Below, in pieces: positions 1 through 64,000 of a stretch of DNA of 64,000 nt; the first letter of the stretch is position 1; each line of letters opens with the position of its first letter. A model generated the notes under the pieces. It was not told the DNA's origin. It was given only the letters and a program-made list of their open reading frames with translations, and did not search any database. Position numbers and translations under genes: made by a program. The stretch comes from Pomacea canaliculata. Lineage: Eukaryota > Mollusca > Gastropoda > Architaenioglossa > Ampullariidae. Location: the NCBI RefSeq assembly GCF_003073045.1, contig NC_037592.1, positions 13,048,007-13,112,006 on the forward strand. Reading direction: 5' to 3'.

Positions 1-28
1 TCCCCCGGATAAACGATGGAACACTGTA
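1..28. mobile_element. Right end of a pogo-like MITE (block A1 copy)
   Basis: The window opens inside the terminal inverted repeat that is complete at 15945-16468. The sequence reads towards GGAACACTGTA, which is the end of that element. Only the last bases are inside the window. Confidence 0.6.
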
Positions 29-332
29 TTTGCATGTTTGTCAACATGAATCTTGGGAACGAAAGCTTAAAAAAATCATTTCATAGACAGGTGAAACACT
101 AACATTCAGTGTTCATGATACAAGCTTCCCTAAAAAACAGCTTGTAAAGAAAATAAAAATATAACCACACAGAATAACTTAACACTAAAATCAATCCTAT
201 TAACAATATGATTTTTTTAAAAAGCAGTAATTATAATATTAATAATGTATTCGACATTCTGTTTTGAAGTACAACAGGCTCTCACATCATTATAATACAA
301 AGTGTGCACAATCAGTGGATATACAGTCTTAG

Positions 333-780
333 CAGAGGCGGCGTTAGGAACCATTAGAACAACGCCGGAGGCCTGGGCCGACCATCTGCCGCGGCCGGGT
401 CCTGGCACGTGTATCAACATCCCTATTATATGATTCCGAAGCACTGATTTATATACATTAGACTGACCAATTTGCGAAATAACGCACGAATTAGTTTAAT
501 TGTTCCCTAACCTTCCACCGTTTGTGACGTAGCGGTTTTTTCTTAAAGCGAAATAATATAGTGACGACAACTTAATAAACTGCTTTTATTATCGTTTAAG
601 TTAGAGATGGATTCAAAATCTGCTTAATAAAACTAGAATTTCTTGAACGTCAATTTTCGTCACAACTTGTTTAAACACAGCTAACAATAAGTCATAAAAG
701 ATGACCTCGGGCTGAAGTGTCCGGCCCCTTCGAGAGGGGCCTGGGCGCCGCCCATTTGCCACCCCCTAACGCGCCCGCTG
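333..780. mobile_element. hAT-type MITE, noisy copy
   Basis: This is the A1 counterpart of the element at 16790-17266. It starts CAGAGGCGGCGTTAGG and ends in the inverted counterpart ..CGCTG, followed by the target site TGTCTTAG. The left target site is damaged by an indel here (CAGTCTTAG). Confidence 0.65.
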
Positions 781-1987
781 TGTCTTAGAACTAGACAAAA
801 GCAACACAACACAACACAAGCAAAGTACAAAGTTTAGTAAACACAGCAATAAAGAGACACGAAATAGAAACACTATTCTCTGGAAGGACAATTTGGCTAA
901 ACCATGATTGACAAGACAATAAGAAACCAAATTAATGCATCCTGTCACAACACATTACAGTGTATGGAGCTCCCGTCTTTGAGTTACTGAATCACGTTAA
1001 TTAGTTATATCCATAACTGGTACAAGTCGCTGAGAAAGCACATGGACAAACCGCGGCACCGTTAACAATTATTTTCCATTGTCTCATTCCTATAGATTAA
1101 TGAGATAGTAGTTTTGAAATTGATCATTTTCTTTCTTTTTTTTTTAAGTAAAACGATATATATACCACCAATCTAGCACCAGTTGTTTTCTGGCTGTAGC
1201 CGTCTTTTTATCTTAGTAAGCACCTACTACCTGTAATTTTATACTTGTGTGTGTCTTTATTCACTGTAATTGTAAGACAAAAAAAGTTTCTATCAGTGGT
1301 GTAATGCGAAATAAATTGGTGCAAATCATATGCATTACAGAAGGAAAATAACAGTAACGATGATAAATTAAAAGAACAAATACAGAAAACATAAAAGGAA
1401 CCAAGTAACAAAAACAGAGGCGTATCGTATTTTTCATGAAGAAGACAAGCAGGAAGATCATTAAGCGGAAACAGGGAAGAGGTGAGAAAGACTAACCACT
1501 GAGGACTTATTAGGAGTATGCCCAAGAAATGTGCCTTTTCATATATTTAAAGGTTCAGAGTGGTAGTGTGGCGACCATGATGCAAATATGAAAAAGGGAG
1601 GATTCCATTGTTTCGCTAAACAATACCTAGCGGACCATACGTTGTTATTCTGGTTACAGGAAAAAATTAGTAGACTAAAAGTTAGCTTGTTCTGAATGGA
1701 GATGAAAGAATTATTTTTCAGTCTTTATATCGCTGTAATAGACTAACATATTAAATAAATGTTTATGTATTTTGCGCGATCGAGCATCATTGCAGTATCT
1801 GAGAATAAATACCCTGTACTTTGTTCATAACACAGTACAAGAATTTCTGGTGTGAAAACAGGATATCGGTCTGACTACAAGGTATCCGTTTGTCTCTAAT
1901 ATTTGTACAGGTTAATGTCATAGTTACAAGACTGATTCACCCCACAACTCGAGAACCTTCCCTATCGCAAGACACGTCTACATGGAC

Positions 1988-3599
1988 ATGGAGCAGATCC
2001 CCATCAGGATGAAAAGTTTGTGTGGCATCGCTGGCTACCGAACTCAGTCGTGCCATAGCCGATGACTGTACACGGCCCTGATATCCCCTGCCACCTACCC
2101 GTCTCTTGTTGGAAGACTGGCGTTTCGTGGCTACCTTACAAAAAGGGGGGCAAAACTGTACAATAATATATATATATATATTTACAAAGTTAATACTTTT
2201 CTACAAATTATTCGTGTCTTTCGCCAAAATATTTCTTCACTTATCAGATGCTCCAAAGTGGTATCGTACTGTTATTAATTTTTTTCAAGTACCTCGAATG
2301 TAAGGTCCGCAACGTTCAACTCTTAAAAAGAAATCCATGCGAGCTTCTTAAGGTCTACAAATTCATTCTTACTTCAAACTGTTACTTTGTATATATTTTA
2401 AAAATTTATGTAATTTAACTCGTAAGAATTTATTTTCGGAATATTCATTTTCTTATTGTTAATAAGGCAAATAAATGCAACCATGCAGTGAAATGTATCA
2501 ATTGTATCTAAACACCTTTGGTGGCAGATTTCATTCTACACACTCAGCTGATAGACGGAGGACGGACTATGTTACACAACAGCAAGATGCGCCTGAATAC
2601 AAGAAAGGAGTCTTCGAGATTTTCACAGACTAATTCGTAAACAAATATATCGGACACCTAACCTTTGCTACATTGCCTTAGCGGCATGATATCACCATGA
2701 CCAGCATTGACAGACAGCTTCTAAGAAACGAGCAGACAGTCACCGAGAAAGTGTGTTACACCTTGATAATTCAGAATCCATGTTTATGTTTTTTTCATAA
2801 AAAAAGTGTTCTAATTTCACAAAAAAACTACATACTTTAGAAAGCAATTATTTCCTAATAGCGTATTTGCTAGAACTGCTATAAATTTCTTATTAGACGA
2901 TGAATTTAAAAAAAGAATTGGATTTTTCTTTCTAGAAAGAGATTAAACAAAGCTATAAATATAGTTTATTTGAATGTTTATATAATGTAGAAATATTTCT
3001 AATTAGATTATCCCAATGTCTATTTTAAAAGTTTTGGCACATCAAAACTTAAACAGCATATTTTGTTTCAACAATCGCAACTGTCGATTGCCATCATTTG
3101 ACGTAGTTCAAGTAGATAAAAACTACATTTTCCTGAATAAGAAAATTCTCCACTGACGACATACATCTATCATGATCTTGTGAGACCCGCCTGCACCATC
3201 TCTTCCCAGAAAGAGAGATTATTCTCATCAGAAGCCATACCGACTGATGCAGCTAACGTCCCCCTCATCACCAACACCTGCACACACCGCGTCTTCCTGG
3301 CTACAGACGCCAAGAGTCCTCCTTGGACACAGCTTGTTGTCTGCCTACATCCTGTCTCAGGAACACTACAGTGCAGTAAATACCCTACCGTAATAACAGA
3401 TGTTACGGGGAGGAAGTGAAGAAAGGCTGCTCCGCATCACGTGCACCTGTTGCGATCAGCTGACGTAACAACGGAATGCTGCTTCAGCGTCTTCACGCCA
3501 GAGGTTGATGACTTCTCACAGACCTGGCAAGACTTTTCCACTGAAAAAAAAGTTTGTCCTACGAAAACTGATCTGTTTAGAACAACTTATGGTGTATAA
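1988..3599 (+). pseudogene. NAT16-like GNAT acetyltransferase, broken copy A1
   Basis: The three exons correspond to those of the intact gene at 18516-20202: about 1988-2157, 2528-2750 and 3071-3599. All three are interrupted by indels. Exon 1 breaks a few codons after the start (extra C in GATCCCCATC). The acceptor of exon 3 has lost the G of its AG (TTTCAACAATCG against TTTCAGACAATCG in the clean copy). Exon 3 changes frame several times. At the sites where the A and B paralogs differ, it matches the A gene. As written it cannot encode the enzyme. I think the damage is more likely sequencing error in an unpolished contig than real pseudogenisation. Confidence 0.7.
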
Positions 3600-5560
3600 A
3601 GTCTTTAGCAGTCGCATGTAACACAGTCACCCTTGTCTAGTGAAGCAGCAGGAATCTCAATCTTTGATATTGTTCTGTTTTTGATTGGTGTCATAATATA
3701 CTACTTTTATACCGCTCTTACTTTTTTTAATGAAGAGGAATAAGATTAATGCATTAAAAGACTTTTAAACTATTTTAAAGGTATGATTGGTGAAAGCTAT
3801 GATATTACAACAGGTATCGTAATCAAAGATTATGATGAATGTGAACCCGTGAAATTAGCTTCTATTCATATTTAATATCCGAATCCACTTTTATTGGCAT
3901 GACATATGCGTGTAACATGCATCAGTCTCTAAATTAACAACTAAAGCTAAAATATATTCGTACACAGCTCAGATTTTTAGAAAACGCTGAAAACTATGAC
4001 TAGTAACTGTTGTCTGCATTAGGCTAAGAATAATAATAAATATTGGAAATCGCTAAATTATACCTTTGACAAGAAAGCATTCACAAACGGTATGTGACAC
4101 AATGTTGCATTCCTTATTGTTATCCCTCTTTCCCTTACATCCACTCGGCTAGTACGCGTGAACAAGTCAGTACTAATCGGACGTGAGGAATCCCATATGT
4201 GTACCTGTAATCACTGTTAAATAATATCCTGTCTTCAGCAAAAATAAGCCATTTAACAATAGACGATTTTCCTTATGTTACCAACAACATAACAGAGAAA
4301 ACTTCAATGTTTCTATTATTTAGCTATATTATGGTTGTAGGAACTATTCAGTCTCTTGAAAACATTAAAACAACTATTTTATTAAGCTACAGAGTATATT
4401 GTGCCCGTTACTTATGTTTGTGCCTATTTATTTTACTTTATTGTTCTATAAGATAATTAACTATGTCTATAGTTTCCTTTAAACTATATTATTTAAGATA
4501 AATAAAAACAGAATAACATTTCTAAACTATACTTGCCTTCTATTATAAAGCACTTTGAAAGTTTTGTTGAAATGATCACAAAATACTCCGCTAGTAACAA
4601 ATTACACAAATACTCAAGGAACTTACTCGCCGCCCGATCCCACCACACAGAAACTTTACAATTCGTCTCTGTCAAATGTTTATGATGCTACAGCCAACCG
4701 TACCCACCCACACGAAACTGGACTCTAACTTAAAATTCACTGTTGGTTCAATGTAATAAACTAAAAAGCCCAGATTCTCCACCTGCAAGGCGATAAACAT
4801 TCATCTTATCAGTCTTCCAATACAACAATGGAAATACTATATATCATTCAGTTTTTATATATTATCTCAGAGTCACAACTGCTTAATCAATTCATAATGC
4901 TAGTATGTCAAAGATCTCTTCGTCATGGTACTTAATTTAAAGCAAAAGAATATCTCATGTACTCTACATCTCTAGGACTGCAACCACTCGACACACAGGC
5001 ATATAAACAGCCACACTTGTAAATACATTCTCTCATGATAACCAATCAATAAATAGATCAGTCATATTGTGATTCAATACTGAGTTTCTCATATTGAAGT
5101 TGAACCCCAAAAAAAAAACAATTCCATTCTTTCAGGCATCATAAAAAGATGTCTTAAAAAAAATTTATCAAAAACCTTTAGTATTTAATTTGTTATAAAT
5201 TTGTGCGCTTTTAGTTGTTACTATTTCCTTTTATGACTAATTAGGAATAAAGATACTTGTACTAACAGCCAGTTATATATCTCCCCAATTGGGCGTATAA
5301 GTCTCATAAATATTTACACTTTGTAGATTCAAAAATGTTATTTAAAACTAAAAGCCAAATATTTTTGAACACACATCGACAAATACGTCCCTGGTGGCAA
5401 GAAAGTCTTAATGCGAACGTGCGTTCTATGCGAATATTTATCCGAAGTTGTATGTGCTATGAAATCCAGAAATATATTGCACTTATGAATAAAAGATCCA
5501 TCTTCTGCATTAATAATCTACTTTCAGAACACTAAGAATCTGTCTGTCATTTACTTGACA
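3600..5560. other. 3' flank of NAT16-like copy A1, no gene seen
   Basis: Noisy counterpart of 20203-22320. It is AT-rich, with AATAAA-type poly(A) signals near 4500, and no supported coding sequence or RNA gene. Confidence 0.6.
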
Positions 5561-6480
5561 CAAGTTAACATATTCTGATCAATATGCTCCCATTTCATCA
5601 TCAGTTGTCTTCTGAACTTCGGCATATGTTTCCTACAACACACATAGTCTCACAGGTATATTTCTTTCTACTTTATTAAAGCAATTGGTAATAAAATTAA
5701 ACGCAAGCCTAACACACTATCTCAAGTGCCTAGATCGCATACACCACCCCTTTCCGACTCCATATTCAGTTTCATTTCTCTTATGTACAAGGATAAATTA
5801 TACAAAACTGGTCTCGAATATGACCACACCTATGATCCGTGTATTGGTTTTGTATTATTATTCATTATACCCCTTGACATTTATCAATTCATCAGTTGAT
5901 TGTGGTTTGCTAGGATTCTACTATTTGAAAGCTTCGACTGAAGGATCTGCATCATCAGCCTCTCATGTGCAAAGTTTAAGTGCAATTACTAAAACTACTT
6001 CAGACTATTAGAGACATCACGATTAGCAACATAGACACTCGAGATAGGTTCATGGTCCCTAACTTAACCACATGAATCTCCTTAAAAAATTAATCCCAAG
6101 ACTGCCCAGATTCTGCGCAGTCGCGTTTGGGAAACGGAAGCTCTTCCTTATATATTTCATCCAACAAACTATGAAGCCAGAAAAAAATGATTTTTGAAAA
6201 TCCAAAGCATGTTTCTTCATTTCGTCATGTGCATATATTAATTATTTCCAAAACAACGACTAAGTAAAACGCAACATACAATGTCCTCTCATGGCCATAA
6301 GGAATATACATCCACAGCACACAAAAAAATAAAAAAAATAATTTCGAAAAACCGCACCAACAATCACAAAACAAAAACATAAAATTAGACACCGAAGTAA
6401 AACCAGTAGTTTGTCACTTGCCATGGCTTGTTTTGGAAAAAAAAAATCAAAGCACTTTGCGATGGCCTTCAAATTAAAAT
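5560..6480 (-). mobile_element. piggyBac transposase remnant, noisy copy A1
   Basis: Counterpart of the remnant at 22330-23330, which is better preserved in the right palindrome arm at 52600-53420. The reading frame is destroyed by indels. Identity rests on alignment with those two copies. Confidence 0.5.
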
Positions 6481-6489
6481 TCCTCTCAA

Positions 6490-6710
6490 TCGGAACACAT
6501 ACCTGTAACCCTTACAAAACGCATTCTGAGGCCAATCCACAGTTCAGATCTCAACAGCAATCGCAAACGATGCCCTCTAAAGGCTGGCAAACCAGCACAT
6601 CAGGACTACAAAAGAATGTAATACAAATTCTAGAGTCGTGCCTCTCTACGAATATATAGCGGACTCTCTCGCTGTTAAACTTCACCACTATACTGAGCAG
6701 CTCATGTTCA
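6490..6710 (+). mobile_element. LINE reverse-transcriptase fragment, noisy copy A1
   Basis: Counterpart of the RT fragment at 23395-23630. The sequence around 6520-6600 follows the same order as the clean copy, with indels. Confidence 0.5.
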
Positions 6711-6719
6711 TTATCGTTA

Positions 6720-7010
6720 GAACATCACAAGTTGCATCATCGAACATGGCATAATCGACATAAACATCAACCTTTAAATCATCTCACGAACAGACAACAA
6801 CTTTCCTCTCCACCATACACATCGCCACCCGCCACACCCATACCACTCAGCTGCGGCCAAGCCCTCTTCAGTCTTCATCCAGACTTGGCTTATACCCTCT
6901 TTTAAGCCCCTCCAATAACCAGCTTCACTACGCAAGTACAACACCACACGCTCTCCACTGCAGGCAGCTGTGGTTTCCTACCTGACGTGAAGTTGGTGGC
7001 ATCTTGTTAA
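6720..7010 (-). pseudogene. Last exon of KH-NERD-helicase gene, noisy copy A1
   Basis: The reverse complement matches exon 8 of the genes at 23652-30469 (-) and 44346-51547 (+), including the blocks that encode helicase motifs V and VI. Indels break the frame. The rest of the gene would lie in the N gap immediately to the right. Confidence 0.6.
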
Positions 7011-7088
7011 CATTTAAAGATATTCATTGAGTCACATGTTGGTAACAGGTACACACAACAGACGGAAGAAAAACATGATTATCTCCTT

Positions 7089-7188
7089 NNNNNNNNNNNN
7101 NNNNNNNNNNNNNNNNNNNNNNNNNNNNNNNNNNNNNNNNNNNNNNNNNNNNNNNNNNNNNNNNNNNNNNNNNNNNNNNNNNNNNNNN
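7089..7188. other. Assembly gap, 100 N
   Basis: Exactly 100 N, the usual placeholder for a scaffold gap of unknown length. The left side stops at the equivalent of 24078 and the right side resumes at the equivalent of about 59041. Confidence 0.98.
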
Positions 7189-10100
7189 ACTTTTCTTTGT
7201 TAGCATTTAACGGGATGTTATCGTTCAAGGTCGGTGGATGTTAAGTGACAGAGGTGAGCGTATGTCCCTCAAGTAGCGCTACGACGTTTCCAGGAGGGGA
7301 GTACAGGATGGGGCGTGAATCTGTGTGGTGTTAAAGGACGTACTTAGATAGTTGTTTGTTTTTCTTTTATTGCTTTCGGTATTTGTTTTCTGTTTTTTGT
7401 GTTGGTTTTACTTTAGCTCAGTCTGCGGATGTTGGAGCAGCCGAGTCAGGCGCAGGATTGAGTGACGTCACCCGTGTGTGATTCTAGCCTCCGCCTGTCA
7501 GGTCCGCATATGTTCTGTTATGGGTTCGTCAAAGACGTTAACCTCTAAGTCGATACGAATGTATTGCACTCAATACCAATACATGAGTCGTTAAACAACA
7601 TAATGGCTAAACAAAATAGTTTGCAATTAAGAGCCAAAATTGCATAAGGAAACGGGCTTCCCACAAAAGAATCCTCTCCTTTACGTGGCTGGATAAAAAA
7701 ACCCCATTCAATCTTAAACATACAGATATATAAAGTGAATAATAAGATGCGGCCATTTCGACTATGTCTAGTAGGTTATGGGTGATAAGCTTGTCCCCGG
7801 CATCCATAGCAATATTCAATATGGCTGAAGCGGCTGCGCAAACTGCATCTCAAACTCAACTAAAGAGCCTATTAAACAATCGTGGTCTGCAAAAAAAAAA
7901 AAATTGAATAAAATAATATAAAACTGTTTTAGTTAAACCAGAATGATACGCCCATGCCGTACAGCTTAGCCAGTGCTCAGTAGGTATGGGTCGCCGCTTA
8001 ATCTGCAACCAATTGTGATGGAAATAGGTGAGCAGTGGCAACGAGCATGGCATTACAAAACAACTAAATGAACTAAGAAATGATTATAAGATGCCTCCAC
8101 TTCGCCATTCCTAAGTAATTGGTCTGGTCGACCCCTTTTTCGCTCCAACCCCCCCACAATGGATGCGAAAATGTGGGAGCAATATCCACATGGCATTTCA
8201 AGCGTACCACGAATGAAAGAATATGCCACTTATATAGGCTTGTCAAAAAAAGGCTTATTCCGATTCTTCATGGGTTATTCGATAAATATAAGATATTATA
8301 TACGGATGTCATGGTCATGAGTAGTATGAACCAGCTGCTCGCTTTTACCCTAGCAAACCTGTAATTCTGCCATTGACTGTACTTTTATGCATTAGAAAAC
8401 CTCTTCTGTCGTCGTAGTCTTTGAACGCGGGGTAGGTACGTGGATATCTCCTTCAGTATTCATATTAAGCGCATGGATTGTCGCACCTGGCTGTATGGCT
8501 ATTAGGAATGCACTGGTAAGTGCACAGTGACTTATTGAAAGAGCGTACTAAACCGTACTGTTCCATGTTCTTGTCAAGCTGCCAAGAAAAGTATAACTAG
8601 GAAAGACTTGGGATGAAGATTTCTTTTGTCGGAACGTCGGGCAAAACCGAGCTAACTTCCTGTGTAATCTACAGGTAATGAATAGGTATTTTCTTTATGA
8701 AATGTGATTGTGTACTTATGACGTGCGCAGCGATTCATGGTACCAAATAACATCCAACTCTTCCTTAATGAAGAATGTTTGTTACTGTCGGAAAAAGACT
8801 GGAGTAATAAATTTTAATATTGGGTGGAATATTTTATATGACTGATTGTGTTAATACATGTTGGTTGTTTTATTAGAGAAGTATTTGTTAGAGTAACTTA
8901 AGTGATGATGTGTTTACATGAATCTGTTGTTTGTATGAGATATGGATTAGAGTGGCTTGTGTTTTTTAGAATTGTTTGCAGCTTTTCACTAAAAGATAAT
9001 CAAAGCTCCGACTAATACGAAAAATGCAAACGCTCCGTGGAACAGGAATGGTGATTTATTGTGACAAAGGAATACATTGGACACAGTGAGGTGTTCGCTT
9101 ATGTGCTTTGTCTGTAGTGGTGTGTCCCTCGACTACTGACCCTGGTGACGTCCACCTGGTGACCGACGTGATCTGTCGTGGTTGTCTGTCTCGTGAAAGG
9201 TCGTTGATGTAAAATTGCCTTTAACCGTGGTTTGTGATTCCTTATGATTGGTGTAGATAAGTTCTAGGTCGAAGTTATGTCATGTCATTTAGGGAGGTTT
9301 GAACTATTGCTACTTGTTTATGTGTTAGTGCGCTTTTGTGTGGGACTTTGTGCATTACCCGCCTCAGCTTCACTGGTGTAAGGGTGTGTAACAATTCTAG
9401 TCTAGTAAGGAATTAGGTTCTGTTCCTACTTTTCACTCACCTTCTTTCTCAGCTCACTGCTCTCCTGTGTGATAAGTGTATGCAGAAATCGAAAGTGAGA
9501 GTGGATGTTATCTATCTTATCATTATCTGTCTTAGTTTTTTATTAAAAGATTTTTGGGTTTTGTATACATAATTTCATACTTTTATATGATATCTGATGT
9601 TTGACATAAGTTAAAGTCGTCCTGTAAATAAATTATGTGATTTATGCGATATCCTTTGAATTGACGTATAGAATAGTTTCTGTGTGTGGTGACTTTTGGT
9701 TGGTGGGTATCTCTTAAACAAAGGCAAAAAACAAGAAACGAAGTCTTAAAATCGTTCTTTTGTAACAACAACAAATGATTGTTTATATTATGTTCTTAAA
9801 CATTAATCAGATATTGACCGATGATCAGCACAGACTAAGAAAGGACAGTTTATAGACACAAACTAGCACAGATGAAACAGATCACCTCAACATAAAGTTA
9901 ATTATAAGTAGATGATTTCAATAAATTGTCATTTCTTTCTGTTTTTACTGTCTCAGTTCTATAGTCAAGTGAGACACTTTTAGTAGTTTGAAAATTGATT
10001 TTTTAAGTAAAACTGATATTTTTTGTTGTGGTGACAGGAATAGTTAGGACAAAGTGAGTTGTCTGGATGGGATGTAGGGAGAAGTATATTTCTTTGGTCT

Positions 10101-10358
10101 TATATCTAGTGAATAGAACAGACCTATTAAATTAGTTTATGTTTTTTCAGCCAACACTTAACTGCAGTATTATTATTTTGAGAATGATTGACCTGTACTT
10201 TGTTCAATCAACAGTTACAAGACTTTAAGTGAAAAAGTCGCTGACTACAAGGTATCCGGTTTTGTCTCTCAATTGTACAAGGTTAAGCCATTAGAGTAGA
10301 CAAGGACTGATTTTTCACCCACAACCGAGAACATTCCCTGTCGACAGACACGGCTGAC
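7189..10358. other. 5' flank of NAT16-like copy B1, no gene seen
   Basis: Holds noisy counterparts of the tandem repeat at 59500-59940 (here about 7735-8220) and of the GGTGACC minisatellite (here about 9135-9170, with fewer units). I see no coding sequence. Confidence 0.55.
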
Positions 10359-12081
10359 ATGCAGCAGATCCCATCAGATGAAGAGTTTTGTGTGGCATCA
10401 CTGGCTGACCGAGAACTCAGCGTGGCGATAGACGATGACGTGTACAGCGGCCTGGATTGATCTCCTCTGCCACCTACCCGTCTCTTGTGGAAGGACCTGG
10501 CGTTCGTGGCTACCCTTACAAAAAGGAGGCAGAATTGTAGGATTAATTGGATAGATATTATGTATCTCTCACATAGTTTAAATACATTTCTACATAAGTA
10601 TTTGTTTTTCTTTTAAAGGCCGAAATATTTTTTTACAAATCAGATGCTCCAAATGTATCTACTGTTTTTTTTTTTTCAAGTACCGTCGAATGTAAGGTAT
10701 GACACTTTCAAGGTCTTAAAGAGGCAATTCTTTGCGAGGTACTTTAAGGTCTACAAATTTGATTCTTAACTTGTATACTGTTTACTTTTGTTATTTAAAA
10801 AATAATGTAATTAAATCGTAACAGAATTTTGAATATTTTAGTTTCGTATGTTAATAACGCAAATCAAATGCAGCTTGTAGTCAACTGTATCGATTGTATC
10901 TAAACACCTTTGATCCAGGTTGCATTTTTGAACACTCAGCTGATAGACGGAGGACGGACGGTGATACACAGTACAGCAAGAGTGGCGCCTGAATACAGAG
11001 AAAGCGGAGTCTTTGGGAGATTTCACAGACTAATTCGTAGCAACTACATCGGGACACCTAACATTTGCTACATTGCCTTAACGGTCACTGATATCACCAT
11101 GACAGCGATTGGACAGAAGGCTTCTAAGACGTATCGACAGGTCACCGAGAAAGTATGTTAACAACCTTGATAATGTCACCATTTTTTTAATATTTCATAG
11201 AAGTAAAGTGTTTCTAATTGTCACAAAAATAACTACATACTTTTAACAAACAATTTTATTTCCTAATAAGTATTTGCTAAAATGCTATGAAATTTCTATT
11301 AGACTTGTGATGTATAAAAAAATAATTGGGATTTAGTACTTTTAGAAGAGATTAAATAAAGTTATAATATAGGTATTTTTGAATGTTTATTGGGTAATGT
11401 AGACATATTTCCTAATTATGTTATCCTAATGTCTGTTTTAAAAGTGTTTGCAAATCAAAACTTAAACAGCATTAATTCTATTTCAGACAATCACAACTGT
11501 TGAGCTGACATCATTTAACGTTTTAATGTCAAGTGATAACTACAACACTTTTTCCGGGATTAAGAAACTCTCTACTGACGATATGACATCTATCATGTCT
11601 TGTGAGGACGGCCGCCTTCACCATCTCTTCCCAGATGGAAGAATTATTCTAGACTGGCAGCCATACCGACTGATGGCAGCTAACGTGCCCCTCATCACCA
11701 ACACCTGCACACACCGCGTCTTCCTGGCTACAGACGCCAACAGTCCTCCTTGGACACACAGGCTTGCTGTCTGTCCCTACAGTCCTGTCTGCAGGAAGCT
11801 ACTTCGTGCAGTAAAGGTACCCAGTACATCAGATCTTTTTGGCGAGGGAAGTGAAGAAGACCTGCGCGCGCATATCACGTGGCACCTGTTGCGATCAGCT
11901 GAGCGTAGGAAACGGAAATGTTGTCTTCAGCATCTTTCACACCAGAGGGTTGGATGACATTATCGCAGATCTCGGGCAAGACCTTTTCCACTTAAAAAAA
12001 TCAGTTTGTCCTACGAGAACTGATCGTGTTAGAACAAGATGTGTGTCAAAGGTCGAACGACCCGTTAGCAGTCGCATGTGA
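10359..12081 (+). pseudogene. NAT16-like GNAT acetyltransferase, broken copy B1
   Basis: Exons correspond to those of the intact gene at 62022-63742: 10359-10536, 10919-11152 and 11487-12081. Exon boundaries keep GT and AG, including the strong donor GTATGT after exon 2. Small indels break the frame in all three exons, for example an extra A in CCGAGAACTCAG, the doubled G in AGAAGGCTTC and the CACACAGG expansion in exon 3. In exon 3 one frame stays open for 143 codons through the middle but is wrong at both ends. Diagnostic bases match the B gene. The breaks are probably sequence error. Confidence 0.7.
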
Positions 12082-13090
12082 ACAGCAGTCACCCTGTTGT
12101 CTAGTGAAGCACCAGGGAATCTCAATCGTTTGAATATTGTTGCTGATTTTTTAAATTGTAGGTGTGGGTATAGTATGTTTTTTGGGATTGCTTCTTACTT
12201 TATTTTTAAGTGGAGAGATAAATGATTTAACAACATTTAAAAGAATCTATTTAAAAGATTCTAAAATCATTTTAAAAGTTATGATTTTGGTGAAAGCTTC
12301 TATGATATTACAATCAGTATCGTTCAAACAAGATTTTATGAATGTGCATCCATGAATTTTTTTTTTCTATTCATATTTAATATCCAAATCACTTTTATTT
12401 GGCATTTTTTACTATGGGTGTACAAGCATTTTAGTCTCTAAATTAACAACTGAAATGCTGAATATTATTTGGTACACAGCTCAGATTTTAGAAAACTGGC
12501 TGAAAGAGGACTGGTAACTGGTTGTCTGCATGTAGGTCTAAGAATAATAATAAATATTGCCAATCGCTAAATCTATACCTTTGGACACGAAAGCATGTCA
12601 CAAACGGTGATGTGACACATGTTGTACTTCCTTATTGTTATCATACATGTCGCTCTAGTAGAACAAGTCAAATCGGAGGTGAGAATCCCATGATTTGTAC
12701 TTTAATTAATGTATAATAATTTGCTGCATTAGCAAAATAACCTCATTAACTATAATTAGACGGTTTATTTTATTGTTTTACCAGAAAACATAACAGAGAT
12801 GTAACTTTCAATGTTTTCTATTATTTAGCTAGATTTATTGTATGTGAAAACTTCTGGCAGTCTGTTTGAATATACATCAAAACAACTAGTTTATATAAAA
12901 GATCTTACAGATATTTACTTGATGCTCATTACTTTTAGTTTGTTTTGGCTTTTTATTTTTTATTGTTCTATGAAGGTATCATGTCACTATGCCTAAAGTA
13001 TTTATGCTTAACTAGATTATTTTAAGATAAATAAAAACAGAATAACATTTCTCTATCTCTAGTATTTATAAAGCAGCTTTGAAACTTTTT
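12082..13090. other. 3' flank of NAT16-like copy B1, no gene seen
   Basis: AT-rich sequence alignable to 20203-21240, ending in AATAAA-type poly(A) signals near 13028. No coding sequence is supported. Confidence 0.5.
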
Positions 13091-14160
13091 ATTCATGTGG
13101 ACATGGTGTATATCTGCCTCTGTGTGTGTGTGTGCATTTGTAAGAACGGATACACAATACAAAGACTAAGAGATAGTCACCCTTCCAAACTCTATTTTTC
13201 TGTTCGTTTTATTAATTTTATCAAGTTTTATAAATATTCGTGAAATGGTGACGTGAATACCCTTTACTGGACACTGAGGAAAAAGTCACATAAACGATGG
13301 TATCAACCTTGTAAAAGGAGATCTCTAGTTTACTTAAGATTTATTAATTTTTTTAAAGATTAATACCAAACAGGTATGTTCTTTAATTTATTCAGGGATT
13401 AGTTCCAGCGAATCGCGATTTTTTTCACAAAGAGCACAGTTGTAGCGAGCGCGCGACGCACACAGAAGTGGAAAAGATCGGAAGTCGACAAAATCCTTGA
13501 AAAGCAAACAACAGAGATCATCCTGGATAATTTAGTGGCCGGAGCATCCATCACCTAATACTGAACAGGAGTTGTCTCCCTTTAGAATACAAAACAAAGT
13601 AAAACAACAACATGAAACAACATCAGAGGACACAGGCTCTCGTACTGAAGGAGGCTGAACACATCAATCTTTACAGCCGGCGCTTGACCTCACAGAGTTC
13701 ATGTAATGTCGATGACTATATTAACCAATAGTTAAGTCCATTTCGACGATTGCTAACAGTCTTAGTTATTAGCCGAGTCTTGGCATCTCAGATGTTACGA
13801 GTGTGTCGACTGCTATACAGGACATGACACCTCTACACTTCTCACCTAGTCAGTATATTTGTAGGATTCTTTATGTCTAAAATAAATAAATGAATAAAAG
13901 AATAAATGGGATTTGGAGTGTATTACATTCGTATTAAACTTGAATGAGACAATCATCAATGTCACTAAGAGTTGTGAAATGAAGTCACACTAAAATGATA
14001 CTTAACACAGTTGTGTTGGTTGTGTTCATCTTGTCAGAGTTTAGGAAGACAATTCTCTCTTCAGAACGACGACGATGGTTGCCGATGTTTATAAAAATCG
14101 AAAAAATCCAGTGAAATCGACCCTTGTGTCCTTCCGCGAGTAATCGAGATAGCTTCCGAG
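13091..14160. other. Intergenic, no recognisable gene
   Basis: I see no open frame with coding character, RNA gene or transposon end. The segment is single-copy within the window as far as I can tell by eye. Confidence 0.4.
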
Positions 14161-14169
14161 ATGTCGAGA

Positions 14170-14345
14170 TGATCAGTCAGAGACGGACGTGATTATTGTG
14201 ACGTCAGTCGGAGACGAACTGCAAGTGTGTGGTGACGTGTAAGTCAGAGACGGACAGCAAGTGTCGGTGATGCATTGTGACGTCAGTCAGAGACGGACAG
14301 CAAGTGTCGGTGTCGTGACGTCAGTCAGAGACGGACAGCAGTGTG
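14170..14345. repeat. Minisatellite, about 40-60 bp unit
   Basis: Four imperfect copies of a unit with the core GTCAGAGACGGAC, commonly followed by AGCAAGTGTCGGTG and TGACGTCA. Confidence 0.75.
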
Positions 14346-14513
14346 GGACATTGTAGGGTTTGACTCGTGCTCGGTGGTGTCTCGTGAGTTAATTTAGGTT
14401 TTAAAGTGAACTTTTCAAAGCACAGTTTTAAAAATTCTAGAAAACAGTTTGCCTCACTTGGTAAGCAGTCTTGGTCATGTGTCACCACGTGACGAGAGAC
14501 GAGACTCGTCAGC

Positions 14514-14939
14514 CAGTGTGCCAAGCCCTGCGGGTCGGACAACCGTATCGCGGGCCACTCACCGCAAAATACAAAAAAGGAAAAAAAAATAGAGCAGATA
14601 ACATTTTTTTTATTAGAAACAAGTTGTACTTACCATTAATTATGTGGTAATTAGTGGGATATTTGAAGTTGTTTTCCGAAACCAACTTCTGAATGTCCGG
14701 CCTCATCGTAGAGACACCAAGTCGGAGCACTGAATCGAAATGTTCGTTCATCGAAAAAAAGATTGGAGAGACGCCCTACATACGGATAAATACTTCTTCT
14801 TGCCTTTTTTTTCGTTTTTTTTAAGGTTCTTTTATCACTAACATGCGATTTCCTGCACTGTGGGCAGAAGTTTCGCGGGCCGGATGACACCACATCGCGG
14901 GCCGGATATGGCCCGCGGGCCGTAGGTTGTGCATCCCTG
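14514..14939 (-). mobile_element. hAT element remnant with transposase C-terminus
   Basis: The ends read CAGTG... on the left and ...GTTGTGCATCCCTG on the right, with GGCCCGCGGGCC blocks inside both ends. This is the same element as at 35639-36100, in the opposite orientation. On the minus strand, around 14690-14750, it keeps about 30 codons (MNEHFDSVLRLGVST...) resembling the C-terminal tail of hAT-family transposases. A one-base change shifts the final residues out of frame. The left end has a deletion relative to the other copy, and the 8-bp target duplication is no longer recognisable. Confidence 0.65.
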
Positions 14940-15944
14940 GTCTAAGCAAACGAAAGAATCCCTGATAATTTCTCTTATTAAACACAACGTGCTATAAAAC
15001 CTTCAACTGTTTCCATATTAACAGACGCGAAAATAGACGAGATTCAAATGGAACATAGAAACTTTTACTGTTTTTTGTTTGTTTTTTTTTATAATAAATT
15101 GGATATTGTGTCTTTTAGTTTTCTAGAAGTGTATAAACACATTTCTTTTTCCGTAACTACACGGTTTTTCATGACTAAATATGTTTAAAATCACTGATAA
15201 GGTGTCAATCTCTTCATGTTCTATGCTTCATGTGAAATGGCAAATACAAGATGGCAGGAAACAAGTGGTGTACTCTGCGATGGTGTTGAAGCCACCCCTC
15301 GACCACAGTACAGTGCTACAATTGTGACCGACAAGAATTTGTCTTGGTGTGTCACCCAGAAGTCAATACAACACACTTGTTTTGTCATCGTCCATTCCGC
15401 TAACAGTGCATTCACTCATAAATCTCACATGTGATGTGCAGTGCGTTTCACTTAAACATCTTTAACAAAGTGCATCGCTATAACACTTGCCTACTACGAA
15501 AAGGCTTGGATTAATTGACGATAACTCCACAAAACAATGTTCAGTTGGATTTTTCTTGCCTGGAATACTGGTGTGGAAGATATAGTTTATAATGATTCTG
15601 TAAGCCTCAAAGTAAAATACTATTTCTCTGAATGTGGGTTAATATTTACTTCCGTTCTCGAGAAACACACGTACAAACAATACTGAAAGACGTCAACAAC
15701 ATGGACATACAGAAGGTAAGTGGAAAATGTTTACTTCGTGAAGCCCTTAACAAATAGAAGATGGGTTAATTGGTGTTTTCTGTCGAGCCAGGGACGAGAG
15801 CCAAGTCACGACAAAGCAGCCTGCCGCAACATGCAAAGAAAGAAAGAGCGCCGGGAATGAGATCTGAACTCCGGAGAGACATCAGTTGATGGGGTAGAGA
15901 GAAAATTCTAGTTAGTTATATGGGGATGTCGTGATGCTGACCTG
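14940..15944. other. Intergenic, no recognisable gene
   Basis: Short open frames overlap on both strands at 15216-15434, but they have no splice context and no recognisable protein. Confidence 0.4.
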
Positions 15945-16468
15945 TACAGTGTTCCTTCGCTACTTCACGGTTCATCTATCGCGGATTCACTACTTCGCGG
16001 TTTGTTTGTTTATTTTTTTTTTTTGAGTGAAGTATCGATCGCTACTTCCGCTCTAGGAATTATCGTTCTACAAAATACCATAGATACTTCAACAGGAAAA
16101 AGACTAAAAATTTAGCTATATTTGTATTTCTATTAAAATACCATGTTTATTTTGTAGAAAGAAAGAAATAATTGTGTAACAGAAATCCTTTGCTATGCGT
16201 AAGCGACGAGCCATGATTGTTTATCTCCCATCTCGCATCCAGTTCGCATCAGTGTTTTGAGTTTCTCTGAGTACAGTTATAATTTTTTTTTTATAATAAT
16301 TTGTTATCGTACTGTATTAATACCATGATTAATATATTACTTTACACTCACATGATATTGTTTTACATGTGTACATTATTATTGCATGTATGTCCCTATT
16401 TCGCAGAAATTCGTTTATCGCGGCTGGTCTTGGAACCTATCCCCCGCGATAAACGAGGGAACACTGTA
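15945..16468. mobile_element. pogo/Tigger-like MITE
   Basis: The 524-bp element is bounded by TA. The left end is TACAGTGTTCCTTCGC and the right end is GCGATAAACGAGGGAACACTGTA, giving long imperfect inverted repeats rich in CGCGG and ATCGCGG. TA target sites and CAGTGTTCCCTCG-type ends are typical of pogo/Tigger elements of the Tc1-mariner superfamily. There is no transposase frame inside, so it is non-autonomous. Its right end also begins block A1. Confidence 0.7.
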
Positions 16469-16789
16469 TTTTGCATGGTTTGTCAACATGAATCTTGGGA
16501 ACGAAAGCTTAAAAAAATATTTCATGACAGGTGAAAACACGTAACATTCAGTGTTCATGATACAGCTTCCCTAAAAAGACAGCTTGTAAAAGAAAATAAA
16601 AATATAACCACACAGGAATTAACTTAACACTAAAATCAATCCTAGTAACAATATATGATTTTTTTTAAAAAGCAGTTTAATGTTATAATATTTAATGTAT
16701 TCGACATTTCTGTTTTGAAGTACAACAGGCTGCTCACATCATTAGTTTAATACAAAGTGTGCACTTAATCAGTGGTATACATGTCTTAG

Positions 16790-17266
16790 CAGAGGCGGCG
16801 TTAGGAACCGTTAGGAACACGCGGGGCCTGGGGCCGACCATCTGCGCGGGGCCGGGTCCTGGAGTACGTGTATCAACATCCCTATTGATATGATGCCGGA
16901 AGCACTGATTTATATACAGTTAGAGAGGCTGGACAATTTGCGAAATAACGCACGAATTTAGTGTTTTAATTGTTCCTAACCTTTCCACCGTTTGTGACAG
17001 TAGCGGTTTTTCTTAAAGCGAAATAATAGTGACGACAACTTAATAAACTGCTTGTTATTATTGTCGGGTTTAAAGTTAGAGATGGATTCAATAATTTGCT
17101 TAATTAAAACTTAGAAGTGTTTTCTGAACGTCAATTTTTGGTCACAACTTGTTTGACACAGCTAGCAATAAGTCATAAAGATGACCTCGGGGCTGAAGCG
17201 CGGGGCCCCTTCGAGAGCGGGGCCTGGGGCGGCCGCCCCATTTGCCACCCCCTAACGCCGCCGCTG
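16790..17266. mobile_element. hAT MITE with perfect 8-bp target duplication
   Basis: The 477-bp element starts CAGAGGCGGCGTTAGG. The reverse complement of its right end is CAGCGGCGGCGTTAGG, 15 of 16 matching. It is flanked on both sides by TGTCTTAG (16782-16789 and 17267-17274), the 8-bp duplication typical of hAT insertions. Both ends carry GGGGCCTGGGGC-type GC-rich blocks. No transposase is encoded. Confidence 0.85.
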
Positions 17267-18515
17267 TGTCTTAGAACTAGGACAAAAGCAACACAACACA
17301 AGCAAAGTACAAAGTTTAGTAAACACAGCAATAAAGAGACACGGAAATAGAAACACTATTCTCTGGAAGGACAATTTTGGCTAGAAGCCATGATTGAGCA
17401 ATGACAATAAGAAACCAAATTAATTGCAGGTTCCTGTCACTAACACATGTGACAGTGTATGGGATGCTCCGGTGCTTTGGAGGTTACTGAGTATCACGGT
17501 TAATTAGTTATTTATCCATTAACTGGTACAAGTCGCTGAGGAAAGCACATGGACAAACGCGGCAGCCGTTAACAATTATTTTCCATTGTCTCATTCCTAT
17601 AGTTAATGAGATAGGAGTTTGAAAATTGATCATTTTTCTTTCTTTTTTTTTTTTTAAGTAAAACTGATATATTGATACCACAAAGCACCAGTTGTTTTCT
17701 GGCTGTAGCCGTCTTTTTATCTTAGTAAGGCACCTACTATCCTGTAATGTTTATACTTGTGTGTGTGTGGTCTTTATTCACTGTAATTGTAAGACAAAAA
17801 AGTTTTGTCATGTGGTGTAATGCGAAATAAATTGGTGCAAGCATATGCATTACAGAAGGATAAATAACAGTAACGATGATAAATTAAAGAACAAATACAG
17901 AAAACATAGAAAGGAACCAAGTAACAAAAACAGAGGGTATCGTGATTTTTCAGAAGGAAGACAAGCAGGGAAGTATCATTAAGCGGAACAGGGGGAAGAG
18001 TGTGAGAAAGGACTAACACTGAGGACTGTAGTTAGGAGTAATGCCCAAGGAAGATTTGCCTTTTTATTAGACATTTAAAGGGTTCAGTAGTGGGTAGGTG
18101 GCGCCATGGCAAATATGAAAAAGGGAGGGAGTTCCATTGTTTCGCTAAACAGTACCTAAGCGTTGACCATACGTTGTTATTCTGGTGACAGGAATAGTTA
18201 GGACTAAAAGTGTAGTTGTCTGAATGAGATGAGGAGAATTTTTTCAGTCTTTATGATCGCTGTAATAGACTAGACATATTAAATAATGTTTATGTTATTT
18301 TTGGATCGAAGCATTTGCAGTATCTGAGAATAAATGACCTGTACTTTGTTCATAACAGTTACAAGATTTCTGGTGTGAAAACGATCGGCTGACTACAAGG
18401 TATCCGGTTTGTCTCTAATATTTGTACAGGTTAAGTCATTAAAGGTAGACAAGGACTGAGTTTTCACCCCACAACTCGAGAACATTCCCTATCGCAAGAC
18501 ACGGCTGACAGTGAC

Positions 18516-20202
18516 ATGGAGCAGATCCCATCAGATGAAGAAGTTTGTGTGGCATCGCTGGCTGACCGAGACTCAGTCGTGGCCATAGCCGATGACGTGT
18601 ACAGCGGCCTGGATTATCTCCCTGCCACCTACCCGTCTCTTGTGGAAGGACCTGGCGTTCGTGGCTACCTTTACAAAAAGGGGGGCAAAACTGTACAATT
18701 AATTATATATATATATATTTGACAAAGTTTAGATACTTTTCTACATAATTATTCGTGTCTTTTCGCCAAAATATTTTTTCACTTATCAGATGCTCCAAAT
18801 GTATCTACTGTTATTAATTTTTTTCAAGTACCGTCGAATGTAAGGTCCGCAACGTTCAACGTCTTAAAAAAGAAATCCATGCGAGCTTCTTTAAGGTCTA
18901 CAAATTTCATTCTTACTTGTCAACTGTTTACTTTTATTATTAAAAATTATGTAATTAACTCGTAAGAATTTTTTTCGAATATTTCAGTTTTCTTATGTTA
19001 ATAAGGCAAATTAAATGCAACATGCAGTGAAATGTATCAATTGTATCTAAACACCTTTGGTGCAGATTTCATTTCTACACACTCAGCTGATAGACGGAGG
19101 ACGGACTATGTTACACAGTACAGCAAGAGTGGCGCCTGAATACAGAGGAAAGGGAGTCTTCGGGAGATTTCACAGACTAATTCGTAACAAATATATCGGG
19201 ACACCTAACCTTTGCTACATTGCCTTAGCGGTCTATGATATCACCATGACAGCGATTGGACAGAAGCTTCTAAGAACGAGCAGACAGGTCACCGAGAAAG
19301 TGTGTTACACCTTGATAATGTCAGAATCCATGTTTATGTTTTTTCATAGAAGTAAAGTGTTTCTAATTGTCACAAAAATAACTACATACTTTTAGAAAGC
19401 AATTTTATTTCCTAATAGCGTATTTGCTAGAATGCTATGAAATTTCTTATTAGACGATGGAATGTTAAAAAAGAATTGGGATTTTGTTCTTCTAGAAGAG
19501 ATTAAACAAAGCTATAAATATAGGTTTATTTTGAATGTTTATTGATAATGTAGAAATATTTTCTAATTAGGATTATCCCAATGTCTATTTTAAAAGTTTT
19601 TGCACATCAAAACTTAAACAGCATTATTTCTGTTTCAGACAATCGCAACTGTCGAGTTGCCATCATTTGACGTTAGTTTCAAAGTAGATAAAACTACATT
19701 TCTTCCTGGAATAAGAAAATTCTCCACTGACGACATGACATCTATCATGTCTTGTGAGGACGGCCGCCTGCACCATCTCTTCCCAGAAAGAAGAATTATT
19801 CTCGATCAGAAGCCATACCGACTGATGGCAGCTAACGTGCCCCTCATCACCAACACCTGCACACACCGCGTCTTCCTGGCTACAGACGCCAAGAGTCCTC
19901 CCTTGGACACAGGCTTGTTGTCTGTCCCTACAGTCCTGTCTGCAGGAAGCTACTACAGGTGCAGTAAAGGTACCCGGTACATAACAGATGTTTACGGTGA
20001 GGGAAGTGAAGAAGAGCTGCGCGCGCATATCACGTGGCACCTGTTGCGATCAGCTGACGTAACAAACGGGAATGTTGTCTTCAGCGTCTTTCACGCCAGA
20101 GGGTTGGATGACTTTCTCACAGACCTGGGCAAGACTTTTCCACTGAAAAAATTAAGTTTGTCCTACGAGAAACTGATCGTGTTAGAACAAGATGTGTATT
20201 AA
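18516..20202 (+). CDS. NAT16/histidine N-acetyltransferase-like GNAT enzyme, copy A2
   Basis: The gene has three coding exons: 18516-18692, 19066-19299 and 19639-20202, all joined in phase 0, for a 324-aa product. Introns start GT and end AG (CTGTACAATT, TGCAG/ATT, AAAGTGTGT, TTTCAG/ACA). An in-phase alternative donor for exon 2 exists at 19288. Exon 1 gives the GNAT N-terminus (VYSGLDYLPATYP). Exon 2 gives GG..LIDGGRTM and the acetyl-CoA loop RVAPEYRGKGVF (about residues 80-91). Exon 3 is the long C-terminal half. Spacing from the exon 1-2 junction to RVAP equals that of NAT16-type enzymes. That family acetylates the amino group of histidine in fish, but the substrate here is unknown. The ATG is at the start of the conserved block. 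An intergenic 5' flank precedes the gene, and AATAAA signals lie near 20670 and 21165. Confidence 0.8.
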
Positions 20203-22320
20203 AGGTCTTTAGCAGTCGCATGTGAACAGCAGTCACCCTGTTGTCTAGTGAAGCAGCAGGGAATCTCAATCGTTTGAATATTGTTGCTGTTTTTGTGATT
20301 GTGGGTGTAGTTATAGTACTACTTTTTATACCGCTTCTTACTTTTTTTTAATTGAAGAAGGGAAAAGGATTTAATGGCATTTAAAAGATTTTAAACTTAT
20401 TTTAAAGGTTATGATTTTGGTGAAAGCTTCTATGATATTACAATCAGTATCGTTTAATCAAGATTTGATGAATGTGCAACCGTGAAATTAGCTTGCTATT
20501 CATATTTAATATCCGAATCACTTTTATTTGGCATGACTATGCGTGTAACATGCATTTCAGTCTCTAAATTAACAACTGAAATGCTGAAATATATTTGGTA
20601 CACAGCTCAGATTTTAGAAAACTGCTGAAAAGACTATGACTAGTAACTGGTTGTCTGCATGTAGGTCTAAGAATAATAATAAATATTAGAAATCGCTAAA
20701 TTATACCTTTGGACAAGAAAGCATTCACAAACGGTGATGTGACACATGTTGCATTCCTTATTGTTATCATACATGTCACTCTAGTAGAACAAGTCAAATC
20801 GGAGGTGAGGAATCCCATGATTTGTACTGTAATCACTGTATAATAATATCGCTGTCTTAGCAAAATAGCTCATTAACTATAATTAGACGGATTTTTTCTT
20901 TTCTTATTGTTTACCAGACAACATAACAGAGATGTAACTTTTCAATGGTTTCTATTATTTAGCTAGATATATTGTATGTGTAGGAAACTTATGGCAGTCT
21001 CTTTGAATATACATTAAAACAACTAGTTTGTATTTAGAGCTTACAGATATTTACTTGTTGCCCGTTACTTTAAGTTTGTTTGGCCTTTTATTTTACTTTA
21101 TTGTTCTATGAAGGTATAATGTAACTATGTCTATAGTGTTTTGCTTAACTATATTATTTTAAGATAAATAAAAACAGAATAACATTTTCTAAACTATACT
21201 ATGCCTTCTATTTATAAAGCAGCTTTGAAAGTTTTGGTGTGAACATGATCACAAAAATACTCCGCTATGTACAAGATTACACAAAATACTCATATGAACA
21301 CTCCCCCCCAGCCCACGCACACAGAAGTACTTTACAATTTGGTCTCTTGTTCAAATGTTTATGATGCTACAGCCAGACCCCTACCCATCTCCACACGAAT
21401 ACATTGTGACTCTAAACTTTAAATGTCACGTGTTGGTCAATGTAATAAACTAAAAATGCCCAGATTCTCCACCTGGCAAGGCGATAAAACATTATCTTAT
21501 CAGTCTTTCCAATACAACAATGAATACTATATATCATTCAGTTTTTTATTATATTATCTAGAAGGTTCACAACTGCTTAATCAATTCGATAATGCTGATG
21601 ATGTTCAGTAAGGATCGTTCGTGCTGTCAGTAGGTAACTTAATTTAAAGCAAAAGAATATCTCATGTAGCTCTAATCTCTAGACTGGCAACCACTCACAC
21701 ACATGCATATAAACCCACACTTTATAATTACATTTCTTTCATGGATAACCATATCAATAAATAGATTATTTTCATATTTGTGATTTTCAATAGCTTGAGT
21801 GTTTCTCATATTTGAAGTGAAACCCCAAAAAAAAACATATCTCATTCTTTTCAGTGCATTTCATAGAAAAGAGTGTCTTTAAAAAAAATTATCAAAAACC
21901 TTTAGTATTTTTTAATTTTGTTATAAATTTGTGCGCTTAGCTTTGTGACTTATTTCCTTTTTACTGACTTAATTAGGGGAGATAAAATAGCTTTTAGTCC
22001 TAGAACAGCAGTTATCTATCTCCCCCAATTTGGCGTATAAGTTCTCATAAGAATTATTTTACTATCTTTGTAGATTCAAAAAATGTTTATTTAAAACTAA
22101 TATTCCAAATAGTTTTTGAGATACAGCATGGGACAAATACGTCCCTATGGGTGGCAAGGGAAAAGTGTCTTAATGCGAGGTGTGGGTTCTATCAATATTT
22201 TTATCTGAACGTTGTATTGTTGCTATGGAATATCAGAAATGATATGGCACTGTGATGTGAATAAAGATCCATCTTTTCTGCATGTAATGAATCGTACTTT
22301 TCAGAACAGCTAAGATCTGT
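20203..22320. other. 3' flank of NAT16-like copy A2 and outer left palindrome arm
   Basis: AT-rich, with several AATAAA motifs. From about 20265 onward it is repeated in inverted orientation at 54230-56460. Short open frames, including 21423-21611, are conserved in the inverted copy only because the whole arm is. I see no gene. Confidence 0.6.
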
Positions 22321-22329
22321 TGTCCATTT

Positions 22330-23330
22330 ACTTGACACAGTTAACATCATTTTCTGACAATATGGGGCCTTCTCCATGTTTCATATCATTGTCTTTCTTG
22401 AGACTTTTTCGGCATATGTTTTCCTATCAACACACATAGTTCTTCACAGGTATATTTTCTTTTCTGGTGACTTTATTTGAAGCAATTGTGAATTGAAGAA
22501 GTTATAAACGCAAACCTCACAACACCAGTTCTCAAGTGGCTTAATCAGCATTACAACCACTCCCTTTCCTACTCCATATTCAGTTTCAGTTTTCTTCTTT
22601 ATGTACAAGTAGAATTGATACAGGAAACTGGTCTTCGAATCACGCCTGTACCACACCTAGTATTCCTGTTTTATTGGGTTTTGTATTTATTGATTCATTG
22701 AGTTGTACCCCTTGAATTTTATCAAGTGTTCATCAGCTGATTGTTGTTTGCCTAGGATTCGTACATTTTGAAAGCTTCGACTGAAGGGATCTGTTCTCAT
22801 CAGGACCTCTTCATTGTTTGCAAAGTGTAAGGCATTACTTAAAACTACTTCAGAGCGATTATGAGACATCACATTAGCAACATATGACACCTGGAGATAG
22901 GTTCAGTGGTCCCTTAAGGTTGGAACCACATGATATCTCTTTAAAAAATTAATTCCCAAGACTGCCCATAATTCTTGCGCATCGGTTTGGAAAGGAATTC
23001 TCTTCTGCTATATATACTTTGGTCATCAACAAGAGCTATGAAGCCAGAAAAATAATTGGATTTTTGAAAGATCTCAAAGGCATTGGGTTCTTCATTTCGG
23101 TCATTGTTGCATATATTAATTATTTTCTAAAACACGACTAATAAAGACGCAACATACAATTGGTTCTCTCATGGCCCATAGGGACATATACGATCCACAG
23201 CACACAAAAAAATAAAATAAAATAATTTTCGAAAACCGCACAACAATCACAAAACAAAAACATGAATACATTAGTGACATCCCGAAGTAAAACCAGTGAG
23301 TTTGTCTACTTGGCCCATAGCTTGTTTTGA
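22330..23330 (-). mobile_element. piggyBac-type transposase remnant, left arm
   Basis: Minus-strand fragments at 22687-22890 (ADEHLIKFKGYNSMNQ) and 22444-22656 (WYRRDSKTSFLYQFYLY and CCEVCVYNFFNS) match the order of conserved blocks in piggyBac transposases (DE..I.FKG, then DSKTG, then a DNFFTS-like block). The Asp expected in the DNFF block is not present (VYNFF). Stops and shifts separate the pieces. A stretch of about 450-480 bp present in the right arm (53215-53675) is missing here. Confidence 0.65.
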
Positions 23331-23394
23331 AAAAAAAATCAAAGTTCACTTTTGCGAGTGGCCTTCAAATTAAAAATTCCTCTCAATCGGACGA

Positions 23395-23630
23395 CACATA
23401 CTTGGTAACCCTCTTACTAAAGACGGCAGTTCTAGGCCAGATATCCACATCAGGATCTCAACAGCAATCGCAACGATGGCTACTCTGGAAAGGGTCTGGC
23501 AAACCAGCACCATCAGGTTTACTACAAAGAAGAATGTATACAAATTCTTAGTAGTCGTGGTCCTTCTCTACGAATATATAATGCGGACTCTTCTCGCTGT
23601 TTTGGAAAGCTTGTCACCACTGTAGTGAGC
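23395..23630 (+). mobile_element. LINE reverse-transcriptase fragment, left arm
   Basis: In one plus-strand frame the sequence reads YLGNPLTKDGSSRPDIHIRI and then STAIATMATLERVWQ. This is the well-known YLG..ltkDG block near the end of the RT of RTE-type non-LTR elements. It lies directly 3' of the last exon of the minus-strand KH-NERD-helicase gene, in the opposite orientation. A longer version sits in the right arm. Confidence 0.7.
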
Positions 23631-24682
23631 AGCTCAGGGTTCAGTTAGTCGTTAGGAGACAATCACAAGTTGTGCAGTGCATCGGGACATGCATTGAAGT
23701 CGGACATAAACATCAACCTTTAAATCATTCAAACAGACAACAACCTTTCTCTCCAGGCCATTAACACGATCGCCACGCGACACCCATACCACGTCACTGC
23801 GGGCCATGGCCACGTCTTCTAAGTCTTCATTCTTCATGACTTGTGCTTTGATACCCGCTTCTTTAAGCCCCTTCAATATATCCGAGCTTTCACTTACGGC
23901 ATAGGACAACACCAGCACGTCTCTCCACTGCAGGCAGGGCTGTGTTGTGCCTACGCTGGACGTGAAGGTTGTTGTGGCATTCTCTGTTAACATTCAAAGA
24001 TAGTTTCATTTGTGAGTCACATGTTGGTGATACAGGGTACACACAGACAGGGACGTGAATAAAAACAGTGATTTTATCACATGATGACATAGCATGACAG
24101 ATAGACTAACACACTTTATACTTCACAGGACTGTCTCACCTGTTTGTTATTTATCACACTGTTCACTGTTCATCTGTCAACAGATGTTACACAATACAAT
24201 ACCCACACCTACCCGTAACACCAACATAGACTGTGTAGGAAGCTGGCCACCTCACGACCGCACGTCACACAGTCAACTGGCTTGTCACCTGAGTGACCCT
24301 GACCTCGGTGATACAGTCGTTTGACTGGCGGGCCGTCTGTGTGGTCGGGCACACCTCTCTCACTGTATGGCTGTACATCATGGTGTTCAGCGATAAACCT
24401 GTCCTTCTCGACTTCCCTGACGACGGTCGGTGGAGAGCGGAGTGGTCTGGTTAAATATTCCACTGGCCAGCCGGAAGGTGCGTATCCATGGAAACAACTT
24501 GCCGCCCAAAGATGGAGATGAGGAACTTGTATCAGCAGTTTGTCACACAAAGTCTTAAAGTGTTGCGACCTTTCACAGAGATATTACAGAACATTAAGAT
24601 AAGCGTGTCTTCTGTCACTAAACGTGTTTGTGTATTGTGTCGGACGAATTTAATTAGTGGCGTCATCGTCTTCGTTCTGTAA

Positions 24683-24765
24683 ATAATGATAATGCAGATT
24701 TATATAGCGCATGTCACTGCTGTATAGTAGACTCAATGCGTTTTACAAATATTTTTCTGGAATAT
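24683..24765. repeat. Dispersed TATATAGCGC repeat fragment, left arm
   Basis: Reads ATAATGCAGATTTATATAGC and then ACTCAATGCGTTTTAC. It resembles a short repeat tail (TATATAGCGC...CAAAGCGCTTTAC) common in invertebrate genomes. It is in intron 6 and is repeated in the right arm at 50455-50525. Confidence 0.45.
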
Positions 24766-25096
24766 AAAGCCATGAATACTTATCCCCTGGATGGCTCGCA
24801 AACGATTTTTTTTTAAACTAACTCCTAGAACGAGGCTATCGACAAATAGCTTCCGGTTTATCGAACGACGACAGTGGTTATGTCACAGAATATGCGAGAG
24901 TAACAACAATAAATAAACAGTCAGGAGGTGGTTTATACTGTTACTTAGAAGGATGCCACTCTGCAAGTGTCAAATATTTCGGTTAAAATTTTTTTTTTCG
25001 TTTTCGCGGGCAGGTATATCGAAAGAGCAAGACGCGTGGTGAGTAGCTCTCATTGATGATGTAGGCCGTTCAGACAAACGTTTACAACTATTAAGA

Positions 25097-25811
25097 TCCA
25101 AGATTCGTTAGAGCGTTGGTCTCGGCATACAGTCAGCCATCCACCTATATACGTCCGTAATAAAACACCTAAACCTCACATTTACACAGAGACAAAATGT
25201 ATTTAACACATATTATGATACATACAAAAACATAGCGGCAAACAATATACAGGAAGTTGATTAAAACATTCACCATCAAGGGTAGGCTCAGAGTAGTCCT
25301 GGCCAGCCAATGTAACCCTTTGTAAATTTCGTATCGATTTTCTGTTTATATTTCAAACTTGGAACTGTTTAATATGTGACCAAATGAATCGATACTCAGG
25401 TCGATTAATTGACTCAATAGGTATCTGGATTAGTATTAAGGAGTAAGTTAACAAGACACCTTAGATAATTAGGCAAAATAGGGAATTAGTTTATTTGCAT
25501 GTTCTTTTTATCCCTTCATTGTTTTGTTAAGCTCTCGGCATTTGTTTCTTGCTACTTTATAAGTATTTTTGCTTTCACTAAAATTGCGTTGTGTTGTTTG
25601 TTGAGGCGTGCGCTGGGGGCTCAAGTCGGTAAATAGCGTTAGTCAGCGTTAATTAGTAATTTAATGAAAGTGCATGATTATGTCTGCGTGGATGGCGAGG
25701 TCGCAAGTGTAGTAAACACCTTACTACGAGGCTCCGCCAATCACACGTGCATAGACCTCATAGGATAGCAACAGGTATACGAAGAAAAGAACGCTAAGCC
25801 AGTCAGAAAAT
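25097..25811. other. About 710-bp insertion in intron 6 of the left copy
   Basis: The right arm reads straight through the equivalent point (50062-50093), whereas here about 710 bp intervene. The insert starts near CAAGATTCGTTAGAGCG and ends near CAGTCAGAAAATTC. I see no transposon ends or coding sequence. A tRNA-like stretch at its left edge (TTAGAGCGTTGGTCTCGG) hints at a SINE, but no B box follows. Confidence 0.55.
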
Positions 25812-27499
25812 TCTATTGGGCACTTTTATTATGTAAGTAAGACGCCCATCGGCGAGTATTTATTTTCTTTCGCATGAAAGAACGCGTGTCAGTGCTAGTG
25901 TTCTAGTCTGTCTGTCCCGATAGTGTGGTGGTTCTAGACATTTCTACAATCACATGACATGAGTACCACTGACCCTACGTCCGAACCCGCTTCATCAGCG
26001 ATGACGTACAACGACCCTCCGCTCGCCGCCTGTGACAAGTCGTTGACGGCCTTCTCCACGTCTTCACCATCATCAAGGTCATACTGCAGGAGGCAAGGCT
26101 GACCGGGTGAGACACCTGCTGACATTTGTGTGTTTACTGTCTGCAGCAACAGGCGATACATCATGAAGCTCGCTGCACGACTCCCCCAACACGTACTGAC
26201 AACGTAGACGGGGTGACCACCAAGCAGCCACTGTATGGCCATCAGCAGCAGCACCACAGTTTTACCTGTACCGGGCGGTCCGGTGACAAAGAGTCTGGGA
26301 GGTGCAGTGTTTAATAGCTCCACTTGTTCCGGGAAGAGTGTGATGACAGCAGTGTAGCACTGTCCTGTCCACCACACGGCCTGACCCAGGGTCTTGACAC
26401 TCACACGTGGAGGACATGTACATGGCACAGTCACTGATGTCGCCGGACCACAGAATCTATAAAAACAAAGCATTTACATCTGTAACTAACAAAGTGTTAT
26501 ACAAATCCACTGAAACATAACTATAAATTGCAAAGCGACCAATTTCAATGCCATAGTATGGCCTGCTAAATGCTATTAACAGCATGAACAGTGAAACGGG
26601 AATGTTATTCTCAGAAAATGAGTTAAATTTGACTTAATTCCAGTAAAGACAATTTAAACTGTTTAGACTGGTCAAACCAAACACCGAATCTCTAAATAAA
26701 ACGCGCTGACATTAAAGCCTTTATTAGTTTTCACTTTGAATGTTATCAATGTTTTGCCATGACATGAGGCAGACGATAGGTGCAGGATCACGATAATGAT
26801 ATGTCTATGACATCTAATTTGTCCTGTAATTTTGATTTTGAGATCACAGACTGCAAACGAGTGAAAGTGACAAGAAAAAAATATTTAACTTATGAGAAAG
26901 TGTAAATAAATTTTTATTGTAAAACATAAGTGTTGTACAGTACATTTACATAAAGCAAGAAACAAGGAAGAATTTTGATTTATTATGACATTATTTTGAT
27001 TTTCATTCTGAGTCGACAGCCGATTATGTCCAATTTTCTATCAATGATTACTGGATGAATCAAGATTGTAACTGTCAGACCAGTTTTAATCTCTCCCTTG
27101 ACGTTTATAATAATAACAACAATTATTTGAAAAGAAGCATAGTGACTATAAAGCAGTGACCTGGCTACCAGACTTTTGTACAACATAATAGTGAGTTGAT
27201 TGTCAGGTCCAGCCCCAGCCACACGTCGCTGCCACCAGTGTCCGAGTTCCCTCAGCACGTGACTACTGACGTCCAGGGGGTCTTGGGGTCAGACAACTGA
27301 TCACAGCACAGACACAGTCTAGCGATGTCGGCGGGATCTGTTGTTCCCAGACACCGGCACAGGTCCTTCCAAAAATATACAAAGAAAGATATGATGTAAA
27401 ATGTAAGCAATCAAATTAAAAATATATGTATATTTAGCGATTTGAAATCGATGAGTGGTTTTAGCATAGCATTAAAAACATTTAAATATTACTAAGGAC

Positions 27500-27522
27500 T
27501 AGGGTTAGGGTTAGGGTTAAGA
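27500..27522. repeat. Short interstitial telomere-type repeat
   Basis: AGGGTTAGGGTTAGGGTTA, just over three units of the metazoan telomere hexamer, in intron 4 of the left KH-NERD gene. It is too short to be functional evidence. Confidence 0.7.
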
Positions 27523-27539
27523 CGAAGGTACGCTTACCC

Positions 27540-27877
27540 TGCATACGCACGTTTCACACAAACACACACACAACACAACACAACGCTAAGAGAGCCCGCA
27601 GATGAAGATGACGATGAAGGGATGTGTTGGTGAATGGAGTCGAAGAGACACAAATTCAGAGGAATGTCACAAAGAGAGGTATTACGAAGAGGGCGGAGAA
27701 ACCCGTTGTGTTTTCCCTCTCTCTCTCGGCTATTTTTAGAACAACTGCTTTTCTCTTATATTTGATGTCACTTTCTGCTTCAAGTGACGTGGAACAAATG
27801 ACGTACACAAGACGTCAGACACGAGACGTCAGACACGAGACACCGTTCATACACGAGACATCATGAGACCTGCCACA
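27540..27877 (-). mobile_element. LTR-like dispersed repeat, copy in intron 4 of left gene
   Basis: On the minus strand it begins TGTGGCAGGTCTCATG, has a TATA-like AAATATAAGAGAAAAGCAG, then ATAGCCGAGAG, and ends in a GTGTGTTTGTG tract. The same sequence in the same gene-relative orientation is at 47819-48135, but there it is in intron 5 of the other gene. A TGTG start and an internal TATA box suggest a solo LTR. I could not find a convincing target duplication. Confidence 0.4.
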
Positions 27878-30049
27878 ACTCACTACAAGAACTTTGGTAT
27901 GATAAAAACAGGAGACAGGTGCTTTTTAACGGGACAGAACGTTCGGTTTGAAACGGCTAAGTTATAATTATCAAACTTCAACAAGGGACCACGTGCCAAG
28001 TTAGGAAGAAAATGAGAAGAATCCTAGGCATTCATTTTTACCCTTCTGTCAATTGCTTTCTTGTTCAGATAAGTTTGCTAACTGTTAAAACTCTATTCAA
28101 CATTTCAAAAAACATAATCAATCATTATAACATCATATCGTCTACTTGTCATATCCGAAAAGGAATCAGTCAGTTGAAGAAAGTTAGGGTGTAAATATGA
28201 ATACGCTTTATGAGTGTATAACGAGGTCACAAAGGTACCTGCGTTAACTGAGTGTCGCCGGAAATGGCCTGTTTGACCTGATGAGCGGTAAGGTTGGGGA
28301 AAGCCATCGTTTTAGTGATGCACAGACCAGGAGAGATGTCAGATACTAGGTGTGATAACATGGCCTCGGCCTTGTCCAGCTGAGAGACTGCGTCTTTCAA
28401 TTTTTTTCTAATGTTGATGTTTATATCGTCAGGTGACATCTTCAGAGTCTGTGTGTTGTCACCAAACGCCTTTACTTGACAGACAACAAAGCCGTAATGT
28501 CGGTGAATAAGAAGCACATCAAAGTCGCCCTGTTTCCATTTCTGAGGGTGAGCAGGAGGAAGGTTGGCAGGTCGGGGGAGCTGGGCAGCCGCAGCGGCAT
28601 AACAAGGTTCCCCCAGGTACTGGCCGAACGAAAGCTGAGTCATTCGAATCATGACTTCTTTGTTCTGTTCACACAGTCTGTCCAGACAATAAATGACACG
28701 CTTCGTAGCTGCATCATCTCTGATATCACTTTCATGCACGCGAGGAGGCTGAGGTACTAACGTATCTGCAGCGGAAGTAGTCTTTGCAGACTGGTTGGAC
28801 TGACCGGCCTCTATAAGAGCTGACTGAAGGACCAGAACTTCCATAGCATGGGTCAGCTGCTTGACCATGGGCACGCGGTTGACGTGGACAGGAGGCAGGA
28901 AGTAGGCGCGAGAGTCGAGATGAGGGAAGGCGGCCTCAACCCACTGTAGCCAGAATGTCTGGGCCTGTCTGATAATGGTATCTGTATCACAGTAATCATT
29001 AGCTTCAAGATTTCTTTTTTTTTTTCTAGACTTTTCTAATAAATAATATGAAACATCATTGACTATTTTCTTTCAGTTGTCACTTGTAAATAATATTAAC
29101 TGGCTTACGATGTTGGTAGACATTGTTACTTTAGCTTCTGATGTTTGAACTCATAGACATTCTTATTCATTTAATATCGGATGATACTTTGTGTAACATA
29201 TGTTTATGGTGAGTGTTTGGTGACTTTGTTGCCCAAGTTGTAACGGCGCTTTTTAACTAATTGTCATTGCTTGAATTATTTTGTTACATATTTTTAAAAG
29301 ATGCATCTGGTTTTAATGGAACAAACCACTCTTTATAAGCTAACCTCTGGATTGATGAGGCTGACTGCTTCTTGGATTTGAGATTGAACACCACGTATGA
29401 TGAGTATCTTCATTCCTGGCACAAGTGATTGGTTCTGGTAAAAGTCTACCTCAGCGCCTGACCTCTCTTTCACCTCTTCAAGTGGACGAGTGTTCTCTAT
29501 AATAAAATAATAATGAATGTTTATATATCCTGACACTATTTTTCTATGTCCATTTATTGTTTGTAAAGATACTATTAATTATCACGAGAAAATGTGAAAA
29601 AAATAGCGCAAATGATTATATTATTCTACAAAAGGATTTTAAATCTCTCAGAAAAAAGCAGAGATTCATCGCCACCTTTCTTCTCATATTCATCGTACTT
29701 ATCCTCGAAGTTATCGTCATTATCTTTTCTTTGTCAGCCTTCAAAATATTTCAAGTGCATTGATGTATTCATCTAAATTTAACCATTCGTGTGCCTGCTT
29801 TTCAACCTACTTTAGTTCTCCGCAAATAATAACTAAAACTAAAAAATTAGGCCACCTGTATCTTTAAGTTCTTCAGCCTGTTCATCCGTCACGGCGTGTA
29901 GGTAAACTTTGACCCGGCCACCGCCAACGCAGCTTTCTCTTCCTTTACGGCGTTGCCCCTAAAATATTTATTACAGTTAGAAATAAAAGTTTTAAGACTG
30001 AAGATCCTATATGTATAAATCAGGTGATAAGACGTATGACGTGAAATGA

Positions 30050-30290
30050 GACATTGATATTTTACCAAGCACACATATTGCAAAATAAGAAAAGGAGGAG
30101 GAAGGAAGTAAAAAAAAAAAAAAATGAAGAAAACACGAAAGTAAGAAAAGAAGAAGGGATTAAAAAAGAAGAAAGAATAGAAAAAAGAAGACAAGAAAAA
30201 AAGGAAAAAGGGGAAAAGAAAAAGGACATCGAAAGAAGAAAATAAGAAAGAAAAAATAAAGCAAGCAAGAAAGAAGTTTCATTATTTATT
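30050..30290. repeat. Purine-rich low-complexity tract
   Basis: About 240 bp, almost only A and G on the plus strand (AAGAAGAAAG-type). Open frames here on both strands are compositional. Confidence 0.8.
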
Positions 30291-30590
30291 TACATGCAAA
30301 ATCGATTTAAAGTACCTATTAATTGTTGACTTAAAGAATGGGCTAAAACTCTTTTGTCACCTCATTTAAACTACCTCCCCTACAATCAGTCAAAGTTCAT
30401 GGTTCATGACGTAGTCTGTCCTCCTTCGTGTCTTACCGGTTGCGGAACAGACGGTGGATGACCAGACATGGTTGACAGTAGTCTTCCCTGAACAAGATGA
30501 AGACTTGCCGACTGCTTTCTCACTCTGTGTTGTTTGTGTTTCAGATGGAAGCGAAAAAAAAATTTTATTTACACACAGTAATTGTTTATA

Positions 30591-31000
30591 AAGTAAATGT
30601 ATGCTGTAGGGAATCTTTAGGGAATCTTTAGGGAATTGTAAGGTAGAAGGGCCTGACGAGTTTATTTGGGAATTCTTTAAAAACTCCTCAGTCTTACCGA
30701 TTCCATTTCGTCATAAAGGACTTAATAAAAATATTTTACACAGGCAGTTACCCAAGGTCATTGTCTGAAGGTTTAATTCATTGAGTCTATCATGACATCC
30801 CTGACAACTACAAAGGAATCTCTTAATAAAATGTCTGCAATTAAATTTACAGCTATATACTAAACCAAAGATTAAATAAATAAACGAAAATGATAAGTCC
30901 AAGCAAGGTTCCACAACACTTATTGTACACTTGATCAAATGTTTACATTATTTTCAGTAGCTCAGAAACAGTTTGTTATTTACAAGACAATATATTATAC
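30591..31000. other. Spacer edge next to the left gene's 5' end, no gene seen
   Basis: Includes an imperfect repeat of GGGAATCTTTA at 30608-30632. Nothing coding is supported. The promoter of the minus-strand gene should lie between 30470 and about 30600, where the two arms still align. Confidence 0.4.
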
Positions 31001-31019
31001 AATTATTGAAAACAGGGTT

Positions 31020-31880
31020 TGATTCAGTCATTATGAAAGGGGTGTATGATATTGTAAAAGCTAAGGTAAGGGTTAGAAAGAATGTAACTGAGTCATTTCT
31101 GTGCTCAAGATGATTCAAACAAGGTGATTTGTCTGGTGAGTTTGTAGCCTTCTTCTGTTTTTCACTATTTATCAATGAGTTGACCAATGACATTAATGAT
31201 TGTTAGAAAAATGGTGTTCATCTCCACCCTGATATTATTAAACTTTTTCTCTAACTTTTTACCGATGATGAAGCATTAATCTCTGATACTGTCATTGGTC
31301 TTCAGAATCGACTAAATATCTGAAAAATGCATGAGATAATTTTGTTTTAGTACTTCACTTACATAAATATAATATTGTACTTTGGACTGGAGAGTTTTTA
31401 TCTGCTCATGAGAAATGATTGTATAACGACCTGATGTTATCTGTTGTTAATAAGTACAAATACTTTGGTGCACAAATATCTATTGACTTGTCTGACCTTC
31501 ACTTACACTTTAAATGACATTGGCAAGTAAAGCAAAAAAAGGAGACTTGGTGCATTAGGAAGCTTCTTGGGACCATCAGTAAACACTCCCCAGTTGTATT
31601 TTTAAAATTGTTTGATGGGCAAATGTAACCCATGATGACACGGTGCTGGGGTATAAGGCACTATAGCTAATTTGAATCCTATTAAAACAGTTCATCTTAC
31701 TTGCTTTAAAGCGATTTCTACGAGTCAGAATACAAAGATTAGTTTATGGTGGGTCCAAAATAACTCTTATGCATCAATATATCTGTAATGTATCTGTTTA
31801 TGTATTAACTTCTCATGCTTTGCAGCTGTTTATGACCTAATAGTTTTTGAACATATTTATAAACCATTCATTATTTCAAC
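31020..31880 (+). mobile_element. Decayed LINE reverse-transcriptase 3' half
   Basis: With stops and shifts, the plus strand keeps conserved RT blocks in order: FSLFINELTNDIND, FTDDEALISDTVIGLQNRLNI (the degraded F-A-D-D motif), KYL-type thumb sequence, SFTYTLNDI, and a C-terminal tail resembling VHLTCFKAISTSQNT. This matches non-LTR retrotransposon RTs common in molluscs and fish. The remnant has many in-frame stops. Confidence 0.7.
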
Positions 31881-31895
31881 TGGCCGAAGACCTAC

Positions 31896-32186
31896 CCAAT
31901 AACGTTTGTTTTCTTAGTGCAACATCTGTACAACACATGTGTACATGTATCTCTAGTGTGGGACTAAATTTTGGAACCTTATTAGCAAAGTAAGGAAATG
32001 TAGATGCTAATTTACCTTGATTACTGACACGTAGTCTACCACAATGACGAAACAAACACCGATGCTGCTCATGAATACTTTTGAAATATAGACATTTTAG
32101 CATAAGACAGCTGTAAGAGTTACCAGGAACAGTACTTGCTACTACCACACAAGCCTCGAATAAAACAGATTCTTCTTCTACTCTGG
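31896..32186 (-). CDS. Candidate internal exon of unknown gene
   Basis: On the minus strand a 291-nt open segment lies between an acceptor (TTTTATTATAG/CCAGAG) and a donor (ATTGG/GTAGGT). It has no stop in one frame and encodes about 96 residues (including KCLYFKSIHEQHRCLFRHCG). I do not recognise the protein. It lies upstream of the left KH-NERD gene on the same strand, so it could be an upstream exon, part of another gene, or an old transposon piece. Confidence 0.25.
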
Positions 32187-32189
32187 CTA

Positions 32190-32570
32190 TAATAAAATAT
32201 GTGCTTGCACGTCAGGACATTTTATTTAAAAGTGATCCTACGACGACAAGGTTACTTTTGCAAAGCTAAAATAGTCTGTTATTTCTTAGCTGCACTAATG
32301 GTAGATACATCAGACGATTCCAGACAGTTGTAGATACTGTGTCAGTGTTGGACAAAGCGTCACTGTTATAGAGTCAATGTCGAACTTAATGTCTGTGTCA
32401 AACAATGTCATCTTCATTGTGTGTTTTATACGATCGGGGAAATAAATGTACGATAATATATCGCATTTGAACTGCTTCGTGCATTTTTAGGTTATACCAA
32501 AGTACACATACTCAAACTAGCCATGTGATGTAACTGGTAGTACTCCCACCCAAAACAAAACCCAACCAAG
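32190..32570. other. Spacer, no gene seen
   Basis: Contains an AATAAA signal at about 32439 and no supported coding sequence. Confidence 0.4.
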
Positions 32571-32591
32571 CAAATAACAAACCAAGCAACC

Positions 32592-32690
32592 AAGCAAGCA
32601 AGCAAGCAACCGACCGACCGACCGACCGACCGACCAACCAACCAACCAACCAACCAACCAACCAACCAACCAACCAACCAACCAACCGCA
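32592..32690. repeat. Compound tetranucleotide microsatellite
   Basis: Successive tracts of (CAAG)n, (CGAC)n and (CAAC)n with the same 4-bp period, changing by single bases. The long GWLV-type frames on the minus strand are by-products of the 4-bp repeat. Confidence 0.95.
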
Positions 32691-32848
32691 GGAGAGACAC
32701 AAGTGGTACTAGCCCGAAAGTACATGCACTGTTTGTACACAGGAACGTTCCATTAAATAGTTTGAGCTAAACAACTAAATAAACCTAGAGAAAAGGGGAA
32801 GTCAAGCAGTATAGACAAAACACATGTAGCGACTGTAAAAAATGTGTG

Positions 32849-32849
<1 letters not shown>

Positions 32850-32901
<52 letters not shown>

Positions 32902-32937
32902 CCATCACCATCATCGTCGTTGTCGTCGTCTTCGTCG
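32850..32937. repeat. (ATC)n microsatellite
   Basis: About 16 ATC units followed by an interrupted ATC/GTC tract. Confidence 0.95.
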
Positions 32938-33286
32938 CCTACCTGTGGGCTTTGCTGTCATTATTGGTCGTTGGGTATACCAGGCAATTACAAAATAACT
33001 GGTTTTAATTGTATTGTTTTGTACTTTATCAAGTACTCGTACCGACTGTTACCACATATTGTAATGTGTCGCATGACATTTTATATTCACTCAGACAAGC
33101 GTTTAATGACGTCAGGTAGACACATAGCCATCTGCAAAGTAGTGGTTATGATAATATCTTCTGAGATAAAAGCGAATACGTTAAGTGATGTCAGAAATAT
33201 ACATGTTACATACTCGTTAATATTGTCTGTGACCTCCTCACCTGTTGTGAAGCAGGAGTGTTGGTCGAACGTAACTGTTATAGATT

Positions 33287-33430
33287 TTTCATCACCAGAC
33301 CACACATCCATGGTAGAGGACTCTCATCAACAGATAAGACATCGCTGGTAGACCCCTATAATCAGCAGACCAGGCATCGATTGTAGACGACTCGCATTAT
33401 CAGACTACCCCATCGCCTCAGCTCCCCTCG
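33287..33430. repeat. Diverged minisatellite, about 36-bp unit, four copies
   Basis: Repeated pattern ATCA-CAGA-(C/T)-CATCGxTxGTAGACxCx, recurring at about 36-bp intervals. Confidence 0.6.
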
Positions 33431-33449
33431 AGACTATAAACCTGTCATT

Positions 33450-35638
33450 TAGATAAATACTGCTCACTACCTCAAATGGGTTCTGTAAGAAGCAAATAAG
33501 ATTTTAATTGCCTATTATGGAAGTGTAAGTATGCTTTAAATTACACAATGTACTTGTCTTACAAGCATGTTCTGTTTATTATTACCTAATTTTTGGATGT
33601 ATTTTTTTAAATACAGTTGTAGCTTAAGTTAAAGTGATACATGATATTGGAGAAAAAATTAAAATTGGGAGCTCTTTTTTGTTCAAAGGGTGTTGTAGTT
33701 TCTTATGTTTAAATTCATTCCTGTCAGGAAGACATTCTAATTTGATAGAGTAAAACAAATATGCGTAGTATCTGAAATATATATATATGACGAAGGTCTT
33801 TACCTAAATGAATTACATAATATAATTAATGCAATAATTAGCATCATTATAATAAACAGGAGTGTGTGTACTAAAGAAAAAACTACAAAAAAGAGAACAA
33901 ATGAGAGAAATCAAACCATACCTGCTCTAGGCATGACTACACAGTGAGATATCACACTGTGCAAAGAGCAATAGAAGGCAGCGGAGGAATACAAGATCAC
34001 GTGAGGGATACGAGATTACAAAAATAATCACGAAGCAAAAAGTCACGTAAGCACATTAGATTGACTGCTATTTGTGTGCATGATAACGAAATATCTGTAT
34101 GCTTGTCTGTATATCTGGTTGCATGATATGTGTGTGTGTGTTGGCATGTGCGTGAAAAAAAAAAAACAAAACCCGAAATTCAGCGGACAGCGCTGACCAC
34201 CGTGACATCAAATGTATATTGAAACATTTTGAACAAAGATAAACAAATGAAGTCCAGATCCTGTTTCTTGCAGAAAAGGATGCTATATAAATAGTAGCTG
34301 ATTGCACATTAATTTTTTTCTGTCTCTCAGCAACTCTCTGTTTCTCTATCTCTATGTGTGTTTGTATGTCTGTATGTATGTTTTCGTGTCCTTTAAAGCA
34401 AATTGAACTGTTCGTAGTTACTGTTTTTTTCCCTTTTGTGATCCAGTACCAGGGACTTGAAAAGAAGTGAGTATGCTTATATTTTGCACTGATTGGACTA
34501 ATAAGGCGCAAAGCCATCTGTCATCTTCTTCCTCTTAATTGCTATTGTTATCATTTTATAATGATGATTAGATAAACACATGTGATGCATATGAAAGTCT
34601 TTTCTCACAAAGTACTGTTACAATGCACATGCTTACATGTGATCTCTGTGTTTACTGTTGGCACAAAATACTCTTCTTATGTACACAACAAGCAGAGGGT
34701 TATGTACACTTCTCCCATACATTATCATTATAATATAATGTGTTCACATAACTGATGGTTATTACATTATTACAATAAGTTACTGTTTTATTAAAATATA
34801 AATGTACGCACACAGCAGACTCTTGGCGGAGCTATTGTAAGATATTATTGAAAATAACAGTCCATACAGAACAGAATATTATCAGTTGCGTGTCAAAGTC
34901 CTTGCGTACGTTTACATGTACTTTAGTATTCAAGGACTGTGTCCCGAGTCTAGTCTCCTTGTAATTCAATCTCTGGTTTTCATATCTGAAAGTATACACA
35001 ACAGCTGCATTTTTTTAATTAAAATTTCTGAAAAAGATGTCCAACAAAACCTTTGAATGACATCATGAACTACTCCAGAGTACAACATTAATCATAACTA
35101 TCTACAATATTTTCATAAAGCAAATTGTCCTGTTTATATTGCCACAAGATGCACTACAGACCTTGAAATGTTATCTTTATTTTCTCAGTAAATGCCTATG
35201 GTTTGCCTCCTGTTTGTTAACCTTTCTCTTTATTCAGATAAGAATCTGATTACACCGAGCGTGACTAAGCTTGCACTGTTGCGCACTTTAGTTTACAACA
35301 CTCTCAGTTTAACGGATGGGTTTTGGAGGCTGAAAGTTCCAGGTCAGGGTTATATCGCCTATATCTACTGATATCGGAAAAAACTCAAACCGTTAGGGTT
35401 GGTCCTTATACCACTTACACTTTATACTGTTTTCACGATATTCTTAATTTCAGTCACTACGTAGCCATCAGAGACTGACGTGCTGGTTACATTATAAATA
35501 TTTATTGAACAATATCTGAAACCATAGACACCTCCACTAGGAAACAGACGTTAAAGACAAATCGGCTTTGTCTCCTGGCGACGAGCGATCATATCCTCTT
35601 CCTCTAACCCTCTTGTTAGCAATGTTCTTCTTCTAAGG
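33450..35638. other. Spacer, no recognisable gene
   Basis: The longest open frame (34068-34517, -) runs over CA- and CTCT-rich sequence and has no recognisable product. A short (AT)n run is at 33777-33788. Confidence 0.4.
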
Positions 35639-36100
35639 CAGGGATGCCCAACCTACGGCCCGCGGTCCATATCCGGCCCGCGACGCGGTGCCATCCGGCC
35701 CCGAAACGTCTGCCCACAGTGCAGGAAATCGGCATGTTAGTAATAATAAAAATTTTTTAAAAAAACGGTAAAAAAAACGAAAAGAGGGAAGAAGACGTAT
35801 TTATCCCCACGTAGGGGCGTTTCCCAATCTTTTTTTTCGATGGACGAACATTTCGATTCAGTTCTCCGACTTGGTGTCTCTACGATGTAGCCGGACATTC
35901 AGAAGTTGGTTTCGGGAAAACAACTTCAAATATCCCACTAATTACTACATAATTAATGGTAAGTACAACTTGTTTCTGATAAAAAAAATGGTATCTGCTC
36001 TATTTTTTTTTCTTTTTTGTATTTTTGCGGTGAAGTGGCCCGCGACACGGCTGTCCGAAATGGATATGGCCCGCAGTCCGAAAAAGGTTGGGCATCACTG
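35639..36100 (+). mobile_element. hAT element remnant with transposase C-terminus
   Basis: The 462-bp element has ends CAGGGATGCCCAACCTACGG and, in reverse complement, CAGTGATGCCCAACCTTTTT. The flanks TTCTAAGG (35631-35638) and GTCTAAGG (36101-36108) are an 8-bp target duplication with one mismatch. Inside, around 35838-35937, are about 30 codons beginning MDEHFDSVLRLGVST and ending KQLQISH before a stop, with one internal stop. They look like the tail of a hAT transposase. Confidence 0.8.
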
Positions 36101-36378
36101 GTCTAAGGTAAGTGGCTAGCCGTTCACAAGGTCCATATAATGATATATTCAAGCTGTCCTGTCTAGTTTATGCAGTGTTATTTATTCTACTAACAAGACT
36201 TGATTGCTAAAATTATTCTTCCGTTGTTTAACTTTGCAAACATCCTATTTTCCAGAGTGTCTGCGTTATTAATCTGCAGAATACTAGTGTCAAATTAAAA
36301 AAAATAAAGTCGCTTATCTTGAAGTTTCTTCTCTTGTCATTTAGAAATAGTATGTTGCCGGGGCAGCTACTTGTCCCT

Positions 36379-36433
<55 letters not shown>
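36379..36433. repeat. (TTG)n microsatellite
   Basis: About 18 TTG units. Confidence 0.95.
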
Positions 36434-36435
<2 letters not shown>

Positions 36436-37440
36436 TGTTAAGGAGGGGATCACATGATAGACTAGCAGCTGACAAACCCCCCACTCTTGTCTATTGTGAA
36501 CGATAGTCAACAGGTCCTGTACAGGACCACCAGTCCAGTCTTTGACCTTCGTTAGTCATTTGTTTTCTTTTGCCCACCGCGGCGACAACCACCCTCTGTC
36601 CCGTGCATAATAAACGTGCTGTCGTCATAGAGACCTGCCAACCCTCTTATCTGGATGTCAAAGGTCAGAAGGAGTTGACAAATAAACTTCCTCTTTCTCG
36701 TCCTGCAGATATTGTGGTCTGTGGTTAAGGTGACTGTGACAGGCGGGGCTATCAGAGAAATGGCTGCATAGTTATTTTACTTTTCCCTGTCATGTCTGAA
36801 AAACGCTGGCAACTTGTAGCAGAGACAACTAGCTGATCCCCAGAAGTATTTACAGAGAGCCGGTTAACTAAGCTACTAGATATACCTCAAGAGGATTCCA
36901 ATTTACTAGCCGTACCTTCAAATAACAACCCACATAAAACACTTACACCACTACGTTAACAACTTTTACTTGTGACCTTCGCAGTATTTTAGACAATTTT
37001 ACTAGCTTACTGACCTCGTCCAGCATTTACCATCTTTCTTGCCGTCAACCAGCAAGCTGAGTGGTGCAACAAGTAGACTGGCTTATCACGTGATCACTAA
37101 GTATATTGGTATGACATTTGGATAATGTCAAAATTACTAGTAACTTTCTTTGGAAAAAATTAATAATATATAAGAAAATTTAGTATTGAATGTGCTATAG
37201 CTGGCTAGTTTTGGTGTCTTTGGTGTGCACGATTGCCGGTCATGCCGTTGTTTTAAATATCAGTTCCTTCTATTTGCTTGAGAAACGCCTCAGTGACTGA
37301 ACGAGTCATACTATTTACAGAAAACATTGGCTGCTCTTGCCTACTCTGACTATAGCTACAGATGACAGCAAACTAACAGGATTTTCAATAGTGATGTCTC
37401 CTATACTACAGACAGAAGACTGAATATTTTTGTTGCGCCG
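36434..37440. other. Spacer, no recognisable gene
   Basis: Contains the perfect palindrome GGTCCTGTACAGGACC near 36512. No coding sequence is supported. Confidence 0.4.
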
Positions 37441-37449
37441 CTGACAATA

Positions 37450-37990
37450 GTTATTAAGAGTTTAACTTCAAGAAAACAAAAGAAATGATTCCAGGAAAGA
37501 GAAGACTGATTTTGATGAAGTACTTATTAAAAGGAAAGGTGGTAAATGTGTACAATTACAAATATTTAGGTACAACTATCGACTATGAACTCACCTGGAA
37601 AGATCATATTGATAGCCTTTTCAAGAAAATGTATAGTCGCCTTAAAGCTGAGATTTTGCAACGTGCGCCGTGAACTCCTTTTCTACACCAATTCTAGAAC
37701 AACTATTTTACGCTTCAGTAATATGCAGCACCTTGACTTCGGCCTAGTGTGTTGGGATGGAGCATAGCCAAACATGAGTGGTGATTGGAAAGGTGAAGAA
37801 TAAAGTATCCATGATATATCACAAGCTTTTGTACCACAAACTGAGTACAAATTTGGCTGACAACTCTCATCCACTGCGACAGGAATTGAACAACAGATGC
37901 ATACACAGAAGTGTTGGAGTTCCCAGAGCAGGAACCTCGCGATATCTACACTATTTTATTCCGGAGGTAATCCACGTATTATCATGGTTA
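37450..37990 (+). mobile_element. Decayed LINE reverse-transcriptase fragment
   Basis: The plus-strand frame 37485-37673 contains VNVYNYKYLGTTIDYELTWK and KDHIDSLFKKMYSRL, the KYLG..id..LtW block found after the catalytic core of many non-LTR RTs. The frame then breaks, and FGLVCWDGA near 37737 matches the fGl.cW.g block that follows. It is a dead 5'-truncated copy. Confidence 0.75.
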
Positions 37991-37999
37991 GCACACGTC

Positions 38000-39900
38000 T
38001 TTGACTGAAGCTTCTCATGCATCTGGCACCCGTTCTCTTCAATTTTACAGGTGTTATTGATGTTATATTCGCATGGCAGATTTCCTGAATTTCCAGAAAG
38101 AGACTGTAAAGATGTTTTATATTTGTATTATTATGTATTATGCTGAACGTGAGCCTTAATGTTGTATTTAATGGCACTAGGTATGACCTTTAAGCCTTTG
38201 CACTGATGATAATGAGTGGTACCAATCACTGTGATGCAAAATCTGCAAAAGTCTAGTAATTGTAAGGGATAGCAGTTATTATTACCTATTACCTAGTCAG
38301 TGTAAGTTAACGTAAAGCAAGGCTACTTACTGTTGCTGGTCCTGTCCTGCAGTCACTCCACCGACCTTCGCGTATCAAATAAAGCCAAACCAGTTTTCTT
38401 ATCAGGTCACAGTGGCATAGCCAAGCTCTCTACAATCACCACGCACCAGGCACAATTTATTGCTCATAAGCTTGGAGTTGAATGTAGAAGGAAGACGGGT
38501 TTTTACAATCTTTCTTATACTTATAATTGAGGGAGTGGGTAAAATGTTTGAGCTGCAAAATGCAGTTATCGGTTTTTATTTACATGTGTCGACAACATAT
38601 ACAAGGACTTTTAATATTCTTTTTTTAACCATTGTGTTATCTAAACTATATATAAATTGAATATGTTTTTCAACGTTTCTCAAGATTACCCAATTATTTC
38701 ACAGTACTGTTAAAAATACAAAGTTTTGATCTACTGGTCATCACACAACAAAAGTAGTTTTTTGAAAAGTTTCATCTGTATTAATGACGTATTTGGCCGT
38801 TCATAATATTTTGATGTTTGTGGTCATAAACAAAAAACAAATGAGTTTTTGTTCTTGTCCCCACCCTGGCAAAGTCAGTGCTCTAGGCTACAGTGAAATG
38901 CGAACATCTAGAGAAAAGATGTGATTTACAGGCTAACCTCGAACTTTGTTATCGCGTGACTGATTAATTTACCTTATCAACACCTTCGCCCTCATACTGA
39001 TATCTCACTGAAACGAAAAAAAAAAAAGACCCAGCAGTTTCTACTGTCGGGTGTGTGTGTGTTTTAAATTCGACTACAAAATTTTTTAAAGGCAATAGAA
39101 AAAAAGAATAAAGCGAATAAAGTATTTTGATTTGGTTCTTTTCCAAAAGATTTTTTTGGACTTGTCAGTGGGACGGCTGCACGATATTTGGAGAAACCTC
39201 CAAGGATAAAGTCGTGGAAATGAATCAATTGCCTGTACTGAATACAATATTCTCTTTTTTTTTTTAAATAGTGGAATATAGGCGTATTGAACATGTGAAT
39301 CACAGACTGCTAATTTTATTGTACATATTTCCTCAAAACTGTTTCCATAAACCCCTCCAGGTCATGATGATAAAAACTGTGTCCTTAAAGATTATCATAC
39401 ACCCACTGATAACTCAGTGCAGGTTGAACTGACCGTAACAAGAACAAAAACTAGTGATAAGAGCTGCTCATAAATCTTGTTACTCATTCCGAAATTGAAT
39501 TGCCTAGTGTTTGAAGGAACATATATTACGTTATCTTTACACTTTAGAAACTGCGGTCGATACAAATACTTGGAGATTTGAGAGATCGTGTGTAAACATG
39601 CTCACAATTTGACTGATTAATGACTAGAGTGACTGTCTCTTACAGCGTAGACAGGGACTAAAAATAGCTTTCATGCCAACACACGCTACGATACACACAT
39701 ACATACCCATGGGCATGATCCCTGGTCTTTTTATGTATCTGTCAAAGACTCAGTTCAGGCAGCCAATGCTTGGCCATTCCCAGGTATGTTCCGTGATCTC
39801 AGATCTTGAAACCGAATAAAACGGATCTTTTTTTTTTTTTTTTCATAAAAGCCGTCTTTCTGCGTTGTAGGACCACGTTACTTTTTTGAAGATTTACTTT
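38000..39900. other. Spacer, no recognisable gene
   Basis: Short frames on both strands, none with splice context or a recognisable domain. Confidence 0.4.
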
Positions 39901-39904
39901 GAGT

Positions 39905-39988
39905 GTTTTGCTTTGTTTTGTTTTGTTTTGTTTTGTTTTGTTTTGTTTTGTTTTGCTTTGTTTGTTTTGTTTTGTTTTGTTTTGTTTT
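39905..39988. repeat. (TTTTG)n microsatellite
   Basis: About 16 units of a TTTTG pentanucleotide, with minor interruptions. Confidence 0.95.
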
Positions 39989-39989
39989 G

Positions 39990-41035
39990 GTGAACGACGA
40001 TCGGGTGACTCATAAAACACTATTTGTCTTTGTTTCCTTCATCAACTGCAGAAAGGATTTCGATTCTCTCTAAAACAGACAGTGACGATCTGTTGCTCTC
40101 TCATAGTAAAGAAGAAACAAGATATTAATGAATATTATTTTATCATAATAGGCATTTTATCATGGTCAGTGTACCACTCTTGTACACAAAAAACCTGCAA
40201 ATACAACAATAGAGACACTTTATATTTGACCCTTGGCTATGACTTAGGTTGTCATGCGAGCTGTGAGACTGTCAGCTCTAACGCCGAGTGAAGACACCTT
40301 TATTAATTTCCACTCTCACCTGTATCTTACCTGCTGTGTTGGTTGACTTTTTCACGTCGTGCAGCAGAACATCAATTAAGGTGTTCTAAGTCTTCATTTT
40401 GGACTATGGACTATGAGGTGTTTCCCAACAACATACTGAGGAGATGTTGATATTTTCTAAGGTGTTTTGGTCAAATTACTCTCCAGAAATGCACGAATCC
40501 CCGCCAGTCGTGTTGGAGAGCACAGTGTTCAAAGATTTACAACGCTGTTAGCCCTGACAACGCTGTGTGTGTGTCTACCAACAGCGGAGTGAGACTGAGC
40601 CGAGAACTGGTGATAAAACAGACTTAGAGGACAACAAGTGTGACAACAAGCAACAAGTGCTCTGCCCTCCACACAAGCTGTACTGGATAGTCTAGAAACA
40701 AACATGGCAAAGAGGATTGAAACTGTAATCCCGCTGGAGGTTGGCGGTGACATCGACTGGAAACTACACGATGTGGGCGAGTGTATCAATCAATCAAATC
40801 AAGTAGCGATAAGCATGAGGCTGACGAGATAGCTGACCAATAAAAACAAAAACTAAACAATAAAAATAATGGCTGAAATTAATATTGAGCAGGACAGTTG
40901 ATGGGTTCTCTCTATACTGTCGATGTTCCAGTAAATACTTCATTTACAAAACAGACGACCTTTTCGGTGCAAGATTGATCATTCTCCACAAACGACTTGG
41001 CTATAACAAACAACACAATATTATTTCGTTTAGAG
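39990..41035. other. Spacer, no supported gene
   Basis: A short ATG frame of about 42 codons starts near 40704 (MAKRIETVIPLEVGGDIDWK) but has no splice context or known match. I leave it uncalled. Confidence 0.35.
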
Positions 41036-41110
41036 CAGGGGTGGGAAACATTTTTCTTCCAAGAACCATTTTGGTATTTGTAAAATCATTAGTAGACCGT
41101 GCGAAATTAT
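41036..41110. mobile_element. Possible hAT-type terminus
   Basis: CAGGGGTGGGAAACATTTTT followed by CCAAGAACCATTTTGG resembles the end of non-autonomous hAT elements. I could not find the opposite end, so this is weak. Confidence 0.3.
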
Positions 41111-43176
41111 CTACCTAAAACTTAGCCTGCTCTGATTGCTCAAACTTGTATTGTCAGAGTTACCATAATCTACTTATTTGAAAGAATGTTGAAGTACATA
41201 GAAAAAGTATCCACACAAATCTATGTGCTTACACATGCACAACTAAATAATACTCATACTTCTAAACGAATTTTAAGCAGCCAAAGCTTTTATTTCATTT
41301 GCTCACTTACAAAAGCTGTTCACACTTGCTCCACATATGGCGGTCAAGAACATTGTTAGCGACATAACAAAGGGCGAAGTACATCAGCGCGTTATCAGCT
41401 GTGGGAGTGCGCATGTCACAGCCGTCCTCGCCTCACGCTACGAGAGCTGTTGGGCAAATATAGATACTCTTTGATATCTTTTCAACACGAACATACGGAG
41501 TTTGTGAACAGCATTTGTAGAGTACAATCACATACACCATGTTTGACAAAAACCCGTCTTATTTTAATGTGAAATATAACTACGATCTTAGCAACGCGAT
41601 GGATGTACAGTCGCCAAAGATCAGGTAGGTGTGTAATATGGTCAGTAGTGTGTATAATATTGTTAGTGACTATCAATATGGTCAGTATTGTACAGAGTAT
41701 TGTCAGTGGGGGGTTAATATGCTTTGTATTGCGTAGCAGTTCTACAAACATAAAGCTAGTAATAACGGTAACTAAAAACTCTCATCATACAGCTTGGCCC
41801 GAATAGTCAAGCACCCTCTTCTACAGGGGAGCTGCATGGTAGACATGGTAATGGTGGCGGGTGAAGATTTCCAGACAGGTTGGAACAGGTACCTTATTTT
41901 TGGCAGAAGGTTGTGTTGTCTTCTGTACACAAGGAGCAATGGAGGCCCTGTGTCTATACACCACAGTTATATGTACAGAGTGGCTATATAACTGACCATA
42001 CAAGTTCCTTGCATACGCTGTATAATACGTCGCCATACATTGCAATTACTTGTACGGATAGCTGTATACATTACCATACATCAGAAGTGTGCAGAATGAC
42101 TCTTTGAGTCACAACACATCTCAGTTACCTCTACAGACTGATATACACATGTAGACGCTTGTAATAGTTGAATATAAAAAATATTTTGTGGTAAACGTTT
42201 TAGTAGTTAACTGGAAAAAATCGTCTGCCAGCAGTCCAGGGATATTAGTTCGTGATCAGTCGATGTGCAATTCACATGTGATCTTCGCTCATATCTAGTA
42301 CTGCCCTTTGCACAGAGTGATATCTTCTTCTGTGACTTAGTCAAGCTCGCGTATGTCTTGCTTTATCTAACTTTCAGTTATCCGAGACTAAGCTTTGTCG
42401 TTTTTCATCATTAGTTCGGATTTATTGTCAAGATTGCAGAATATTAGCATCGTAACTCATTTCAGTCCCAATCCCACCATGTATTCTTCCCAGTTTAAAT
42501 GCAAATATTTTTCAAGTTTCGGTGTACATTGAAACACAAATTATATTTTGAAAGTTACGATATTAACTTACAGACAATATTGAGATGGAATAGGCCAGTA
42601 CAGCTCACAATCAAAGAAAAAAAGGCAAAACAAGATGACGTGCAGGGTATACAGTTATCGACATTACTGTTTATTGTTGTCACTACAGTAACTCCTTACC
42701 AAACATTAGCGTTGTTATTTCCTGTTGGTGAGTTTGACTATGCACTGTGCAGTACTTGGCCTTCAGTCGAGTGGAAACTCCGAGGTCAGAGAACTGGACC
42801 TTCGTTGTTAAATTTTACCATCTGAGAGAACAACTCACCCTAGTACGCTAGATTAGGGAAGAGAGAAACAAGAGTAACTCTTGATTGCATGTACTATTCT
42901 TTAGTTCAATACTGTGACCGACAAAGATATTTTCTTTGACACTATTCAGAGTCTCCAATGTCATTTCGACTTCGTTCAGTTGCTGAATTGTATGCGTATC
43001 ACAGCTTCGGAAAAGTACGATAACACTGGGCACTGAGTTTCATGTTTAAACAAGATGGCCTGACTCGCCACGCGATATTTCTTTGTCTCCCGATTAAGAG
43101 CAGCAAGCTCTGTCTTCTCTGTGGTTAGATTAACAGCAGTATGGTCTGTCCCCCCTTATATGGGTTACTTTATTTA
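41111..43176. other. Spacer, no recognisable gene
   Basis: Includes loosely repeated AATATGGTCAGTATTGT-like units at 41630-41715. The 108-codon frame at 42499-42825 has no recognisable domain. Confidence 0.4.
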
Positions 43177-43800
43177 CAGGGTGTCCAAAATGTCTGTGCA
43201 CTATTTGAAATAGCTGTAACTGTGTAAGTATAAGTGATATAAATAACTTGTTAAGAGAATTCGAAAAGCTGGTGATTTAGTTTGTTTTGCTTTTAAAATT
43301 CCTTTTAATTTAACTTAAAAGTTACTTATTTTTTCAGAATCAGAATGTGCCATGGCTTCAATAGAGGAGAAGTAATTTTTGAAGGGCGTGTTGTTAATGG
43401 TGACATCAGTTGGTGTCGCAAGATTTCCTTATTGCTAAACTTGGTCTATTAAGACTGATAGAAAATACAGTATTTCAACTCGATGGTGCTCCCTATCACT
43501 TTGCTTTCCATGTTAGGCAGTTTCTACATGAGAAATTCCCTAACAGGTGGATTGGAAGAGGTGAACTTTTTCCGAATTTGGCATCTCCCAATTCCCCATG
43601 TTTGACTCTACTGAAATTTTGTTGTGGAGATGTGGAAAACTAATGTTTATTAATTAAAACCTCTATCTTTAGAAGACTTACAGCATAGGATAATTGATGT
43701 GATTGCTGGTATTACTGAAAAGTAGCTTCAAAATGTTTAATGAGAACTAAATAATCGTACTACGCTTTGTGTTAATAATGGTGGACATCTTGAAACATAA
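43177..43800 (+). mobile_element. Decayed Tc1-mariner-type (IS630) transposon
   Basis: Starts at a TA with CAGGGTGTCCAAAATGTCTG, typical of this group of ends. Inside, 43473-43560 encodes FQLDGAPYHFAFHVRQFLHE and KFPNRWIGRG. This matches the FQQDGAPPH...FP.RWIGR block holding the second catalytic Asp of these transposases. The frame near 43760-43800 ends NNGGHLET, as their C-termini do. Stops lie between. The N-terminal two thirds are missing and no right inverted repeat is visible. Confidence 0.75.
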
Positions 43801-44200
43801 CAAACAATATAGATTAAATATTGAGTCTTTCTATTCCTTTTTACATTTTTTTCATCACAGATACTTACAAAGTTACAATTGTTTTATAACTGAACACTGA
43901 CCTTACATAAACATGTCTTTAAAAATGCTAATCGAGGTGCTTGTTTGATTTGTCACTTCATGCGAGTCAAGCGTATTCATGCACGACCTTAGTGTTGTAA
44001 GACATGTGTCACCATAATACTGGGAGAAGTCTATGTCAGTAGTCAACAAAGATTTGCATCAATTATTTCTTACACTGGTAACAAAGTTCCAGTTTCCAGT
44101 TTCTCGCTGTAGATAACTGTACATTCATGCTGTATATTGCACACATATACACCTTCTGATTATACATTTTTAGTCCACATAATTTGTCTCATGAGCACCC
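43801..44200. other. Spacer edge, no gene seen
   Basis: No coding sequence is visible up to the beginning of the right palindrome arm. Confidence 0.4.
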
Positions 44201-44345
44201 ACTGTGTAAATAACATTACTGTTGTGAATGTTTCGTAGTTTCCATTTGTGAAACAACCAACACAGAGTGAAGCGAAGATTGTTTCTTGTCCTGACTAACA
44301 ACCCAGACTGCCCTTGGTCTTGTTCAGAGGAGATCACTGCCAACC

Positions 44346-46920
44346 ATGCCTGGTCATCCACAACCAGCTACAGCACAGGTGAGACTGTGAGGATCGTGAT
44401 GAACGACGCCCTGAGCCTCGCGTTGACATTGTACGGGTGGGATAAATTTGAGAAGGTTACAAAGAAAAGGGTTTTAGGTGCAGTTTCATGTCAATAATAG
44501 AAATATACTTAATTGTATAATTTAAACAATCGCAAACTAAATGACACTCAAGGAACAATGTTGTTGCGATTTTTATCAGCTCGATAAAATTCAAATGATC
44601 ATCATCTATTTTTACTCGCAATCATCCATTGTGTTGTTCTCATTAATATATGTCTTTAATATGCAAGCATATCAAATGTGTTCTTCATCATCATCATCAT
44701 CATCATCATCATCTACTCTGTTATAAATATAAATATTTTAGGGAAAGCACCGTGAGAAAGGAGGTGAAAGAGAAAGTCCTAAAGGCGGTGGCCGGGTCAA
44801 AGTTTACCTACACTCTGTAACTGATGAACAGGCTTTACTGCTTACAGATACTGGTGAGACGAATTTTTAAAATACTTCAATCTTTCAGGAATTTTACATG
44901 AAAGTAGGATAAAAAATCAGCGAGACGACTAGTTTAGATGTTAAGATTTTGATAAATACAGGCGTTACACAAATGATTAGCCATATGAATGTCAGCGTAT
45001 TTACTATTAATATCTTCAAAAGAAATTAAAAATTGTAAAGGTAATGGTGTAAGTATTCAGCATTAATCATCAATCTTTTTACAGGAAATGCAAGTCCCCT
45101 TGAAGAAATAAGAAAGATGTCAGGCGCTTGCGTAGACTTCGACTCTAAACCATCACCTGTGCCAGGTATAAAGATTATCATCATACGCGGTGTTCCTTCT
45201 CAAATTAATATGGCGGTGGATCTCATCAGTCAGAAGATTGGTTTTGAGGTTTGTTTCTTTATTTATTTTTGTCAATTAAATAGCAATCTTAATGAAGTGG
45301 TAAAGAAATTTGTCAGGAAAAAATGAAATTAAACAACTTAAAGTTAAAACAGTTATATGCATATTTTAACCACCTTGACTTCTAATACAGATACCATTAT
45401 CAGACCAGGCCCAGACATTCTGGCTACAGTGGGTTGAGGCCGCCTTCCCTGATCTCGACTCTCGCGCCTACTTCCTGCCTCCTGTCCACGTCAACCGCGT
45501 GCCCATGGTCAAGCAGCTGACCCATGCTATGGAAGTTCTGGTCCTTCAGTCAGCTCCTGAGCAGGCTGGTCAGTCCAACCAGTCTGCGACCAATACATTC
45601 ACTTCTCAGCCTCCTCGCGTGTATGACAGTGACGTCAGAGATGATGCAGCTACGAAGCGCGTCCTTTGTTGTCTGGACAGACTGTGTGAACATAACAAAG
45701 AAGTTATGGTTGGAATGACTCAGCTTTCGTTCGGCCAGTACCTGGGAACCTTGTTATGCCGCTGCGGCTGCCCAGCTCCCCGACCTGCCAACCTTCCTCC
45801 TGCTCTCCCTCAGAAATGGAAACAGGGCGACTTTGATGTGCTTCTTATTCACCGACATTACGGCTTTGTCGTTTGTGAAATAAAGGTCTTTGGAGACAAC
45901 ACACAGACTCTAAATATATTACAGCAGGATATAGACAATATTACTAGAAAGAAAACGAAAGACGCCGTTTCACAGCTGGACAAGGCGGAGACCATGTTGT
46001 CTCACCTGGTGTCTGACATCGCTCCCGGTCTGCAAATTACTAAGACTATCGCCTTCCCCAACCTCACGACTGGCCAAGTCCAGCAGGCCATCTCAGACGA
46101 CACCCAGCTAACTCAGGTTTCACAACCCTTCTTGATACACTTGAACATAAAGCAAAATCACGTTTACACGATATAATTCTTTATCTTACACATTTGTAGA
46201 GTATTTTTATAAAAGAAAAATAAAAGATATGAAGTTAAAGTATTTGGCTGTGTATGTTTTCTTAATCTTGATGAATAATAAATGTGTTTAGTTAGCAAAC
46301 AAGTCTTACATTGGACTTAGTTCAGCGGTGAAAATGCACAGCCTTACCTTCAAAAGCCCTTACTGACTTCTACACTTGGCACTTGTATGCACATACTTAT
46401 GAAAACTTTCAAAATAGAAAGTTCTTATTTCTTTTTTGAAAACATTTTTGCATCCTATTATCACACTAATGTTCTGATAATTTAAAATGTGCTTGATGTT
46501 TTATGCTAATAACGCTCAGTTCACTACAAATAATTCTTGCCTCCTGAAAACACCTTTTTTATTTGGCTTTACATCACTCCGTTTTTTTCAGGACCTGTGT
46601 CGATGTCTGGGAACAACAGATCCTTCCAACATCCTAGGTCTGTGTCTGTGCTCTGATCAGTTATCTGACCCCAAGACACCATGTGACGTCAGTAGTCACG
46701 TGCTGAGGGAACTCGGACACTGGTGGCAGCGACGTGTGGCTGGGGCTGGACCTGACAGTCTCATGAATTCACAGGTGTACAAGAGTCTGGTAGCCAGGTC
46801 AGTCCTTGTTGGCTGTGGTGTTTGCTATGATGAAAAATAAAAATTTTGAGTATCTGTTAGCAAAGTAAGATAGTAGTGGTTGAATCAATATATTTTGATG
46901 ACGACGACGACGACGACGAC

Positions 46921-47001
<81 letters not shown>

Positions 47002-50000
47002 ACAGTCTTACAGCAAAGACCAGGACACAAGGAGAAACGATTGTGAAGATGTCTCCCTACTTTTAGCCCCACACGACAATTCGCTAACCCCCTACTTCGC
47101 GGAATTACCTTGACACATATCAATATGATGACCTTGGTGCTTGCAAATGTGACATAAACGTGAAGGTACCACAAGCGAGAGACAGTTTTTGATGGATCAG
47201 AGAAATATATAGACAACTGGTAAAAAGAAGACAGCAATGATGAAAAGAAAACAAACAAGGGAAGGTTGGCGAAAGAGAAGATTAAAAAGCAGAAGGAAAA
47301 GGGCAAGTGAGGACATAATTTATTTAGCGAAAGTGTTTGTAGTAGTGCAAGCTGAGTCAGCTTTCTGCAATCCTGTGTTTAGGTAATTAATGCCGCTAAT
47401 GATGAGGAAGATGACGGGAAAGGCAACAACGACGGTGTTTATTACTGGACTAATGTTTCCAACAACAGGACAGGAATATGGTACCTATACCAACTATTGC
47501 TTTGGAAGAAGACCAATATGGAGTGTCACATAGGGCAGCTGCGACCATCAGCACAGCAACATTGGTGGACGAACACATTATTAGCTTGGATGACCGCATC
47601 AATACTGTCCATCATCACAAAGTATGGAGGGCTCGACTACAAGTAGACAAGTCAACAAGGAAACACATATAAACAATGAAGAGGAAATCATGGCAACATT
47701 TTTGATGGCCGAAAAGCCGTGACACTGGTGAGAGAGACAAGGGGAGACAAGTGGTATGATATCAAATAAATAAAAATTTAAATAAAAATTAAAAAACACT
47801 ATGTGTGTATATAATAACTGTGGCAGGTCTCGTACTGTCTCGTGTACAACGGCGTCTTGTGTGTGTGTGTGACGTCTTTTGTGCGTCATTTATTCCAAGT
47901 CATTTGAAGAATATAAAAGAAAAGCAGTTGTTCTAAAAATAGCCGAGTGAGCTGGGGGGGAAGGGGGTGAGAAATACAACGGTCTTCTCCTCCATCTTCT
48001 GTATGACTCTCTCAGTGACAATCCTCTGAACTTGTGTTTCTTCCACACATCTCTTCATCGTCATCGTCATCGTCATCTGCGGGACTCGTCGTGCGTTGTG
48101 TATGTGATACTTCGTGTGTTGCGTGTGTGTGTGTGTATGTGTGCGCCATCAACGGAGGAGCTCACAAGGGAACCCCCTCTCACAAAGCACCTCTCAGATG
48201 AAGAACTCAACAGCTTGTCACTCAGCCCTTCATCAGTCAGATACCTTGCCACTCTCAGGGAGTCGAATGTTTGTGTCAGGACAGTGAGTGAGGTATCACA
48301 ATCATTCTATGGGATGGATGCAAGGGATGGTCACAGTCGAGTTGTCATTAAGTCAAGAGACTTTATGCTTTATATCACACTAAGCAAGATTTTCATTTAT
48401 TGGAGATTGTACAAAACCCGAGGCGTGCCTCCGTTACAATTCATTGGATGATGCTGCACCCCACTGTACATTACATATTAATCATGGTCCATTTACTACA
48501 ATTACATATATTTCCCGTTCTCCATTTCTTGTTTTACAATACAGTATTACAATATCCCATTTATTTCGGCGTGATATTGTGTCAGTATCGAGAAGCCTCA
48601 CAATATTATTTGCACGAGTCCTCGCATCCCACTAACGCCGGCTCTGCATTTCCCTAAACGGAGGCGAGCACAGTGGGGGTTTTTTTTTTCAAGATGTAAA
48701 GGACAAGAGTCATTGAGGCAGTGTGACAGAGAAAACCACAACAATCAGGAAGTCGTAGAAATGATCACTGATTGGAACACAAAGTAGCGCAGAGAGGAGA
48801 CGGTGGAGACAGTAACAAGAGCAAACTGACTTGTGGGGATGGTAGAGGGACACAAGCTCAGAGTGGGGCGAAGGCCGTCAACAGCAACACAACACAGTCA
48901 GTTGATCGTGAATCGCATGCGAGATGGAGCTGGCAGCCATTGCAAATTGTGTAGAAGAGGTGTGACTATCGCCTGTACAATCCGAAGATCGACAGAAGCT
49001 AGTTGATAGAAGCAGCAGAAAGGAGATGTCTTATGCGACTTATCATGACAAAAACTTAAGCTAAAAATGATATCAGATTTTAATCTTTCCATTTTTTCTG
49101 CTGAAGGGGTTCAATATCTTAATTGACCTGTCTCAAAAGGCTTTACATGTTTCCTAAAAAACGTTTTACGTGATTTTATCAAAATTACATGCTTTGTACA
49201 TTGGCTATGTTACAAACATAAATTGTTTTTGCTCGTTAATTCAGTGCCATTAATGGATGTTTATCGTTTTCTAAAAAATGTTTTCATTTTGAGTTAACTA
49301 AAAAGTAATACAGCTTTCAAATGTCATTATTTAGGTACAAACGATAAACGTTTAGAATAAAAAATAATAAAAAAGGTTCAGGATGTGAATGATAATGCAT
49401 TTATATTTTCTTCTTGATAAAACGATTTAAACAGGTTTTGTGGTCCGGCGACATCAGTGACTGTGCCATGTACATGTCCTCCACGTGTGAGTGTCAAGAC
49501 CCTGGGTCAGGCCGTGTGGTGGACAGGACAGTGCTACACTGCTGTCATCACACTCTTCCCGGAGCAAGTTCACCTGCTATACACGGCGCCTCCCACACTC
49601 TTTGTCACCGGACCGCCCGGTACAGGTAAAACTGTGGTGCTGCTGCTGATGGCCATACAGTGGCTGCTTGGTGGTCACCCCGTCTACGTTGTCAGTACGT
49701 GTTGGGGGAGTCGTGCAGCGAGCTTCAAGATGTATCACCTGTTGCTGCAGATAGTAAACACACAACAGTCAGCAGGTGTCTCACGTGGTCAGCCTCACCT
49801 CCTGCAGTATGACCTTAGTGATGGTGAAGACGTGGAGAAGGCCGTCAACGACTTGTCACAGGCGGCGAGCGGAGGGTCGTTGTACGTCATCGCTGATGAA
49901 GCGGGCTCGGACGTAGGGTCAGTGGTACTCATGTCATGTGATTGTAGAAATGTCTAGAACCACCACACTATCGGGACAGACAGACTAGAACACTAGCACT

Positions 50001-51547
50001 GACACGCGTTCTTTAATGCGGAAGAAAATAAACACTTGCCGATGGGCGTCTTACTTGTATAATAAAAGTACCCAATAGATCTCAATAGTTGTAAACGTTT
50101 GTCTGAACGGCCTACATCATCAATGAGAGCTACTCACCACGCGTCTTGCTCTTTCAATATACCTGCCCGCGAAAACGAAAAAAAAAAAAAAAACAAAACA
50201 AAAACAAACAAACCAAAAATTAAACAGAAATATTTGACACTTGCAGAGTGCCATCCTTCTAAGTAACAGTATAATCCACCTCCTGACTGTTTATTTATTG
50301 TTGTTACTCTCGCATATTCTGCTGACATAACCACTGTCGTCGTTCCATAAACCGGAAGCTATTTGTCGATAGCCTCGTTCTAGGAGTTAGTTTAAAAAAA
50401 TCGTTTGCGAGCTATCCAGGGATAGGTATTCATGGCTTTATATTCCAGAAAAATATTTATAAAACGCATTGAGTCTACTGTACAGCAGTGACATGCGCTA
50501 TATAAATCTGCATTATAATTATTTACAGAACGAAGACGATGACGCCACTAATTAAATTCCTTCCACACAATAGACAAACACGTTTAGTGACAATAGACAC
50601 GCGTATCTTAATGTTCTGTAATATCTTTGTGAAAGGTCACAACACTTTAAGACTTTCTGTGACAAACTGCTGATACAAGTTCCTCATCTCCATCTCTGGG
50701 CGGCAAGTTGTTTCCATGGATACGCACCTTCCGGCTGGCCAGTGGAATGTTTAACCAGACCACTCCGCTCTCCACCGACCGTCGTCAGGGAAGTCGAGAA
50801 GGACAGGTTTATCGCTAAACACCGTGATGTACAGCCATACAGTGAGCGAGGTGTGCCCGACCACACAGACGGCCCGCCAGTCACTCGACTGTATCACCGA
50901 GGTCAGGGTCACTCAGGTGACAAGCCAACTGACTGTGTGACGTGCGGTCGTGAGGTGGCCAGCTTCCTACACAGTCTCCATGTTGGTGTTACGGGTAGGT
51001 GTGTATTGTGTAACATCTGTTGACAGATGAACAGTGAACAGTGTGATAAATAACAAGCAGGTGAGACAGTCCTGTGAAGTATAAAGTGTGTTAGTCTATC
51101 TGTCATCATGTGATAAAATCACTGTTTTTATTCACGTCCCTGTCTGTGTGTACCCTGTATCACCAACATGTGACTCACAAATTAAACTATCTTTGAATGT
51201 TAACAGAGGATGCCACAACAACCTTCACATCCAGCGTAGGCACAACACCGCCCTGCCTGCAGTGGAGAGACGTGCTGGTGTTGTCCTATGCCGTAAGTGA
51301 AAGCTCGGATATATTGAAGGGGCTTAAAGAAGCGGGTATCAAAGCACAAGTCATGAAGGATGAAGACATCGAAGACGTGGCCACGGCCCGCAGTGACGTG
51401 GTATGGGTGTCGCGTGGCGATCGTGTTAATGGCCTGGAGAGAAAAGTTGTTGTCTGTTTGGAAGATTTAAAGATTGATGTTTATGTCCGACTTCATTGCA
51501 TGTCCCGATGCACGGCACAACTTGTGATTGTCTCTCCTAACGACTAA
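44346..51547 (+). CDS. KH-like + NERD + SF1 helicase-like protein, intact right copy
   Basis: Eight coding exons: 44346-44378, 44742-44853, 45085-45248, 45391-46116, 46592-46797, 49435-49912, 50652-50994 and 51207-51547. All have GT-AG borders and compatible phases, giving 800 aa. Residues about 30-98 form a KH-like fold (PLEEIRKMSGACVDF, IIIIRGVPSQI) with a degenerate GxxG loop. Residues 247-270 are the NERD core: GDFDVLLIHRH, then CEIK (D250, D252, E266, K268), a PD-(D/E)XK nuclease pattern. Residues 415-800 are an SF1-type ATPase: Walker A GPPGTGKT 473-480, Walker B IADEAG 566-571, LTRPLRSPP about 607, NGLERKVVV 762-770, MSRCTAQLVIV 786-796. The start ATG and exon 1 (MPGHPQPATAQ) are shared with the inverted copy. 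Two homopolymer losses (GGGGG to GGG, CCCCC to CCCC) change residues about 223-232 but cancel out. A role in nucleic-acid processing or defence is inference. Confidence 0.8.
44684..44713. repeat. (ATC)n microsatellite in intron 1
   Basis: Nine or ten ATC units upstream of exon 2 of the plus-strand gene. Confidence 0.9.
46898..46999. repeat. (GAC)n(GAT)n microsatellite in intron 5
   Basis: Over 30 trinucleotide units. The poly-Met and poly-Ser frames across it are artefacts of the repeat. It is absent from the corresponding intron of the left gene. Confidence 0.95.
47819..48135 (+). mobile_element. LTR-like dispersed repeat, copy in intron 5 of right gene
   Basis: Begins TGTGGCAGGTCTCGTACTG, carries ATATAAAAGAAAAGCAGTTG and ATAGCCGAGTGAG, and ends in a GTGTGTGTG tract. 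It is homologous to 27540-27877, which lies in intron 4 of the other gene. Confidence 0.4.
48136..48450 (+). other. Unrecognised coding-like segment in intron 5
   Basis: An open frame continues from the LTR-like repeat and encodes EELTREPPLTKHLSDEELNS and then SLSLSPSSVRYLATLRE. The composition looks more protein-like than the neighbouring intron. It may be the start of a retroelement body behind the LTR-like repeat, or a former exon. It is not conserved in the left gene. Confidence 0.25.
50455..50525. repeat. Dispersed TATATAGCGC repeat fragment, right arm
   Basis: Inverted counterpart of 24683-24765, in intron 6. Confidence 0.45.
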
Positions 51548-51574
51548 CTGAACCCTGAGCCGCTCACTGCAGTG

Positions 51575-52030
51575 GTGACAAGCTTTCCAAAACAGCGAGA
51601 AGAGTCCGCATTATATATTCGTAGAGAAGGACCACGACTACTAAGAATTTGTATACATTCTTCTTTGTAGTAAACCAGATGGTGCGGCTTTGCCAGACAC
51701 TTTCCAGCGTAGCCATCTTTGCGATTGCTGTTGAGATCCTGATGTGGATATCTGGCCTGGAACTGCCGTCTTTAGTAAGAGGGTTACCAAGTATTTGAAG
51801 CTGCTGACCTCTTCGAGCTGTACCCCCGCTCATATAGATCTCTGTCATTAACCACAACTTTACTCTTTTCAGTGTTGGTGTTCATTCCATATGTATGTGG
51901 AATGTCTGTCAATCTGCTAGTACGTCTGTGAAGCTTTTTGTTAAATGTTGTTTTAATCCTTTGAGGACCAAGGGACATATTTTCCCTACTTTTAAGTGGA
52001 CTCCAAATGCGATTGAAACAACATGGAGCA
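51575..52030 (-). mobile_element. RTE-type LINE reverse-transcriptase fragment, right arm
   Basis: On the minus strand, YGMNTNTEKSKVVVNDRD is followed after a short break by LTKDGSSRPDIHIRISTAI and then LLYEYIMRTLLAVLES. These are the thumb and C-terminal blocks (NTEKSK, LtkDGss, llYgcetWtl) of RTE-type non-LTR RTs. It lies directly after the stop codon of the plus-strand gene, in the opposite orientation. It is about 300 bp longer than the left-arm copy at 23395-23630. Confidence 0.8.
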
Positions 52031-52599
52031 ACCAAATTTTTATTAAACGTATATAGTATGTCACTGATTTTATATAAATAAGGCTAGTTTCAATGTGGAT
52101 ACATTGGTTGTATCGTCCGATTGAGAGGAATTTTTAATTTGAAGGCCACTCGCAAAAGTGAACTTTGATTTTTTTTTCAAAACAAACTATGGGCCAAGTA
52201 GACAAACTCACTGGTTTTACTTGGGGATGTCACTAATAGATTCATGTTTTTGTTTTGTGATTGTTCTGCTGGTTTTCGAAAATTATTTGATTGTTTTTTT
52301 TGTTTTTTTGTTTTGTTTTTTTTTTTTTTTTGCTGTGGAACGTATATGTCCCTACGGGTCATGAGAGAACCAATTGTATGTTGCGCCTTTATTAGTCGTG
52401 TTTTAGAAAATAATTAATAGATGCAACAATGACCGAAATGAAGAACCCAATGCTTTTGAGATCTTTCAAAAATCCAGTGATTTTTCTGGCTTCATAGCTC
52501 TTGTTGATGACGAAAGTATATATAGCAGAAGAGAATTCCTTTCCAAACCGATGCGCAAGAATTATGGGCGGTCTTGGGAATTAATCTTTTAAAGAGAGA

Positions 52600-53420
52600 T
52601 CATGTGGTTCCAACCTTAAGGGACCACTGAACCTATCTCCGGGTGTCATATGTTGCTAATGTGATGCCTCAGAATCGCTCTGAAGTAGTTTTAAGTAATG
52701 CCTTACACTTTGCAAACAATGAAGAGGTCCTGATGAGAACAGATCCCTTCAGTCGAAGCTTTTAAAATGTACGAATCCCAAGCAAACAACAATCAGCTGA
52801 TGAACACTTGATAAAATTCAAGGGGTACAACTCAATGAATCAATAAATACAAAACCCAATAAAATAGGAATTCTAGGTGTGGTACAGGCTTGATTCTAAG
52901 ACCAGTTTCCTGTATCAATTCTACTTGTACATAAAGAAGAAAACTGAAACTGAATATGGAGTAGGAAAGGGAGTGGTTGTAATGCTGATTAAGCCACTTG
53001 AGAACTGGTGTTGTGAGGTTTGCGTTTATAACTTCTTCAATTCACAATTGCTTCAAATAAAGTCACCAGAAAAGAAAATATACCCGTGAAGAACTATGTG
53101 TGTTGATAGGAAAACATATGCCGAAAAAGTCTCAAGAAAGACAATGATATGAAACATGGAGAAGGCCCCATATTGTCAGCAAATGATGTTAACTGTGTCA
53201 AGTAAATGGACAACAGATCTGTTGTGCTTTATCTTGCAATTGTCGTTGCCTACAACAAATGGGTGGCATCGATTTCATGAATTAGAAAAAGATTACATAT
53301 GAAGTTGATCAAAGGTCAAAGGTACTACTTTCGAATATTTTTTCGATTTGTTGGACATAGCAGTGAATAACTCACTGTATTTATACGTAGACAAATCAGG
53401 ACTTCGATCCTGAGTAAAAG
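52600..53420 (+). mobile_element. piggyBac-type transposase remnant, right arm
   Basis: The plus strand keeps blocks SADEHLIKFKGYNSMNQ, WYRLDSKTSFLYQFYLY, ENWCCEVCVYNFFNS and, after a break, FFDLLDIAVNNSLYLY. They occur in the same order as in piggyBac transposases. The DNFF Asp has been replaced (VYNFF) and several stops are present, so it is inactive. This copy retains the later part that the left arm has lost. Confidence 0.7.
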
Positions 53421-53679
53421 AGATATCACAACTTGAGTACAGATAAATGATACCAAGAGCGCTTATTGGAATTTACACAAACAGTAAAAGAAGCATTCCA
53501 TCAGGACCTGTTCAAAGCAGCAAAAGACATGGCAACCTCACGACCTGAGTATAAGTTGGTCAAAGAAAAAACCCTCAAAAGGTTCAATCACAAAGGACAA
53601 AACTGAAAGCAGGACTGACATTCTGTGTAGGCCTGTATGCGTGTTAGCTTGTGCTACACAACATCCCTTAGCTGTTCTG

Positions 53680-55629
53680 AAAAGTACGATTCATTACATG
53701 CAGATTACATTACATGCAGAAAAGATGGATCTTTATTTACATCACAGTGCCATATCATTTCTGATGTTCCATAGCAACAATACAACGTTCAGATAAAAAT
53801 ATTGATAGAACCCACACCTCGCATTAAGGCACTTTTCCCTTGCCACCCATAGGGAGGTATTTGTCCCATGCTGTATCTTAAAAACTATTAGGAATATTAG
53901 TTTTAAATAAACATTTTTGGAATCTACAAAGATAATAAAATAATTCTCATGAGAACTTATACTCCAAATTGGGGGAGATAGATAACTGCTGTTCTAGGAA
54001 TAAAAGCTATTTTATCTCCCCTAATTAGGTCAGTAAAAAGAAAATAAGTCACAAAGCTAAGTGAAGAAATTTATAAAAAAAAATTAGAAAATACTAAAGG
54101 TTTTTGATAATTTTTTTAAAGACACTCTTTTCTATGAAATGCACTGAAAAGTATGAGATATGTTTTCTTTGGGTTTCACTTCAAATGTGAGAAACACTCA
54201 AGCTATTGAAAATCACAAATATGAAAATAATCTATTTATTGATATGGTTATCCATGAAAGAAATGTAATTATAAAGTATTTTTAAGTTATATATATATCG
54301 AAAAACATCTATGGACCTAATGGAACAAATACCTTTGATGTACTCCTTGTGTACTGAGAAAGTGAGCTTTTATTTGTCTATTCACAGTACTGCATTCCTT
54401 GAGCTTGTATACAGACCTTTGATAACTTGAATGAGGCCTCCATCATTTTGTATTTTTGCATCACACTCCATAGCTCCTCATGCCAGACTATCCCAAGTAC
54501 ATTTCTAAAGATTATGTATGTGTGAAGGCTCCGTTGATGTTAAACTTGTTTCTGTATAAGGATGCAACAGTTGAAGATATGCTTATCGTATCAGTCTTGT
54601 CGTCTGAAATAAAATATTCATCCTGAGTCCACTTAATTATATTCAAAATTGTGTATTCATATGACTCTGTGTGGGTTTATATGCATGTGTGTGAGTGGTT
54701 GCCAGTCTAGAGATTAGAGCTACATGAGATATTCTTTTGCTTTAAATTAAGTTACCTACTGACAGCACGAACGATCCTTACTGAACATCATCAGCATTAT
54801 CGAATTGATTAAGCAGTTGTGAACCTTCTAGATAATATAATAAAAAACTGAATGATATACAGTATTCATTGTTGTATTGGAAAGACTCATACGATAATGT
54901 TTTATCGCCTTGCCAGGTGGAGAATCTGGGCTTTTTTAGTTTATTACATTGACCAACACGTGACATTTACAGTTTAGAGTCACAATGTATTCGTATGGAG
55001 ATGGGTAGGGGTCTGGCTGTAGCATCATAAACATTTGAACAAGAGACCAAATTGTAAAGTACTTCTGTGTGCGTGGGCTGGGGGACAGTGTTCATATGAG
55101 TATTTTGTGTAATCTTGTACATAGCGGAGTATTTTTGTGATCATGTTCACACCAAAACTTTCAAAGCTGCTTTATAAATAGAAGGCATAGTGTAGTTTAG
55201 AAAATGTTATTCTGTTTTTATTTATCTTAAAATAATATAGTTAAGCGTAAACACTATAGACATAGTTACATTATACCTTCATATAATAATAAAGTAAAAT
55301 AAAAGGCCAAACAAACTTAAAGTAACGGGCAACAAGTAAATATCTGTAAGCTCTATATACAAACTAGTTGTTTTAATGTATATTCAAAGAGACTGCCAGA
55401 AGTTTCCTACACATACAATATATCTAGCTAAATAATAGAAACGATTGAAAAGTTACATCTCTGTTATGTTGTCTGGTAAAACAATAAGAAAAGAAAAAAA
55501 ACCGTCTAATTATAGTTAATGAGCTATTTTGCTAAGACAGCAATATTATTATACATTGATTAAAGTACAAATCATGGGATTCCTCACCTCCGATTTGACT
55601 TGTTCTACTAGAGTGACATGTATGATAAC
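53680..55629. other. Outer right arm, no gene seen
   Basis: Inverted counterpart of 20770-22310: AT-rich 3' flank of the NAT16-like gene without its exons. The only open frames are mirror images of those in the left arm. Confidence 0.6.
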
Positions 55630-55936
55630 TGTAGAGGGCCGGTAGTCCAGCGCTTGTTAGGCAGAAAATGCTGATGCATGCCAGTAAAGTAAAGGTACGA
55701 TTGTGAAAGAGCGCGAAAAGTGACCCAGAGGTATATAAGTGCAGAGCTGAGACGCAAGGACAGGGGAGAAAACCGCGAAGTGAAAGCGCAAGACAAGTGA
55801 CAGAGCCGTGACTGTAGATCTAGCCTTCATTAAAGAGTTGTGCAACTGCTGACAGGTTCCTGCCTTTCTGATTTGAGTGCTCGACTGTTGTTGTGGTCAC
55901 TGTTTGACTCCCCTCATCATGCACCACTTGGTTACA
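55630..55936. mobile_element. Solo LTR
   Basis: The 307-bp element begins TGTAGAGGGCCGG and ends GGTTACA, giving TGTA...TACA termini. It is flanked by TAAC on both sides (55626-55629 and 55937-55940), or by ATAAC if the last A is counted as target. It has a TATA box TATATAAG at 55732. The same site is uninterrupted at 20760-20780 in the left arm, and in blocks A1 and B1. These features fit a solo LTR left by recombination of an LTR retrotransposon. Confidence 0.8.
55732..55739 (+). promoter_or_regulatory. TATA box of solo LTR
   Basis: TATATAAG, placed roughly 100 bp from the 5' end of the LTR as in many LTR promoters. A plus-strand reading is assumed from the TATA orientation. Confidence 0.45.
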
Positions 55937-56460
55937 TAACAATAAGGAATACAACATGTGTCACATCACCGTTTGTGAATGCTTTCGTGTCCAAAGGTAT
56001 AATTTAGCGATTTGGCAATATTTATTATTATTCTTACACCTACATGCAGACAACCAGTTACTAGTCATAGTCTTTTCAGCAGTTTTCTAAAATCTGAGCT
56101 GTGTACCAAACATATTTCAGAATTTCAGTTGTTATTTAGAAACTGAAATGCATGTTACACGCATAGTCATGCCAAATAAAAGTGATTTGGATATTAAATA
56201 TGAATAGCAAGCTAATTTCACGGTTGCACATTCATAAAATCTTGTTTGAACGATACTGATTGTAATATCATAGAAGCTTTCACCAAAATCATAACTTTTA
56301 AAATAATTTTAGAATTTTAAAAATAGATTCTATTAAATGCCATTAAATCATTTTCCCTCCTCCAATTCAAAATAAAAGCAACAAACAGTTTTGAAAAAAG
56401 AAGCAGTAATATCACCACACCCACAATCACAAAAACAGCAACAATATTCAAACGATTTGA

Positions 56461-57500
56461 AGTTAAAGGCATTTCTATGTATCGCTGGCGTAAAGAAGAG
56501 GCTCATCAGTTAAGTAACAATTACTGTAATTGCTGATTCTCATACTAACCCTCTAAAGTCCGCTGGGGTCCATACGGACCCGAACCAAAGTTTCGATATT
56601 TATAAAACTCAAATCGTTCACATCAGCATTTTGAAATTTCTTGACTTTTACACTCAGCATGGATGCAATGTCTCCAAAATTCGTCCGCAAAGTTAGATTA
56701 TATTTTCTGTATTTTATCGTATATACTTGAGTGCAATTTGAGCTGTTAGAAGTACCCACTGCTAAAAAAGAAAACCCACCACCTTGTGAGATTGCTGAAA
56801 TTTTTCCCTTGTCGACACTCACACACTCCAAACCTATATAACTCACAAGTTTGGGACTAGAAGGACACCTGTGGTGTTAAATAAAATGTCAAAACATATA
56901 TATTACAAAAACTAACAGCACATTTCAAATTTACAAATAAATGGAGACTGATTTTTGTTTTGGTGGTGAGTCAAATCCTTTTTGCAAATGAAAATGTAAA
57001 TTGCACTCCGTCATGAATAACAACATAAAAACCACCTTTACCAGAAGCTAATCTTTTGTCACCCCAATGGGTGGCCCTGTGGAGATGTGGGGCAAGCCAC
57101 GGAGCAAGTCCTACAGGACTGTAGTCACCTCCAGGAGAGCTAATGTATACTTTGAAATGTTCTCAATTTTTTTAAATTAAAGAAGTTGCCAATTCGAAAT
57201 ATATTTAAAGCTTTTTTCCAGCGTATATGGAAGCAAGAGCGTACGCTCGTGTGCTTTAGCACAAAGTAGCTTTTAACTTTTAACAGACACCTGTTCTGTT
57301 TTTGTTTTGGTTTTTTTGAACCTCGAAGATTGCTTCATTCCAAGTTTTTAAAAAACTCCAAGAAATCAATACTACCTTGTAGGGGCTTTTTATGTGCTCA
57401 ACTTTCTCTTCTTTTATTTATTCACATAATGATATTTATATATATATACACACACAACTCGTATACTCTCAATGGCGCACGAGATGAATATATATATAAG
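56461..57500. other. Region beyond the palindrome, no supported gene
   Basis: Contains GGGTCCATACGGACCC, a perfect GGGTCC-N4-GGACCC inverted repeat (56565-56580), next to a CCCTCTAAAG sequence. This could be a piggyBac-type end, but no partner end was found. The 97-codon minus-strand frame at 56553-56846 has no recognisable domain. Confidence 0.35.
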
Positions 57501-57516
57501 TAAATAAAGTCAGGTG

Positions 57517-58000
57517 TCATTCCTGTTCTAACATTAAAATCTCCAAGTTGCAGTACACATTCATCGTCCTAATTAGCTTAAGTTTCTCGAAAAGCTCATC
57601 TGCTATCATAAACTGGGTTTGCAAGTGGCACATACACCGCGCACGAACAAGAATTTGAGTTTCCTCTTTGTATGGAATACTTATTTCAAAAGAGAAACTA
57701 TTGTCTGAAACCAGCTGCTGAACAAGACGGTAATACTTCAGAAGGCTAACATCTATTATACTAATAAAATCAACATGCTCAATAATATGAATATATCTCA
57801 ACAACTCGTTACGAATAAGTAACACTATGACTCCGGATCTGTATCTAGAACATTTTCTAATTTTCATAAAACTCGTAAAGCCAGTCAGGTCAACCTGATC
57901 CATCTCGTCTAGTTTGGTTTCTATTTCAGAGATTAAATCATGTACCTCAGGAAACTTTTTCTTAAAAGTGAAACCACAAATGTTCAGAGATAAGAAGCGT
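57517..58000 (-). mobile_element. LINE endonuclease (EEP) fragment
   Basis: A minus-strand frame reads LRFLSLNICGFTFKKKFPEV, then ISEIETKLDEMDQVDLTGF, then SRYRSGVIVLLIRN. This matches the start of the apurinic-like endonuclease of non-LTR retrotransposons (LslNv.G...K, ETkLde.D, RsGGi.llir). The frame ends before the catalytic DFN/SDH blocks, so it is a fragment. Confidence 0.7.
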
Positions 58001-58430
58001 AATCGGATACTTGTCAGCTTCTGACTGCTGCACGTTTTAGCTTTAATCTTTGTAAAGATTCATGGTTGGTCAAACAAGAGTATTTCCACGAAGTAACATT
58101 AACTGATAAAATGTTATGATTTGCCGTCGGCAGTCGCAAATACTCAGTACATTGTTGGCTAGCTAATAGAGGAAACAGACTGAATCTACCCCTGGGATTA
58201 CATATGGCCTGTTGACCGATCACAGGGGTTACATCTTGAGGTTCAAAAGAAACGCCAGCTACAGGTGTATCAGACACCTTTCCGCTCCACCTGTTCTACA
58301 GTCTCGCCCTCATCCTGTGAAAACTCCTAACGACTGTACTGCTGAATCCTGTCATTTTCGTAGGTTAGTGTTGGGACAGCAGCTAATAATTAATTTTTCA
58401 GATGCTGGTTGTTGTTGAGCCTAAAGCGAG

Positions 58431-58583
58431 GCGACTCTGTGGAAGCGACTGTCCAACTCGACCGTCACGCCTTTATTACCTCCCCTACCTGCAAGGATAG
58501 AAATCGTGTTTTCCAGTGTGATCACTTCATCGCCGCTAGTAGGCTTGAGGATCGACAGTGAATCCTTTACCTTTGATAGGGTC
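58431..58583 (-). CDS. Candidate terminal exon of unknown gene
   Basis: On the minus strand an acceptor (GTTATTTCAG) is followed by an open frame of about 50 codons (including KDSLSILKPTSGDEVITLEN) ending in TAG. The residue composition looks coding, but I recognise no domain and cannot find a matching upstream exon. Confidence 0.25.
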
Positions 58584-59509
58584 CTGAAATAACGAAGCAT
58601 GAAATAAAAATCTACAAGGTTAAAAGTTGGTTAAAACATTATCAATGTCAATGAACTCTCACACCTAGCATTTAGTGATAGTGTACAGTAAAGAAAGTGA
58701 GAGATCACAATGTTGCATGCACAGCTTCTGGATGCGATAACTGACATTTGGATGTAACTTCTACAAGGTGTCAGCATTTAGTTAATTTAGTTAGTTAGCT
58801 AGTTTGTTTGTTTGTATCGCTGTAATACAATAAATAATAATGCAACCCTTGGGTTGTTGCTCGGGCAACGCTACCGCAAAAAGACGAGAAGCAATAACAA
58901 TATTTTGTGTTCATGGCAGTTACAAACTTTTGTTGTAACTGTTTCCCACACCATACAGTGCAGTAGGACGCCATTTTGCAGTGCTTGGTGTGGAAAGCGG
59001 CATCCAACTGGTATCTGTGACTGGCAGAACTTCTTGTAGGATAACGGATGTACGTCACAGGTCGGTGGATGATAAGTGAACAGAGGTGAGCGTATGTCAC
59101 CTCAAGTACGAACGATGTTTCAGAGGGGAGTACAGGATGGGGCGTGAAGCTGTGTGTGTTAAAGGAATATTATAGTTTGTTTTCTTTTTTGCTTTCGTTT
59201 TGTTGTTTTTTGTGTTGGTTTATATTAGTGTCGGGTGTGGAGCAGCGAGCAGACGGAGGATGAGTGACGTCACCGTTTGTGTGTCTAGCTCCGCCTTCAG
59301 GTCCGCCATGTTTGTTATGGTCGTCAAGAGTTAATTAAGCGATAAGAAATGTATGCACTCAAACCAATACAGAGTTAAAAACATAATTGGTAACAAAATA
59401 TTTGAATTAGAAGCAAAAATGCAAACAGAAGGGGTCACAAAAATCCTTCTCTTTAGTGGTGGATAAAAAAACCCATTCAAATCTTTAAACACAGATATAT
59501 AAAACGTGA

Positions 59510-59940
59510 ATGAATACGATGCCGCCATTTCGACATGCTAGTAGGTATGGGTCGAAAGCTTCCCGCACCAAGCAATTCAATATGGCGGAAGCGGCTGCCA
59601 ACTGCATCTCAAACTAACAAAGAGCTATAAACACGTGGTTGCAAAAAAAAAAAATTAAAAAAAATCATAAAACAGTTTTATTAAACAAGAATGAGTACGA
59701 TGCCTACACTTAGCCATGCTAGTAGGTATGGGTCGACCGCTTCCTGCACCATGTGATGAATAATGGTGAGAGTGGCAACGACATGGCATTACAAAAAAAA
59801 AAATGAACTAGAAATGAATAAGATGCCTCCACTTCGCCATCCTAGTATATAGGTCTGTCGACCCCTTTTCGCTCACCAAATGATGCGAAAAATGTGGGAG
59901 CAATATCCACATGGCATTTCAAGGTAACCGATGAAAAGAA
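59510..59940. repeat. Diverged tandem repeat, three units of about 120-180 bp
   Basis: Units start near 59511, 59690 and 59813. Each has a GAT-GCC-CATTTCG/CACTTAG-like block, then CTAGTAGGTATGGGTCGA, then a GCTTCC..GCACCA block and a poly(A) run. Noisy versions are in block B1 at about 7735-8220. Confidence 0.65.
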
Positions 59941-60779
59941 TAGCACTTATATAGGCTTTCAAAAAGCTTATCCATTTATGTGGTTATGAAAAAAAAATTA
60001 TGAAACGATGTCAGTCTGGATAATAGACCACTGCTCTGCTTTGTTACCAAAACCTGTAATTTGCATTGACTGTACTTTTATCATAGAAAACCTCTTCTGT
60101 CGTGGTAGTCTTGAACGCGGGTAGGTACGTGGATTATCTCCCTTGTTTATTTTAAGCCGCATGGATTGTCGCCCTTGGCTGTATGCTATTAGGAATGCAT
60201 GGTAGTGAACATGACTTATGAAAGAGCGTAACTAAACGAACTGTTCATGTTTTGTCACTCCCAAACAAGTTAAAATAGAAAGACTTGATGAAGATTTTTT
60301 TGTGAGACTGGGAATACGAGTAATTCCTTGTATCTACAAGGTAATGAATAGGTATTTTCTTTATGATGATGATGTGTACTTATAACGTGCAGCATCAGGA
60401 CCAAGATAAATCACACTCTTCTATGAATATGTTTGTAACTGTCGGAAAAAGACTGGAGTAAAATTTTAATATTTGGTTGGAAATTTTAAATGACTGATGT
60501 GTTATACATGTTTGGTTGTTATTAGAGAAGTATTTGTTAGAGTCACTTAAGTGGTTGATGTGTTTACATGATCTGTTGTTATTAGAGAGAAATGGATTTT
60601 AGAGGCTTGTGTTTTTAGAATAGTCTGCAGCTTTTCCCTAAAAGATAATCAAAGCTCCGTACTAATATAAAATGCAAAGCTCGTGTACAGGGATTGGTGA
60701 TTTATTGTGACAAAGAATACATGTGGGACACAGTGAGAGTTTGCTTATGTGCTTTGTCTGTAGTGTGTGTCCCTGACAC

Positions 60780-60822
60780 TTGGTGACCCCACCTGGTGAC
60801 CCCACCTGGTGACCCCAACGTG
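60780..60822. repeat. GGTGACCCCACCT minisatellite
   Basis: Three 14-bp units of CTGGTGACCCCACC. Block B1 has about two degraded units (9139-9172). Confidence 0.85.
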
Positions 60823-62021
60823 ATCTGTCGTGGGTTTGTCTCGTCTCGTGGAAAGTCGGATGTAAAATTGCCTTTTAACCCTGTGTTTGTGATCTCCATT
60901 ATGATTAGTTGTAGATAAGTTCTAGGTGAAGTTATGTCATGTCATTTAGGGAGGTTTGAACTATTGCTATTTGTTTATTGTTGTTAGTGCTTTGTGTGGG
61001 ACTTTGTGCAGTTAGTCCGCCTTCAGCTTCACGGGTGTAAGGGTGTGTAAAATTCTAGTCTAGTAAGGAATTAGGTTCTGTTCCTACTTTTCATCTCACC
61101 TTTCTTTCTCAGCTCACTGCTCTGTATGTGAAAGTGTATGCAGAAATCGAAAGTGAGAGTGGATGTTATCTATCTTATCATTATCTGTCTTAGTTTTTTT
61201 AATTAAAAGATTTTGGGTTTTGTATACATAATTTCATACTTTTATATGACTATCTGATGTTTGAATAAGTTAAAGTCCCTTAAATAAATTATGTGATTTA
61301 TGCGATACCTTTGAATTGATTATAGAATAGTTTCTGTGTGTGGTGACTTTTGTTGGTGGGTATCTCTTAAACAAAGGCAAAAACAAGAAACGAAGTCTTA
61401 AAATCGTTCTTTTGTAAACAATAACAAATGATTGTTTATATTATGTTTCTTAAACATTAATCAGATATTGACTCCGATGATCAGCAGAGACTAAGAAAGG
61501 ACAGTTTATAGACACAAACTAGCACAGATGAAACAGATCACCCTCAAACATAAAGTTAATTATAAGTAGAGGATTTCAATAAAATTGTCATTTCTTTCTG
61601 TTTTTACTGTCTCAGTTCTATAGTCAATGAGACACTTTTAGTAGTTTGAAAATTGATTTTTTTTAAGTAAAACTGATATTTTTTGTTCTGGTGACAGGAA
61701 TAGTTAGGACTAAAAGTGTAGTTGTCTGGATGGGATGTAGGGGAAGATAATTTCTTTGGTCTTCATGATCCTAGTAATAGAACAGACCTATTAAATGTAG
61801 TTTATGTTATTTTTCAGCCAACACAACTGCAATATCTGAGAATGATTGACCTGTACTGTGTTCATAACAGTTACAAGACTTTTAAAGTGAAAAAGGTCGG
61901 CTGACTACAAGGTATCCGGTTTGTCTCTAATATTTGTACAAGTTAAGCCATTAGAGGTAGACAAGGACTGAGTTTTCACCTCACAACTCGAGAACATTCC
62001 CTGTCGACAGACACGGCTGAC

Positions 62022-63742
62022 ATGCAGCAGATCCCATCAGATGAAGAAGTTTGTGTGGCATCACTGGCTGACCGAGACTCAGTCGTGGCGATAGACGATG
62101 ACGTGTACAGCGGCCTGGATTATCTCCCTGCCACCTACCCGTCTCTTGTGGAAGGACCTGGCGTTCGTGGCTACCTTTACAAAAAAGGAGGCAGAATTGT
62201 AGGATTAATTGGATAGATATATGTATCTCTCACATAGTTTAAATACATTTCTACATAAGTATTTGTTTCTTTAAGCCGAAATATTTTTTACAAATCAGAT
62301 GCTCCAAATGTATCTACTGTTTTTTTTTTTTTCAAGTACCGTCGAATGTAAGGTATGACACTTTCAAGGTCTTAAAGAGGCAATTCTTTGCGAGGTACTT
62401 TAAGGTCTACAAATTTGATTCTTACTTGTATACTGTTTACTTTTGTTATTTAAAAAATAATGTAATTAAATCGTAACAGAATTTTGAATATTTTAGTTAT
62501 CGTATGTTAATAACGCAAATCAAATGCAGCTTGTAGTCAACTGTATCGATTGTATCTAAACACCTTTGATCCAGGTTGCATTTTTGAACACTCAGCTGAT
62601 AGACGGAGGACGGACGGTGATACACAGTACAGCAAGAGTGGCGCCTGAATACAGAGAAAGCGGAGTCTTTGGGAGATTTCACAGACTAATTCGTAGCAAC
62701 TACATCGGGACACCTAACATTTGCTACATTGCCTTAACGGTCACTGATATCACCATGACAGCGATTGGACAGAAGCTTCTAAGAACGTATCGACAGGTCA
62801 CCGAGAAAGTATGTTACACCTTGATAATGTCACCATTTTTTTAATATTTCATAGAAGTAAAGTGTTTCTAATTGTCACAAAAATAACTACATACTTTTAA
62901 CAAACAATTTTATTTCCTAATAACGTATTTGCTAAAATGCTATGAAATTTCTATTTAGACTTGTGATGTATAAAAAATAATTGGGATTTAGTACTTTTAG
63001 AAGAGATTAAATAAAGTTATAATATAGGTATGTTTTGAATGTTTATTGGGTAATGTAGACATATTTCCTAATTATGTTATCCTAATGTCTGTTTTAAAAG
63101 TGTTTGCAAATCAAAACTTAAACAGCATTAATTCTATTTCAGACAATCACAACTGTTGAGCTGACATCATTTAATTTTAATGTCAAGGTTGGATTAACTA
63201 CAACACTTTTTCCGGGATTAAGAACACTCTCTACTGACGATATGACATCTATCATGTCTTGTGAGGACGGCCGCCTTCACCATCTCTTCCCAGATGGAAG
63301 AATTATTCTAGACTGGCAGCCATACCGACTGATGGCAGCTAACGTGCCCCTCATCACCAACACCTGCACACACCGCGTCTTCCTGGCTACAGACGCCAAC
63401 AGTCCTCCCTTGGACACAGGCTTGCTGTCTGTCCCTACAGTCCTGTCTGCAGGAAGCTACTTCGCTTGCAGTAAAGGTACCCAGTACATCACTGATCTTT
63501 TTGGCGAGGGAAGTGAAGAAGAGCTGCGCGCGCATATCACGTGGCACCTGTTGCGATCAGCTGATGTAGCAAACGGAAATGTTGTCTTCAGCATCTTTCA
63601 CACCAGAGGGTTGGATGACATTATCGCAGATCTCGGCAAGACCTTTCCACTTAAAAAATTAAGTTTGTCCTACGAGAAACTGATCGTGTTAGAACAAGAT
63701 GTGTGTCAAAGGTCGAACGACCCCGTTAGCAGTCGCATGTGA
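62022..63742 (+). CDS. NAT16/histidine N-acetyltransferase-like GNAT enzyme, copy B2
   Basis: Exons are 62022-62198, 62575-62808 and 63143-63742, all phase 0, for a 336-aa product. The exon 2 donor is AAA/GTATGT, a strong match that also settles the exon 2 end in the A paralog. Exons 1 and 2 have exactly the same lengths as in A. Exon 3 is longer because the A stop codon is absent and the frame continues to ..DVCQRSNDPVSSRM. The GNAT core is VYSGLDYLPATYP, LIDGGRTV and the acetyl-CoA loop RVAPEYRESGVF (residues 80-91), where A has RGKG. This implies a change in the pyrophosphate-binding loop. NAT16-like function is by family resemblance and the substrate is unknown. Confidence 0.8.
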
Positions 63743-64000
63743 ACAGCAGTCACCCTGTTGTCTAGTGAAGCACCAGGGAATCTCAATTGTTTGAATATTG
63801 TTGCTGTTTTTTAAATTGTAGGTGTCGTTATAGTACTGTTTTTTGTATTGCTTCTTACTTTTATTTTTAAGTGGAGGAGGTAAAATGATTTAACAACATT
63901 TAAAAGAATCTATTTAAAAGATTCTAAAATCATTTTAAAAGTTATGATTTTGGTGAAAGCTTCTATGATATTACAATCAGTATCGTTCAAACAAGATTTT
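63743..64000. other. 3' flank of NAT16-like copy B2
   Basis: Matches the start of the 3' flanks at 20203 and 12082. No gene is seen before the window ends. Confidence 0.6.

Follow-up and report, generated by a model that had tools for sequence, protein, structure and literature searches.

A Pomacea canaliculata gene with KH-like, NERD and SF1-helicase parts belongs to a large caenogastropod family with a putative immunoglobulin-domain branch

The window analysed here, a stretch of 64,000 nucleotides from the genome of Pomacea canaliculata (C3:13048007-13112006 of G000; 440 Mb, 24 contigs), contains a gene whose product joins a KH-like domain, a NERD nuclease domain and an SF1-type helicase motor. 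The gene belongs to a large family, with copies in arrays. Our main reading, to which we give a probability of about 50%, is that its product is a nuclease-ATPase, soluble and intracellular, from a NERD-SF1 family that expanded in caenogastropods and that would act in immunity by the mechanism proposed below. The gene lies at 44346-51547 on the forward strand, and its 8 exons are as follows.

44346-44378, forward strand: exon 1, aa 1-11, with the start codon; 5 of 10 relatives spanning the junction to exon 2 are ungapped there
44742-44853, forward strand: exon 2, aa 12-48, N-terminal half of the KH-like domain
45085-45248, forward strand: exon 3, aa 49-103, C-terminal half of the KH-like domain, without GxxG
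45391-46116, forward strand: exon 4, aa 104-345, NERD nuclease domain with D250, D252, E266 and K268
46592-46797, forward strand: exon 5, aa 346-413, helical connector
49435-49917, forward strand: exon 6, aa 414-574, first RecA-like domain with Walker A (GPPGTGKT) and Walker B (DE)
50636-50994, forward strand: exon 7, aa 575-694, with LWAAS, PLRSPP and the conserved H662-H667-C675-C678
51207-51547, forward strand: exon 8, aa 695-807, second RecA-like domain with GLERKVV, SRCTAQL and the stop codon

All introns are of the GT-AG type, and splicing of the genomic sequence gives a stop-free frame of 807 aa, in agreement with the single eight-exon gene of about 800 aa proposed in the initial annotation. 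That the KH-like, NERD and SF1 parts lie in one gene is borne out by this frame and by related proteins, which run across all 7 junctions in the alignment. At junctions 2 to 7, the relatives without a gap within about 6 aa of the junction were 20 of 34, 32 of 42, 118 of 147, 132 of 136, 23 of 112, and 22 of 106, respectively; the many gaps at the last two make these the least precise. The domain anatomy of the product is well supported. Intronless copies with long open frames had also been considered as proof of splicing, an argument that was dropped because the stretch at one such locus (L051) is interrupted after the NERD exon. Intron 5 carries a long GAC/GAT trinucleotide repeat (46900-47000).

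Exons 2 and 3 alone match KH_1 with 24.9 bits, above the Pfam cut-off of 21.5, while the full 807-aa protein scores 20.4 bits, below it. One relative (P0032) reaches 50.2 bits, and the predicted model of another (P0008) shows the beta-alpha-alpha-beta-beta-alpha order of a KH domain. The KH-like region also has a sequence match to a KH domain of FUBP1 (E 1.8e-4). The proposal of an RNA-binding KH-like fold therefore stands as far as the fold is concerned; canonical RNA binding is doubtful, since the GxxG loop is absent from the window copy and the pattern occurs in only 1 of 39 KH-bearing relatives. In contrast to the KH-domain proteins FUBP1, KSRP, and NOVA1, the snail protein has a single KH, has lost GxxG, and is joined to a nuclease-helicase. 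A profile made from KH regions within the family detected the domain in 39 of 71 Pomacea proteins, in none of 86 from Littorina, Nucella, Batillaria, and Babylonia, and in none of 5 further proteins; since Pomacea-like sequences went into this profile, it might overlook a KH that has diverged strongly. The KH thus looks like a Pomacea add-on, as judged from these sequences. A partner-domain scan of 10 long or divergent proteins left 9, non-Pomacea or other ones, without KH or Ig at E <= 0.01.

Exon 4 encodes a predicted PD-(D/E)XK-like NERD domain with D252...E266-x-K268. All four residues D250, D252, E266, and K268 were found at the numbers given in the initial annotation. Among related proteins covering each position (isoforms included), D252 is kept in 146 of 150, E266 in 134 of 150 and K268 in 136 of 149; D250 is kept in 102 of 150 and is E in 29. 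The Pfam search for NERD (PF08378) had a divided outcome: exon 4 of the window copy alone stays at 16.5 bits, below the cut-off of 22.1, but the relative P0040 exceeds it with 28.5 bits, and at E <= 0.1 the profile picks up 21 of 44 relatives. Nuclease activity of the domain is a prediction.

The motor contains two RecA-like domains with Walker A (473-480), Walker B (D568-E569), and motifs III to VI in order, including motif V at 769-777 and the motif VI arginine R795. The SF1-type ATPase with Walker A, Walker B, and motif V/VI equivalents was thus located as claimed. We take LWAAS and PLRSPP to be motif III-like and motif IV-like, and GLERKVV and SRCTAQL to be motifs V and VI, respectively. 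Conservation among related proteins is high: the Walker A lysine is kept in 126/129, the Walker B D and E in 118/121 and 117/121, the motif IV R in 113/114, the motif V E in 98/99, and the motif VI R in 88/91. Between motifs IV and V, H662 (110/113), H667 (104/113), C675 (113/113), and C678 (113/113) form an H-H-C-C cluster that is a mark of the family, looks like a metal site, and would probably bind zinc.

A search of the P. canaliculata genome with exon 4, in which 150 of 570 candidates were scored, gave at least 162 NERD matches, those listed lying mostly on contigs C11, C7, and C14. Protein searches returned 162 distinct related proteins (71 from Pomacea, 38 from Littorina, 21 from Nucella, 18 from Batillaria, 9 from Babylonia, and 5 others). 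Every named protein match is from a caenogastropod, within searches that could miss distant relatives because about 8,000 candidates were scored in each. The fusion is confirmed in its architecture, but it is one member of a large family rather than a lone case, and the family extends to the other four genera named. In a tree of 100 sequences (the window copy and the proteins that span 75% of the core), clades of 25 Littorina (support 0.93), 10 Nucella (0.79), and 36 Pomacea sequences including the window copy (0.33) stand beside smaller and single lineages, which suggests that the expansion was mostly at genus level. The initial annotation could put no name to a KH-containing version in an animal, and searches of the open-access literature likewise yielded no description of the KH + NERD + SF1 architecture or of the family. 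A term search for 'helicase', 'nuclease', and 'immunoglobulin' found none of them in the portions of PMC6129957 and PMC13336756 covered.

Two bacterial systems in PADLOC, C3a187 ('NERD+UvrD') and RTasNERD-Hel, place a NERD domain before an SF1 motor in one chain, as in the snail. Their models, of 559 and 519 positions, matched the family weakly over NERD or motor segments that follow each other in the expected order, and the best stretches were short. Nhi (PADLOC PDLC02372) is also a nuclease-helicase in one chain; it matched 12 of 44 members (best E 7.8e-4), with the best stretch at the P-loop in the four members viewed. No KH domain, Ig domain or H-H-C-C cluster is known to us from bacterial NERD-helicase defence proteins. 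At the limited sensitivity of these searches, no prokaryotic or viral relative was confirmed in genome contigs (7 pattern stretches) or viral contigs (600 such stretches), plasmids gave one weak match over the motor (E 0.08, an 'ATP-dependent helicase' beside an AAA family ATPase), and phages gave one at E 0.4 (PhoH-like). The architecture of the snail protein is new, though its nuclease-helicase theme is known.

The likeness to bacterial NERD-helicases put forward initially thus holds as weak matches, and is accompanied by a resemblance to the group III Schlafens (SLFN5, SLFN11, and SLFN14). With Foldseek, the predicted model matched SLFN11 (E 1.5e-12) and SLFN14 (3.2e-10) first, with TM-scores of about 0.3 and large rmsd, as might be seen for domains set at other angles; by VIA, UvrD and SLFN11 tie. 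A profile of only three sequences, SLFN5, SLFN11, and SLFN14, matched the helicase with E 3e-5 in hhalign, or 1e-7 with a longer profile, against 0.04 to 0.57 for other profile pairings used as controls, and 0 of 500 shuffles reached any of the three Schlafen helicases. The Schlafen-type SF1 family (PF09848) matched 24 of 44 members at E <= 0.1 (best 5.4e-4), under the 24-bit cut-off among the matches listed, and an hmmsearch of the PDB ranked SLFN5 first at an E of 0.0072 that is not significant alone. Group III Schlafens resemble the snail helicase by fold and by profile, and UvrD does so by fold to the same degree.

Where the Schlafen core nuclease lies, the snail protein has its KH-like domain, and Pfam gave no match to the N-terminal Schlafen core nuclease in the window protein at E <= 1. 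Foldseek with the NERD model of the window copy found no match at E <= 0.001; the best structural match of the model was the Schlafen 'linker', without support from sequence. Sequence homology between NERD and this linker was not supported (hhalign E 0.26), as linker scores fell within those of shuffles (SLFN14 was reached by 88 of 500 and SLFN5 by 246 of 500, with no score for SLFN11) and, on the linker profile, NERDs of the family did not outscore shuffled ones. The link would be one of predicted structure only. Pfam labels the linker (PF21026) 'GTPase-like'. It is given as 'of unknown function' in the portion of PMC8789055 covered, and the sole paper in the open-access set with both 'Schlafen' and 'NERD' uses the terms apart in its covered text (PMC12839542).

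Under the main reading, the SF1 motor would bind foreign or misplaced nucleic acid and move along it using ATP, and the adjoining NERD domain would cut it, in the manner of bacterial nuclease-helicase immunity. Detected in Pomacea alone and with GxxG mostly lost, the KH-like domain would more probably help in recognition or assembly than clamp RNA in the classical way. The sensor/effector role in defence suggested initially is likewise an inference. If expressed as read, these genes would form a large animal nuclease-helicase family, in an invasive snail and other caenogastropods, that was not found in the literature searched, and bacterial-style nuclease-helicase immunity in animals, as well as the nature of the Schlafen linker domain, would become testable questions.

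Alternatively, the family may consist of germline or genome-maintenance nuclease-helicases (for repair, small-RNA pathways, or transposon control) that expanded in tandem without becoming pathogen-facing effectors. We consider this unlikely: by analogy, genus-level clades and an Ig-receptor fusion would fit conflict roles better than housekeeping, whereas repair enzymes fit the NERD and SF1 parts as well, with AddAB, UvrD, and EndoMS among their structural matches. Large copy number is also seen in families without an immune role. A recent burst of DNA/hAT-Charlie transposons, described in the covered portion of the genome paper (PMC6129957), would fit this alternative.

A further branch of the family bears on this choice. 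At five Pomacea loci, the predicted proteins have a signal peptide (by eye), Ig domains, a hydrophobic stretch, and a NERD region, with the Ig domains exceeding a Pfam cut-off in 4 of 5. A genome search with one Ig domain gave 151 matches, the best 33 of which form 17 clusters, on C11 (22.04-24.16 Mb) and C7 (14.47-14.50 Mb). The corresponding search with an Ig-type NERD exon gave 154 matches, the best 13 at >= 85% identity; the 17 with >= 60% identity were taken as Ig-type NERD exons. Such an exon lies 2.2-6.8 kb downstream on the same strand at 16 of the 17 Ig clusters, pairings that are not independent, as one founding arrangement was duplicated. On C11, 14 of 15 clusters have it, compared with a mean of 0.54 and a maximum of 4 in 5,000 trials of random placement (22.0-24.2 Mb), and 0 of 15 have one upstream or on the opposite strand within 10 kb; because the loci are mutual duplicates, the count shows that the arrangement was kept, not how often it arose.

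In the five loci that were read, a transmembrane exon lies between Ig and NERD in all five, the first RecA-like and middle helicase exons follow downstream in four, and the last exon in three. None of the five keeps the ExK glutamate (K, M, deleted, K, K), which is present in 134 of 150 related proteins, and the Walker A lysine is kept in 4 of 4. One annotated protein (P0029) carries a signal-like start, two Ig-like domains (both below Pfam cut-offs), a transmembrane stretch, NERD, and the whole helicase in a single chain of 952 aa, and has lost the ExK lysine. An apparent coupling of nuclease loss to helicase loss (Fisher 2.6e-7) was rejected as stated, because annotation truncates the Ig models and the genome has helicase exons downstream.

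It is also conceivable, but improbable, that Ig and NERD-helicase belong to two genes lying side by side and that their fusion is an artefact of gene prediction. The evidence for fusion consists of predicted NCBI proteins and genomic order, the Walker A lysine is missing in 7 of 8 Ig models with a transmembrane stretch, and 1 of 17 Ig clusters has no Ig-type NERD exon within 10 kb. The shared strand and the distance of 2.2-6.8 kb at 16 of 17 clusters, the comparison with random placement on C11, the intervening transmembrane exon, the full chain of P0029, and the loss of the ExK glutamate at the five loci read all argue against an artefact.

As parts of one protein, these domains can be read as a receptor whose tail has a dead nuclease and an intact motor; this receptor would sit in the membrane and signal. 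At about 17 loci, Ig domains and a transmembrane helix would then precede the same NERD-helicase chassis. Since the ExK glutamate or lysine is lost in all six members read (five loci and P0029), this suggests surface receptors with a tail that does not cut but works through ATP-dependent assembly or signalling. If the genes are expressed as read, signalling of Ig receptors via a helicase-like tail becomes a testable question, and the receptor branch deserves specialist attention. A more ambitious reading, which we regard as doubtful, is a two-armed defence on one chassis, with soluble cutting KH-NERD-helicases and some 17 Ig receptors with dead nuclease and live motor; the chassis would be homologous to the C-terminal half of vertebrate Schlafens, whose unexplained linker would be an inactivated nuclease kept in active form in snails.

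The condition of the window copy itself calls for caution. Residues 223-233 (45748-45780, 11 codons) are out of frame relative to a third copy and are flanked by two homopolymer-length differences with a net length change of three bases, which may reflect two genuine changes or an error of assembly. In the third copy (C3:13126382-13131787), 14 of 14 residues checked are intact. No counterpart of the window copy was found among the related NCBI proteins recovered, as none of them lies on a contig of 43,189,359 bases; the searches covered proteins of 0.55-1.75 times its length. Given this and the out-of-frame stretch, the window copy may be unexpressed, impaired, or misassembled, and claims on function should therefore rest on the family. 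A second copy and other features were found elsewhere in the window.

23655-29955, reverse strand: second copy, inverted and damaged
29851-29955 and 29351-29536, reverse strand: its KH
28239-28967, reverse strand: its NERD, with Q for the ExK glutamate
27160-27368, reverse strand: its exon 5, frame broken
25970-26458, reverse strand: its RecA1
24227-24568, reverse strand: its middle part
23655-23990, reverse strand: its RecA2
6757-7071, reverse strand: possible last-exon remnant from yet another copy (39% identity, E 3.6e-5)
11466-11954, forward strand: Hisat_C (PF24066) frame, repeat 1 (41.6 bits, cut-off 27)
19618-20199, forward strand: Hisat_C (PF24066) frame, repeat 2 (46.8 bits, cut-off 27)
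63122-63739, forward strand: Hisat_C (PF24066) frame, repeat 3 (52.8 bits, cut-off 27)

Among 30 distinct exon-4 copies near the query, 2 contain stops and 28 are open. Over these 28, a sample chosen for its closeness to the query, the median dN/dS is 0.36, with values below 1 in 377 of 378 pairs, showing purifying selection among copies. That the window copy and much of the family are decaying or non-functional is very unlikely given this constraint and the retention of at least 89% at D252, E266, K268, and the motor residues counted, notwithstanding the stops, the out-of-frame stretch, the replaced glutamate and broken exon 5 of the second copy, and the absence of E266 in 16 of 150 related proteins. 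Synonymous difference among the 28 copies varies about sevenfold along the exon, from 0.06 to 0.45, and gene conversion between copies might be the cause.

Two further frames in the window, at 43404-43643 (forward) and 57520-58059 (reverse), had no Pfam match at E <= 0.01; by eye, they resemble pieces of a mariner-type transposase and a LINE endonuclease, respectively. The three Hisat_C repeats, named for the C-terminal part of histidine N-acetyltransferase, are interleaved with the NERD-helicase copies.
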